Positions 1 to 64,000 of a stretch of DNA of 64,000 nucleotides are shown in pieces. Position 1 is the stretch's first letter, and the number at the start of each line of letters is the position of its first letter. The notes beneath the pieces were generated by a model, which worked only from the letters and a program-made list of their open reading frames with translations, ran no database searches and was not told the DNA's origin. The stretch covers positions 4,278,001 to 4,342,000 of the forward strand of contig NC_060026.1 in NCBI RefSeq assembly GCF_021134715.1. Reading direction: 5' to 3'. The position numbers were made by a program, and so were the translations under genes. Source of the DNA: Daphnia pulex (lineage: Eukaryota > Arthropoda > Branchiopoda > Diplostraca > Daphniidae).

Positions 1-189
1 TGAACATTTATCTTAAACTATTGGACCTTGAGAAGACTCATCTTGATATGACTGAGCTTTGTATCACTCTGTAACCATTGTTAGTCACAGATCGTGTACG
101 GAGTCATGACTGTGTTACCAGTTCTACTAAGGTCGTATCAGATTATAACTGAATAAAAAATATTAAAAATACTTAAAGTACTTTTCTCG

Positions 190-3100
190 CCTAATTGGAC
201 GCAGTAATTACGGCAACTGCATTCGCAACGTTAGCAAATCACGTCTTTTTGTCCGGTCTTGTCGGTACCATGTACCTGAGGTTGTGCTGATGACACACCG
301 TGTTCATTTATCGGAATTCAAAATTCAAATTGAATTGCATTTGAAGTTGGACGGGACAGCCGTTCGAGGAGCTGAAAAAAAGTTTTAGTTTCTCCTCGGG
401 ACAGCGGTGAAAAGGGATAAGGGGAGCTCGTGAGTCGCGTCTAATTGAAAATTGCAAAACAAAATTTCAAAATTGAATTTCGGAATAATGGAAACAGAAG
501 GCATTGTGACTTAAAAAGCTTTAAATTTTTTCTTCCTTTTCAAACGTTTTCACTGGCGTTGCAAGACCGCTAAAATGCTGTAGGCGATATTGCGCTGGTT
601 TGCGGTATAGCATGAAATTATTGAAATTGAAATTGTCGATTGCGGGCTATTGAATCTTAACACGGGATTAAATGCAAATTTTTATTCGTGAACTTGTCAA
701 GTGTAGCCACAATCTTATGAGCCCCGTTGAATTTGTTCATTTTAACTGGTGAGAACAATTTATTTTATTCATCTGAATTATCTATATTAGTTCACTTGAT
801 TTATGAAGAATGATATCTAAATACCATGGAATTGTCTTTAATTTAATTCATTCCAAAATCCAAATGTGAATTCAGATCAAACTGTAAACTTAAGCAGAGT
901 CCCAAGACATCATTCTCTGTTGTAAAGGTTTTCAGCCTGTAATTCAGTTTATAAAGTAATCATCAAAATCAATCTGATTATTTAACCTTCGTTTTTCTTC
1001 TAATTGGATAGATGAATTTCAGTAACTGCACTCGCTACATTACTCGAACGCCTCTTTTTTTAAGTGTTGATTATCACATTCCTGATAGTTTCGCTGATCA
1101 CGAACCGTGTTCATATATTAGAATTCAAATGGAAGTTCATTTGAGGTATATTTTGAAGTCGTTTGGGGAATTTGAAGATCAGCGTTTTCTCCTTCGAACA
1201 GTCTTTCAAGATTAAAAGGGATGTGGGATGAGAAGAGATCGTATGTGACATTTACTAAACGATTGCTAAACAAAATTCGCTAAATTTGAAATAAGCATAC
1301 AGTCAAAAATGCTTTTGACTTGAAAACGTGTGCGATTTTTCTCACTGGCAATGAAAGTCGACTGGATTGCCGTCAGCAATTTTAATTTTGCTTACGGTGC
1401 AGCAGTATCCGATTAAATTACGCAATCGAAATCGTAATTTTTTGGGGATATTGAATCGTGACACACGACTGATTGTAATATTTTACTCGTGAACTTAAAA
1501 GTGCGGGTGATAGTTTTATGAGCTTCGTAAATGTTTTTAAGTTTTACTGATGAACTCAATCAAGTTGTTCGTCGGTATGATTGGCGTTGGTAAGCTTTTT
1601 TTCCTTTTTGGATGGTGTGTTAATAACCATACTGTTTTTATTTTAATTTACAAATGATTGCTGACGTGAACAAAGATTCTTTCCGCTATCCATTATTTCA
1701 CAATTTATTTCGAAATCATTGACTCCTTGCCTATAGGAAAATCAGACTCGGAATAGAATTGATCACAAGATTGCTATTCGAGTTTTGACACGAGATCACC
1801 TTTTTTAGTTTACAAAAGTAAGAAATAAGTTTAATTACTTAACCCACTCTTCCCGCCTAAATGGGTGCAGGAAATTCGGTGACTGCATTCGTTAGGTTAG
1901 CCAATCACTTCTTATTATCCGAATTTATCGTTATCATACACCTAAAGTTGCGCTGCTGACTAACCGTGTTCATTTATGGGAATTCAAATCGAATTGCAAT
2001 TAGAGGTTTGACGGGACAGCCGTTCGAGGAAGTGAAAGTAGTTTTGGTTTCTCCTCGGGGCAGCCGTGAAAAGGGACAAGGAGAGCTCGTGAGTGTGCCG
2101 CATTCACTTAACAGCTTCAAATCAAAATTTAAAAATTGAGTTTTGGAATAATAGAAACAGATTGGCCTCGTGACTTTAAAGAACTATTAATTTATTCTAC
2201 CTTTTAAAACGTTCTCATTGCTTCACTGGCGTTGCAAGACGATTAAATTGCCGTAGGCGATTTAGCGCTAATGTTGCGGCTACTCCATGAAATAACGCAA
2301 TTGAAATCGTCCTTTTCGGGCTACGGAATCATAACACTTGACTAATGGCAATTTAAATTAGTGAACTTGACACATACGACAACAGTTTTATTAGTTGAAT
2401 TAGTTTTCTGAAGTTTAATTGATCAGTTCACACGGCTTAGCTCCTCCTGTGTAATCGACATTTGCGAAATGTGTTACATGATGAACGGTGTATACAACAA
2501 ATAATTTTTCTGACATCGTGATTGATACAAACATCTGAACTACGTGTTGGGTTGACGATTAAACTTTTGGACCGTCTGGTATAGCTACGGTAATCACAGA
2601 AATTCCATCAAGCAATTGCATTTCCAATCCGTAGACATAGATGTTTGTATAGTGCATAAAATTACATAATAAATCGAAGTCTTATATTTCCATTTCCTTA
2701 CATAAATGGGCACCTGTATTGCAATATCTTTAATCGCAACGTTAGCTGTTACTTCTCAGTATCAAGTCATTCATTATTATATACCTGAATTGCCACCTTT
2801 TTCAGGAAGCGTGTTCATTAATCAGACTTGTAATAGGATCGTTATTGAAAGAACTTAATCGGGAAAAATTATATTTATTTGATCAAGGGCGGGGTTTTCA
2901 TCCAGGTAGTTTTTAAAATTGTTCTCTGCTTTCGTTTATCATTTCAACATTTCATTTCGCATTTGAAATTGGAAAAATCTCCGCATAATTCAAATTTTAA
3001 TTTTGAAATGGTGTTTACGGGTTTTTACGAACCTATGGGAATGGCAAATTGCTCGAGGCGAATTCTTCACTATTCCGTCGTTGGTTAATTAAATTCTGCC

Positions 3101-3660
3101 GACAAGTTGGAATTGTTGAACTATTCTGCACGGAAGCGGATGTTGAGTTAGGTTTTTGAATCGTGAACATAACTACTACCCACCAACATAACAACGCGTT
3201 ATAATTATAAATCCCCGCTATTATTCATACCAACATCCTACGCCAGCGATTCCAAATGCAAGATATTTACTAATCCAGTTTTGCTGAGGAAATGAGCTAA
3301 ATCTGACGGAATATTTCATTTTAAATTGTGATAGGTGTCAATGTAACTTGTTGATGTCAATCTCATCATCACCTTTTCCATACATTGCGCCCCAGTTGAT
3401 CGGTTCAAATCCACTGGACGGTAAGGAAGTGATTGATTAGTTACTCAGCAACACATTTGACTACTTAATGTAAAAACCTAAAATCAAGTAGGCCTATCTC
3501 GTAGTCTCGCATCCATCGCTGATAGACTTGTGAAATGCTGCAACTACCTAAGGCCCAAAAGGTCATACGTATTCATTTAGTTAACAACTCCCAACTTAAT
3601 TCTTGAGTTGTGTTTCTCGGACACAATGTTCGTAAATCAGAACTAAAAAATTACCATAAT
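190..3660. repeat. Diverged tandem repeat, unit about 0.81-0.86 kb, 4-5 copies
   Basis: The same ordered landmarks recur at regular spacing. A block like 'taattgga..gcag..actgcattcg' starts near 190, 1000, 1857 and 2701. A block like 'gtgttcatttatcggaattc' lies near 300, 1108, 1966 and 2811, with a weak fifth copy near 3627. A block like 'cactggcgttgcaagac' lies near 550, 1340 and 2225. Copies 1 and 3 are the most alike, sharing for example a stretch around 'acgggacagccgttcgagga' and a 'ctcctcgg' segment. Copies 4 and 5 are strongly decayed. No copy has a long open reading frame, so this looks like non-coding satellite-like DNA. It may sit in an upstream intron of the nAChR gene that ends at 6136. 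Confidence 0.75.
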
Positions 3661-5311
3661 AATTATCTTTAATTCTAACAAATTGCCTGTGCGAATTCAA
3701 ATTTGTGTCGATCAGCGCAAAATGTGCCTCGGGGCATTTTCGCTTGGGACGGATGAACTTTTATAATTTTTAGAACGGATGCCAACTTGAGATAATTTTG
3801 CCGTTGTAACGATAATTGGATGTCTTTTCAAATTAAATTGTTGAGTACATTTATCCATTCAAAACGTTATTTCCCTAGATTTTAACCCGTTTCAGTTAAG
3901 CGCAGCCAACAGGAATAGCATATTACTAATATGCTAATATGATATTAGTAAAGTAAAAAAAAAAAGAATTACTTAACTAACGCGTATTTATTTAAAAAAA
4001 AATTATAAACGCATTTTCTCTTGGCATTTAATTGGATGACGACAGACAACTGCAATTTGCCAAGAATTACTATACATTCTTTCTAACCCTAACTCGTCGT
4101 CGTCGTCTGTACCAGCTGCGTGACACAAATTTGAATAATTCAGATGTCGGAATTGCGACATATTGCGCCGAGTCGCATACGTCTCCTTCGCTAATTCTTG
4201 CGAATCTCTGACTATGGAGACAGAAGAAGGAAATTCCCTGATATTATACATGTCCATTCTTGGCTGATTGGACTTGCTGGGGCATTTTCTCTCTTGGATT
4301 AGTTAATGCGATTAAATGCGACAACCTGATTATGCAAATAGTCGAATCTAATTGGGCCGCATTTCGTTTTTTTGCCTCGACTAAACTGGATATTTAAATC
4401 TTAATTCATCTAACAGTCCGCCTCTGTCGTAGTTGTGTAATAATTTCTTAAAACATCATTTCAGTAAATCGAAATCATTTTTCTTTTCTCATAAATAAAA
4501 TCTCCTCTAATATTTATTGCGTTTCAATCGGGGCAAAAGCTAAAAGAAAATGGATAATGGATCTGTAACCCCCCTCCACCCGCAAATGGAAAGCGGAAGC
4601 GAAATTTATGTCCTCCTCGTCCCGGAATAGCCGGGGAAATGTTGAGGGCGAGTCCAGAGTAATATCGACGACCAATAGAGAGCCCCTCCCCTCCATCACT
4701 GCCCATTTGAAGTCGAGAGAGGATCCATCGATGTGTATACAGTTCGTTACGTCGTCTTGATGCTTTGATAATAGAGCGCACGAGGGGCTTTCGGGCCTGG
4801 CCGACCTGATTTACAACAAAGTAGATTGCCCTTCTGTCCTCTCGCCCATCCTATAGGCGACTTCTCCGCCATGGCCCACCAAGAACGCTATAGCTATAGG
4901 TTATTGACGATTCACGAGTTGTCATCGTTTGGGTGTAGTAGTAAATATATATGCCTCCTATAAGTGTACAGAAGGAAAAGCAGATGGAACCCTTTATACC
5001 AACAAACACGCCCTTATTTTTCTCTCTCCACTGTAGAGAGAGTGGCTATACCATTATTTATCTTTGGATGGCCACTTTTTTTTCCAAACTTCTTTTTTTC
5101 GTCTAGCAATTTTCCAAAACTCCCGGTCGATAAATCCTATTCAAAAGTGATGGCATTGACCGAAACTTTTATTTTTTTTCCAAGAAACTTTTGTCCTCCC
5201 GTCTGTCTGGGTAGAAATTGTCGAGTTAACCAGAATTTATACTTTTCGCGATTGATGTGGCGTGAAAAATGACCAAAGTTAAAACGGACGATTTGATTCG
5301 ACTCTCGGCAG
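3661..5311. other. Unassigned AT-rich stretch, probable intron or intergenic DNA
   Basis: No exon was recognised here on either strand. The short open frames have no family resemblance and lack convincing splice sites. If the nAChR subunit ending at 6136 has the usual architecture, its ligand-binding and M1-M3 exons must lie upstream. They are not visible here, so this stretch is probably part of a long intron. Homopolymer runs and pyrimidine-rich tracts are common near 5060-5180. Confidence 0.5.
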
Positions 5312-6136
5312 TACATCGCCAACAGGCGGCTGAATTCCAAGGACGGACGGAGATGGTCGAGACGAGTCAACTACGGATCTCAATTGCTCTGCGAGATAAT
5401 CAACTTTAACAATCTTCCGCCGCCGCCGTCGCCGCCCCCGCCGCCTCCGCCGCCGCCGCCCGTGCCGGCCAACTTGCGCGACATGGGCCAACTGGGTCGC
5501 CGCAAGCGCTACCCGCTCGAACTGCAAAAGGCCATCCGAGACGTCCAGTTTATCCGCAATCACATGAAGCGCCGGGACGAATACGACGCGGTAAATGAAA
5601 TAATAATTTCCTTCTATTTTTATTTTTATCTTGAAAAAAACAAATGACATGCAGCACAAAAGCTCCAACGTTGTGTCTTTCTTTTGTTTCTATATTTCAT
5701 TTAATACGTTGGTGGCCGGGCCGGAAGCTATACTGCTGCTGGGCCCGTCACACACACACACAAAGCCCCCTTTTTTTCTCGTTAAAAGATAGCCGGAAAA
5801 AGCGGAATCGGGGCTTGACGTTATTATCTCATTTTCTTCCGTCATTGGCCCCTCACGGTCGGGTTGATGCGCCGCCCTTTTTTCTCCTATTTTCTTTTTG
5901 TTTGAACTTCATTTTTCCCTTTTTTTTTTTTCTTTTTTTAATAACAGGAGGACAAAGACTGGGGATTTATCGCCATGGTGCTGGATAGGCTCTTCCTCTG
6001 GCTGTACACCATCGCCTCGGTGATCGGCTCATTCGTCATCTTGCTCACCGCTCCGGCCCTTTACGATGACTCGAGTGACATGGCCATCAAGTACTCGCTC
6101 GTCGCCCAGCAACTTTACGGCATCCCGGATTTTTGA
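5312..6136 (+). CDS. Nicotinic acetylcholine receptor subunit, C-terminal exons (partial)
   Basis: This is the 3' end of a cation-channel subunit of the Cys-loop family. Two exons are supported: 5312-5590, after an acceptor at CTCTCGGCAG, and 5948-6136, ending in TGA. They are joined in phase 0 by a GT-AG intron. The first exon encodes the M3-M4 cytoplasmic loop, with a run of about 16 prolines broken by single Ser and Val residues, then the amphipathic MA helix (LELQKAIRDVQFIRNHMKRR). The second encodes the pre-M4 motif DWGFIAMVLDRLFLWLY, the M4 membrane helix and the short extracellular tail ending GIPDF. The MVLDRLFLW signature is diagnostic for insect and crustacean nAChR subunits. The ligand-binding domain and M1-M3 are not in view, so alpha or beta type cannot be decided. 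The gene is convergent with the alpha subunit gene ending at 8730, which suggests a local nAChR cluster. Confidence 0.85.
5591..5947 (+). other. Intron of nAChR subunit
   Basis: A 357-base GT-AG intron (GTAAAT ... TTTAATAACAG) with a strong T-rich tract before the acceptor. It separates the MA helix exon from the M4 exon. It contains a short CA repeat near 5750-5762 and nothing else notable. Confidence 0.8.
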
Positions 6137-8729
6137 ATGGCCTCTCTGACTTGTAGTAGTACAGAGAGAGAGAGAGACATACAGCACACAGCAACCAACT
6201 ACTTTCATTGCGCTCGGCTTAAAAATAAACAGGCAGCAGCAGCACGTCCCGCATTGACGATGTCGTATATTTATTTGGAAACGACGGCAGTCTCAGCAAT
6301 CAAAGTCGAAACCAATCTCTCCCACTCTCAATATAATTTATTTGGTACTATATATAGACTCTCTCTCTCTCTGCCTCGATATAATATATATGTAATATAT
6401 AGCGCCGCGTACACATTGTGTGTATGATCCACACAGCGTCTACCCGTTTATGACACCGCCCAACAAACAACTTTTGTTTTCCTTCTCTTATGGACATTTT
6501 CCGCTTGATGCCATTTTGTGTTGCCAATCCCCTTTTGCGGATGTTGTCTTCCCTCCCAACTTTTTTTTGGTTTTGTCTTCGCAACAACAGGCCAAACAAC
6601 TTTTGTGACGTCGTGATTTTCTAATCGTCTTTCTCTCGTCTAGGGTTCCTATAATGAATTTTTTTTCCGAATTTCCAATGCGATAAAAATTTGAAATCAT
6701 TTGTTGAAAATTCCTTTAAAAAAACGAGCCAGCACTTTAATTTTCTTTTCCAATTTTTTGATTTCACTATCGGAAATATCGTTCGATCCAAAGAAAAATT
6801 CTCAATGTTTTAAAACTTCGATAATCAAGACAAACAAGTCTATAGTCCCCTCTCTCAATTTAAAAATTTTTATATCGTGTCTATTTAAAACAAAAGGCTC
6901 TTTCCCATCTGTGTGTAAAAATAGGAGCTATATACCATAATTACTTTGATATACTGTTCCATAGTTCTATATATATTTACTCAATTACATTTGTATAGCC
7001 TCTTTAAAGAAAACAAAAACGCCAAAAATTAATTGATCGAATCCCCCATTTTTGTGTTTTTTTGTATCGTCATTCGTCAATACATTTTGAAACGCACGGG
7101 CAAATAGTTATATAACATCAGCTAACCCATTTCAATTGCGCCCAGCATATTTGATTCGGGGAATTTGGAGAGAGAGTGTTGTATCAAAGACCTGCAAGGG
7201 GCAATAGAGCGTATAATGGAGATTGTGTGTCTTTCTACACCCAGCACAGTGAAACCCCCTAAATGAAACGATATGGAAAAAACAGCTGCGCCGGATGGAA
7301 GTAAGAGAAAAAAGCCGGAAGAAGAAAAAATACACACACGAGCTGCTGGGGGAGGTCTGTGAACATCGAAAAGTACTCTGCACTTGTGCTCGCTCTTCTT
7401 AATACTTCACTCTTCGACGCCATCAACACAAAAGGGCAAACACGGAGCAGCAAAGCAACGCCAACTGACACAGCACCAGATCTTATCCATAATGGATGAA
7501 TCCCGTTTTTTGTTTGTTTGTTTTTCCCCCCTTTTTTGATTCTGTTTGGAAGTAGCTAGTGTATAGCCGACCTTTGGCACTCCGCGCTCTCTTATACTTC
7601 CGCTTTTTGTTGAGTGTGCTGTTCATTTCCCCTGGAATCGGACGTGCTATACTTCTTTAATTCTTAATCGAAAAGGAACTAATAGCATTTATACTGGAAC
7701 GGATCGTGACTCTGTTCCGGGGTTAATTTTCAACGTAACATCTTTTTCTTTTCTTTTTTTGGGTAGTATATCCGGGTTGCATTTATTCCGGAGCGGACGG
7801 AATATAATAATCAGGACGACCGACCTCCCCGTATTTATACATCAAGGAGCCTTATTTAAGAAGACGTATATACATAGTAAAATTTTCTCTAGACGACCAA
7901 AACCGGCTCAGCAAAAACCGCTCCTTCGATTTTTTGTTATTTTTATTTTTCTTTCTAGTGGTTCTCTTCTTTTTCGCAGAGTTGGGTAATATTTTATGCA
8001 TGAAGGAATAAGATAACGTCCTTTGATGCCCCCGATGTATAAAAATAGTCAGTTCACCGCCGACTCCTAGGACTCTCTATTTTATTTTATTTTCTTTTTC
8101 TTTTCCCTCCTTTTTCCATGCTGGATATTATAAGTCGTAAAAGATGATGCTCGTCAGGGAGAGATAGATAGACGATTTTTAGTTCTTTTTCTTTTTGCGA
8201 CTCTTTGAGTCTTGACTCTCTGGCAGTCGAGTTTATTATTCTCCGAGGCGAAAAACGATTGAACAACAAGGAAGGAGAGAGCACAAGAGAAGGAATAAAA
8301 ATATAAAACAAAATGTGGAAACAAAAGGGATCGAGTAGGAAAAAGAAAGGAAAAGAAGATGTCCTAAAAGAGGAATCGAGGCGGAAGAGCGGGCAGATTG
8401 GATTTGTTATATAAAAAAAAGGACCGAACTGAAACGAGGAGTAGTAGGAAAGAAAAAAATATATAAAAGTCGTACCCTATCCGCCGGCCCGGAGTTGAAG
8501 GACAAAAGAATTCCATTCCGGTTGAATGAGACACGGAGAAGAAGAAAGAAGAAAAAAAAGAAAGAAAAACGGCTGATATATATATAATAGATGTGTGTAT
8601 AACACAGGAAATGCTGGATCAACGGAGTTCAGGATCCCTGCTGCTGCTGTGTTGTGTGTGTGTGCGGAGGAGACGGACGAAAATAAGATGATGCGGTCGG
8701 CGGTAGGAGGTTAGGTTTGTTTTGCTTTT
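6137..8729. other. Convergent intergenic region between two nAChR genes
   Basis: Both flanking genes end here, so it should contain two 3' UTRs facing each other. I see simple repeats (GA near 6165, CT near 6360, TG near 8650) and several AATAAA-like motifs. There is no open frame with family resemblance. I found no RNA gene. Confidence 0.6.
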
Positions 8730-11164
8730 TCACATGGACAATTTGGTGGCCGTCGGAAAGTAAGCATGAGATAGCTGATCCAGCGGAATCGTCTCGTCGT
8801 AGAGGGACGGCGCCTCCAGGATGATGGCGGCCGTGCCGACGAAGCAGGCCACGATGAAGATCCAGAGAAAGAAGCGATCCAGCACCATGGCCACGAATTT
8901 CCAGTCTTCAATCACTTCGATCTCTCTGTCCGTGTCTTTCGTGTGCTTGGCAATGAACTGGATGCTCCTCAGTGCGCAGCTGACATCCGGCGGCAGTAGA
9001 TCGTCATCTCCGTAAGTTAACGGCCCGAAATCTAAAACAAAACCAAAATGAAACATGTTCAATCCGACAAATATAATCAGTAGTCCGATATCGACACATA
9101 CTGTGATAAATCGGCTGCCTGGGCTGGTTGCTAGAGGCGTAGCTGCCGTAAGTGGATGAGCGCAATTCAAACGTGGCCGTGATATCGTTGGCCGGAACCG
9201 TTTCTCCGGGGATCTCTGACGGGCAAGAAGGATTCTTCCGGTAGGTGTGAGCATAAATGTACGGAGTCGAATCGTTCCTGCTGTTGCCAATTCCAAGCCG
9301 CGGGTGTTAAATAACATTACATTTGAATGAACCGGGAAATTCAAAAATTATAAAAATTTTTAAAATAAAAAAAAAAACGAACAAACCCGCCAAAATCGAT
9401 GCCGTTGTAGAACTGGTTCTTCTTATTCTTGCGCTCGTCGCCGCAGCTGCCCTGACACAGATAGATGGGTCGACTCATGAGCAAAAGTCGTGGCATGATG
9501 ACCGTAAAGACTTTCTTGACCCAAGGAGACATGTGATGCGTTGCCGGGGATCTTTTTCAAAAGGAAGGAAAAGAGGAAAATCAATAGAGTAGCTCAACAG
9601 CAGCAGCCCAGTCCGAGCTGTCCAGGATTTCTTTTCTTTTTCAGATTTTTCAAGAAAAACCCGCTCGCTATACTTACCGGAAATGAACGTTGAGAACGCA
9701 GACAGTGACGATAATGGAAACTGTCACCAGGATCATGGTGAAGAGAAGATATTTGCCTAGTAATGGAACGGCCAGCGAGGTCGGCGGAATAATCTCGGCG
9801 AGCAGGAGGAAGAAGACAGTGAGCGAGACGAGGATTGAAATGCACAGGGTGACCTTTTCACCGGAATCGGAAGGGAGGTAAAAGACCAGGATCGTCAGAA
9901 ACGTGATGCCCACGCACGGAATGATCAGGTTGACCGTGTAGAACAGGGTCTTGCGACGCATCGTCACGTTGAATGTGATATCTGTGCATGTCAATACATA
10001 GTTTACCATTTGCATATTTAAAAAATCTCAACGTATGAATGAATTATTCAGGATCAATTTAGTTACCTGGATAGGGTTCTTCACAGCAAGGATATCGCTC
10101 TTCGTTCTTTCTGGCCGGAACATCTAGAATGTCCCACTCGACCGACGGGTAGAATTCCGTCAAATTGATGCCGGTGACAATGTTGGCGGAGACGACATCG
10201 ATCCCGCTGTCCGTTTCCTGCATCATGTGCATCAGATCGACCTGCAAAAAATGACAATTGAATTTAAATTCAACATATTTCTTAAATGGTGTTTTAATTG
10301 TATTTACTTCGTGACCGTCATAAGTCCAGGAACCGAATTTCATGAGGCAACTTTGCTTGTCAAACGGGAACCATTCGACGTCCATCTCGCAACTGGACTT
10401 GTAGATGGCAGGTGGATTCCAGTTGACTAAACCCGTGTGATGGACTGTAGCCTTGGTCAATAAAGTCACCTCGTAATTGCCGTCAGCACTAAATTTAGAA
10501 TTGTCAATCAAAATATTTAACATCTGCCAAAAATAAACACAACCCCATAAAAAATTCTGACTTGTTGTAGAGGACAATGTCGGGCAACCAAATGTTTTCA
10601 GCCGGTACGTAAAGCATCTCGACATCCTCGTAGTCGGCCGGATCCCACACCAGACGATAGTCTGTCCATTTCTGAATGCGCATTGCGCAATAAATCATTT
10701 TTTCAGATGAAACTTAGTTATTCAATTCATTATTCAGATGTCAATATGTACACAGTACCTGTTCGAGCCACATGGATGTGGTCATAACCTGGTTTCTCAG
10801 ACTCTGCATATTGAGGGGGAAAAAAATTAATTATAAATAAAGTAATTATAATTAATCGGATGTTATTTTTACCACTTCGATGAGCTGAGAGAGTTTGAGG
10901 TTCAGCCAGACTGTAAGCTTGTCCGTGCTATTGTTAACTGGTCTAATGAGTCGGTTGTAATTACTGAGCAAATCGTCATAGAGCCGTTTGGCGTACATGT
11001 TGGCAAACCCGAGCGTTCCCACTTTAAATCAACACGTTCAAAATTGAAAAAAAAAACTTATTAGCAATCGAAATTATTACTCAATTTGATTGACTAGTCA
11101 TACCTGAGAGTTGGAACGAAGCGAAACAGACGAGAAAGTGGAGCAAAAGGCGATGGAATTGCAT
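8730..11164 (-). CDS. Nicotinic acetylcholine receptor alpha subunit (complete, 10 exons, 555 aa)
   Basis: An acetylcholine-gated cation channel subunit of neuronal membranes. Exons on the minus strand: 11164-11104, 11021-10873, 10803-10759, 10671-10562, 10488-10308, 10241-10067, 9981-9678, 9551-9387, 9277-9102 and 9031-8730. All junctions keep frame. The protein starts with a signal peptide ([20 protein letters not shown]). The extracellular domain follows, with the Cys-loop cysteines at about residues 155 and 169 and the vicinal pair YPCCEEPY at 234-235 that defines alpha subunits. M1-M3 come next: M2 follows the GEKVTL motif typical of cation-selective channels, and M3 follows [16 protein letters not shown]. 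Then come a variable cytoplasmic loop and M4 ([11 protein letters not shown]). The sequence most resembles the insect alpha1-alpha4 group; the exact orthologue is not settled. Introns are mostly 50-150 bases. Confidence 0.95.
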
Positions 11165-12462
11165 CTTCTTTCTTCGAATAAATGGTAGCAAACTTTCTAA
11201 ACAACTTCAATTTACTTTGATCACGATTAATGAATCACCGAGAGTCGTATACAATTAATAAACAAACCCAAAATCAGAATTTTTTAATGGAAGCTGATAC
11301 TACGCGAGACTTGGGTCGACTGAGTCTCCCAGCTGGATGTCGGAGTCTGCGTTGCTGCATCAAGTCGATGGAGGAACATGATCTTGGTTCTCTTAGTGAC
11401 CGTCATTCGCCCAGAGAGCAGCACTATCCAATCGCTCCTCCTGTGCCCAGATCCTGCCAAAGACGAAAGACATTAAATCAATAAAAGACAAGTTCCCTTC
11501 GGTCGATTCGCTACGGGTGGTTGGTGTCTCTTCCCACTGCAGTCCCGACTTCTTGTTGGCTAAAGATCCTGGTTTTTTTTTTGCTAGTTTCATTTCTTTT
11601 CCCAGGATCCAATAAGGAAAATAGCGCAACAGCAAAGACAACTCCTATGTAGAGGAATCCACATGGGTTTATTGATCGATCCGTACCAGAGACACAACCG
11701 AATAATATGAATCAAGATGAACCTCTTTCATGCACACGAACAAGCGGCAAAATGAAGAAAAATCGAGAAAAATATTAAGAATCGAGCGGAGGGAGAAAAA
11801 TCAGAGAAAAAGAGGCAAAAAGGCCACGAAATCAAATGCGGAAAAAATTTAAAAAAAAAAGACGCGATAAAATAAAGTTCGACATATAATCACCCGACAC
11901 CACGCCCGAAAAATCCAATCGAAAACACGCACAGTCACAAATACAACAGCAGCAGAAATTTTTTTTTTTCTTTTTGAAATTCGGTTATTTTAACTCAGTT
12001 TTTCTTTGCTGCTCAACTCCACGCATCATTCAACACATCTTTTTTTTGTTTGGTTAAACGTTAAGATTATTTTTTTTTTTTCAATTCTGTTGTTTGTGTG
12101 GTTGCTGTTCACAATGTGGGGTGAATTAACAGATTGGGTGTAACGAGACAAAAGGAGGTATTTTAAGAGAGAACCCTCCCACTTTTTAAACAAACAAGCA
12201 AAACGGCAGAAAAAGAGAGATTGGAGACGCCATTGTTACACAATATCACAGCAAAAGTTGTTTTTCTTTTTTTTTTCTTTCAACCCATTTTTAATAAAAG
12301 GATAAATATACATTGAAGAATATTGGTCGATATAGAAACTTTTTTTTCAGGAGAAAAATGCAGGAAGAATTAAGGGTGAGGGGAAATTAAAAAAAAAAAA
12401 AAAAATTAATAATGATAATAAAAAAAATGTCAATTCATCAGCAAAAAAGCTATTTCGATTTG
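11165..12462. other. Intergenic: nAChR alpha 5' side and tankyrase 3' UTR
   Basis: Both neighbours are on the minus strand. The right part (about 12100-12462) should be tankyrase 3' UTR; it is A/T-rich with long A and T runs. The left part should hold the promoter and 5' UTR of the nAChR alpha gene. No exon with a recognisable product was found. Confidence 0.55.
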
Positions 12463-16909
<4,447 letters not shown>

Positions 16910-17728
16910 TTTACCACTAGTTTTCCACAATTTTTTTTCTTAGAAAGCCACTCAACTCAGCACCTAATAACCCGTCCTACACAACGTCCCGTTGTTACCA
17001 GACCAAAACAGCTGTGCCTCCAAGCTAGGAGGAGGCTGTCACTTTGTCGCTGGTAGTTTTAATTCAATTAAAAAAAACTGTGAATTATTGTTTTTAAATG
17101 ACTGAAATATTAAATTATGTTTAGCAACCTACAAATCTGACCTAAAACTTGAAGTTCTAATATAAAAATGTGAAATTTGTGCTATTGGCATCGCTGAGAA
17201 AGTGTCAACTAGCCATCTAGCGCTGAGATTTTAAACTGACGAAATAAATCGGTGAAAAAATAAATTCGCATGGTGTTTCAAATAACTGAAATAAGGGTGG
17301 GTTCATTCAACCACAGTCACAGACAACGAATTGGTTCAATTAGGTAACCAATTTGAACAACACAAACACCATATTATAAAATAATGCAGTTTCCCAAACT
17401 TCTTCCTTGATGAAATATAATTTCTACACAATTTCAAAATAGTTTTAAAACGTGTCCCACAAAATCAAAACTCAAGAGGTAGTTGTATAAATGACATGCC
17501 AAGTAAGATTAGAACTGATTTCCAACCTAGTTTAAAAATGTGAATATGTGTGGGATGTGGGGAGAAACAAGTATGTGGGTCAATGGATGATACATTCATG
17601 GTAGATTGTGTTGTGTACACTTCTGCCGTTACTGATAGGGGCTTGACATGTTAGAGATAAGAATTTTTTATCAGTTTGCCTGGTTTCAAATCTGATGTTC
17701 TTACTTTATAGTATTCTCTTTATGCATG
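16910..17728. promoter_or_regulatory. Divergent intergenic region between tankyrase and copine 1
   Basis: The two genes are transcribed away from each other, so this stretch of about 0.8 kb must contain both promoters and 5' UTRs. I see no clear TATA box near the expected starts. The pattern fits a housekeeping-type shared promoter. No open reading frame of note. Confidence 0.5.
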
Positions 17729-19677
<1,949 letters not shown>

Positions 19678-20746
19678 TGTAAGCCCAAACTTATTATTTC
19701 CACGCTTACTGTATCACCGTAGCTTATCCGCGACTAAGTGTTCCTAACTTTCTATAAGATCCTTCATTTCTGTTTTCTTTCAAAATTCGATTTACAGATA
19801 TTAATCTAAATTAATCTACGTTAACCATTCCAATTTTATCATTTGAATAAAATACCCGGTGCAGGTACAATAAGAGCGGTTACATAGTGGTACCAGTGTA
19901 TTTTTAAAAGGGTAAAATATCGATTTATTATTTTTTGTTTTGCTATACGACTAGTTTAAATCCATGTAACAGAATATCGATTTCAGTAGTTTCAGGGTTA
20001 TATTAATATATGACACACTTCGTCATATATAACAGCTGTGTTGGTAGTAAGTGACGAATCACCAACTTACAATTGAAACAGGTTGTACCAATAAGTTCTG
20101 AATCAGTAGAAGGGTATTAAGCTAAATGGGGTCTAGTCTCAGATATTATATTTTAAAGCTAATTTTTTTCTTATTTAAGCAAAGCAATTCTATCAGCACG
20201 TACGTTTAGCATTATCATAAACAACCTATTCCATTTATTTAACACCAATTCTATGAAAATTTTGCTCCACAAGTTTTGAGCGGCGTAAATACTCTCATTT
20301 GATTTAATAAAAGCAGGAATCTCAAATAATTAGTTAACCTAGAATGAAAATTAATTACTCATTCCGAAAACAAATACCCCCATGGAAAGAAAAACCGAAA
20401 ACACTACAAATAATCAGCTTGCCTACAGAAATAGACTGCGGTTTTATTTTATAGGAGACAAATTGCCAGACGGCTTTCGTGAAAGTGGGCCAGCTGTACT
20501 ATAGAGTCTCTGCAATGTGCATTACGCTTTGTTGTCAGTTCGAAGTTAGTAATCGCGTCACGTTGGTGCAGATTTTAAATTTGTTTCTTTTGTCATTCTA
20601 ACATGACATTGTCATCTCCACATGTTTACGTGTGAAATGCAAGATTGAAAAATTAACATTTCCGTGCTGAGATACTGTGAAATAGATAACTGCTCTAGCC
20701 ACCACCCATAGCAACAACTGCAAAGCTTTATGTCGCGAAAATAAAT
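19678..20746 (+). other. Intergenic region between copine 1 and copine 2
   Basis: Contains the copine 1 3' UTR with AATAAA at 19846-19851, then about 0.9 kb of AT-rich DNA and the copine 2 promoter and leader. A four-codon upstream open frame (20730-20744) sits directly before the copine 2 start. No other gene was recognised. Confidence 0.6.
20730..20744 (+). promoter_or_regulatory. Upstream open reading frame of copine 2
   Basis: ATG TCG CGA AAA TAA ends two bases before the copine 2 ATG at 20747 and is in a different frame. Such short uORFs commonly lower or regulate initiation at the main start. Whether the transcript includes it depends on the transcription start, which I cannot see. Confidence 0.45.
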
Positions 20747-22674
<1,928 letters not shown>

Positions 22675-23717
22675 TAACTATGCGTTTCTTTGGTGAATGT
22701 TTCGATTCATTCAGAAAAGTTCATTATTTTGATGAACATTTCTCAAATTTTGAATTTTTTATTTTATTAATTTTTTTGTCCGTCCTTTCTGAGTTTATTT
22801 TTCCTCCAAAATATTTATTATGTAATTCGCGTAGATACTAGATAAGTACTGTTTTCCGCATGCCGTTCTCTGCTTCCTTTCAACGCTATTTACTTGTATT
22901 TGTTGCGATTGTATTTGTTCGAGACAAAGTTGCCTACCAGCAATGCTGCTTTATTCTTCTTCCAAACATTTTCGAGGAATCAATAAAGATCGCCAAAAAG
23001 TTTTATTTAAAAAGCTTTGCCAGTGAGAAGGAATTTTACTTTTACTAACTGTCTTATTCTCAGCTATATATGTTATTCACAGTCTCTACAAATAGGTTTT
23101 TGAAGGGTCGCGCCATAAAAAATGTTGGATGAGCTTGAAATGTTGGCCACCAGGTGGCTGGTTTTGTTTACTTGGTCCTGTCGTCTGTGTTCTTGCATGG
23201 TTTCTGTTTTTAAAATTTAAAAATTGTTTTTCTTATCTGTTTCTAGGAATATGGAAACAATTAGTAAGGGATTTGGAATGTGGTTGTGAATTTGAATAAA
23301 AGTGTTGGGATTGAAAAATAAGTGCTGAGGACCGCAAGGATAAACCGAGACTGCCAGATTTTGACTTGTTTGCAAACCAGGTTGGTTCAAAGTTTTCAGT
23401 TTCCCATGATACTAATTTGTAGTCTATACTGTTTACATGGTTTGGGCTTTACTTATTTGGGTGCAGTTCTAAAATAGGGCGTGATTCAATATCTTTCCTT
23501 GTTTACCAAAATTTAGCAGTTTTCCAGTGCACATTGACACCATCGAAAAGGTTATGCTTGTGAAATTCTGGCATTTAGAAAGAAACCGTGGTTAGTGATG
23601 ATTAGAGTATTCTTTATTTTAGGCCATTCCCATCAATCTTTGACGGTAAGAAAGATTTACAAGAATATTGAAATGAAAACAATGGTTGATTGGTAATCTT
23701 TTTCTATAGTAAATGGT
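22675..23717. other. Intergenic region; left end of the histone inverted repeat
   Basis: The first part is the copine 2 3' UTR. From about 23100 the sequence matches the reverse complement of DNA near 39235-38650: the segments around 'ccaccaggtggctggttttg' and 'caggttggttcaaa' recur inverted. This marks the outer end of the left arm of the histone palindrome. No gene was recognised. Confidence 0.65.
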
Positions 23718-23733
23718 GGCCCTGAAAAGGGCC
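23718..23733 (-). terminator. Histone 3' stem-loop of H3 (left)
   Basis: On the minus strand this reads GGCCCTTTTCAGGGCC followed by ACCA, the conserved 3' hairpin of replication-dependent histone mRNAs (six-base stem, TTTC loop). A purine-rich AGAAAAAGA downstream is the expected U7 snRNA pairing element. Confidence 0.95.
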
Positions 23734-23766
23734 GATTGATAAGTCAAAAGGGATTTTAAAAGTCGC

Positions 23767-24788
<1,022 letters not shown>

Positions 24789-24829
24789 ATCTGACTTTAG
24801 TAGTCAAACTCTGATCTTTCAATCCAATC

Positions 24830-24845
24830 GGCCCTTTTCAGGGCC
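24830..24845 (+). terminator. Histone 3' stem-loop of H4 (left)
   Basis: GGCCCTTTTCAGGGCC then ACCA, followed by a purine-rich AAAGAAAAAGA about 12 bases on. This is the standard signal for U7-dependent 3' end formation of histone mRNA. Confidence 0.95.
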
Positions 24846-25546
24846 ACCATTTACTTAAAGAAAAAGATTTCTCAACCACTTAAACCATATTCTTAAAGTC
24901 GACTTTCTATTAACATGAATAACAAAAACAATCCGATTTGATACAGGTCTTTGGAGCAATACGTACTAACTATTAAAGTATTAAGTAAGTGTTCGTGCAT
25001 CATAGAAAATATTTTTCTAGATATTAAAGCTGGTATGAAACGCATTTCACTGTTTTCAGCCGAATAACATGAATCGGAAAATATCCAGATGCTTCTCAGA
25101 TTTTACGGAGTATAATTTTTTGATCCATCCTACTTAAATTTTCGTCAATTTCTGAAGTTGTTCTTAGCTACTGCAAAATTATTTCGTCACTATCGGTCGA
25201 ACTTCATCTGAATCACCATTTGAATGAAATGAAAACGCTGTGGCATAGATCAAAACTGTTTTGATATGTTGATTTTTTAACGCTTTCTTTCAACTTCTAC
25301 TTTTAAATGAAAAAAAAACTGTGAATCCGAAATATTTGATAACTTTTCGTCGTATCTAACGATTTGCTTAATGTAAAAGTTACTCTATTGCTACGGAGAC
25401 GAATTTCGTGATCGATTTTTCTCTCTATTCAACGCATTGTTCCGAAATACCTTAGAAGAGCGTACTATGTCTAGATACAAAGCGTTAAGTTCCGTCATAA
25501 AAATTGGGTCGAGTTTTGGACTGGATTAGAAAAATGCCAAAAGCAG
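24846..25546. other. Spacer between H4 and H2B, left cluster
   Basis: A convergent spacer of about 0.7 kb between the ends of H4 and H2B. It is AT-rich and has no open frame of note. It corresponds to 36942-37477 in the right arm but is only partly alignable by eye. Confidence 0.6.
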
Positions 25547-25999
25547 TTAATTTGTTTTCATTTCTTGAATATTTTGGTGGCCCTGAAAAGGGCCGTTTGG
25601 TTTGTAGAGAGACCAAGAGGAACAATCTACTTGGTGCTGGTGTACTTTGGTGACTGCCTTGGTGCCTTCAGACACGGCGTGCTTGGCCAACTCACCGGGC
25701 AAGAGCAGACGGACGGCCGTCTGGATTTCCCGGCTGGTGATGGTCGAACGCTTGTTGTAGTGGGCAAGACGGGACGACTCTCCAGCGATGCGCTCGAAAA
25801 TGTCGTTGACGAAGCTGTTCATGATGGTCATGGCTTTGGAGGAGATGCCAGTGTCGGGGTGGACCTGCTTCAAGACTTTGTAGATGTAAATGGCGTAGCT
25901 CTCCTTCCTCTTGCGCTTCTTCTTCTTGTCGCCCTTGGCGATGTTCTTCTGGGCCTTGCCGGCCTTCTTCGCTGCTTTACCGCTAACCTTGGGGGGCAT
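25547..25999 (-). CDS. H2B: Histone H2B with C-terminal frameshift, left cluster
   Basis: A core histone gene, intronless, starting [20 protein letters not shown]. It matches the intact copy at 36522 through SEGTKAVTK. The coding strand then has one extra A (ACCAAAGTAC instead of ACCAAGTAC, near 25646-25650). The normal end YTSTK-stop is replaced by [11 protein letters not shown] and further residues. The frame passes the usual stop position (25627-25629), reads through the 3' stem-loop as NGPFQGHQ and stops only at 25547, giving 150 aa instead of 123. The histone fold itself is intact; the last residues of the alphaC end are changed. This is either a real damaged copy or a base-call error. 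It is divergent from H2A at 26417. Confidence 0.9.
25579..25594 (-). terminator. Histone 3' stem-loop of H2B (left), inside the shifted frame
   Basis: GGCCCTTTTCAGGGCC then ACCA on the minus strand. Because of the insertion in H2B, the open frame runs through this hairpin. Normal processing a few bases downstream would cut the mRNA before the new stop at 25547. Confidence 0.92.
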
Positions 26000-26416
26000 T
26001 CTGAGACTTGGAGTAAATCTGAGATTACTAGGCAAATACCAGTGACGGTTGTTAGTCTGGCGAGGGTATTTATTTCATATCTTGTTCACCCTCTTTACCT
26101 GACAGAAGCAAATTCTTCCGACCCGAGGACCAATAGGGTGGGACCCCAGCAGTGGGACCCAGCAGTGGGACAGATGTTCCGTGATCCAGCGCAGAAGGAG
26201 GAGGAGCTTCTGGTAGTTAACACAATCTTCCTTGTGTTACACGAAATAATGGCGGGAATATGTTTTACAGCTGCCCTTCCGATTGGTTTAAAATGGTCTC
26301 ACTGTGTTCACCATCAATCCGATCCTGGTGAGTATATAAGCCTCAACATCTTTTTCAAACTTTATCATTTCGTTCCTTGATTTTAGGAACCGCGTTCACT
26401 TACTCTACATCTCAAC
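26000..26416. promoter_or_regulatory. Bidirectional H2B-H2A promoter, left cluster
   Basis: A 417-base divergent spacer. The H2A side has TATATAAG at 26333-26340. The H2B side has only an AAATAAATACC-like element near 26066. A short direct repeat of the form CCCAGCAGTGGGAC lies at about 26145-26172. Unlike the H3-H4 spacer, this sequence does not match its counterpart in the right arm (36203-36521). Confidence 0.7.
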
Positions 26417-26797
26417 ATGTCTGGCCGTGGCAAAGGAGGCAAAGTCAAGGGAAAGTCAAAGACCCGTTCCAGCAGGGCCGGACTTCAATTCCCCGTCGGT
26501 CGTATCCACCGAATGCTCCGCAAAGGATCGTATGCTGAGCGCGTCGGTGCCGGTGCCCCCGTCTACTTGGCTGCCGTCATGGAGTACTTGGCCGCTGAGG
26601 TCCTCGAGTTAGCCGGTAACGCCGCCCGTGACAACAAGAAGACCCGCATCATCCCTCGTCACTTGCAATTGGCCATCCGCAACGACGAAGAGTTGAACAA
26701 ACTTCTCTCCGGTGTCACCATCGCTCAGGGTGGTGTCTTGCCCAACATCCAGGCCGTTCTCTTGCCCAAGAAGACCGACAAACCCGCCAAGGCTTAA
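26417..26797 (+). CDS. H2A: Histone H2A, left cluster
   Basis: A core histone of 126 aa, intronless. It begins [20 protein letters not shown], contains the acidic-patch region NDEELNKLL and ends KKTDKPAKA. It has no SQ(E/D) motif, so it is canonical H2A and not H2A.X. The stem-loop follows at 26821. The protein is identical to the H2A at 35822. Confidence 0.98.
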
Positions 26798-26820
26798 ACT
26801 TCTCCCGTCCTTAAATAAAC

Positions 26821-26836
26821 GGCCCTTTTCAGGGCC
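26821..26836 (+). terminator. Histone 3' stem-loop of H2A (left)
   Basis: GGCCCTTTTCAGGGCC then ACCA, with a purine-rich GAAAAAAGAA downstream for U7 pairing. The match with the right arm continues through about 26900. Confidence 0.95.
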
Positions 26837-26840
26837 ACCA

Positions 26841-27844
26841 ATTTATTTTGAAAAAAGAATTTGCTTAGTGCTACATTTCGTACATATCAATTAGGTTTTG
26901 GCAATGATTACTTGCGCAAATTTTCTGATTCATCGCAAGGTGGCACTCTTGAATTGTTTTGATTCAACCTAAATTGTCTGCTGGTATTTCGTTTGTCCAA
27001 CTGTGAGAGAAAAACATTTCTTATGATAGGCCTATTTCGATGAAATGGATGTATTTTACATGTTATTTTCGTATAAATTCATTTTTTTTCTTTTCTGTTC
27101 TTTTTAACTCTTCTCTTTTTTTCTGATCCACCTTGTTCAAATTCATGCAACCTTGCCCACTCCCCCTCAACTCCAGTCCAAAATATTCAAAATGGTCGCC
27201 GCCTGGATTGCTGGTGGAAGCGATTCTCATGATAATTCTTATCTCAGTGATTCGGTAATTGTTACATTTTTCGTGGATTGTTCTATGATAGCACTATTAG
27301 AGTATCTGTCTGTCTGGTATTTCATTTTTACCATAACACTTTGCGACCAACTTGAAAAAGAAATTGGATGGCTGTAAAGTGTAAAGAAGAGTTTACTTCA
27401 TATGAGATATTTTTGGTCTTTATTCTTAAAGTTGGGTTAGTTAAACTTTAAATTGTTTAATAGATGACACACTATTTAGATTCTCATTTCATTCTTGACC
27501 TAATATTTTCAGGTAATATCTTCAACTTAAGGTTTCGTGTGTCATGGGTGCTTGTGACAATAAAGATGAAATTGTCCAATTCAAGCTTGTGTCTTACAAA
27601 ACTAAGAAAATTCTATTTGCAAGGTAGTTGTTTTGGTTAACATTTATTTTTATTAGTGTGATATTTAAGATGGTAATGCATAATTAGGTAGAAAACCTTT
27701 CTGACAAAACATGGTTTTCCAGTTGTTGCTGAATGGATTGTTTTCGGGTTAGTTCCCATGTCTAAAGACAAATCCTAGCCCACAACTCACCAAGAGGATA
27801 CTTTCGACATATTTATGTCGATACTTTGTATGCAGAGGTACTGT
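26841..27844. other. Unmatched spacer inside the left arm
   Basis: After about 60 bases that still mirror the right arm, the sequence loses its inverted partner. The right arm is longer here (33171-35700). Short open frames are present but none has family resemblance. No gene called. Confidence 0.55.
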
Positions 27845-28257
27845 GCAATGTTTATTAATTATTTTTCAATTACCATTGTAGAGTTGAACCTACAGACGGG
27901 CCGGCCAGTTTGCATGTTCTTCACGCTTGAAGGGAACATATCGTGTAAAACTGTAAATGCGGTGTTGTAGAGGTTGGGTGAGAATGAAACGTGTTGCATC
28001 ATTATCAAGCAGGTATTCAATAGCCATTTGGTATTCATTTTGATATTGGTTTTTGTAGACCCATCCCCAGCAACGTCAACCTAAAGAAGGAAAGGCCAGT
28101 TTGCATTTCCTTCACGCTCGAAGGTCACGGAGATCTTAAAGTAAAACGTGTCATGCGACGGGGGAGAGGTTGGGTGAGGACGACACGTGTTGCATCATTA
28201 TCAAGCAGGTACAATAGCCGTAAGGCTTAAGAGAGGGGTCAGGGTGAGAAAAAGTCG

Positions 28258-28292
28258 TATAAAAGGAGAGAGAAAAGGCGTCGGAAATCAGT
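28258..28292 (+). promoter_or_regulatory. TATA box and initiator of small gene, left copy
   Basis: TATAAAAGG at 28258-28266 and the arthropod initiator TCAGT at 28288-28292 are spaced 30 bases start to start, the optimal distance for a pol II core promoter. A related pair, TTTAAAAGG at 28812 and TCAGT at 28842, has the same 30-base spacing. Confidence 0.8.
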
Positions 28293-28353
28293 CGAGTGAG
28301 CATCTCCGACACGGCAAGAACTGCTGTGCACTATTTGTCACTAAATCGCAATC

Positions 28354-28542
28354 ATGAGTAAATATTCTGTTACTTGTGTTTTTGTATTAATTTCTATTGT
28401 TTTTTGTCAGTTATTATTGCATATTAATGTTCAAATTATTTATTGTCTAGTCAATTATGGCGTTGTGCTGCTGTTTGTTGTTGTACACCACCACCAAGAC
28501 TACAATTTATGCTGCCCGAGCTGCATCACCAAAGAGCCCTAG
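28354..28542 (+). CDS. Small secreted-type protein or two-exon fragment, left copy
   Basis: An open frame of 62 codons starts 61 bases after the initiator TCAGT. It begins MSKYSVTCVFVLISIVFCQ, a hydrophobic start like a signal peptide, and ends CCPSCITKEP. An alternative reading is an intron from GTAAAT at 28358 to TCTAG near 28451. That would leave exon 1 as ATG plus A, then INYGVVLLFVVV and the same tail. The related unit at 28812-29585 has the same GTAAAT and TCTAG sites, which favours the spliced reading. The product is not recognised. An inverted copy with the same translation lies at 32471-32659. Confidence 0.5.
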   Translation: MSKYSVTCVFVLISIVFCQLLLHINVQIIYCLVNYGVVLLFVVVHHHQDYNLCCPSCITKEP

Positions 28543-28811
28543 TACTACATCGTGATTCCATTTTTTTAAAGCAAAATCCATTGGGTTTTAATTTTGATAT
28601 TGTTTTTTGCAGACCCATCCCCAGCAACGTCAACCTGCAGAAGGAAAGGCCAGTTTGTATGTCGTTCACTTTCAAAGGTCACGGAGATCATTACGTAAAA
28701 CTGTCAATGCGGTGGTGTAGAGGTTGGGTGAGAACGGGAAGCGTTTGCCTCATTTTCAAGCAGGTAAATAGCCGCAAGGCTTAAGAGAGGGGTCAGGGTG
28801 AGAAAAAGTAG

Positions 28812-28846
28812 TTTAAAAGGAGAGAGAAAAGGCCAAAAAAATCAGT
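28812..28846 (+). promoter_or_regulatory. TATA-like box and initiator before the YYTTKAAE unit
   Basis: TTTAAAAGG at 28812-28820 and TCAGT at 28842-28846. The flanks closely match the promoter at 28258, including the following 'gtgagcatctc' and 'gacacggcaa' segments, so the two arose by duplication. The T at the second TATA position may weaken it. Confidence 0.65.
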
Positions 28847-29049
28847 TGAGTGAGCATCTCTGACACGGCAACAACTGCTGTACACTATTTGTCACCAACT
28901 GCATTCTCGAACGTAATACCAGTTCGCAACCAAATGGTAAATTTTATTATGTTTTTACATAGTTTTGTATCATTTTTCACTTTATTATTTTTTCTCTTTG
29001 TTAATATGTCGGTTATTTTTGAAAATTAATGTTCAAATTATGTACCGTC

Positions 29050-29585
29050 TAGTTAACTATGGCGTCGTGCTGCTGTTGGTTGTTGTATCCTTGATGGTTG
29101 GGTCGACCACTGGTGTACCGATGTTTCGTGGGTATGGTTGATACCAAACCGCAACGCCGCCGTCTAACACAACAACAACGTGCGCAACAACCGCATACTT
29201 CACTACCAAGGCCGCTGAGTATTACACCACAACCTGTGATGTCCCGAACTACTTCACCGAAGCCTCAAAGTATAATTCTGCCTCGAGTTACACCACCAAG
29301 GCAGCGGAGTACTACACCACCAAGGCAGCGGAGTACTACACCACCAAGGCAGCGGAGTACTACACCACCAAGGCAGCGGAGTACTACACCACCAAGGCAG
29401 CGGAGTACTACACCACCAAGGCAGCGGAGTACTACACCACCAAGGCAGCGGAGTACTACACCACCAAGGCAGCGGAGTACTACACCACCAAGGCAGCGGA
29501 GTACTACACCACCAAGGCAGCGGAGTACTACACCACCAAGGCAGCGGAGACACCACAAACTACGATTCCGCAATTTTCTACATGA
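29050..29585 (+). pseudogene. YYTTKAAE-repeat secreted protein gene, broken by one TGA
   Basis: After a TCTAG acceptor-like site the frame reads VNYGVVLLLVVVSLMVG, a signal-peptide-like core, then STTGVPMFRGYG and a TGA at 29139-29141. Reading on in the same frame gives 147 further codons. They start YQTATPPSNTTTTCATTAYF, contain TTKAAEYYTTT and NYFTEASKYN, continue as YTTKAAE once plus YYTTKAAE ten times, and end with a stop at 29583. The start is also lost: the candidate exon 1 ends ATG|GTAAAT, which gives the wrong phase. Tyr/Thr-rich repeats of this kind are familiar to me from Daphnia secreted or cuticle-like proteins; this is recollection, not a search result. The longer open frame in another phase (RQRSTTPP repeats) is a by-product of the same 24-base repeat. 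Confidence 0.6.
29289..29549 (+). repeat. 24-base tandem repeat, one 21-base plus ten 24-base units
   Basis: The unit TACTACACCACCAAGGCAGC plus GGAG repeats with no mismatch that I can see. The first unit lacks one TAC. In the frame that continues the signal-peptide-like start it encodes YYTTKAAE. The perfect identity indicates very recent expansion or homogenisation. Confidence 0.95.
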
Positions 29586-30712
29586 AAATTTCTAAATACT
29601 CGAGCCGAAATTTCTGTCAGGTTATTTATATTTGTCGGTTATTTTATGATCATTGGTCACTGGAAATTAATTATTGATCTTAAAAGAGAAAATTAAAGTT
29701 TTAATACGGGTAATTCTTTTGTAATACTTTTGTTAGTAACTTCAAGTTTGTCAACTTTGCGTCAGTTGTCTATTGGTGTTGGATTTCTTCAAGACCGGTA
29801 TGCTGAATTGTGAATTGTTTATTTTATGGTTTAGAGGTGACTACTGCCTTATTCATATGGACATGTTCTTGTGGTTCGACGATGATATTTCAAGGATTAG
29901 TTACGAAAGACACTTGTAACTGTAGATTTTATCATCTTATAAGTAATGGGGAAGTGACTGACCTTTGTAAAAATGAAAGACTTTGAAATTGAGAGAAATA
30001 TATTGATACAATTCATAAACAAAACTTGGTATAAATTAGAAACAATGTACAAAAAACTTATAAAAAGAATTGTGTTATATTGTCCCACCTCCTCCCACAA
30101 TTCCTCCACAATTTATAGTCAGATACATACATACACATATACACGATACACATATACATACACTTAAGTTAACCCATTAACTGCCACGCCATACAACCCG
30201 TAAGTTACTCTCTACTAATCTACGCGCCACGTCTGAAGGATCCATGACCAAGTGGGACTTTCCATTGCTGACAAGTCCGTGCTGAAAAGGGGGAACTATG
30301 GTGAATTGCCTAAAACAGGCGCCTTGCGGCAAATTTTGGGCTTGGCGACTCTCCGACCCCGCGGCTTGTAAACCACGAGACCAAACAGCGTGGCCCGTGC
30401 TAAGGAACTAGGGGAAAACAAAGGCGTGGCAGACAACGGGTTAACTAACACTAACACAAACATATTACCAACAACAAATGATGATCCACGCTGACATTTT
30501 GGAGATACCAGCGACGTTTTAGTGTCCATCTTCTCGACGTTTCCTCTCATTACCTGAATAGAATAAAGAGAAAACAATTCTTATTAAGTGACATGCCAAT
30601 TAAAGTAACATAATAGTCACATAATACATATAGGCTCATTGTTCTGGTTTTTTTGCTCGAAACTTTAAAGGCGCGCTTTAAATTGCTTAAAATCTACCTA
30701 ACAATATTGAGA
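29586..30712. other. Spacer of the histone palindrome, left part
   Basis: AT-rich DNA between the arms. It includes a short TACACATA-type simple repeat near 30121-30162. No gene was recognised; the short open frames lack family resemblance. Confidence 0.5.
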
Positions 30713-31115
30713 ACTGTTCACAGAACAAAGCTCACATGCTAGTCTTCAAAAAAAATTCCGAGAGTAGACCGGAAGTAACCACAGCGCCTCAACCATTGAG
30801 CTGTCGTCAAATTAAACCACATATTCGTGATCTCCATGAAATTTGGGGTCGATTAGATGTGATTTAAACGAAATCCAAAATTTGGCCAAAATCGAGAATT
30901 TTCCTGAACTATAGTTCAGGAAAATTTTCGAAACCGGAAGTACGCGTACGTAAAAAAGATAACATGAACTTTACCACAAATTTGACGAGGATTACGAATA
31001 TGTGGTTCTTTTGCTCCTCGAATGAATATTTACTGAACTACTGACTGAAATGAGCAAACCGGAAGTAGAAAAAAAAGAGCAATTATCGAAAATTTTACAA
31101 GTGAGCTTTGTTTCA
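30713..31115. mobile_element. Foldback (MITE-like) element with perfect 30-bp palindromic core
   Basis: Nested inverted segments share one centre near 30911. ACAAAGCTCAC (30725) pairs with GTGAGCTTTGT (31101). GTCGTCAAATT (about 30803) pairs with AATTTGACGAGG (about 30979). AACCACATATTCGT (30815-30828) pairs exactly with ACGAATATGTGGTT (30994-31007). The core 30897-30926 is a perfect 30-base palindrome. The right half carries two CCGGAAGT motifs and the left half one, all in the same orientation. There is no open frame, so this would be a non-autonomous foldback element. I saw no clear target-site duplication. Confidence 0.6.
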
Positions 31116-32274
31116 GGAATAGTAATCGTCAGTTATTACTAAATATTTCAACAAAATAACTGCCAATAAATGTTTAAATAGACGTGCAAAGTAACTGAAA
31201 ATGACTGTTATGACAGCTGCAAATTATCAAAAAGCCATCTAGCGTTAGAAAAAAGAAACGTCCAAGTAAAACTTCGTTGGCGCGTAAGAAGGGTCTGATT
31301 TTGAAAACTATTACACAGACAGAGTCTAACGCAACTAGACTATTAGTAGATAACCTACGAAAATAAGTCAATTGTTGGGTACCTGGGCCTAATCCCTTGG
31401 TGAGTGACTGCAGGTGCGTAACAGCGGACGGAAGCGATCACTGAAGTGGTCCAGAAACTCGCCAGTGAAGTAAAACAAATTGTGTTTAGAAGCAGTAAAG
31501 TTAGATGAGCGTGCGTCGCGAAGATAACGATGGACGTTGACGTGGAAGTCCCTCTTCCGTCATGGACAAAGGTCAGCATTGGCACAAGAATCTCCGGGCC
31601 AGGACCACACGATTCCATAAAGAAACTGTGTGCTCTGTAAAATAAAATGTTTTACATTAATAAAAATACAACAAAGAATAAAGCATATCAATCTTTACCT
31701 TTTCTAAGAAGCACACTTCAATTATCATGATGAAAAAACCGTAAAAATGGAAATAACAGGAACAAACAGTCTTACTCCTCATGTATAGATAAATTTCCTG
31801 ATGCTAAAGAAAGTGTCATAATGTATTACAGTAGCATGGTGATAGGTGTTTCACTTCACACTCTTCATGTCACTGAAACTCTAAGTGGAAATGGGACAAG
31901 GAAATTCTCTACGTTATTTTCAAATTTACACAAATTTACCTGTGACAAATAAAACTTTACCTATCTCTTAGCTGGGTTGCCTTCTAAACACAAATAAAAA
32001 CAGCCATAACAACAAACATGCTATTGCAGGGTACTCCATAAAAATTCCGAGATTCAGAAAAGATCCTATGGTTCAATAATACCTATGTTACATGAAAATC
32101 TGAATTGTAATGGACTGATAGTAGTAATGGGAAAATACCTTAACTCGGCAAATTTGTATTCCACTATATGTGAGCTTGAAACATGAGTTTTAGGTTTTGA
32201 CACCATTATGGGTCTATTGGATGGAAATTGACTGAGCGCTAAGTCAACTTGTTGGAATGACTGACAGTACGCTT
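31116..32274. other. Spacer of the histone palindrome, right part
   Basis: AT-rich DNA with no recognisable gene. An open frame of 87 codons at 31355-31618 on the minus strand has no family resemblance. The right arm of the inverted repeat begins near 32275. Confidence 0.5.
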
Positions 32275-32470
32275 CCCGTTCTCACCCAACCTCTACACCA
32301 CCGCATTGACAGTTTTACGTAATGATCTCCGTGACCTTTGAAAGTGAACGACATACAAACTGGCCTTTCCTTCTGCAGGTTGACGTTGCTGGGGATGGGT
32401 CTGCAAAAAACAATATCAAAATTAAAACCCAATGGATTTTGCTTTAAAAAAATGGAATCACGATGTAGTA

Positions 32471-32659
32471 CTAGGGCTCTTTGGTGATGCAGCTCGGGCA
32501 GCATAAATTGTAGTCTTGGTGGTGGTGTACAACAACAAACAGCAGCACAACGCCATAATTGACTAGACAATAAATAATTTGAACATTAATATGCAATAAT
32601 AACTGACAAAAAACAATAGAAATTAATACAAAAACACAAGTAACAGAATATTTACTCAT
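32471..32659 (-). CDS. Small secreted-type protein or two-exon fragment, right copy
   Basis: Inverted copy of 28354-28542 with the same 62-residue translation, starting MSKYSVTCVFVLISIVFCQ. Its promoter is also mirrored: TATAAAAGG on the minus strand at 32755-32747 and TCAGT at 32725-32721, again 30 bases apart. Function unknown. The same spliced alternative applies. Confidence 0.5.
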   Translation of the reverse strand: MSKYSVTCVFVLISIVFCQLLLHINVQIIYCLVNYGVVLLFVVVHHHQDYNLCCPSCITKEP

Positions 32660-33170
32660 GATTGCGATTTAGTGACAAATAGTGCACAGCAGTTCTTGCC
32701 GTGTCGGAGATGCTCACTCGACTGATTTCCGACGCCTTTTCTCTCTCCTTTTATACGACTTTTTCTCACCCTGACCCCTCTCTTAAGCCTTACGGCTATT
32801 GTACCTGCTTGATAATGATGCAACACGTGTCGTCCTCACCCAACCTCTCCCCCGTCGCATGACACGTTTTACTTTAAGATCTCCGTGACCTTCGAGCGTG
32901 AAGGAAATGCAAACTGGCCTTTCCTTCTTTAGGTTGACGTTGCTGGGGATGGGTCTACAAAAACCAATATCAAAATGAATACCAAATGGCTATTGAATAC
33001 CTGCTTGATAATGATGCAACACGTTTCATTCTCACCCAACCTCTACAACACCGCATTTACAGTTTTACACGATATGTTCCCTTCAAGCGTGAAGAACATG
33101 CAAACTGGCCGGCCCGTCTGTAGGTTCAACTCTACAATGGTAATTGAAAAATAATTAATAAACACTGCAT

Positions 33171-35777
33171 CAGTTGGAACATGTTGAATGTGAACATGTT
33201 GTAATTTACTAATTTAAAGGACAAAAATGTTTTTAGTTTTTCCTATTGGTGTACTTTGTGGAGGTCCCATATCTTGCTCACCAAGCACATCAATATAGAC
33301 TACCTGTAAATTCAAACATAAATATTTTACATTAAGTAAACTTAAGGACAAAATAAGAATTAGGCCTACCATTTTCATTACTACAATGTCATTGATAACC
33401 AATGTCATATCAACACATTTTTACTCAACATCTCGGAGCAAATGGGAGAAATTCCGTCCTTCACGAATGGACACTTGGCCTTCTGGTGATCACCGTCTTA
33501 GTGAAACTTTTCTTAAATGAAACTGACTGGAAAAAATGACCAAAAACCATGTTATAGCAATCTAGCGTTAAAAATAAAGAAATAGTACAGAAGAAAGTTT
33601 AAAACTAACGTTCGCGCTCTAACTCGTCGACACACGATTGATATAACAAGCAACAGAGGTCTCAATTAACAAAAGAGCTCAAGACTTACGCCTCATCTAC
33701 TCACCAAATTACGATCATCCCGTCGTCACCAAGAATCAAGCAACGCAGCACAAACAGCTAAAGCTTCAATCTGCAGATCTTCTGAAGGTGATAATCGGCG
33801 TCAGTCCTTGATCCTTGAAAACAAAAAACAAACAACATTAAGTTACAATCAGTTAACAATAAGTAACATCAGTGTCAAAACTTTTATTTCGCCGAAAGCA
33901 TTCACTTCGTAGTCACCGGGGAATGGCACAGTTTTTAAATCACCTTGGCAAATTGACAAATTCAAATGCACAGGGAAAACGAATGGTGGTAAAATATACC
34001 AAGGTGGCCTTATGACGATCTTCGTTGGATTATTCGATTGTGGGAGCTGCAACACTTTAACGTGTCTACTACGACTTTTCAAAAGTTTCTAGTAGTGCGG
34101 GAATCAACTAAATGCTACGCAATCTGATCTATTCATTAAAAATCAAATTCCAAGGTTTTTAGAAATGGAGTGGATTTGTGGACGGTTAAGTCACTGCTAA
34201 CTTTTTCTACGCGCAGAGAAAACAAAGTTTGATCAACAACAATATTAAATTTCTCTTAGATTTGGAGGTTGTGATTTTCACACATACAACATTTTTAAGC
34301 AAATCTAGTTTATAACTTACTCGAAGGGAAAAACGGTCAAATTTGGGCATAAGTTCGGGAACTTAATGTAAAAAAGATTTTTAATTGCAAAGAAGGATCA
34401 TTTCGATGTCGATGTTTCTTTTACCCTTGCAATGGGGAGGAGATTTCCGGTTAATCTGTAACTGTAGAAGCGCGTTTGGAAAACCAAGGGCAAAACAAAC
34501 AAAAAAAAGAAATGAGAGTAACTAAGGCACAAAGAAGAGATGGAGAAAATTCTAGAAGCCGACAATAATTGGCAAAGCAAATAAAGTTTCACCAGAACTA
34601 CTATTGTGTGATCTAGTAAAAACTTACCATTACCGGGCTAGGGTAACTCCAGGGAGGTGCTCTCCTGCTCACATATCCCATTAGGGCTGCGGATTAATAA
34701 AGAAGAATATGTGGATGCTATTTGTGTAGCCATCGGCATATTTCTGAAATACACATCAAAATAATGAAGTTCTTTTAAATGCTTTTGGAAGAAAACAGTG
34801 ACAAGTGTTTACCTCTTTTAGTGTCAAGTTGCTTTCAAGTGATCAAGAAAAACAGCACAGTGTAGCAGCAATTTAACTCCACACTGCTGAAGGCACCTAA
34901 TTCAAAGTCCTACATAGTTCAAGTGAAACTGTGTTTAGTTAAGAAACGTCTGTATGTTTACCTGTTTCTGTATCTCATTCTAACATCTGATAAGTAAAGA
35001 TGATTTTCACAGTAGAAGAATCAGAAGGATTGATCAGATAGATGGAAAACAGTTCAGTCATTAGTTGACTAGTTGTAGTATGGTGAGAAAACCTGACATT
35101 GTTGAAAGCTCACAATCTAGAATTCAAATAGAGACAAGTTGTTGGTATAAAAAAAAATTAGGCATGTACTAGAATCAGTTAAGAACACTTACATTTAATA
35201 TGGTGTTGAATTTATTCCAAAAACAAAGGGAAAAAAGAAAAAGAAAGCAGCACGAACTTTCGACATGATAACAACACAATGCGATTTTAGCGACATCAAA
35301 CGATACCAAACGGAGTTTATTTACCTAATTACTTTTTAAAATTTTAAATGGGGACGAATTAAAATGACAGCAAACCTCGAAGAGCTGTTTGTGATTGGTG
35401 TTCATTGATTAAAATAAGGCATGTGACGTTCAATAACTCGCTAAAAAAGTGTACAAAATCAACGTAGATTGATCCTCGCCACATAATTTATTGTCCCATT
35501 TCGTGACATCAGGAGAAAGTTATCTGGCAGTGGTAAGTTCAAAAGAGAAATGGTTTAAAAAATTGAAGTGATTAATTAACAACTTTTGTTTGTAGGAGTA
35601 CTGCCATATACCATTTCATATACCAAGAATTAGGTTGAAACAAAAACAATTCAAGCGTACCCCTTGCGAATCAGACACCATGCACGCTATCATTTCCACA
35701 ACTAGATTAAAATAAAGTGCGTAATAAACTAAGTTCGAAATATAGCACTTAGCAAATTCTTTTTTTCCAAATTAAAT
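33171..35777. other. Unmatched spacer inside the right arm
   Basis: About 2.6 kb with no mirror partner in the left arm. An open frame on the minus strand at 33849-34082 (containing NPTKIVIRPPWYILPPFVFP) has fairly ordinary codon use and could be an orphan exon, but I do not recognise it and saw no convincing donor. The last 70 bases again mirror the left H2A 3' flank. Confidence 0.45.
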
Positions 35778-35781
35778 TGGT

Positions 35782-35797
35782 GGCCCTGAAAAGGGCC
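35782..35797 (-). terminator. Histone 3' stem-loop of H2A (right)
   Basis: GGCCCTTTTCAGGGCC then ACCA on the minus strand, followed by a purine-rich GGAAAAAAAGAA element. Confidence 0.95.
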
Positions 35798-35821
35798 GTT
35801 TATTTAAGGACGGGGGAAAGT

Positions 35822-36202
35822 TTAAGCCTTGGCGGGTTTGTCGGTCTTCTTGGGCAAGAGAACAGCCTGGATGTTGGGCAAAACACCACCCTGAGCGATG
35901 GTGACACCGGAGAGAAGTTTGTTCAACTCTTCGTCGTTGCGGATGGCCAATTGCAAGTGACGAGGGATGATGCGGGTCTTCTTGTTGTCACGGGCGGCGT
36001 TACCGGCCAACTCGAGGACCTCAGCGGCCAAGTACTCCATGACGGCAGCCAAGTAGACGGGGGCACCGGCACCGACGCGCTCAGCGTACGATCCCTTGCG
36101 GAGCATTCGGTGGATACGACCGACGGGGAATTGAAGTCCGGCCCTGCTGGAACGGGTCTTTGACTTTCCCTTGACTTTGCCTCCTTTGCCACGACCAGAC
36201 AT
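35822..36202 (-). CDS. H2A: Histone H2A, right cluster
   Basis: A 126-aa canonical H2A with the same protein sequence as the left copy at 26417; the nucleotide sequence differs at a few positions. TATATAAA lies at 36285-36278 on the minus strand. It is divergent from H2B at 36522 and is followed by a histone stem-loop. Confidence 0.98.
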
Positions 36203-36521
36203 GTTTAGATGTAGAGTAAGTGTACGCGTTTCCTAAAATCAAGGAACAAGTGATGAATTAAATTTGAAAAATCGACGTTTATATAGGGACTTGAAGTTGG
36301 ATTCAGAACACAATTTTGGTAGCCAATAGTAAATCTTCACTTGCCCCGAAATTCTTTCCCTTTTCCATAGCTCCGCCCCTGAGTGAACACCTACGTGATA
36401 CACGAAAGTCTCTAGAGACGAGAGTTTTGGCTACCATCAAGTAGTGAAGGGGAGCCGATATCAGTATAAACAAGAAATTCGGATAAACGGACTTCACTTT
36501 TTTAGATTTCCAAGTTCAAGA
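36203..36521. promoter_or_regulatory. Bidirectional H2A-H2B promoter, right cluster
   Basis: A 319-base divergent spacer with TATATAAA for H2A at 36285-36278 (minus) and TATAAA for H2B at 36465-36470 (plus). It is about 100 bases shorter than the left counterpart and is not alignable with it by eye, although the flanking coding regions are nearly identical. Confidence 0.75.
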
Positions 36522-36893
36522 ATGCCTCCCAAAGTTAGCGGAAAAGCAGCGAAGAAGGCCGGCAAGGCCCAGAAGAACATCGCCAAGGGCGACAAGAAGA
36601 AGAAGCGCAAGAGGAAGGAGAGCTACGCCATTTACATCTACAAAGTCTTGAAGCAGGTCCATCCCGACACTGGCATCTCCTCCAAAGCCATGACCATCAT
36701 GAACAGCTTCGTCAACGACATTTTCGAGCGCATCGCTGGAGAGTCGTCCCGTCTTGCCCACTACAACAAGCGTTCGACCATCACTAGCCGGGAAATCCAG
36801 ACGGCCGTCCGTCTGCTCTTGCCCGGTGAGTTGGCCAAGCACGCCGTGTCTGAAGGCACCAAGGCAGTGACCAAGTACACCAGCACCAAGTAG
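36522..36893 (+). CDS. H2B: Histone H2B, right cluster (intact)
   Basis: A 123-aa H2B starting [20 protein letters not shown] and ending with the normal [10 protein letters not shown]. This is the intact reference for the frameshifted left copy. The stem-loop follows 33 bases after the stop. Its upstream TATAAA is better than anything seen before the left copy. Confidence 0.98.
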
Positions 36894-36925
36894 AGTGTTC
36901 CTCTTGTTCTCTCTACAAACCAAAC

Positions 36926-36941
36926 GGCCCTTTTCAGGGCC
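36926..36941 (+). terminator. Histone 3' stem-loop of H2B (right)
   Basis: GGCCCTTTTCAGGGCC then ACCA, followed by CAAGAAAGCAAAAA as a probable U7 pairing element. Confidence 0.95.
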
Positions 36942-37477
36942 ACCAAATTTTCAAGAAAGCAAAAACATCTAACTACTTTTGACATATATTGTCTAATCGA
37001 GTTCTAAACTCAACCCATTTTGTTGATTAGTGCGACGGAACGTTATGAAGTACTGTGATCAAGAGCGTTTCTCTATCTTTCTGCTGAATTTTAAGTTTGG
37101 CAGATCCGGTTCAATGCGTTTATATCTACATATTCATTTGTTTCAGAAAATCTCCGTTAGTAACTTCTTTTACATACTAAGGAACTCTAACCATAAAACA
37201 TTTTTGTTAAATATGAGAAATTAAAATACTGTGTAAAATCTGAGAAAACAACCTAACAGCGTCTGGATATTTGAGTTATTTTTAACACAGTTTCAGTTCA
37301 CAAGACCTTTTAGGACGCATTGCTCCAACACCTGCTATGTCAAATCTTTCAAAGATGAAATAAAAGAATGATGCTAATCAATTCAAATTCAAGGATTTTG
37401 TTCTTGTAGCTAGCATAAAGTCGACAAGAATATGGTTTAAAAAGTGGTTAAGAAATCTTTTTCTTTAAGTAAATGGT
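36942..37477. other. Spacer between H2B and H4, right cluster
   Basis: A convergent spacer of about 0.5 kb with no gene. It is the counterpart of 24846-25546, with partial inverted similarity at both ends and divergence in the middle. Confidence 0.6.
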
Positions 37478-37493
37478 GGCCCTGAAAAGGGCC
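37478..37493 (-). terminator. Histone 3' stem-loop of H4 (right)
   Basis: GGCCCTTTTCAGGGCC then ACCA on the minus strand, with the same AAAGAAAAAGA downstream element as the left H4. Confidence 0.95.
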
Positions 37494-37536
37494 GATTGGA
37501 TTGAGTCGGAGTTTAAATAATAAATCAGAATCAAAT

Positions 37537-38558
<1,022 letters not shown>

Positions 38559-38587
38559 GCGACCTAATACTCCTTGATTTACCAATC

Positions 38588-38603
38588 GGCCCTTTTCAGG
38601 GCC
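38588..38603 (+). terminator. Histone 3' stem-loop of H3 (right)
   Basis: GGCCCTTTTCAGGGCC then ACCA, followed by AAAGCAAAGA as the purine-rich element. Confidence 0.95.
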
Positions 38604-40529
38604 ACCATTTACTAAAGCAAAGATTATCAACCACCCATGTTTTTCATTTCAATACTATTGTAAATCTTTCTTGCCGTCACAGATTGTTGTAAAGGCAATG
38701 GCCTTTACAATAAAGAATAGCAAATAGCCTACTCTTACTTATCACTAACTACTGGTTCCTTCTGAATGTCTTTCCTTATCGATGATTTCAATGTGCCAAT
38801 GAAAACTGCTACAATTTTTTGCTAAACAAGAACAAACATTGAATCATTATGCACTATTTTTGAACCAAATAAATAGACCGCAAACCATTTAAACAGTGGG
38901 AATCTGAAAATTTTTGAACCAACCTGGTTTGTGGTTTGCAAACAAGATCTGGCTGTCGGTTTATTCACGTGATCTTGTGATCTTCGCCACTCATTCTTTC
39001 GATCCAAACACTTTATTTAAATTCACAACCACATTTCAAACTCCTAATTATTTGTTTCAATATTATTCCCAGATACAAATAAGAATACGGTAGCATTTTT
39101 TAAAACAAGAACACAGACGACAATCAAAATCTACAGTCTACACAATACAAGGCGAAGTAAACAAAACAAGCCACCTGGTGGCCAATATTTAGAGCTCATT
39201 CAACATTTTTGACGGCGCGACCTCTCAAAAAGACAAAAACCGATTTGCACAAAAACGAATTGCTCTCTCGTTTCCGCTTTTACGAAGAGAAGCGAAAAGA
39301 AATAAGAGAGATTCGAGGGATTCAGAGACTTATACTTTACAACGAATTTGTACATTCGATAACTGATCTCAGAGTCCTTGATTCAGTTCTGATTTCTTTG
39401 ATTTTCTTTTCCTTTGGCTTTCAAATTTCTGGTGGCGAAAAAAGTGACAGGGTCACCCTTCTTTTTTGTCCAACTCATGTGTCTATGCTGAATATCTCTA
39501 GTCCGTTCTTGTAGGAGTTTCGTAGTCTAAACACCGTTATCGGTTTAACGGACACGCTAGTGTATAATGCACGACGACGACAACATGCATAACCTTCGAT
39601 AACTTTGATTTAATGAGTTTAATGAGCCATCTTTTTGTGGCAAATGCGCTTAGTCTGAATTATTATTAATTTCTGCATTGAAACCTGGTAAAAATAACAA
39701 TTTTAATTCTGCTTTAATGCAGCGTTTTTAGTGTCATAATAAATTTAAATATTAGAATTCGTTTGCAATGTGGGCATTACTGATTGCGTTACTATTATCT
39801 TTACATTTTCTGTGAAATGGGGCTCGAACGGCTTGCCCCAACGACGAGGGAGGCATTCACTATGCAGTATACACTATTCATTAATTAAAAAATGGATATG
39901 AAAATTTAAAATTTCAATCCGGTTTTTGCACGAATGAAATCTCATTCAAAGGTCTTGCGTGGTCCTTACAAAGCATTTATATTCCATATGAGCCATGACC
40001 CTTGATTGCGATTTTTCCTTCACGAGAACAAGCTTTTGAATCCAGACAATTATGTCCCATGGCAACTGGACTTGAATTAGTCGACTAGAATTTTGCAAAG
40101 CTGTTACTACTAAATCGTTCAGGTACTATACTCTTACAATGTCTCAGGTATCACGATTTTCCAGATTTCTTTGTTCTTAATTTTTTTTTTAAGTGATGGA
40201 ACCCTGGCGAGTGGAGAAGTCACAAGATTTGAATTGATTTTGTAACAATTAGATGAAACGTTGCCTATTCCCTTAAGCCAAAATAACTAAAATGAGTCAC
40301 CATTATAACAGGCAGGAATCAAATATGTAGTTATAAGTTACGTTAACTACCAATTAAAAGACAACAATTACAGTTAACAACTCGAAATTTCCGAGTTGAT
40401 GCTTCTTTAGACTACCCATGAAGATTTACACATCGGCACGAGAAAAGAATGAGAGAGAAAGATAGTATACAAGATCTAGGAAATTTTTGATGTTGGTCTT
40501 GTCTCACTGGTGTGTCGAACTTAGTCCAA
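38604..40529. other. Right flank of histone palindrome and PDH E1 beta 3' side
   Basis: Up to about 39235 this mirrors the left outer flank. An inverted pair GTAAAGGCAATG / GGCCTTTACAAT lies near 38690-38712. Beyond 39235 there is no recognised gene. The final part should hold the 3' UTR of PDH E1 beta. Confidence 0.55.
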
Positions 40530-42098
40530 CTATTGCACGTTCAGAATTTTCTTAACAACTCGGACCACATCTTTTCCTTGAGGAAGAGAATTATCTTCGA
40601 GAGTCTTGGCGTAGGGCATAGGGATATCAGCGCCGGTCACACGGACGGGTGGGGCATCGAGATAGTAAAATCCTGGGCCTTGAAATTCGCAATAACACAG
40701 ATATATGAAACCGAATGCAGACTGGAGAAATCTTATTTAATTACCTTCAACCATTCGAGAAACAATTTCAGCGCCTACACCTGACTGTGGCCAGCCGTGC
40801 TCTACTGACACCAAGTGATTTGTCTTTTTCACCGATTCCATGACGGTATCAAAATCTAATGGTCGTAGACTTCGGAGATTGACCACCTCGGCTTCAATGC
40901 CAATGGCACTTAACTCCTTTGCGGCATCTAAACACGTAGCAACTGCTCGAGAGAAGGCTACCAAAGTTATGTGCTTACCTAGTTTAAGAAAACAAGTTAA
41001 GATAAGACAAAGAAATTTGTTTTTGTCTAAGAATATTTCACGTATTACCAACACGCTCGATTTTAGCTTTGCCAATGGGCACAATGAAGTCCTTTGACAA
41101 AACCTCGTCAGAAACGTCAAAAGCAGTTCCGTACATAATTTCGTTTTCTAGACATACGACAGGGTCAGGATCACGAATTGCAGCTTTCAGCAAACCTTTG
41201 GCATCTTCCGCGGAATAGGGAGCTACAACCTAAAACATCACCCCCAGGGAGTGAAGCTGTTATAATTATAGAACCACAGTTAAATAAAGAATTGTTGACT
41301 ACCTTCAGGCCAGGACAGTGGCTATACCATGCACCAAAGCACTGTGAGTGCTGGGCAGCAACTCCAGCTGCAGCTCCATTAGGTCCTCTGAAGACAATGG
41401 GTACATTGACTAATCCAGCTGACATACTTAAATAAATGGAAGAATGAATAAAATAATTAAGATTCCAATATTTGAGGAAAAATTGAAGTAAGCATCCATA
41501 CTAGAAGGTTTTAGCAGCTGAGTTAATTACATGATCAATTGCTTGCATCGAAAAGTTCCATGTCATGAATTCACAAATAGGTCGTAGTCCTCCCTGAGGA
41601 TAGTTGGAAGGAAAGTTGAAAATATTTAGTCAGTAAAACTTGTTACACTTCAAACTTACCATAGCAGCACCTGTGGCAATACCAGCAAAGCCCATCTCAG
41701 TGATGGGGGTATCAATGACACGTTTATCGCCATACTTTTTCCACAAGCCCCTAGAAATCTTGTAGGCTCCATCATACTGAGCAACTTCTTCACCCAGAAT
41801 GAAAACTCGCTCATCCCTTTCCATTTCTTCATCAATGGCGGAGTTGAGGGCATCTCTCACTGTAAGCTAAAATGAAATATGAGCCTTTAGCATTCAAGCA
41901 ACCTGCTATTACCGTCCATACCTGTGCAGAGGCTGGACGAGAAGTGGATATTCCTCGTAGTCCAACATATTTAAAAGCATTCTGTTTCGGGAAATGAGTA
42001 TGAAAATGAATAAAAACAGTAATAATAATAGCAGATATGATTATGCAAGCTACTTTTACCTTTAACATCATTGTGGATTTCGCAAGAGGAGCCGCCAT
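40530..42098 (-). CDS. Pdhb: Pyruvate dehydrogenase E1 component subunit beta, mitochondrial (8 exons, 361 aa)
   Basis: Beta subunit of the thiamine-diphosphate E1 heterotetramer that decarboxylates pyruvate in the mitochondrial matrix. Exons: 42098-42060, 41981-41922, 41866-41660, 41593-41502, 41426-41303, 41229-41049, 40978-40745 and 40678-40530, all in frame. The N-terminus [13 protein letters not shown]...[10 protein letters not shown] is a basic, Ser/Thr-rich mitochondrial presequence. The mature part begins [15 protein letters not shown]. It holds the cofactor-side segment [15 protein letters not shown], then [32 protein letters not shown], the transketolase C-terminal domain ([12 protein letters not shown]), and the end [20 protein letters not shown]. 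Length matches human PDHB (359 aa). Confidence 0.97.
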
Positions 42099-43223
42099 AG
42101 CCGGTCGTGTGCTTTATACAGAAAGGCGTGATCAGCTGATCGTGATCGACTTATTAATAGAACGCATAGTTTTTCACATAACCGGTAGGTGGAGGAAAAG
42201 GCGCTTCAGCATGCGCAACCAAGTAGCGCAGACACGACATCAAGCACATTGAATATTTTCATTTTTTTTTTGTCATTTTGAACATAAAAGCTGCATATTT
42301 GTTCTTATTTAGGCCTATGTATGCTTTTGTATTACACATTAAAAGTACGACCACATAAGTCTAAGTTTATGTTGCAGCACTTCCTGTGAAACAAAACCTC
42401 TTATTCCGGCTCCGGCGAGTGCTGGATTCAGTTGATTTCCGCAAAAACGGTTAGCAACTAATCCCATTGGTTGGATATGAGGCAAACGGAAGCATTATAA
42501 TTACCGTTTGAGCTATTGGATTGGAAGTGATCGGAAGTGATTGTGCCCATCAATTATTATTAGATTTGATTTTGACGCTTTGATTTATCGCCATTATTGT
42601 GGAAAAGTGCCTGACCTAGCATCTTTGGAATATAATGTACCCCTAGTTTTTGGTATTCTTTAATATCTGGATTAAATTAAGCACACTACACACCAGTGAA
42701 ACAAGACTAAAATGTAAAATTTCCTAGATATTGTATTATACTTTTCCGCTTTCGTCTTTGTTCTAGTGCCGATGTGTCAATCTTGATGGATAGCCGTCTG
42801 ATGAAACAACTCGGGAAAGGTCGAGTTGTCAACTGTCGTAATTGGTTTGTTGTGTTTAAAAAACGAGTATAGTTAGAAGTTTTTACGTTTTGTCGTCGAC
42901 GGCTTCGTTTTATATATAGGTGAAATTATTTAGTATTTCGTGCTCATTTCATTGAGGAACAAGGGAAATTGGAAAGTTTGAGAGAAGATATATAGAACCA
43001 TGGAATAGAACATACAATTTACACGGGAGGAGTAAAACGAAGAAAAAGTGACACACAGTTTGGAATGGATGCGATACAGATCTGTACAGGAGATAAATAA
43101 CCACAGACATATATTATATTGCAACAATGAGACTCGTCCGAACAAACAGACATTCCGACCATTTCACATTTGAACGTCAAAAGAAAACAAACGCAGAAGA
43201 ATTGAATCATTTGCAATCGACAT
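42099..43223. other. Intergenic: PDH E1 beta promoter side and Ig gene 3' UTR
   Basis: Left part: promoter and leader of PDH E1 beta (minus strand), with an imperfect palindrome GATCAGCTGATCGTGATC near 42130. Right part: probable 3' UTR of the Ig-domain gene. No further gene recognised. Confidence 0.5.
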
Positions 43224-46200
43224 TCACCAAGTAGATCTCCGCCTCGCCGTGTTAAAGGTAGTAGTGGCTTTGACGTTTATTACAACACTGTTGATCGCCG
43301 TCCATCCGATTAGAATGAAGGTTGTTGCAACCCACGTCCACGAAGAGATCGTACAACTTGACGAACCTAAATGACGAAATAATAATTAGAATAATTAGTC
43401 AGTCGCTAAAGTAATGTTATGTAGATGTAACATGTAATCTTTTGGTGAACGGCCTATTTATATGCAATCAAGTAGCAATATTTCCAAGTGAGTTATTGCA
43501 CAACCGATCTTCCAGGAACACTGTTGACTCAACTAATTCGAGTGCTGCTCTACGAAATTTCCAATTAGACTTGCGACTTCTACGTCATCTAAACTTTTGA
43601 CTTGTTTATTTTCATTATAGATGTTGATACTTCAAAAGCTCATTTAAGTAGACGAATTTTGGCTTCCTTCCGCGCTTGAATACATAAAGTCTCATTTGAG
43701 TTATTCAGCTCATGGGAATAGACACATACGGTCACGCAAGTTGCCTGATGCTATGTATAACAATATCATTTTAGGCTTCATCTTGTACTCCGCTTTATTC
43801 CGTCAACGTTTTTTTTTTTAAATAGACTTTAATGAAAAATTCATTTCACTTCTCTCCATCTGCAGCTCTTTAAAGCCATTATATAGTTTCAGATGTCGGT
43901 CACGTATCTCCCAAAAAAACAATTCACGAAGGCGGAAAAACTTAAAACAAGAGCTGACGACGAGTTAACCCACCTGCTGTAGTACCGAGATTCCAATCAA
44001 AGGTCCACTTGCCATCCGAACGAGATTTGGCAGGTTTGCTGTTGGTTTCCTTTTGATCAGACGCGTCGGGGAGTTTATTCTCGTGAAGGCGGCCTTTTTT
44101 TCAAACGATTGCGCAATCAATAAAAATGAGTAAATTGAATTTTTCAAAAATTTTTAGTCTAACGTGTTGGCCTACCTTTATTAAATGGATCCGCTAACCT
44201 CATTTGGGTTTGATTACTAGCGTCTTGGCTCCAGTCTTCCAATTGCGCTTCAATTGGAAAATTAAAAAAAATAAATTGAGTTTGGAAATAATTATAGAAA
44301 CGTTCATATACCTGGGCTTATGGCGGCTACTGGAGGCAGATTACGGTTGGATGCCGTTGACGTGGTAACCGACTGTGTATCTGTTCAAACAGTCAGCAGA
44401 AAGGGGTTTTCAATATTAGATATGGCTTCGTGAGCTACTTTGGCAATTTCGACCGTTTTCCGCACACAGCCAGCAGACCATCTGTTTGAACCATCTCAAC
44501 TTCCGCGTCCTTACATTCCCAACTCTTATAGACACACACACACACACGCACTTGTCTCCGCGAGCTAGTTCTATTACAAATGATCGATTTAGTACACACG
44601 CACCGGCCGTAGAGAGAAAACGGCGATGATTTATAATATAAATGAATATCTACGCCAAAGTTACATCTGTTGCCAGCATGCAATGCAAGCCGTTTATGAT
44701 GTGCGATAGTGTTTGCTCAACTACATGTACCTCTCGTCTTTGATAAAAGAACGTGCTTCTCTTGCTTAATCATTCCGGGGGAGGTCCATATAACAGTCAC
44801 GGTGCGGAGTAGATAACTTTTACGGGGGGAGGATATCACGTCATTTGTAAGCGACAGCCAAGATGACACCCGCGTCAAACCAACTTCGACTGGCTATAGA
44901 CGATCTATTCCTTTTATAGTAGTGCACACACACATCATCGAAAAGTCATTCTTGTTATAGACTTCTCTCTTTCGGTCGGTCTAACTTTTCAAACAGACCG
45001 CGCCAACACGCGCATCTCCACACACATGCTGGTCTGTCGCAAATCAGTCGCAATCGATTTGGGCTAGGGGATCGGACAATATTCGTGAAACGATTCGTGA
45101 TCCGCAGAGGTCAACACAAGAGTCAAATTTATGCAGTCGAAAACTTTGGATTTCCCAGAGAGATTCTGACGCGGACATCTAACACACACATTCACATATT
45201 CCTATACGTACGTCAATGGCTTAGCTCGATAGCATTTTCGGGGGATCTGGGTCAACTTGACGACTACACACACACACACACAGCCAGCAGGGGCAGCAGA
45301 AAAAGCAATGAGTTTGGTGGGTGGGGGCGAACGACACAAGAATAGACAACATTCAGCAGCTGGCCGCTTGGGAATCAAATGGAATAGCAATCCGAACAAT
45401 CGAGTCCTTATCCCGCACACAAGGCGGCGCGTGACTCGAATTCTTCCGTCATTCCCGCCACGCGTGAAATCCAACAGTTCTTCTTCCCCGTCAATCAAAA
45501 AAGATTGACGGGGATTTCGTCTGTTTTTCTTTTCTTTTTGAGGGGGGTCGCAAATTGCATCGCAACACTCAACCGGTTGATGTTTTTCTGGCTAGAGACG
45601 CCAGCCGAATTGGTTATATACATTCGAAACTCAAAGGAATTGTTGTACAGAACAAAAATGATGTAAGACGGAGGCGGATATTACACCCGTTCATTTCCTT
45701 TTTCCAGCAGCTTGAAAAAAAAAAATTTCTGTTTGATAACAATAAAAACGAGTCCATCGGTCTAATAAGCCGGTGCGAGCTTCTATAAATAGATTGGCGT
45801 TGCTTTGATTCAAACAGAACGCGCGTGGGAGAGAGAGCCCACCCAAAAGGATATTAAGGTATAACATACGAGGCGATGAATCACGAAGCCAGATCAACGG
45901 ACGATATCGATCACGGCAATAATTTATTACACGGCTGCTCAAGTCTCGCACTGTCTCTCTTAAAAGAATCAAAGATAAAATTGCGCGAGTATGGGGTGAT
46001 AACAAGGAGAAGGGAATGCGCTGGGATGAATGCGGAGGGAATGTAGTTTGCGATATTGAACCGGCAGCAGCAGCACCTCGAGCGAGACGCGACAAACGAC
46101 CACATAATTCATCGACTATTACGTCGTTTTCTTTTTTGTTTTTGGTCTAGGAAGGATCAGCAGACTGTAATGGCTTCTTTAGTGGCCTATATTTTTGAAA

Positions 46201-49200
46201 TCATCATCATTCCAAGTCAACTACATCTATATCTAACAGTGAAATCATTTTCAATCAACGGCGAGAGAATCGAGTTATAAAAATCGCCAACTTTGTACGG
46301 TACAGAGCCGCTCGAATTTCTTTTTAATCAAAATTTCGGGAAGCAGTTAGTCCATTTGTCGCGGAATTTAACGATCTGTTGTCGTCGGCTTTGAGCCGGA
46401 CAAGTTCTGCACACACAGACAGACAGTATAGGATAGGATAGGCCTTTGAGCCATTGATGGGGGGGCGACGGACAATAGCTGGGAGGAAGCGAGTCGAATA
46501 ATCTTCTATATCTATCACGGTCAATCGATCTGCCATAGGTCAGCGTACCTCCCTTTCGCACTGAACCAAACAACCTTCTTCTTCTTCTATATAGACTTTT
46601 CGGCGGCTAGTGCAAAAGGTTTTTCCGGCGTCACATTGCAGTCGTCGGCAGATGGGACCGACCAATTCTCCCCCCTCCCCGTTTCCCTATTATCCCTATA
46701 GTCCTCGGTCTTGTCGTTCTTGTCCGCACACGACTACTATTACGCAGCACTGGACATGAGCTCACACAGACTGTACAACCCTCCTCTTCTTTCTTTCGGC
46801 TTTCTCCCCCCTTCATCCACCATCACCTTCTCTCCCCCCCCCCCCACCACTATAATTTCCATGTGTATCCGCAGAAACGCGCTGGATATATTTATATGAT
46901 GCCATTGTGTTCCCCCCAGCCCAGCTATATAGACCCTCACTTAATATGTATAGAAAAACTGACTGGGCGAGCGCTTTGGCATTGAGAATTCTCCGAGAGG
47001 GTCTCTCTTCACTATCGTCTCTTGTCACCCGAAAAACACATAACGCCAGATGATGTTTTGCAGTGCGATTGCTGGGCAGCCATCCGCCGCGGATGACAAA
47101 TGCGACAAGAGATCTGGTAAAAATAAAGTCGACTGGCATCTATAAGCTGGGCATTTTTCTGGTAAAAGAGCCCTGGACAAATATATATAGGGGGGGTCGC
47201 TCAAACAATCCGATTATGACTGAAGCACTGCGATTCCCATTTTGATTTCTGATTGTCTCTAATGTCATTGTTCGACCAATCGTGGAGAGTTTCGACCGAC
47301 CGTCTAACCGCTTCTAAATATAGTTACATTGGGGAGAAACAGTTTTATGTATGGCCGATAAAGCCTTTTGAGCCAAAAAAAAGCCCAGTCATTAAAAACC
47401 GATGGGGCCCATAGGAGAAGGTGTAAATCTGTCGCCTGCGGAAAACCAAAATCCAATCCCCTCCGCCGGGTAACGGATTCAAATGCCATGTCGTACATTA
47501 TTACAATCTATAGAGCTTCCCTATTCTTTTATTTATTTAGAATAGCGCCGCGCAGTTTTCGTGGAAACGACGACGCTGTTGATATAAGCCGGCCGATGCA
47601 TGTTTCAGTCCTATTACTCCAATCCGATCCAGGAATTAGAAAAAACTAAAAAGAATAAAAAGAAATATAGGCCTTTCCCCCCACTGCAGGACATTCTGGC
47701 TTTTAAATCCTGTATACCGTACGCGCGGTTGATCCTTCTGGCACGGACACTTGCGCGCGTCGTCGTCGTCCAGTCAATCCAACATTTATAGAGCCTTATA
47801 TAAGCCGCGGACCGAGATAAAAACTTGTGTTTTCCCCCCTCTCTCTCCACACTTGTACATGTCGAAAGAATCAGCACTAGACTGCCAAGGTTCGTCGTGC
47901 TATTATCGCTAGTTGGGGGATTTGTTTGCGGCTTGGGCGCGCAGCTAACGGAGCTGATAACACCAAGGTGCAAAGAGTGTGGGAGGAAATAACTTGCGTA
48001 AAGAGAAGAAAAAACGACTAGATTTATCATCTTCTTCTTCTTCTAGACCCTCCGAATAATACACGGAATAAAAAAATAAAAGTTTTACTTCTTGTCCGGC
48101 ACTAGAAATGTTGCTGGAGCGCATTTCCGACTCTTTTTCCAGGAGAGCGCAGCAAGTTTAGCCCCCCAAAACAGCAGCATGCAGCAGCCAGCAGCAGCCC
48201 CAGCCCAAAAAAGATGTGTACGTGTAAGTTATTGCCGGCAACAAAAGTATAAGAGCCTTAAGAGTAGGACCCTGTAAACCCCATCCGGGGCTAAACGAGT
48301 TTGTCAACCAGCGTCAAGTTGTGTATATATATTGAGATGGGGAAGATCTGGAGTCAAGTAGTAAGGGCCTGACCTAACCAAACTTTTTCTGGTCGGGATT
48401 CTTCCTATTATTACCCAAAAAAGTTGCCGTCGAGCTGGACTAGACCGAGAGAGTGTACACACACACACACAAGAAAGAGAAAAGTGTATAGATCAACGAG
48501 AGATCCTACATGTCTCAAATCTACACGCAACATTTCTTTCAATAGCGATACGTAAAATATAGACCAGCCGTTCATATTTTACCACGGGGCGTGTACACAC
48601 ACACACACCCCCTTCGGAGGTATATTTTACATGACGTGGAAGGTCTAACACGAAAATCTACAATAGAAAAAGGGGTTCTTATTTTTGTATGACATTCATC
48701 GGTTTGCCTTTTTTCCCCATCGCCACCAGAACGAAAATGAAAAATGATTGAATTGCCGACAATACCGGAACAAGCTGTCGCGTTGCGTAATGTATGGAAT
48801 AATAATTTGATTCCCCCCTCCATCCCCAGCCTCACCCGGAACCCCATATAAATCTAGTGTACAGTAGTTGATATATATTTGATTGTAAATTATAGAATCG
48901 ACGGGGAGAGAACTATACAACGCACTTCATTTCGACGGTCTAAAGCAATTATTACGCAACACTGGATATTACAAGAAAATATAGTAGGGGACAAACACAC
49001 GAATGATTTGCGGCCTTACTGGATTATACACACACACACACACACTAGGGTTGTGTGTATACATGTACGTAGACAGACAGCGGAAACACACAATTCATTC
49101 ACGGTCTCAGTTTGAACATTTGAACATTCGCCTCCGCCGCCGCCGGAATTATTATGTAATATAGGCTCCGTGATTCCTCTGTTTCCCCCCTCTATCTTGT

Positions 49201-52200
49201 GTAAGTTTTTACAACAGCTCGACGCGCGGGTTTTTACGTTCTAAATAGGTTTAGATGCTGCTGGCGGTTATCCGCGTTGACCGCTGCCGGCCCTCTCTCT
49301 CTCGGTCGGCTATAAACGCGTCCAACTTTCTTCTTTTTTGTATAAGCCGCGTTTTTCTCGTTCCGCCATCCAGCCACAAAAACTTTTTCGACTGTTGGAA
49401 GCTAGCGGAGGAGGAAATAAAAATGGCGTCGCAAGAGCGGAAGAGAAAGATAGGCATCAGCATCTCCCCCCGAACAAAAAGTTAGCCGCAACAACATTGC
49501 AACTCTAGGCAAGGAGATGATTTAGAAGAAAAATAAAGATATTCACAACTTGGGTGAGGGGTGAGGGGTGTGTGGTGCGGTTGACATTCTCGAGATTTCG
49601 CTTTGGATAAATTGTCAAAAGTTTGCACTCCAATTTCCCCCCCACTATTTTTTCTTTTTTCTTATTTTCAAGGAGCCGGGGTATATAATGATGAACATAA
49701 GCGGCGCATGTCATTAATACACACGGTCCCCTCTACTTCTCCCTGGCCCAACATTATCTCTTTTTCGTCGGTTGTGCACGTATATCCGAGAGAGGCGCGC
49801 GAGAGTCCAATATCCGTGACACTTTCAGTTTCGACGTGAGAATGATGACACAAGAGATGTTGTACAGACACGCTTGGCCCCTCCCTCATCTTTCAATCGA
49901 AATTTCCCATAGAGTTGTGTCATTCAAATAGCATTTTTTGACGTAACGATGGGCCTGGGCGAGCTATACTATACTACTCAAAAATGCTCCCGTTTTTTCT
50001 TTTTTTTCTAGACATCCTCCTTTCACGCTCCTATCTCTCAGATTATTGGATTCGAACGGGAGAGGGGAGGCGCTATTTATTTCCTTGTTGGTCGGTTGGG
50101 GGGGTGCGTTACATGCACGGCTATCTCTCGGAGCTTTTCATTTGATTCCATCCTGTTTGGAGAAAGATGCCTATTTCCAAATAGGCAGCAGTAGTAGTCA
50201 TATTCGAAATGAAACGGGTGCCATAACAAGCAGATATTCTTCGAAAAGAAAAAACACCTTTTGTTGCCAATTGAATAGCTCGAGTCGTGGCAAGACGTAG
50301 AGAGATGAACTTCTCCCGGCGACATGTGCGACATGCATTATTCCCATTTTTCCTTTTTTTCTGTCCGTCAGCAGTGCGCTATAGGGCCAGCTGATGTGTG
50401 TAGAAAAGAGAGTCTAGTTTAGTAGGGTGGATAACAACTTACGGTGAAAAGTGATGACTCCGTCAGCTTCGCCGTACTGATTCTTGGCCACGCAACGATA
50501 GGCTCCGTAATCTCTGGCTGTCACGTTCACGATCGTCAGTCGGAGCTGTTTGAATCGACACAATTCAAATTTTTTAGTTTTTTTTTTAAATGATTCAGAA
50601 TTTATTTGGGGTTTTTACTTGAGTGCGGAATGCTGGCCAAGTCGGTTGAGAGGAGCCGGCCATGGCGGGAGTGACAACAGGTCCGACGGACGATGAGGAT
50701 TGCATCAGATATTTAGCCGCTTCGTGCAAATCGGTCCCGTCGCTGCGGCTCCAAAAGTGCAGGGCCGACGGGCTCGACTCGATCGTGCAGTCCAGCGACA
50801 CTGTCGACCCAAGTGGAGCGCCAATCAGCTGCTGATGCAGCGTGACCGAGGGCGGAACTGTTGAACGTCACGACCACATCCAACCCGGGAAAAAAACAAA
50901 AGAAACACACAAATCAGATTTATATTTCCCGCCCGAAAAAAAAGGGTAAAATAAATATCCGCCGCCTGTCACCCGCACGCGGGAGCGGACGGCCAAGCCC
51001 CCGAAAAAATAAAAGAAGCTGGATCCGCTTGTCGCATAAACAGGCGATGATTGTGTGTATAGTGGTCGCGGCTAGATATGGCGGATAGAGAGCCTGAAGG
51101 GCTTTTCATTACACATGGACAGCCAGCCAGCGCCACACAGACGATATTACTCTTCCCAAATATTTTTGGTGTGTTTGGCCAATGAATGTCTATGGCGTCA
51201 AACAAGAAAAAAGAGCCGGGAATTTTCCTCCCAAAATTCCAATTAGTTGCGAGGGTGGGTAGAATTTTCTATTTTGTTAAAACGAAGAAAATTACAAGAG
51301 CACAGAGAGTGTTATAGCAGCCGATAGCAGCTCGCCCCCGTTTATTACTTTTGGATGATTTTGGGCAAGACATCAATCGCTGGGCGAGCCGTTTTTCTAT
51401 TGTGTAATGACGTCAGAGCACGACGAGAGCCCATTCAAACTAGAGCCGCAATATCCGTCTAACCCCCTCTAATCTATTCCGCACGCTATTCACAACAACA
51501 ACAACCCAGCCGACGACCTTAATAATAATCCAACAAATCAATACTGTGAAAATGAATTGGAACGCCAGAAAGAAAGTGAATGAAGAGAGACTCACACTCG
51601 ACCGAGAGACTGATGCGCTTGCTGACGGTGGGCGGAACTCCGTTGGAAGCGATGCACAAGTAGGCGGCCATGTCGTAACGGCTGACTTTACTCAGGTCCA
51701 GATGAGTCCCCTCCCATTCGGTTACTATGTACAAAAAAATCAATCAAAATGATTAAACATGTGGTAATAAAAAAAAGGGGGTGACGTCATATCACGCCCC
51801 CTCAACAGGAAACTAAAAGTTTAATTCTGTTTTTTAAATTTTATTGTCTAGTCCCGCGCACTCCCGGCGCTGAGTTTTACTCCGGGAAGGGCACCCGCCT
51901 TTATATTTGTCTGATTAATCCTATAGACAATAAAATGAGTTACATACCGGCAAGTGTTCGGTTGATGTTGATGAGTTTGCCGTCCTCTCGCCGCCAGCGG
52001 ACCGTTAATGGCAGAGTGCCTGTTGCGCTGCAAGTCAGAGTCACGGAGCTCTGCTCCCGCGCAGTCACGTCCGAACTGCTCAGCCCGTCGTCGATACTCG
52101 GCGGCACTAAGGAAATGATTATAACCCAAAAGAAAAGGAGCAATTCATTAGATAATATAACACCCAACTTGCTTTTAATGTTATGCAAATGACGTGCAAA

Positions 52201-55200
52201 AAACGTGTGGGAGTTGAAAACACTCGACAAAAGAGAAGAGGAGGAATAACTTTGAACGACGAGCGTTTCAAATGGGAAACATCTCGGCATTAGCGCCATT
52301 ATAGGCCATTAGGCCCGGGCACATCTCTCTACTCTGGTCGGATTTAGGAGCCCTGCCGAGTTAAGATTCTTCTTCTTTTTTCCTTTTTCTACATCTACTA
52401 TATGCAAATCGGCTTGTCTCCTAATGGATTCCCGCGGCCTTTGACGACGTGCGGGAGTCTTGCCGTTTCTCATCTATTCCACTCATTTCGTATTAGGTCA
52501 TTACAATATTGGGACATAGTGTTCAGTTGGGTTTTGATGGCCAACATCAACTTGGTCATTAGTTGAATGCAACACGCCTCTTACTTCATCTCTTTAACAC
52601 CACCGCTAACTGTGGCTGGTCTTCTGGCCTTGCGGGGCACATCGGATGGACGACAATCTCCCCCCACACCAACTATCCTCTTTGTGTGGCATTTCCCAAT
52701 CAACTTGCTCGCGTTTTTCCCTCATTTTTTCCCCCTACCGAACTGCTGGAGGTTCACAGGGTGTAGTGTGTGTGTGTGAGCTGTCACCAGCAGCGTGAGC
52801 CGGAGACGGATGAATAGGTTTTCGCTCTCTCTCTCTCGATTGCTCCATGTCGGCATCAGACACTCCATGTCTCACTGCACACATTTGAAATATAACGACC
52901 GGCCAGTCTCCTCTCTCCCGGTAAATATCGCCCAGACACAATATAAATGTCTGCGTGAAGGACCGAAAAGTCTTTCTCCACAATGAACTGAATTGACTGA
53001 CTGGCCCATGCAGCAACTCTCCCAAGGACGACAGCACTTTACGGCCTTCTTATATAGGCATCTCTAGATATCCCACCCACTCCATAACCTTTATTTTCCT
53101 TTCAGATCCTACTCCAACATAAAAGATTGCGACTCTTCGAGTCAATCAAAGCCTGAAAGAATAAAACAAAAAAATGTTGAGAATAAATATCCAAAAGAGG
53201 ATTTGATCAAAAGAAAAAACAAAAGCTTTGCGCTAGACAAATCTCTGGATATATATACAGGGGGGTATGGTGTGCTGGCACAGAGAGATATAGTATTAGA
53301 TGGACGTACTATATATAGATAGATAAGGCTGTCGGGTAGAAATGGTGGTCCTTCATTTTGATTCGGAGAAGAAACAGAAAAGGTGGAGTACTGGTCAAAT
53401 ATTTGTTTATTCCGAGAGAGAGAGAGACGAAACCGGAGATTGCGCCCGAGTCTCCTTTTATTTTATTTCGACTTTCTCGTTCGTCCCAAATTCTCTCCGT
53501 CTGTCCCTCCAACCCAACCCTCTCGGTTCTGACCGAACGCGGGATTGAGCCCCGAAGCGATCCAGCCCCTCTCGAATAAGAAAAGAAAAGAAAAAAAAGC
53601 TGTGTATTCCTTCTTTTCCAGATCTTTGATTTCATTTCCCAAAGCCCCGCGCGCGTGATTCACTTTCCTACCCCGTTCATGTTGTTTGATTTCGTTACGT
53701 CCTATATCCTTTTGTCTAGACCGTAGTTTTCCCATCAACTTTTTGTTTTTGAGTTTCCAGCTGTTGTTTTTAAAATTTGGAGACTCTGTCCGTCATTGAA
53801 TCTCTACAAAAATAAAAAATAAGCCTCTCTCCACATACACAATCTGTCTATATCCTTGATAGTCGATCCGCATTTCCGACAGGCTGAATCGAATTGTTGC
53901 ATCTTTTATCTGTTTTTTTTTTTCTGTTTCAGCTGTAACACGATCTACAATAGAGTACATACAAGATGGGGTCTGGGCTTCAACAGGGTTTCCCCCAATT
54001 GCCACTTCAGTATGATAAATAAGAGCTTTTGACTTTGTTCACCAGTTGGCATCGTTTGATGGCCCGTGATGGATCGATGCATTCCATCTTAGCCGCTCCT
54101 CTCTCGTATAACGCAGCTATAGGCTTTCCATTTCCAGTGGGGAATACACAAGAGCGCAGCAAGGGATCCTTGCTGTGAGCTCTTCTTTCGGCGAATAAAC
54201 TCTCGACGATGAGCTCGTCTACCCACCAAATCCTCCAGCGCTCCCCCCTCTCTTGTGTGTCTCCCTTTTGTCTGTATCCACTGAGCTATAGAGAGAGCTC
54301 TACTCCGCACACAACACTAGAATATACACTTATTTCTTTTAACGAAGCGTGTCAGCGATTAACGGACCTTACAGCCAAAGTTTCCGCTTCACTGGCATCA
54401 GCAGACAACAACACACAACAAAGAATCTACTAGTAGGCAAAGTGTCTAGTATATCTACTAGAGGCTCAAATCTCTTGATGTGCTGGATGATCATCAACAT
54501 TGTGAAAACATACATCATCGTCTAACCCCCCTCCCTCTTGTCTGGAGGACGGAAGGAGAAAAAGATGAGAGCTGGGACGACCCTTTTTAATCGACATCAT
54601 GGCGAGGGGGATCCCAGGATCGCTATACGAGTGATTAGCGATCACCCGCTGATTATATGGAAGATGATGAAGAAAAAAGGAGTGCAGAGCACTTACCGAC
54701 GACCGAGATGTAGCCGACGCGGGTCTTGGCAGCCGCTGTGTTGATTTGGCACCTATAGACGATCAATTGCAAAATGTTTTTATTAGAAGAAACAAAAGAG
54801 AAATGTGGTAACAATTTAGAATGAAAACTGACATGTAACCACCGCGATCCGATTCTTGAATGGATGAGATATGTAAATTCCATGTGTGATGCTGGTCGTG
54901 CGAGACGCTGATGCGAGGATTGCGTGTGATGACGTGGTTCTGCACCGTCAGAATGGCCGACCGTTCCATGTAGATCCAGGCTACCTGAAAGTATTAAGCA
55001 GAACAACAAGAGAAATTAACCTTTTACGCTCAATCCTTTTATGGCCCCCACTTTTTATTTTTGTTGTCTCTTTCGGCCAAATGACGTCATTCGTGTGTGG
55101 CCCCTGCTTCTATATTTATATCTATATACGTCTACACCCATTGTGTCTACATAACCAAGGCAGGTGACGCAGTGTGGAGGTAGGCCATAACATTTTCTAA

Positions 55201-58200
55201 TTGCAATTTGCTTTTAGAGATCAAAGTTGAAACAATTGGAATTTGAAAATCATTCAACAATCTGTCTGTAGGAAATTCATTCCAGAGTTGTTCCTTGATT
55301 GTTGTTGTTCCAGATTTGTTCCTCCAATACATCAAATCGCTAAAAATTACAAATTTTCAAAAACCATTTCAATTTCAGTAACCACATTGCAGCATGACAC
55401 AGTTCAAGAAAGCTTACAGGAAAATATGAACACTTTATGTTCACAGCTATATGTTCCCTGTAAATATCAACATGTGATTTTTTTTCACGTAAACTTGTAG
55501 GAACTACACTGAAATGATTTGCTGCCAACAACTTATGTTTGTTTCACAACTTGGATTATCAAATTATTTTCAAATTTTTAACTTTATAAACTCCAAAAAA
55601 GCAAAGAGCAAAGTAGGAAATGTATTGTTTTTACCAACATGTTTTCGAATCTCAACACAATTGCTTTCCAGAATGACTTTGTACAGTAAAATAAACCTTT
55701 AGCCATACATTTAATCATTTTAAATTGAATTTTACCTTCAGCTGAAGTTTCGAATGCCATCATTCCGTTTTGATTGTAATCTTAAACTTTGTATTTTCGA
55801 AACTTACTAATGAGTAATGACGAAAGCAGACGACAACTATCTTTAAGAAATCGATTGAAAATTCCATTAAAAATCGACTCCTATCCTAAAGTCTAAACCA
55901 ATCAAATACGAAATACGATCAAAGTGATTTTCTCGCCTGCGCTTGCCATCCGCTGAACGGATCGGGTTTTATTTTAGTATCCAGTTATAGTTCATCTCAA
56001 CAAGTTATACAGTAAGCTTCCTATACATTTACATACCGAAGACAATTACTTATAAACCCCTCCTACTCTCAACTCTTCCGCCCACAATAAGACCCTATAC
56101 AGGAGATCCTCTTCGTAAGTCAAGAGGTAATAAATATTCACATACCTTGTAGGAGCCGAGGTGTTTGACTGAGCACTGCAATTTGACATCTCGACCCGCC
56201 GTCACTGTCAGGTTTTGTAAGGGCTCCACGAATTCAGGATCGGGACCGACGACGGAACCTGTTTCAAAGGTCACATTGAACATATCATTAAAATGTTTTA
56301 CAACTTTTAAAAGTTCAGCCGCGCTATAGGCACCCAATCATCCGAAATGGATCGTTTTCTTTACACAAAAGAGCTCGTTTTAAAAATCAAGACCGGAAAT
56401 AATATTGGTTCCCATCTATCCGGCAGCCCAAAAATACGAAAAGGTCAAACCATTTTTCTCGTCTCTGTTGTCTTACATCTTTTCTTAGAACTTTAAATTT
56501 TTCGATAATCATCCATCACCTTTATACAGGACGGTTCATTATCACGAGCTTCGATTCTTTGACGAAATTCGAGGCCATATGGAAGGTGATCCCGCGTCTT
56601 GCCCAGGCCAACCGGATACATAATGAAGCGGCCAGCCGTTTGCTAATGAGCCCCAGCATCATCTCTACTACACATAATATGCAAAGGAAGCATCAGCTCA
56701 ACAATATCACGAATGCGCCTCATCTCTCCATACACCCAAGAACCTCCTCTGTCTCTACGGCATCGCCAAGTGTCGAAACTTTTTTTCTTTTTACTTCCCT
56801 AACAAACAACACACGCAATCATAATGACATCCTTGTGGAAAAATAAAATACATGGCGAAAAAAATAGAAAAAAATAACGAAATTGATGTTGTGTCATCGT
56901 CGTGTGGAGACCCCGCGCGCTCGTTTTATGTCTTTTGATGTTTCGCTTCATTACGACCGTTCTGCTCTCTCGACAACTTTTCTTCGAATGCAGTTAGATT
57001 ATATGCCCCCTTGTATACTACATGTAACTTTTTTTTCTTATTCCGCTGGCGGCGCGCGGCCTTTCAACACAACGGCGGCGGCACAAACGGTTGCGGCTCT
57101 CTTTTATCCATCTTTCCTCGTCTATATACGAATTGTTTGTCAGACATTTCACAAACTCTTCTACTGTGTGTGTATAGATGATATTCTTTTCTTGTATATT
57201 ATTCCGACTTTTGGATGTTCTTTATTTCCCTTTGGCTGCTGTACACAGACAATAAGTTGCCTTTATATAGCGCGCTCGGCGCCGCGCCAGCAGATGATTA
57301 CGTCAAGTGTCGGCAAGGATTTCGTGTTTGTTTTGCGCACCTTCGGGATCGTGCAAGCCGCCCGACTTGGCTGATGTTTCTTCTTTTTCGGATGCTTAGA
57401 TTTGGTTTGCCGGGACGTGATCAACGTCTTTGTCGCCGAAGCTGAATGCTATCAAAGCGCCCAAAGGCCTACACAGTCTCACAAGGTTCTTGTGTATACC
57501 AAAACATCACGGACACAAAAACATTTTGGCCGGGAGCTTCTTATATTTCTTCCATCACGGAGAATAAGCTTAAAAAAAGAAGCAAAGTGGCCGCCAGCAG
57601 CAGGCAAACTCTCTCGTCATCCTCCATCACAATGCTTTTCTAAATAAATGATGTCTAATAATAATATATTAGACTTTCATAAATACATCTATACCGCAGC
57701 GCCGTTTGCGCGCTTTGCACTGGCATCACACATCAGTCGGCGGCGTTGAGCCGGAATAGAAGATTGGCCTATACCCTACAGGGAGAAGGAGGATCGAGGG
57801 GGAGAAGCTATAGAGACGATGAGGAACAAGGGCGAGGGATTACATGTGGGGGAGCAGTTGATGCACATCGGGGAACAATCCAGCACCACCAAGCGTACGG
57901 TATTATTATTATATCCCTCGGAATTATTAATTTCGTCAACAGCCAGAAAGTGCTGCGCTGGTGGAATGGCTAAAATACGATCGCTAATGAAGACAAATAT
58001 GAGCGTCCTGTATATATTTGAATCTTTATCTTTGATCGATAGATTTTTATAGGCACCAAATTTCTAATCAATCGAATTATAGAAATGATTTGACGAAAAA
58101 GGCGCGTAATACAAAAAACAAGACAATTCATATCTTTGGAATGATTGGCCTGATGAACCCCGCCATAGAGTCGCCAGCTTTGTTTCACTGCACGAGCCAG

Positions 58201-59163
58201 TCAATCAAAGTGAATCCACATATCCCATCTCTATAATAATACCAAGATGGGAAGAAGGGCAAGTATAGCATGATTATATATATGGACAGACAACGCGGCG
58301 TATAGTAATATAGATGGGGAAAAGACAGAGAACTAGAGAGACAATGAAAATATAAGTAACTCGAGCCGTGTAGGCTACTGCGCTGATGCCTCTCTGTCTA
58401 AATACATGCTGTTCTTATCCGCCTTCTCCTTTGGGTATATCATCTGTGTATCTATATGCAATAGTTATATCTATCTGTATAATATACTATATATTACACA
58501 TACGATTCACTATTAGAATGTGGAACACTAATAATCCGTGACGGCTTCCACGAAATTATTACAAACCGAATCTCTTGTCATGTATATAGCACCCGCTCTC
58601 TATCCTGAATTTTATATACCCCTTATATAATAACGACTGCTCTGTTATCGCTACATTTTTTATTTTAATGAAGATAATACAGCGCGTTATTTAAAAAAAA
58701 AACCATCGGCTAAATTGGGGTGAAAAAGATATAGACCCTATGTTGTCTAACCATTTGGTGATGGGAAATATATAGAAGCTCAACGATTTCACATTTCTAA
58801 AACAGATTATAAATGGACAACAAAGTATATAGCTGAGGGGGGACAGCACAGGTTTTCTGGTTGTTTTTTGTTGTTACCTTTAGCAACGGCTAAGGCCGGC
58901 GTGGCTGAGAGAAGCAAAACGGCGACGGCGGCCGTCCAATAAGAGAGCAGGAGCAACTTGCTGGTAATATTAGCGGCCGATTGACACCGCCGCTCCGATG
59001 GCCGACACGTGAAATTCGACACCTTCAGTAGTCGTCTGTCGCTGCTGCTGGCCATGTTATCGAAACTCATCGTCATTTTCGTGTTACAACAGCAGCTCCG
59101 ACTGTGACTACTACCGACGGCAGCACTTGACGGGTTTGCGCCAGCACCGTCTGTTTGAAACAT
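43224..59163 (-). CDS. Three-Ig-domain cell-surface protein, DIP/lachesin family (12 exons, 546 aa)
   Basis: A neuronal-type adhesion protein resembling arthropod Dpr-interacting proteins (DIPs) and lachesin. Exons: 59163-58878, 56258-56146, 54984-54833, 54752-54697, 52106-51948, 51724-51596, 50857-50619, 50545-50443, 44380-44312, 44247-44176, 44093-43974 and 43366-43224. Splice phases agree at all eleven junctions. Exon 1 gives a long N-terminus with a hydrophobic signal segment (KLLLLSYWTAAVAVLLLSA). Ig1 (exons 2-4) has VKLQCSV, AWIYMERSAILTVQNHVITR and SDRGGYMCQINT, typical of DIPs. Ig2 (exons 5-6) has VTLTCSATGTLPLTVRWRRE and YDMAAYLCIASNGVPP. Ig3 (exons 7-8) has LIGAPLGSTVSLDCTIESSP and ARDYGAYRCVAKNQYGEADG. 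The remaining exons give a Ser/Thr-rich stalk and a C-terminal hydrophobic stretch (WVATTFILIGWTAINSVV), either a GPI signal or a membrane helix with a short basic tail. The start at 59163 is the first ATG in the open frame; later ATGs are possible. Confidence 0.92.
43367..43973 (-). other. Last intron of Ig-domain gene
   Basis: A 607-base GT-AG intron between exons 11 and 12 (GTGGGTTAAC ... CGTCATTTAG on the minus strand). No embedded feature seen. Confidence 0.75.
44381..50442 (-). other. Large intron (6.1 kb) of Ig-domain gene
   Basis: Separates the Ig3 exon from the stalk exons. Rich in simple repeats: CA or TG tracts near 44530, 44930, 45265, 48460, 48595, 49027 and C/G tracts near 46837. 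It holds a perfect hairpin at 45486-45513. I found no exon in either orientation, but stalk microexons used in alternative splicing could be missed. Confidence 0.65.
45486..45513. repeat. Perfect 11-bp stem hairpin with A6 loop
   Basis: CCCCGTCAATC, six A residues, then GATTGACGGGG: an exact inverted repeat inside the large intron. No following T-run on the gene's strand, so it is not a pol III terminator. It may be chance or a trace of a small element. Confidence 0.85.
50858..51595 (-). other. Intron of Ig-domain gene between Ig2 and Ig3
   Basis: A 738-base GT-AG intron between exons 6 and 7 (GTGAGTCTC ... GTTCAACAG). It falls at the Ig2-Ig3 boundary. Nothing else notable. Confidence 0.75.
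52107..54696 (-). other. Intron (2.6 kb) of Ig-domain gene between Ig1 and Ig2
   Basis: Falls at the Ig1-Ig2 boundary (phase 1), the usual position for Ig domain shuffling. Contains GA/CT tracts near 52826 and 53416 and TG near 52766. No other exon recognised. Confidence 0.7.
54985..56145 (-). other. Intron (1.2 kb) inside Ig1 of the Ig-domain gene
   Basis: Interrupts the first Ig domain in phase 0 after the codons for GSYK. The segment 55170-56000 is more AT-rich than its surroundings and could be an insertion, but I see no terminal repeats. Confidence 0.65.
56259..58877 (-). other. First coding intron (2.6 kb) of Ig-domain gene
   Basis: Separates the signal-peptide exon from Ig1 (phase 1). 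Dense in short AT repeats such as TATATA. No conserved exon was recognised. Confidence 0.65.
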
Positions 59164-61970
59164 CGGCGATGTGTGTGATGATGATGAACCCCCGCAGCCC
59201 CTCCGCTGCTCGCCGATGATCTTCCCTGTCGATTTTTCACTGTGAAATTGTATCACCGGCGCCAACCCTCAAGCTGCTGTCAAACGGCTTTGTCGGTAGC
59301 GGCTTATCGGGTGGGATCTAAAACAAATTCCAGGATCACTTTTCTCTTATATCTCTTGCCGCTGGATATATCCAAATCTGTCGTGACGACAAACAACACA
59401 CCGTTGCACTCTTTGCACGTCACTGACAGTGCGCTATAATCGAACGTGATGTCTAGACTCTAGATAGAATAGTTTAGAGTGCGCAAACTATACAGTAGCT
59501 ATTATATAGAAATGGATGCCGCACAGTTGCTGGAGGAGCTTCAGGAACGCGTGTCTTTGGCGGATGTCGCTCGGGCGCTGACTGAGCTTTCCGGCGTTTG
59601 CGTTCGGCCCTTTTTATATTCACTCCCAACCCGCCCCCTTATCCCAGGAGTAGGAGCAAACTGGAGCGCAGCACAAGTGTGTGTGGTGGAGCAGAGCACA
59701 CAGTGCATCACTCCTATTGCTGTGCTGTTCACCCCGCGCGAGAGTTTGGGTGTTTAGATTTATAGATGTGCATATGATGGATATAATACACGTGAATCGA
59801 CGTGAATAGTAAAACACAACGCAGACGTCTGGCTGTGTTTCACGCAGATCTGGATTGATCATCGCAACCGGGGGGAGGACGTTTTGACAAACCATCCACA
59901 CAACATTCTATATAAAACCATTCCTGGCGACCGCGCATTTCCCAGGAAAATCGACATAATATACTATATGTCAAGATGGAATGTATTTCGGCAAGTCCAC
60001 AGCTCGCGGAGGCCGAAATAAAAAAAGGCCAAGTCAACTCAAAGTCGCGTTTCAATCAACCAAAAATGCTGTCATCCCTCGGCATCATATAGAAAGCCTT
60101 TGGGTATATGGCTGACGGTTTGTGTTTGTGTCAATAAAACCCTACAGGCCAATAAGCCCATCCCTTCCGTCTACTATACATGTCCATTGAAAAGGGCGAA
60201 ACTTTGACTTGCGGTATATTAAACACACGTTGCTGCAGTTGGGGGCTAATATACAAGATACAAGATATGAATCACAAGCGCGCGCTTGACGAAAAATAAA
60301 AATACGAAAAAACCGCGCGCACCGAATATAGCTACATCCGATGTTATATATAAACTTTATAGGGATTCCGATGGAGGGTTTCGTGTCAACAAGAGTGTAT
60401 GTGTGTGTGCGGGTGGAGGGGATGAAAATTCACGAGCATATGGCCGCCTTTTGCACAGAACTTGTCGCCTATTTGTCGCTGGCTGTGTAGAAGAATTTAA
60501 GCAGCTCTAGCGAATGAATGTATAAGACTCTCTTCTCTTCTCCGCTATATAGCTGCTGACTTATTAATGCACAGCGCACTCATCGTCTCAAGACTGATGG
60601 ACGATGAACATAGCCCCCCCCCCACCCCCGCTCATCACAATGGCACACTCGTCTAGACGACCAGCATGATGGAATATTATAATAAAAGAGTGTGCTGGCT
60701 GATGTGGCCTCTGCTGGGTGGGCGCTGTGAGGCCTGAGATAGAGAATCGGACAAAAAAGGGCCGCCGACTGCGGTGCTTGTCACAAAACTTTTCCCCTAT
60801 TCTTTTTCTTTTATATAGTATAGATTTCCATCAGCGCGGCTTTTGCGGGATAAATGATGCGCTTGACGTAGTGAAAACTCTATTTTTTTCACATCGTTAA
60901 GGTTGTGTATGCCTATAGGCCTATAGGTTTCTACATAGATGAGAATGCGAAAAAAAAATAATCATCATCTATAGCGCACACATAACCAAAGGCGTGAAAC
61001 CATTTGTCGTCGGAACTTTTCTTCGACAACTTTCTCTTCCGTCATCTCATCTCATTAAACTTTAAAAAAAAAAAATTCTAGAAGCGGAGGATGACGGTGT
61101 AGATAGATTTAGGTCTTATACGCACATCTAACTATACATCTATATCTGCTGATGAATTGTAAGAATGCGCGCATGATGATGCTACCGTACAAATGCACTT
61201 CTTTTTCCTGCGCCAGCGCTGTCATAGGAAATGTAGAAACTTAGTTAGTCGTCGGCAAACCTACTGTACATGTAATAATCCTTGGTGACGCGTTATATAC
61301 ATCTAGACACGTGATGTAGTTTGACGGTGTTGACAGACACAAATCAATCGTACTATATAGGGCCTATTCTTGGTGGAATTGATTAATACAATAGGGCCGC
61401 TTATTACGGTCGGTGCGTAGCCTATAGACGTAATAATAAATCATCAGGAAGAAGAAGAAAGAACATGTGTTGAATACGTCTCTGATTATGCACGCCAACA
61501 TATGGATGCAAAGAGCGTCATTTCCTTGAGAGTAGACGTGCAAGATCTTGTTACAATTAGGTGCGGGGGAAATAAAAAGGGAATAGGTCAAATGAGTATG
61601 GGATTATTATTGCGGCAATTTATATATTTGGAGATTCTCCAACCGTCTGTGGGTTTGGTAGACAAACACGCGCGACACATTGGATGACGCATCAGCTGTT
61701 TCTAGACATATAACAGGCATCCTGGAAGCGACAGCATCTTTGTTAGTCGACCCACTGAAACGGAAGGACAATTTTGCGGATTGTTTCTTGCGGGAATTCT
61801 CTCCAATTGATTTTTTGTTACATCATTTCTTTTTTGTTTTTATTCTTTGGGGGATTTCAACTTTCTTGTTTCTGTACACCTGCGGGCATCAGGACAAGTT
61901 TATTATGTATGAATTTGTATATATAAAGGTTAAGATATTCACGGGAAGTATCATAGAATTTGATGCTATA

Positions 61971-62001
61971 GTCTTATTCGATCAGGTGTGAAACTCAATT
62001 G
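61971..62001 (+). repeat. 31-base direct repeat, first copy
   Basis: The segment beginning GTCTTATTCGATCAGGTGTG is repeated exactly at 62510-62540, 539 bases downstream. Weaker similarity continues for about 15 bases (GCGCGATT versus GCGCAATT). Confidence 0.85.
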
Positions 62002-62509
62002 AGCGCGATTGATATTTGACCCAAATGATCCAATTCTCCGGAATAAAATATTCCCGTCCAAAAAAGGGTGTAAATTTTATTAAATGGAATTATAGAAAAG
62101 AATTCGAAAGAAAAGCTAATGCAGAGATGTGGAAAATAATAAATGAATACAATGCACGGCCAACTCATACTTGTATCCGCATTTTTCCTTTCGAAATTCC
62201 TTGTTCAAAATAATACCCATACTAATGAAACAAAAGCTTTGTTATTTTTCAGTCTAATATAATTGTTAATTAGCCATTTAGTTATTTCGGGCCAGAGAAA
62301 ACTTATTTATTTTTCAATGATTTTCCGACTTGATAAAGTTTGCGATGGCTTTGGCGGAAACTTTCGATTGATTTCCCTTGGACTTTTTCTACGATTTCAA
62401 CTTCTTGTTCATTATAATAAACTTATACCAATAAACAGGAACAAGTTATTATACAATGTGTATTATGCTATGCATCCAGGAAAAGAACAACCAGCAAAAG
62501 TCCAACTTT

Positions 62510-62540
62510 GTCTTATTCGATCAGGTGTGAAACTCAATTG
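62510..62540 (+). repeat. 31-base direct repeat, second copy
   Basis: Exact copy of 61971-62001. The sequences before the two copies share only short similarities (for example GATTTCAACTT near 61853 and 62393), consistent with an old partial tandem duplication. Confidence 0.85.
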
Positions 62541-64000
62541 GGCGCAATTCATTTGTCCTGGCGATCTCAAATGGTCGCCTCAAATGTCCCTATACTTTTT
62601 TTTTCCGCATCAACTGTGTACATTTTACCGTATAATAAGGACCCTTTACATATACAATGGCAAGTGCATATAGTCTTTGTACTACATAATATCGCATCAC
62701 ATTTAATTGGGACATGTCTTTTTCGCGCATCATGCCGATAGTGTTTTGTCGTTCGATGTATAATAATACACAAGACAATATCAAGTTTGACTTGATCTCT
62801 TCGCCCTTTCAGCACAAAGTGCAAGACATTTATAAGGTCCCCAATAGATTCGATCTCTGCTATGGAGACGTCGAATGATAAGGGGACGACGACGTGTGCG
62901 AGGAGGTTGATGTATCAAACACTAACTTGCTTTAATAGCCATCATTTGACGTCGCCAGGAATACGATATACTATATATATATACCCCGGGAATGGCGCAG
63001 CAGCCATAGCAGACGATCGTCTTTGTGTTGGCTTCGCGCTAATTGGTTCAATCAAGTCCGATCCAATTGCAATACACGGCGTTTCCTGTGAACTAATATT
63101 TAATACACGATGTAAAATGTTATGTTCTACAGAGAGTTATAGTATAGGTTATATGTCGACACTCTTATAATATGCATCCTGATTTGATTCCTTTGAATTA
63201 TAAATTTTCATTTCTTATAATTATATCTAACTAGTCTTTTATAATTACACAACACAAAGTCTGGCCAAATAAGAGTGAGCCCACTATAATCCACGGTCAG
63301 CGAGTTGGGTGCTGCACTCTTTCAAGATATCCAATCCCGAGACAATGAAGATATATTCATGTTGTATATTTATATATGTATATAACGATGCCGCAGGTCA
63401 TTTGCTGTAATGAAGACGAGTCTGAAAAAAACCAAACGAGCGCTCTCCAACGGTTTGTTATAATATGCAACAGAGCAAGAAAAAATAAACCAAAATAAAC
63501 CAAAATAAAAAAAAGATAAAAAAATTCAAATGTACTATATGAGCCGAAAGAACCCGCCCGTGTCCCTTTGGTCTTATAATATAAAAGGAGAATTGAGTGG
63601 GCGCTTGACGGGGCTTATAACAAGGCCCTGGGATTGAAGCACTTGTCCGAGTCAGGTAGCGTTCTCAAATGAAACACACAGCATCTTGTATAATATACAT
63701 GTAAGATATTCACTCTGGACAGCAGCCCAACCCACATCCAATTAGATGCCGGATGAGGGTGCGGCTCGCCAGCCAACGAAACCGAAATGAAGAAAAACCA
63801 ACGAGGATGTTGGATTTAGATTTTGGTAGCCGAATGATTAAAGACTCCGCACAAACTCCTTGGTGATATAAAACTAAGTTAACTGTCGCCGTCTGGCCGT
63901 CATTATATTATACAGGTTATGTAATCAATTTAATACGACAAAGGCTTCGTGATCTAATAATAATAGGCAGCAGCAGAGTCGTCACACAATAATATGCGAA

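What the first reader, a model, noticed from the sequence alone, without database searches (positions are those of the whole stretch)
25547..25999. H2B copy whose frameshift moves the stop codon past the mRNA 3' processing site
Seen: compared with the intact copy at 36522, the left H2B has one extra A in the codons for TKY (ACCAAAGTAC). The normal stop at 25629-25627 is lost, the frame reads the stem-loop as NGPFQGHQ and stops at 25547. Known: replication-dependent histone mRNAs are cleaved a few bases after the stem-loop. Inference: the mature mRNA would end before the stop codon and be a non-stop message, cleared by no-go/non-stop decay, unless it is polyadenylated downstream. That would make this copy either silent or expressed only as a polyadenylated, C-terminally altered variant. 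A base error is the simplest alternative.
Basis: partly seen in the sequence, partly recalled or inferred. Interest (0 to 1): 0.8.

Follow-up and report, generated by a model that had tools for sequence, protein, structure and literature searches.

The report
Frameshifted H2B copy lacking usable stop
One of this animal's many copies of the histone H2B gene has gained a single base that pushes its stop codon beyond the point where histone messages are normally cut, and a second, distant copy carries the same change, so it looks like a real, inherited broken gene copy rather than a sequencing slip.

Summary
The left H2B (25999-25547, minus) has one extra A; the normal TAG (25629-25627) leaves frame; the new frame runs through the histone stem-loop (25594-25579) and stops at 25549-25547, beyond the predicted cleavage point (25575). 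A base error is now unlikely: of 28 H2B copies compared, exactly two carry the extra A, this one and one arm of a related inverted histone pair about 347 kb away; that pair's other arm has the same coding sequence without it. Outside one orphon unit, no frame breaks were seen in 24 H3, 25 H4 and 25 H2A genes. Best reading: a real, recent +1 lesion copied with its histone unit, leaving two H2B genes effectively null; if transcribed and processed normally they give non-stop, tail-less mRNAs (inference). That outcome is not special: a simulated late +1 does it in 19 of 26 copies, a -1 in 26 of 26. No AATAAA/ATTAAA lies within 1.9 kb downstream, which argues against a polyadenylated variant. Reads and RNA were unavailable. 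Ordinary gene damage, useful as a natural reporter.

The parts
25547..25999 (-). Frameshifted H2B gene: 150-aa frame, first 118 residues as in intact H2B, then 32 novel residues
25642..25651 (-). ACCAAAGTAC, site of the extra A (AA to AAA run at 25648-25646)
25627..25629 (-). Former TAG stop, now out of frame
25579..25594 (-). Histone mRNA 3' stem-loop GGCCCTTTTCAGGGCC, read as codons in the shifted frame (Rfam model match 25599-25555)
25575..25578 (-). ACCA after the stem; predicted cleavage point just after it (position recalled, not measured)
   Evidence: for the sequence; cleavage rule recalled
25547..25549 (-). TAA stop of the shifted frame, 26-28 nt beyond the predicted cleavage point
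23767..24177 (-). H3 of the left arm, intact; stem-loop 23738-23694
24477..24788 (+). H4 of the left arm, intact; stem-loop 24825-24870
26417..26797 (+). H2A of the left arm, intact; stem-loop 26816-26861
35822..36202 (-). H2A of the right arm, intact; stem-loop 35802-35758
36522..36893 (+). H2B of the right arm, intact, 123 aa; stem-loop 36921-36965
37537..37848 (-). H4 of the right arm, intact; stem-loop 37498-37453
38148..38558 (+). H3 of the right arm, intact; stem-loop 38583-38627

Best explanation
A real, recent one-base insertion disabled an H2B gene in one unit of a dispersed histone gene family that is arranged mostly as inverted pairs. The lesion was then copied with its unit, by segmental duplication or ectopic gene conversion, so that it now sits in the left arm of this window's pair and in the right arm of the pair at C10:3.94-3.96 Mb. 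Against the intact sister copy L014, the 300 bases upstream differ at one base, the coding sequence only by the extra A, and the stem-loop and the purine-rich stretch after it not at all (shown), so the gene should still be transcribed and cut after the stem-loop (inference). The mature mRNA would then lack both a stop codon and a poly(A) tail; ribosomes would run through the stem-loop, displace its binding protein and stall at the end, leading to rescue by Pelota/Hbs1 and exosome decay (inference from known pathways). Net effect: two of the 28 H2B copies found are null, tolerated because 25 full-frame ones remain (inference).
For: Two of 28 H2B copies share the insertion; 25 have the unshifted pattern and one orphon has a deletion there. 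The three closest copies (window left arm, and both arms of the 3.94 Mb pair) have identical H2B coding sequence apart from the extra A. Window versus that pair: 11 and 12 substitutions in 6,907 gap-free columns at 25266-32269, so copying was recent. Of the four isolated single-base indels among the three copies at 24474-32269, three lie in longer homopolymer runs; the H2B one does not. Full frames in 24 of 24 H3, 25 of 26 H4 and 25 of 26 H2A matches in the 28 fetched loci, the exceptions being the orphon unit L022. The arms of 9 of 11 inverted pairs compared are at least 99.0% alike over their aligned parts, which suggests that arms overwrite each other.
Against: No reads or RNA were available. 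Copies this similar can be confused during assembly, so a shared consensus artefact is not formally excluded. In the flanks the two arms of the 3.94 Mb pair group together (3 substitutions in 6,907), yet only one of them has the insertion; that needs a reversal, a short conversion tract, or heterozygosity. Transcription, cleavage and decay are all inferred; a search for the U7 RNA of 3' processing was uninformative.
Confidence: 0.75

Rival explanations
1. Assembly or base-calling error at this site.
For: Histone units are near-identical repeats, which makes polishing ambiguous; the mate arm at 3.94 Mb lacks the base.
Against: The same base is in two places about 347 kb apart; majority-driven polishing should favour the unshifted version present 25 times (inference); no frame breaks in the other histone genes re-read outside one orphon unit; not a long homopolymer.
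Confidence: 0.1
2. A functional polyadenylated H2B variant with a 32-residue altered C-terminus.
For: Open frame to 25547; a subset of H2B genes gives polyadenylated mRNAs in other animals' cells (PMC3661734: title and start of abstract in the listing; a passage search of its text for stop codon, poly(A) signal and C-terminal terms gave nothing).
Against: No AATAAA or ATTAAA in sense for 1,929 nt after the shifted stop; the ATTAAA that the two sister arms have 286-287 nt after the normal coding length is not present in this copy; stem-loop intact; the tail is former 3' UTR and stem-loop sequence.
Confidence: 0.05
3. Compatible with the best explanation, a finer version: the individual is heterozygous for the insertion at one or more arms and the assembly shows one haplotype at each.
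For: Would explain why arms that are otherwise almost identical differ at this base.
Against: Not tested; the lesion would still be real.
Confidence: 0.25
4. Compatible with the best explanation, a finer version: the insertion is older than the split of the two units and the intact left arm at 3.94 Mb was restored by short gene conversion from another unit.
For: The window arm is outside the two arms in the flanks, so the shared insertion is most simply ancestral to all three. The nearest intact copy outside this group, L033, matches 87 nt upstream and 28 nt downstream of the site, so a tract of up to about 115 nt would leave no other trace.
Against: A single-base reversal, or transfer of the lesion between units, fits as well.
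Confidence: 0.35

Closest known systems
Frameshifted pseudogene copies in multigene histone families (birth-and-death evolution; recalled)
   Same: One disabling indel in an otherwise intact, high-copy gene; the family continues on other copies.
   Different: The lesion is so near the 3' end that 118 of 123 residues and the 3' stem-loop are unchanged, and it is present in two units.
Non-stop mRNA decay substrates
   Same: Predicted mRNA has no in-frame stop before its 3' end.
   Different: The substrates described in PMC10548175 (passages) are read into a poly(A) tail; this one would end tail-less just past the stem-loop. Not shown to be transcribed.
Replication-dependent histone mRNAs with stem-loop 3' ends
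   Same: Stem-loop passes the Rfam gathering score, intronless frame, clustered core histones.
   Different: [quoted passage not shown] here that termination is missing.
Polyadenylated H2B transcripts (PMC3661734, listing only)
   Same: Would be the escape route for such a gene.
   Different: No canonical poly(A) signal nearby.

Membership tests
Replication-dependent histone H2B gene | H2B histone fold coding sequence | tested here: met
   PF00125 match 85.2 bits at C10:4303706-4303984
Replication-dependent histone H2B gene | 3' histone stem-loop | tested here: met
   RF00032 41.1 bits, gathering 34
Replication-dependent histone H2B gene | Stop codon shortly upstream of the stem-loop | tested here: not met
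   Former TAG out of frame; next in-frame stop 25549-25547 lies beyond the stem-loop
Non-stop mRNA (NSD substrate) | No in-frame stop before the mature 3' end | tested here: met
   No stop in the 425 nt up to the predicted cleavage point; the cleavage position itself is recalled, not measured
Non-stop mRNA (NSD substrate) | Transcribed, and decay dependent on ribosome rescue factors | not testable with these tools
   No RNA data
Pseudogene | Disabling change relative to intact paralogues | tested here: met
   +1 against 25 full-frame copies of 28
Pseudogene | Relaxed constraint (further decay) | tested here: inconclusive
   Coding sequence otherwise identical to sister L014; too recent to tell
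Polyadenylated H2B variant | Poly(A) signal downstream | tested here: not met
   Neither AATAAA nor ATTAAA within 1.9 kb; other hexamers were not scored

The most novel reading that the evidence does not exclude
The two frameshifted copies are transcribed in S phase and give a natural, tail-less non-stop mRNA in which ribosomes run through the histone stem-loop, so that its decay switches from the usual termination-linked SLBP/UPF1 route to ribosome rescue, in the same cells as 25 full-frame H2B copies; meanwhile exchange among inverted histone units both spreads and repairs the lesion.
Probability: 0.3. Interest if true: 0.5.

Novelty: new member of a known kind. Interest (0 to 1): 0.3.

Why it matters
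If confirmed it is an endogenous, near-isogenic test of how a histone message without a usable stop codon is handled: the intact sister copy L014 has the same coding sequence apart from one base. It also marks a traceable lesion for measuring copying and repair between dispersed inverted histone units. As a gene lesion it is ordinary.

Tried and rejected
Chance or error: rejected as most likely by the second genomic occurrence and the frame control. A special design that avoids stops before the cleavage point: rejected; a simulated +1 near the end gives no stop before cleavage in 19 of 26 H2B copies and a -1 in 26 of 26 (of 28 copies, L022, an orphon pseudogene, and L019, with no stem-loop in the stretch scanned, were left out; without the two frameshifted copies the counts are 17 of 24 and 24 of 24). 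Polyadenylated variant: no signal nearby. Compensating ribosomal or transcriptional slippage: not tested; the short AAA run gives no reason to expect it (inference). No structure was predicted.

U7 snRNA (RF00066) was sought to support 3' processing: no match in this genome, but none in the controls either, so uninformative. Species: a GH7 cellulase exon matches PDB 4xnn in 94 of 101 residues (my count from the alignment; that 4xnn is from Daphnia pulex is recalled), close but not identical, which speaks mildly against an exact match of species or gene; another GH7 stretch was only loosely similar to 4xnn. The genome is therefore probably D. pulex KAP4, not proven. The sequencing platform of that assembly was not found (one search: 0 papers). 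Paper searches on Daphnia histone genes, non-stop histone mRNA, histone mRNA decay, conversion in histone genes and translation through the stem-loop listed no paper whose title or abstract start describes such a gene; most listed papers were not opened, and subscription journals are mostly not held. No paper was read whole: passages only (PMC11754708, PMC12926508, PMC12102780, PMC12775136, PMC10548175, PMC6180196, PMC8382920); for PMC3661734 the listing only.

Full report
What was checked. The left H2B of the window (25999-25547, minus) was read and compared with the intact copy at 36522-36893. Rfam finds eight histone stem-loops in the window, one for each core histone gene of the two arms, including the one inside the extended frame. 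The stem-loop is read in phase 0 as GGC CCT TTT CAG GGC.

Is it real? PF00125 was searched through the whole genome; 28 H2B matches were picked from its 95 rows by score, fetched with flanks and confirmed as H2B by blastn: 26 at C10:1.77-4.32 Mb, one orphon at C10:7.65 Mb and one on C8. The tool states that its counts are lower bounds. The aligned 3' parts show the extra A in L015 (C10:3956371, plus) and L016 (this window), not in the other 26; of those, L022 has a deletion at the site and is broken early. Exact patterns gave 2 places with the extra A and 25 without. As a control for random indel errors, H3, H4, H2B and H2A were re-read in the 28 fetched loci: 24 of 24 H3, 25 of 26 H4, 25 of 26 H2A and 25 of 28 H2B matches keep the full frame; the failures are L022 in H4, H2A and H2B, and L015 and L016 in H2B. 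Not every locus contributed all four genes, because of the ranges fetched.

How did it come to be in two places? This window's pair and the pair at C10:3.940-3.959 Mb are near relatives: window 24438-32269 matches the left half of that pair at 98.9%, and the outer stretches 22886-24190 and 37426-39262 match its left and right outer stretches at 98.0% and 97.8%. The pair at 3.94 Mb is a palindrome spanning about 16 kb (arms about 8 kb), 98.5% alike. In a three-way alignment the window arm agrees with the left arm of that pair at 22886-23765 and 25125-25265 and with the right arm at 24151-24473, a mosaic expected from exchange between units. At 25266-32269 the two arms differ by 3 substitutions in 6,907 gap-free columns, and the window from them by 11 and 12. 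On that tree the insertion is most simply ancestral, with the left arm restored, but transfer of the lesion between units, or heterozygosity, fits too. The nearest intact copy outside this group could have restored the left arm with a tract of up to about 115 nt without leaving another mark.

Across 11 inverted pairs compared, arms are at least 99.0% alike in nine (over 2,163 to 5,300 of 5,300 bases that align); the two exceptions are the pairs with the frameshift, 95.0% and 90.6%. This may mean that the lesion persists where arm-to-arm exchange is impaired; since both pairs share one history it is one observation, not a test.

What would it do? The first 118 residues are unchanged; the last five (YTSTK) are replaced by 32 others. 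The residue equivalent to the ubiquitinated lysine of human H2B (K120, recalled) is kept. If the transcript is cut after ACCA, it ends within a codon and has no stop. [quoted passage not shown] no-go decay has been linked to clearance of normal histone mRNAs (PMC6180196, passages). From these I infer ribosome stalling, rescue and decay. None of this was measured.

Is the outcome special? No. A simulated +1 after codon 117 leaves no stop before the cleavage point in 19 of 26 copies, and a -1 in 26 of 26. With only 32 nt between stop and stem-loop in the intact copy, late frameshifts usually produce non-stop messages.

Against the variant reading: no AATAAA or ATTAAA in sense from 25547 down to 23618. 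The sister arms L014 and L015 have ATTAAA 286-287 nt after the normal coding length and this copy does not; such hexamers are common by chance and nothing rests on it.

Verdict. Observation confirmed; error unlikely; ordinary, recent gene damage in a high-copy family, present in two related units, with a predictable and testable effect on the mRNA. The species is probably Daphnia pulex (not proven), which makes the RNA tests feasible.

Noticed in passing
L049 406-3360 (C10:3004305-3007259); also L019: A full-frame H2B has 2,955 bases of foreign DNA between its stop codon and its stem-loop, flanked by a repeated CTAC; it starts TGTAATGA and ends TCATCACA (a short imperfect inverted match). A blastn of the strand against itself showed no long inverted terminal repeat; direct repeats were not searched. 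The stem-loop survives about 3 kb downstream: a natural case of a stop codon far from the stem-loop.
   Followed up: partly
L022 (C10:7644437-7650721): Orphon histone unit with broken H2B and H2A and a partial H4, but stem-loops kept nearby.
   Followed up: partly
C10:1.77-4.32 Mb, loci L009-L021 and L023-L035: Core histone genes lie mostly as inverted pairs, H2B to H2B about 11-27 kb apart, spread over about 2.5 Mb; arms of 9 of 11 pairs compared are at least 99.0% alike over the aligned parts: dispersed palindromes instead of one tandem array.
   Followed up: partly
L036 (C8:1785380-1791658) and L011 (C10:1813578-1819853): Two H2B copies with protein changes: A9T, K15Q, K25E, Y40F on C8, and A21T, K30R in L011.
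   Followed up: no
window 27840-28744 and 33174-32269: 906-base inverted repeat, 99.8% alike, in the spacer of the pair, with a related open frame of about 110 codons at each copy.
   Followed up: no
window 29289-29549: Tandem repeat with 24-base steps (TTPPRQRS repeats in one frame); its length differs among the three related units.
   Followed up: no
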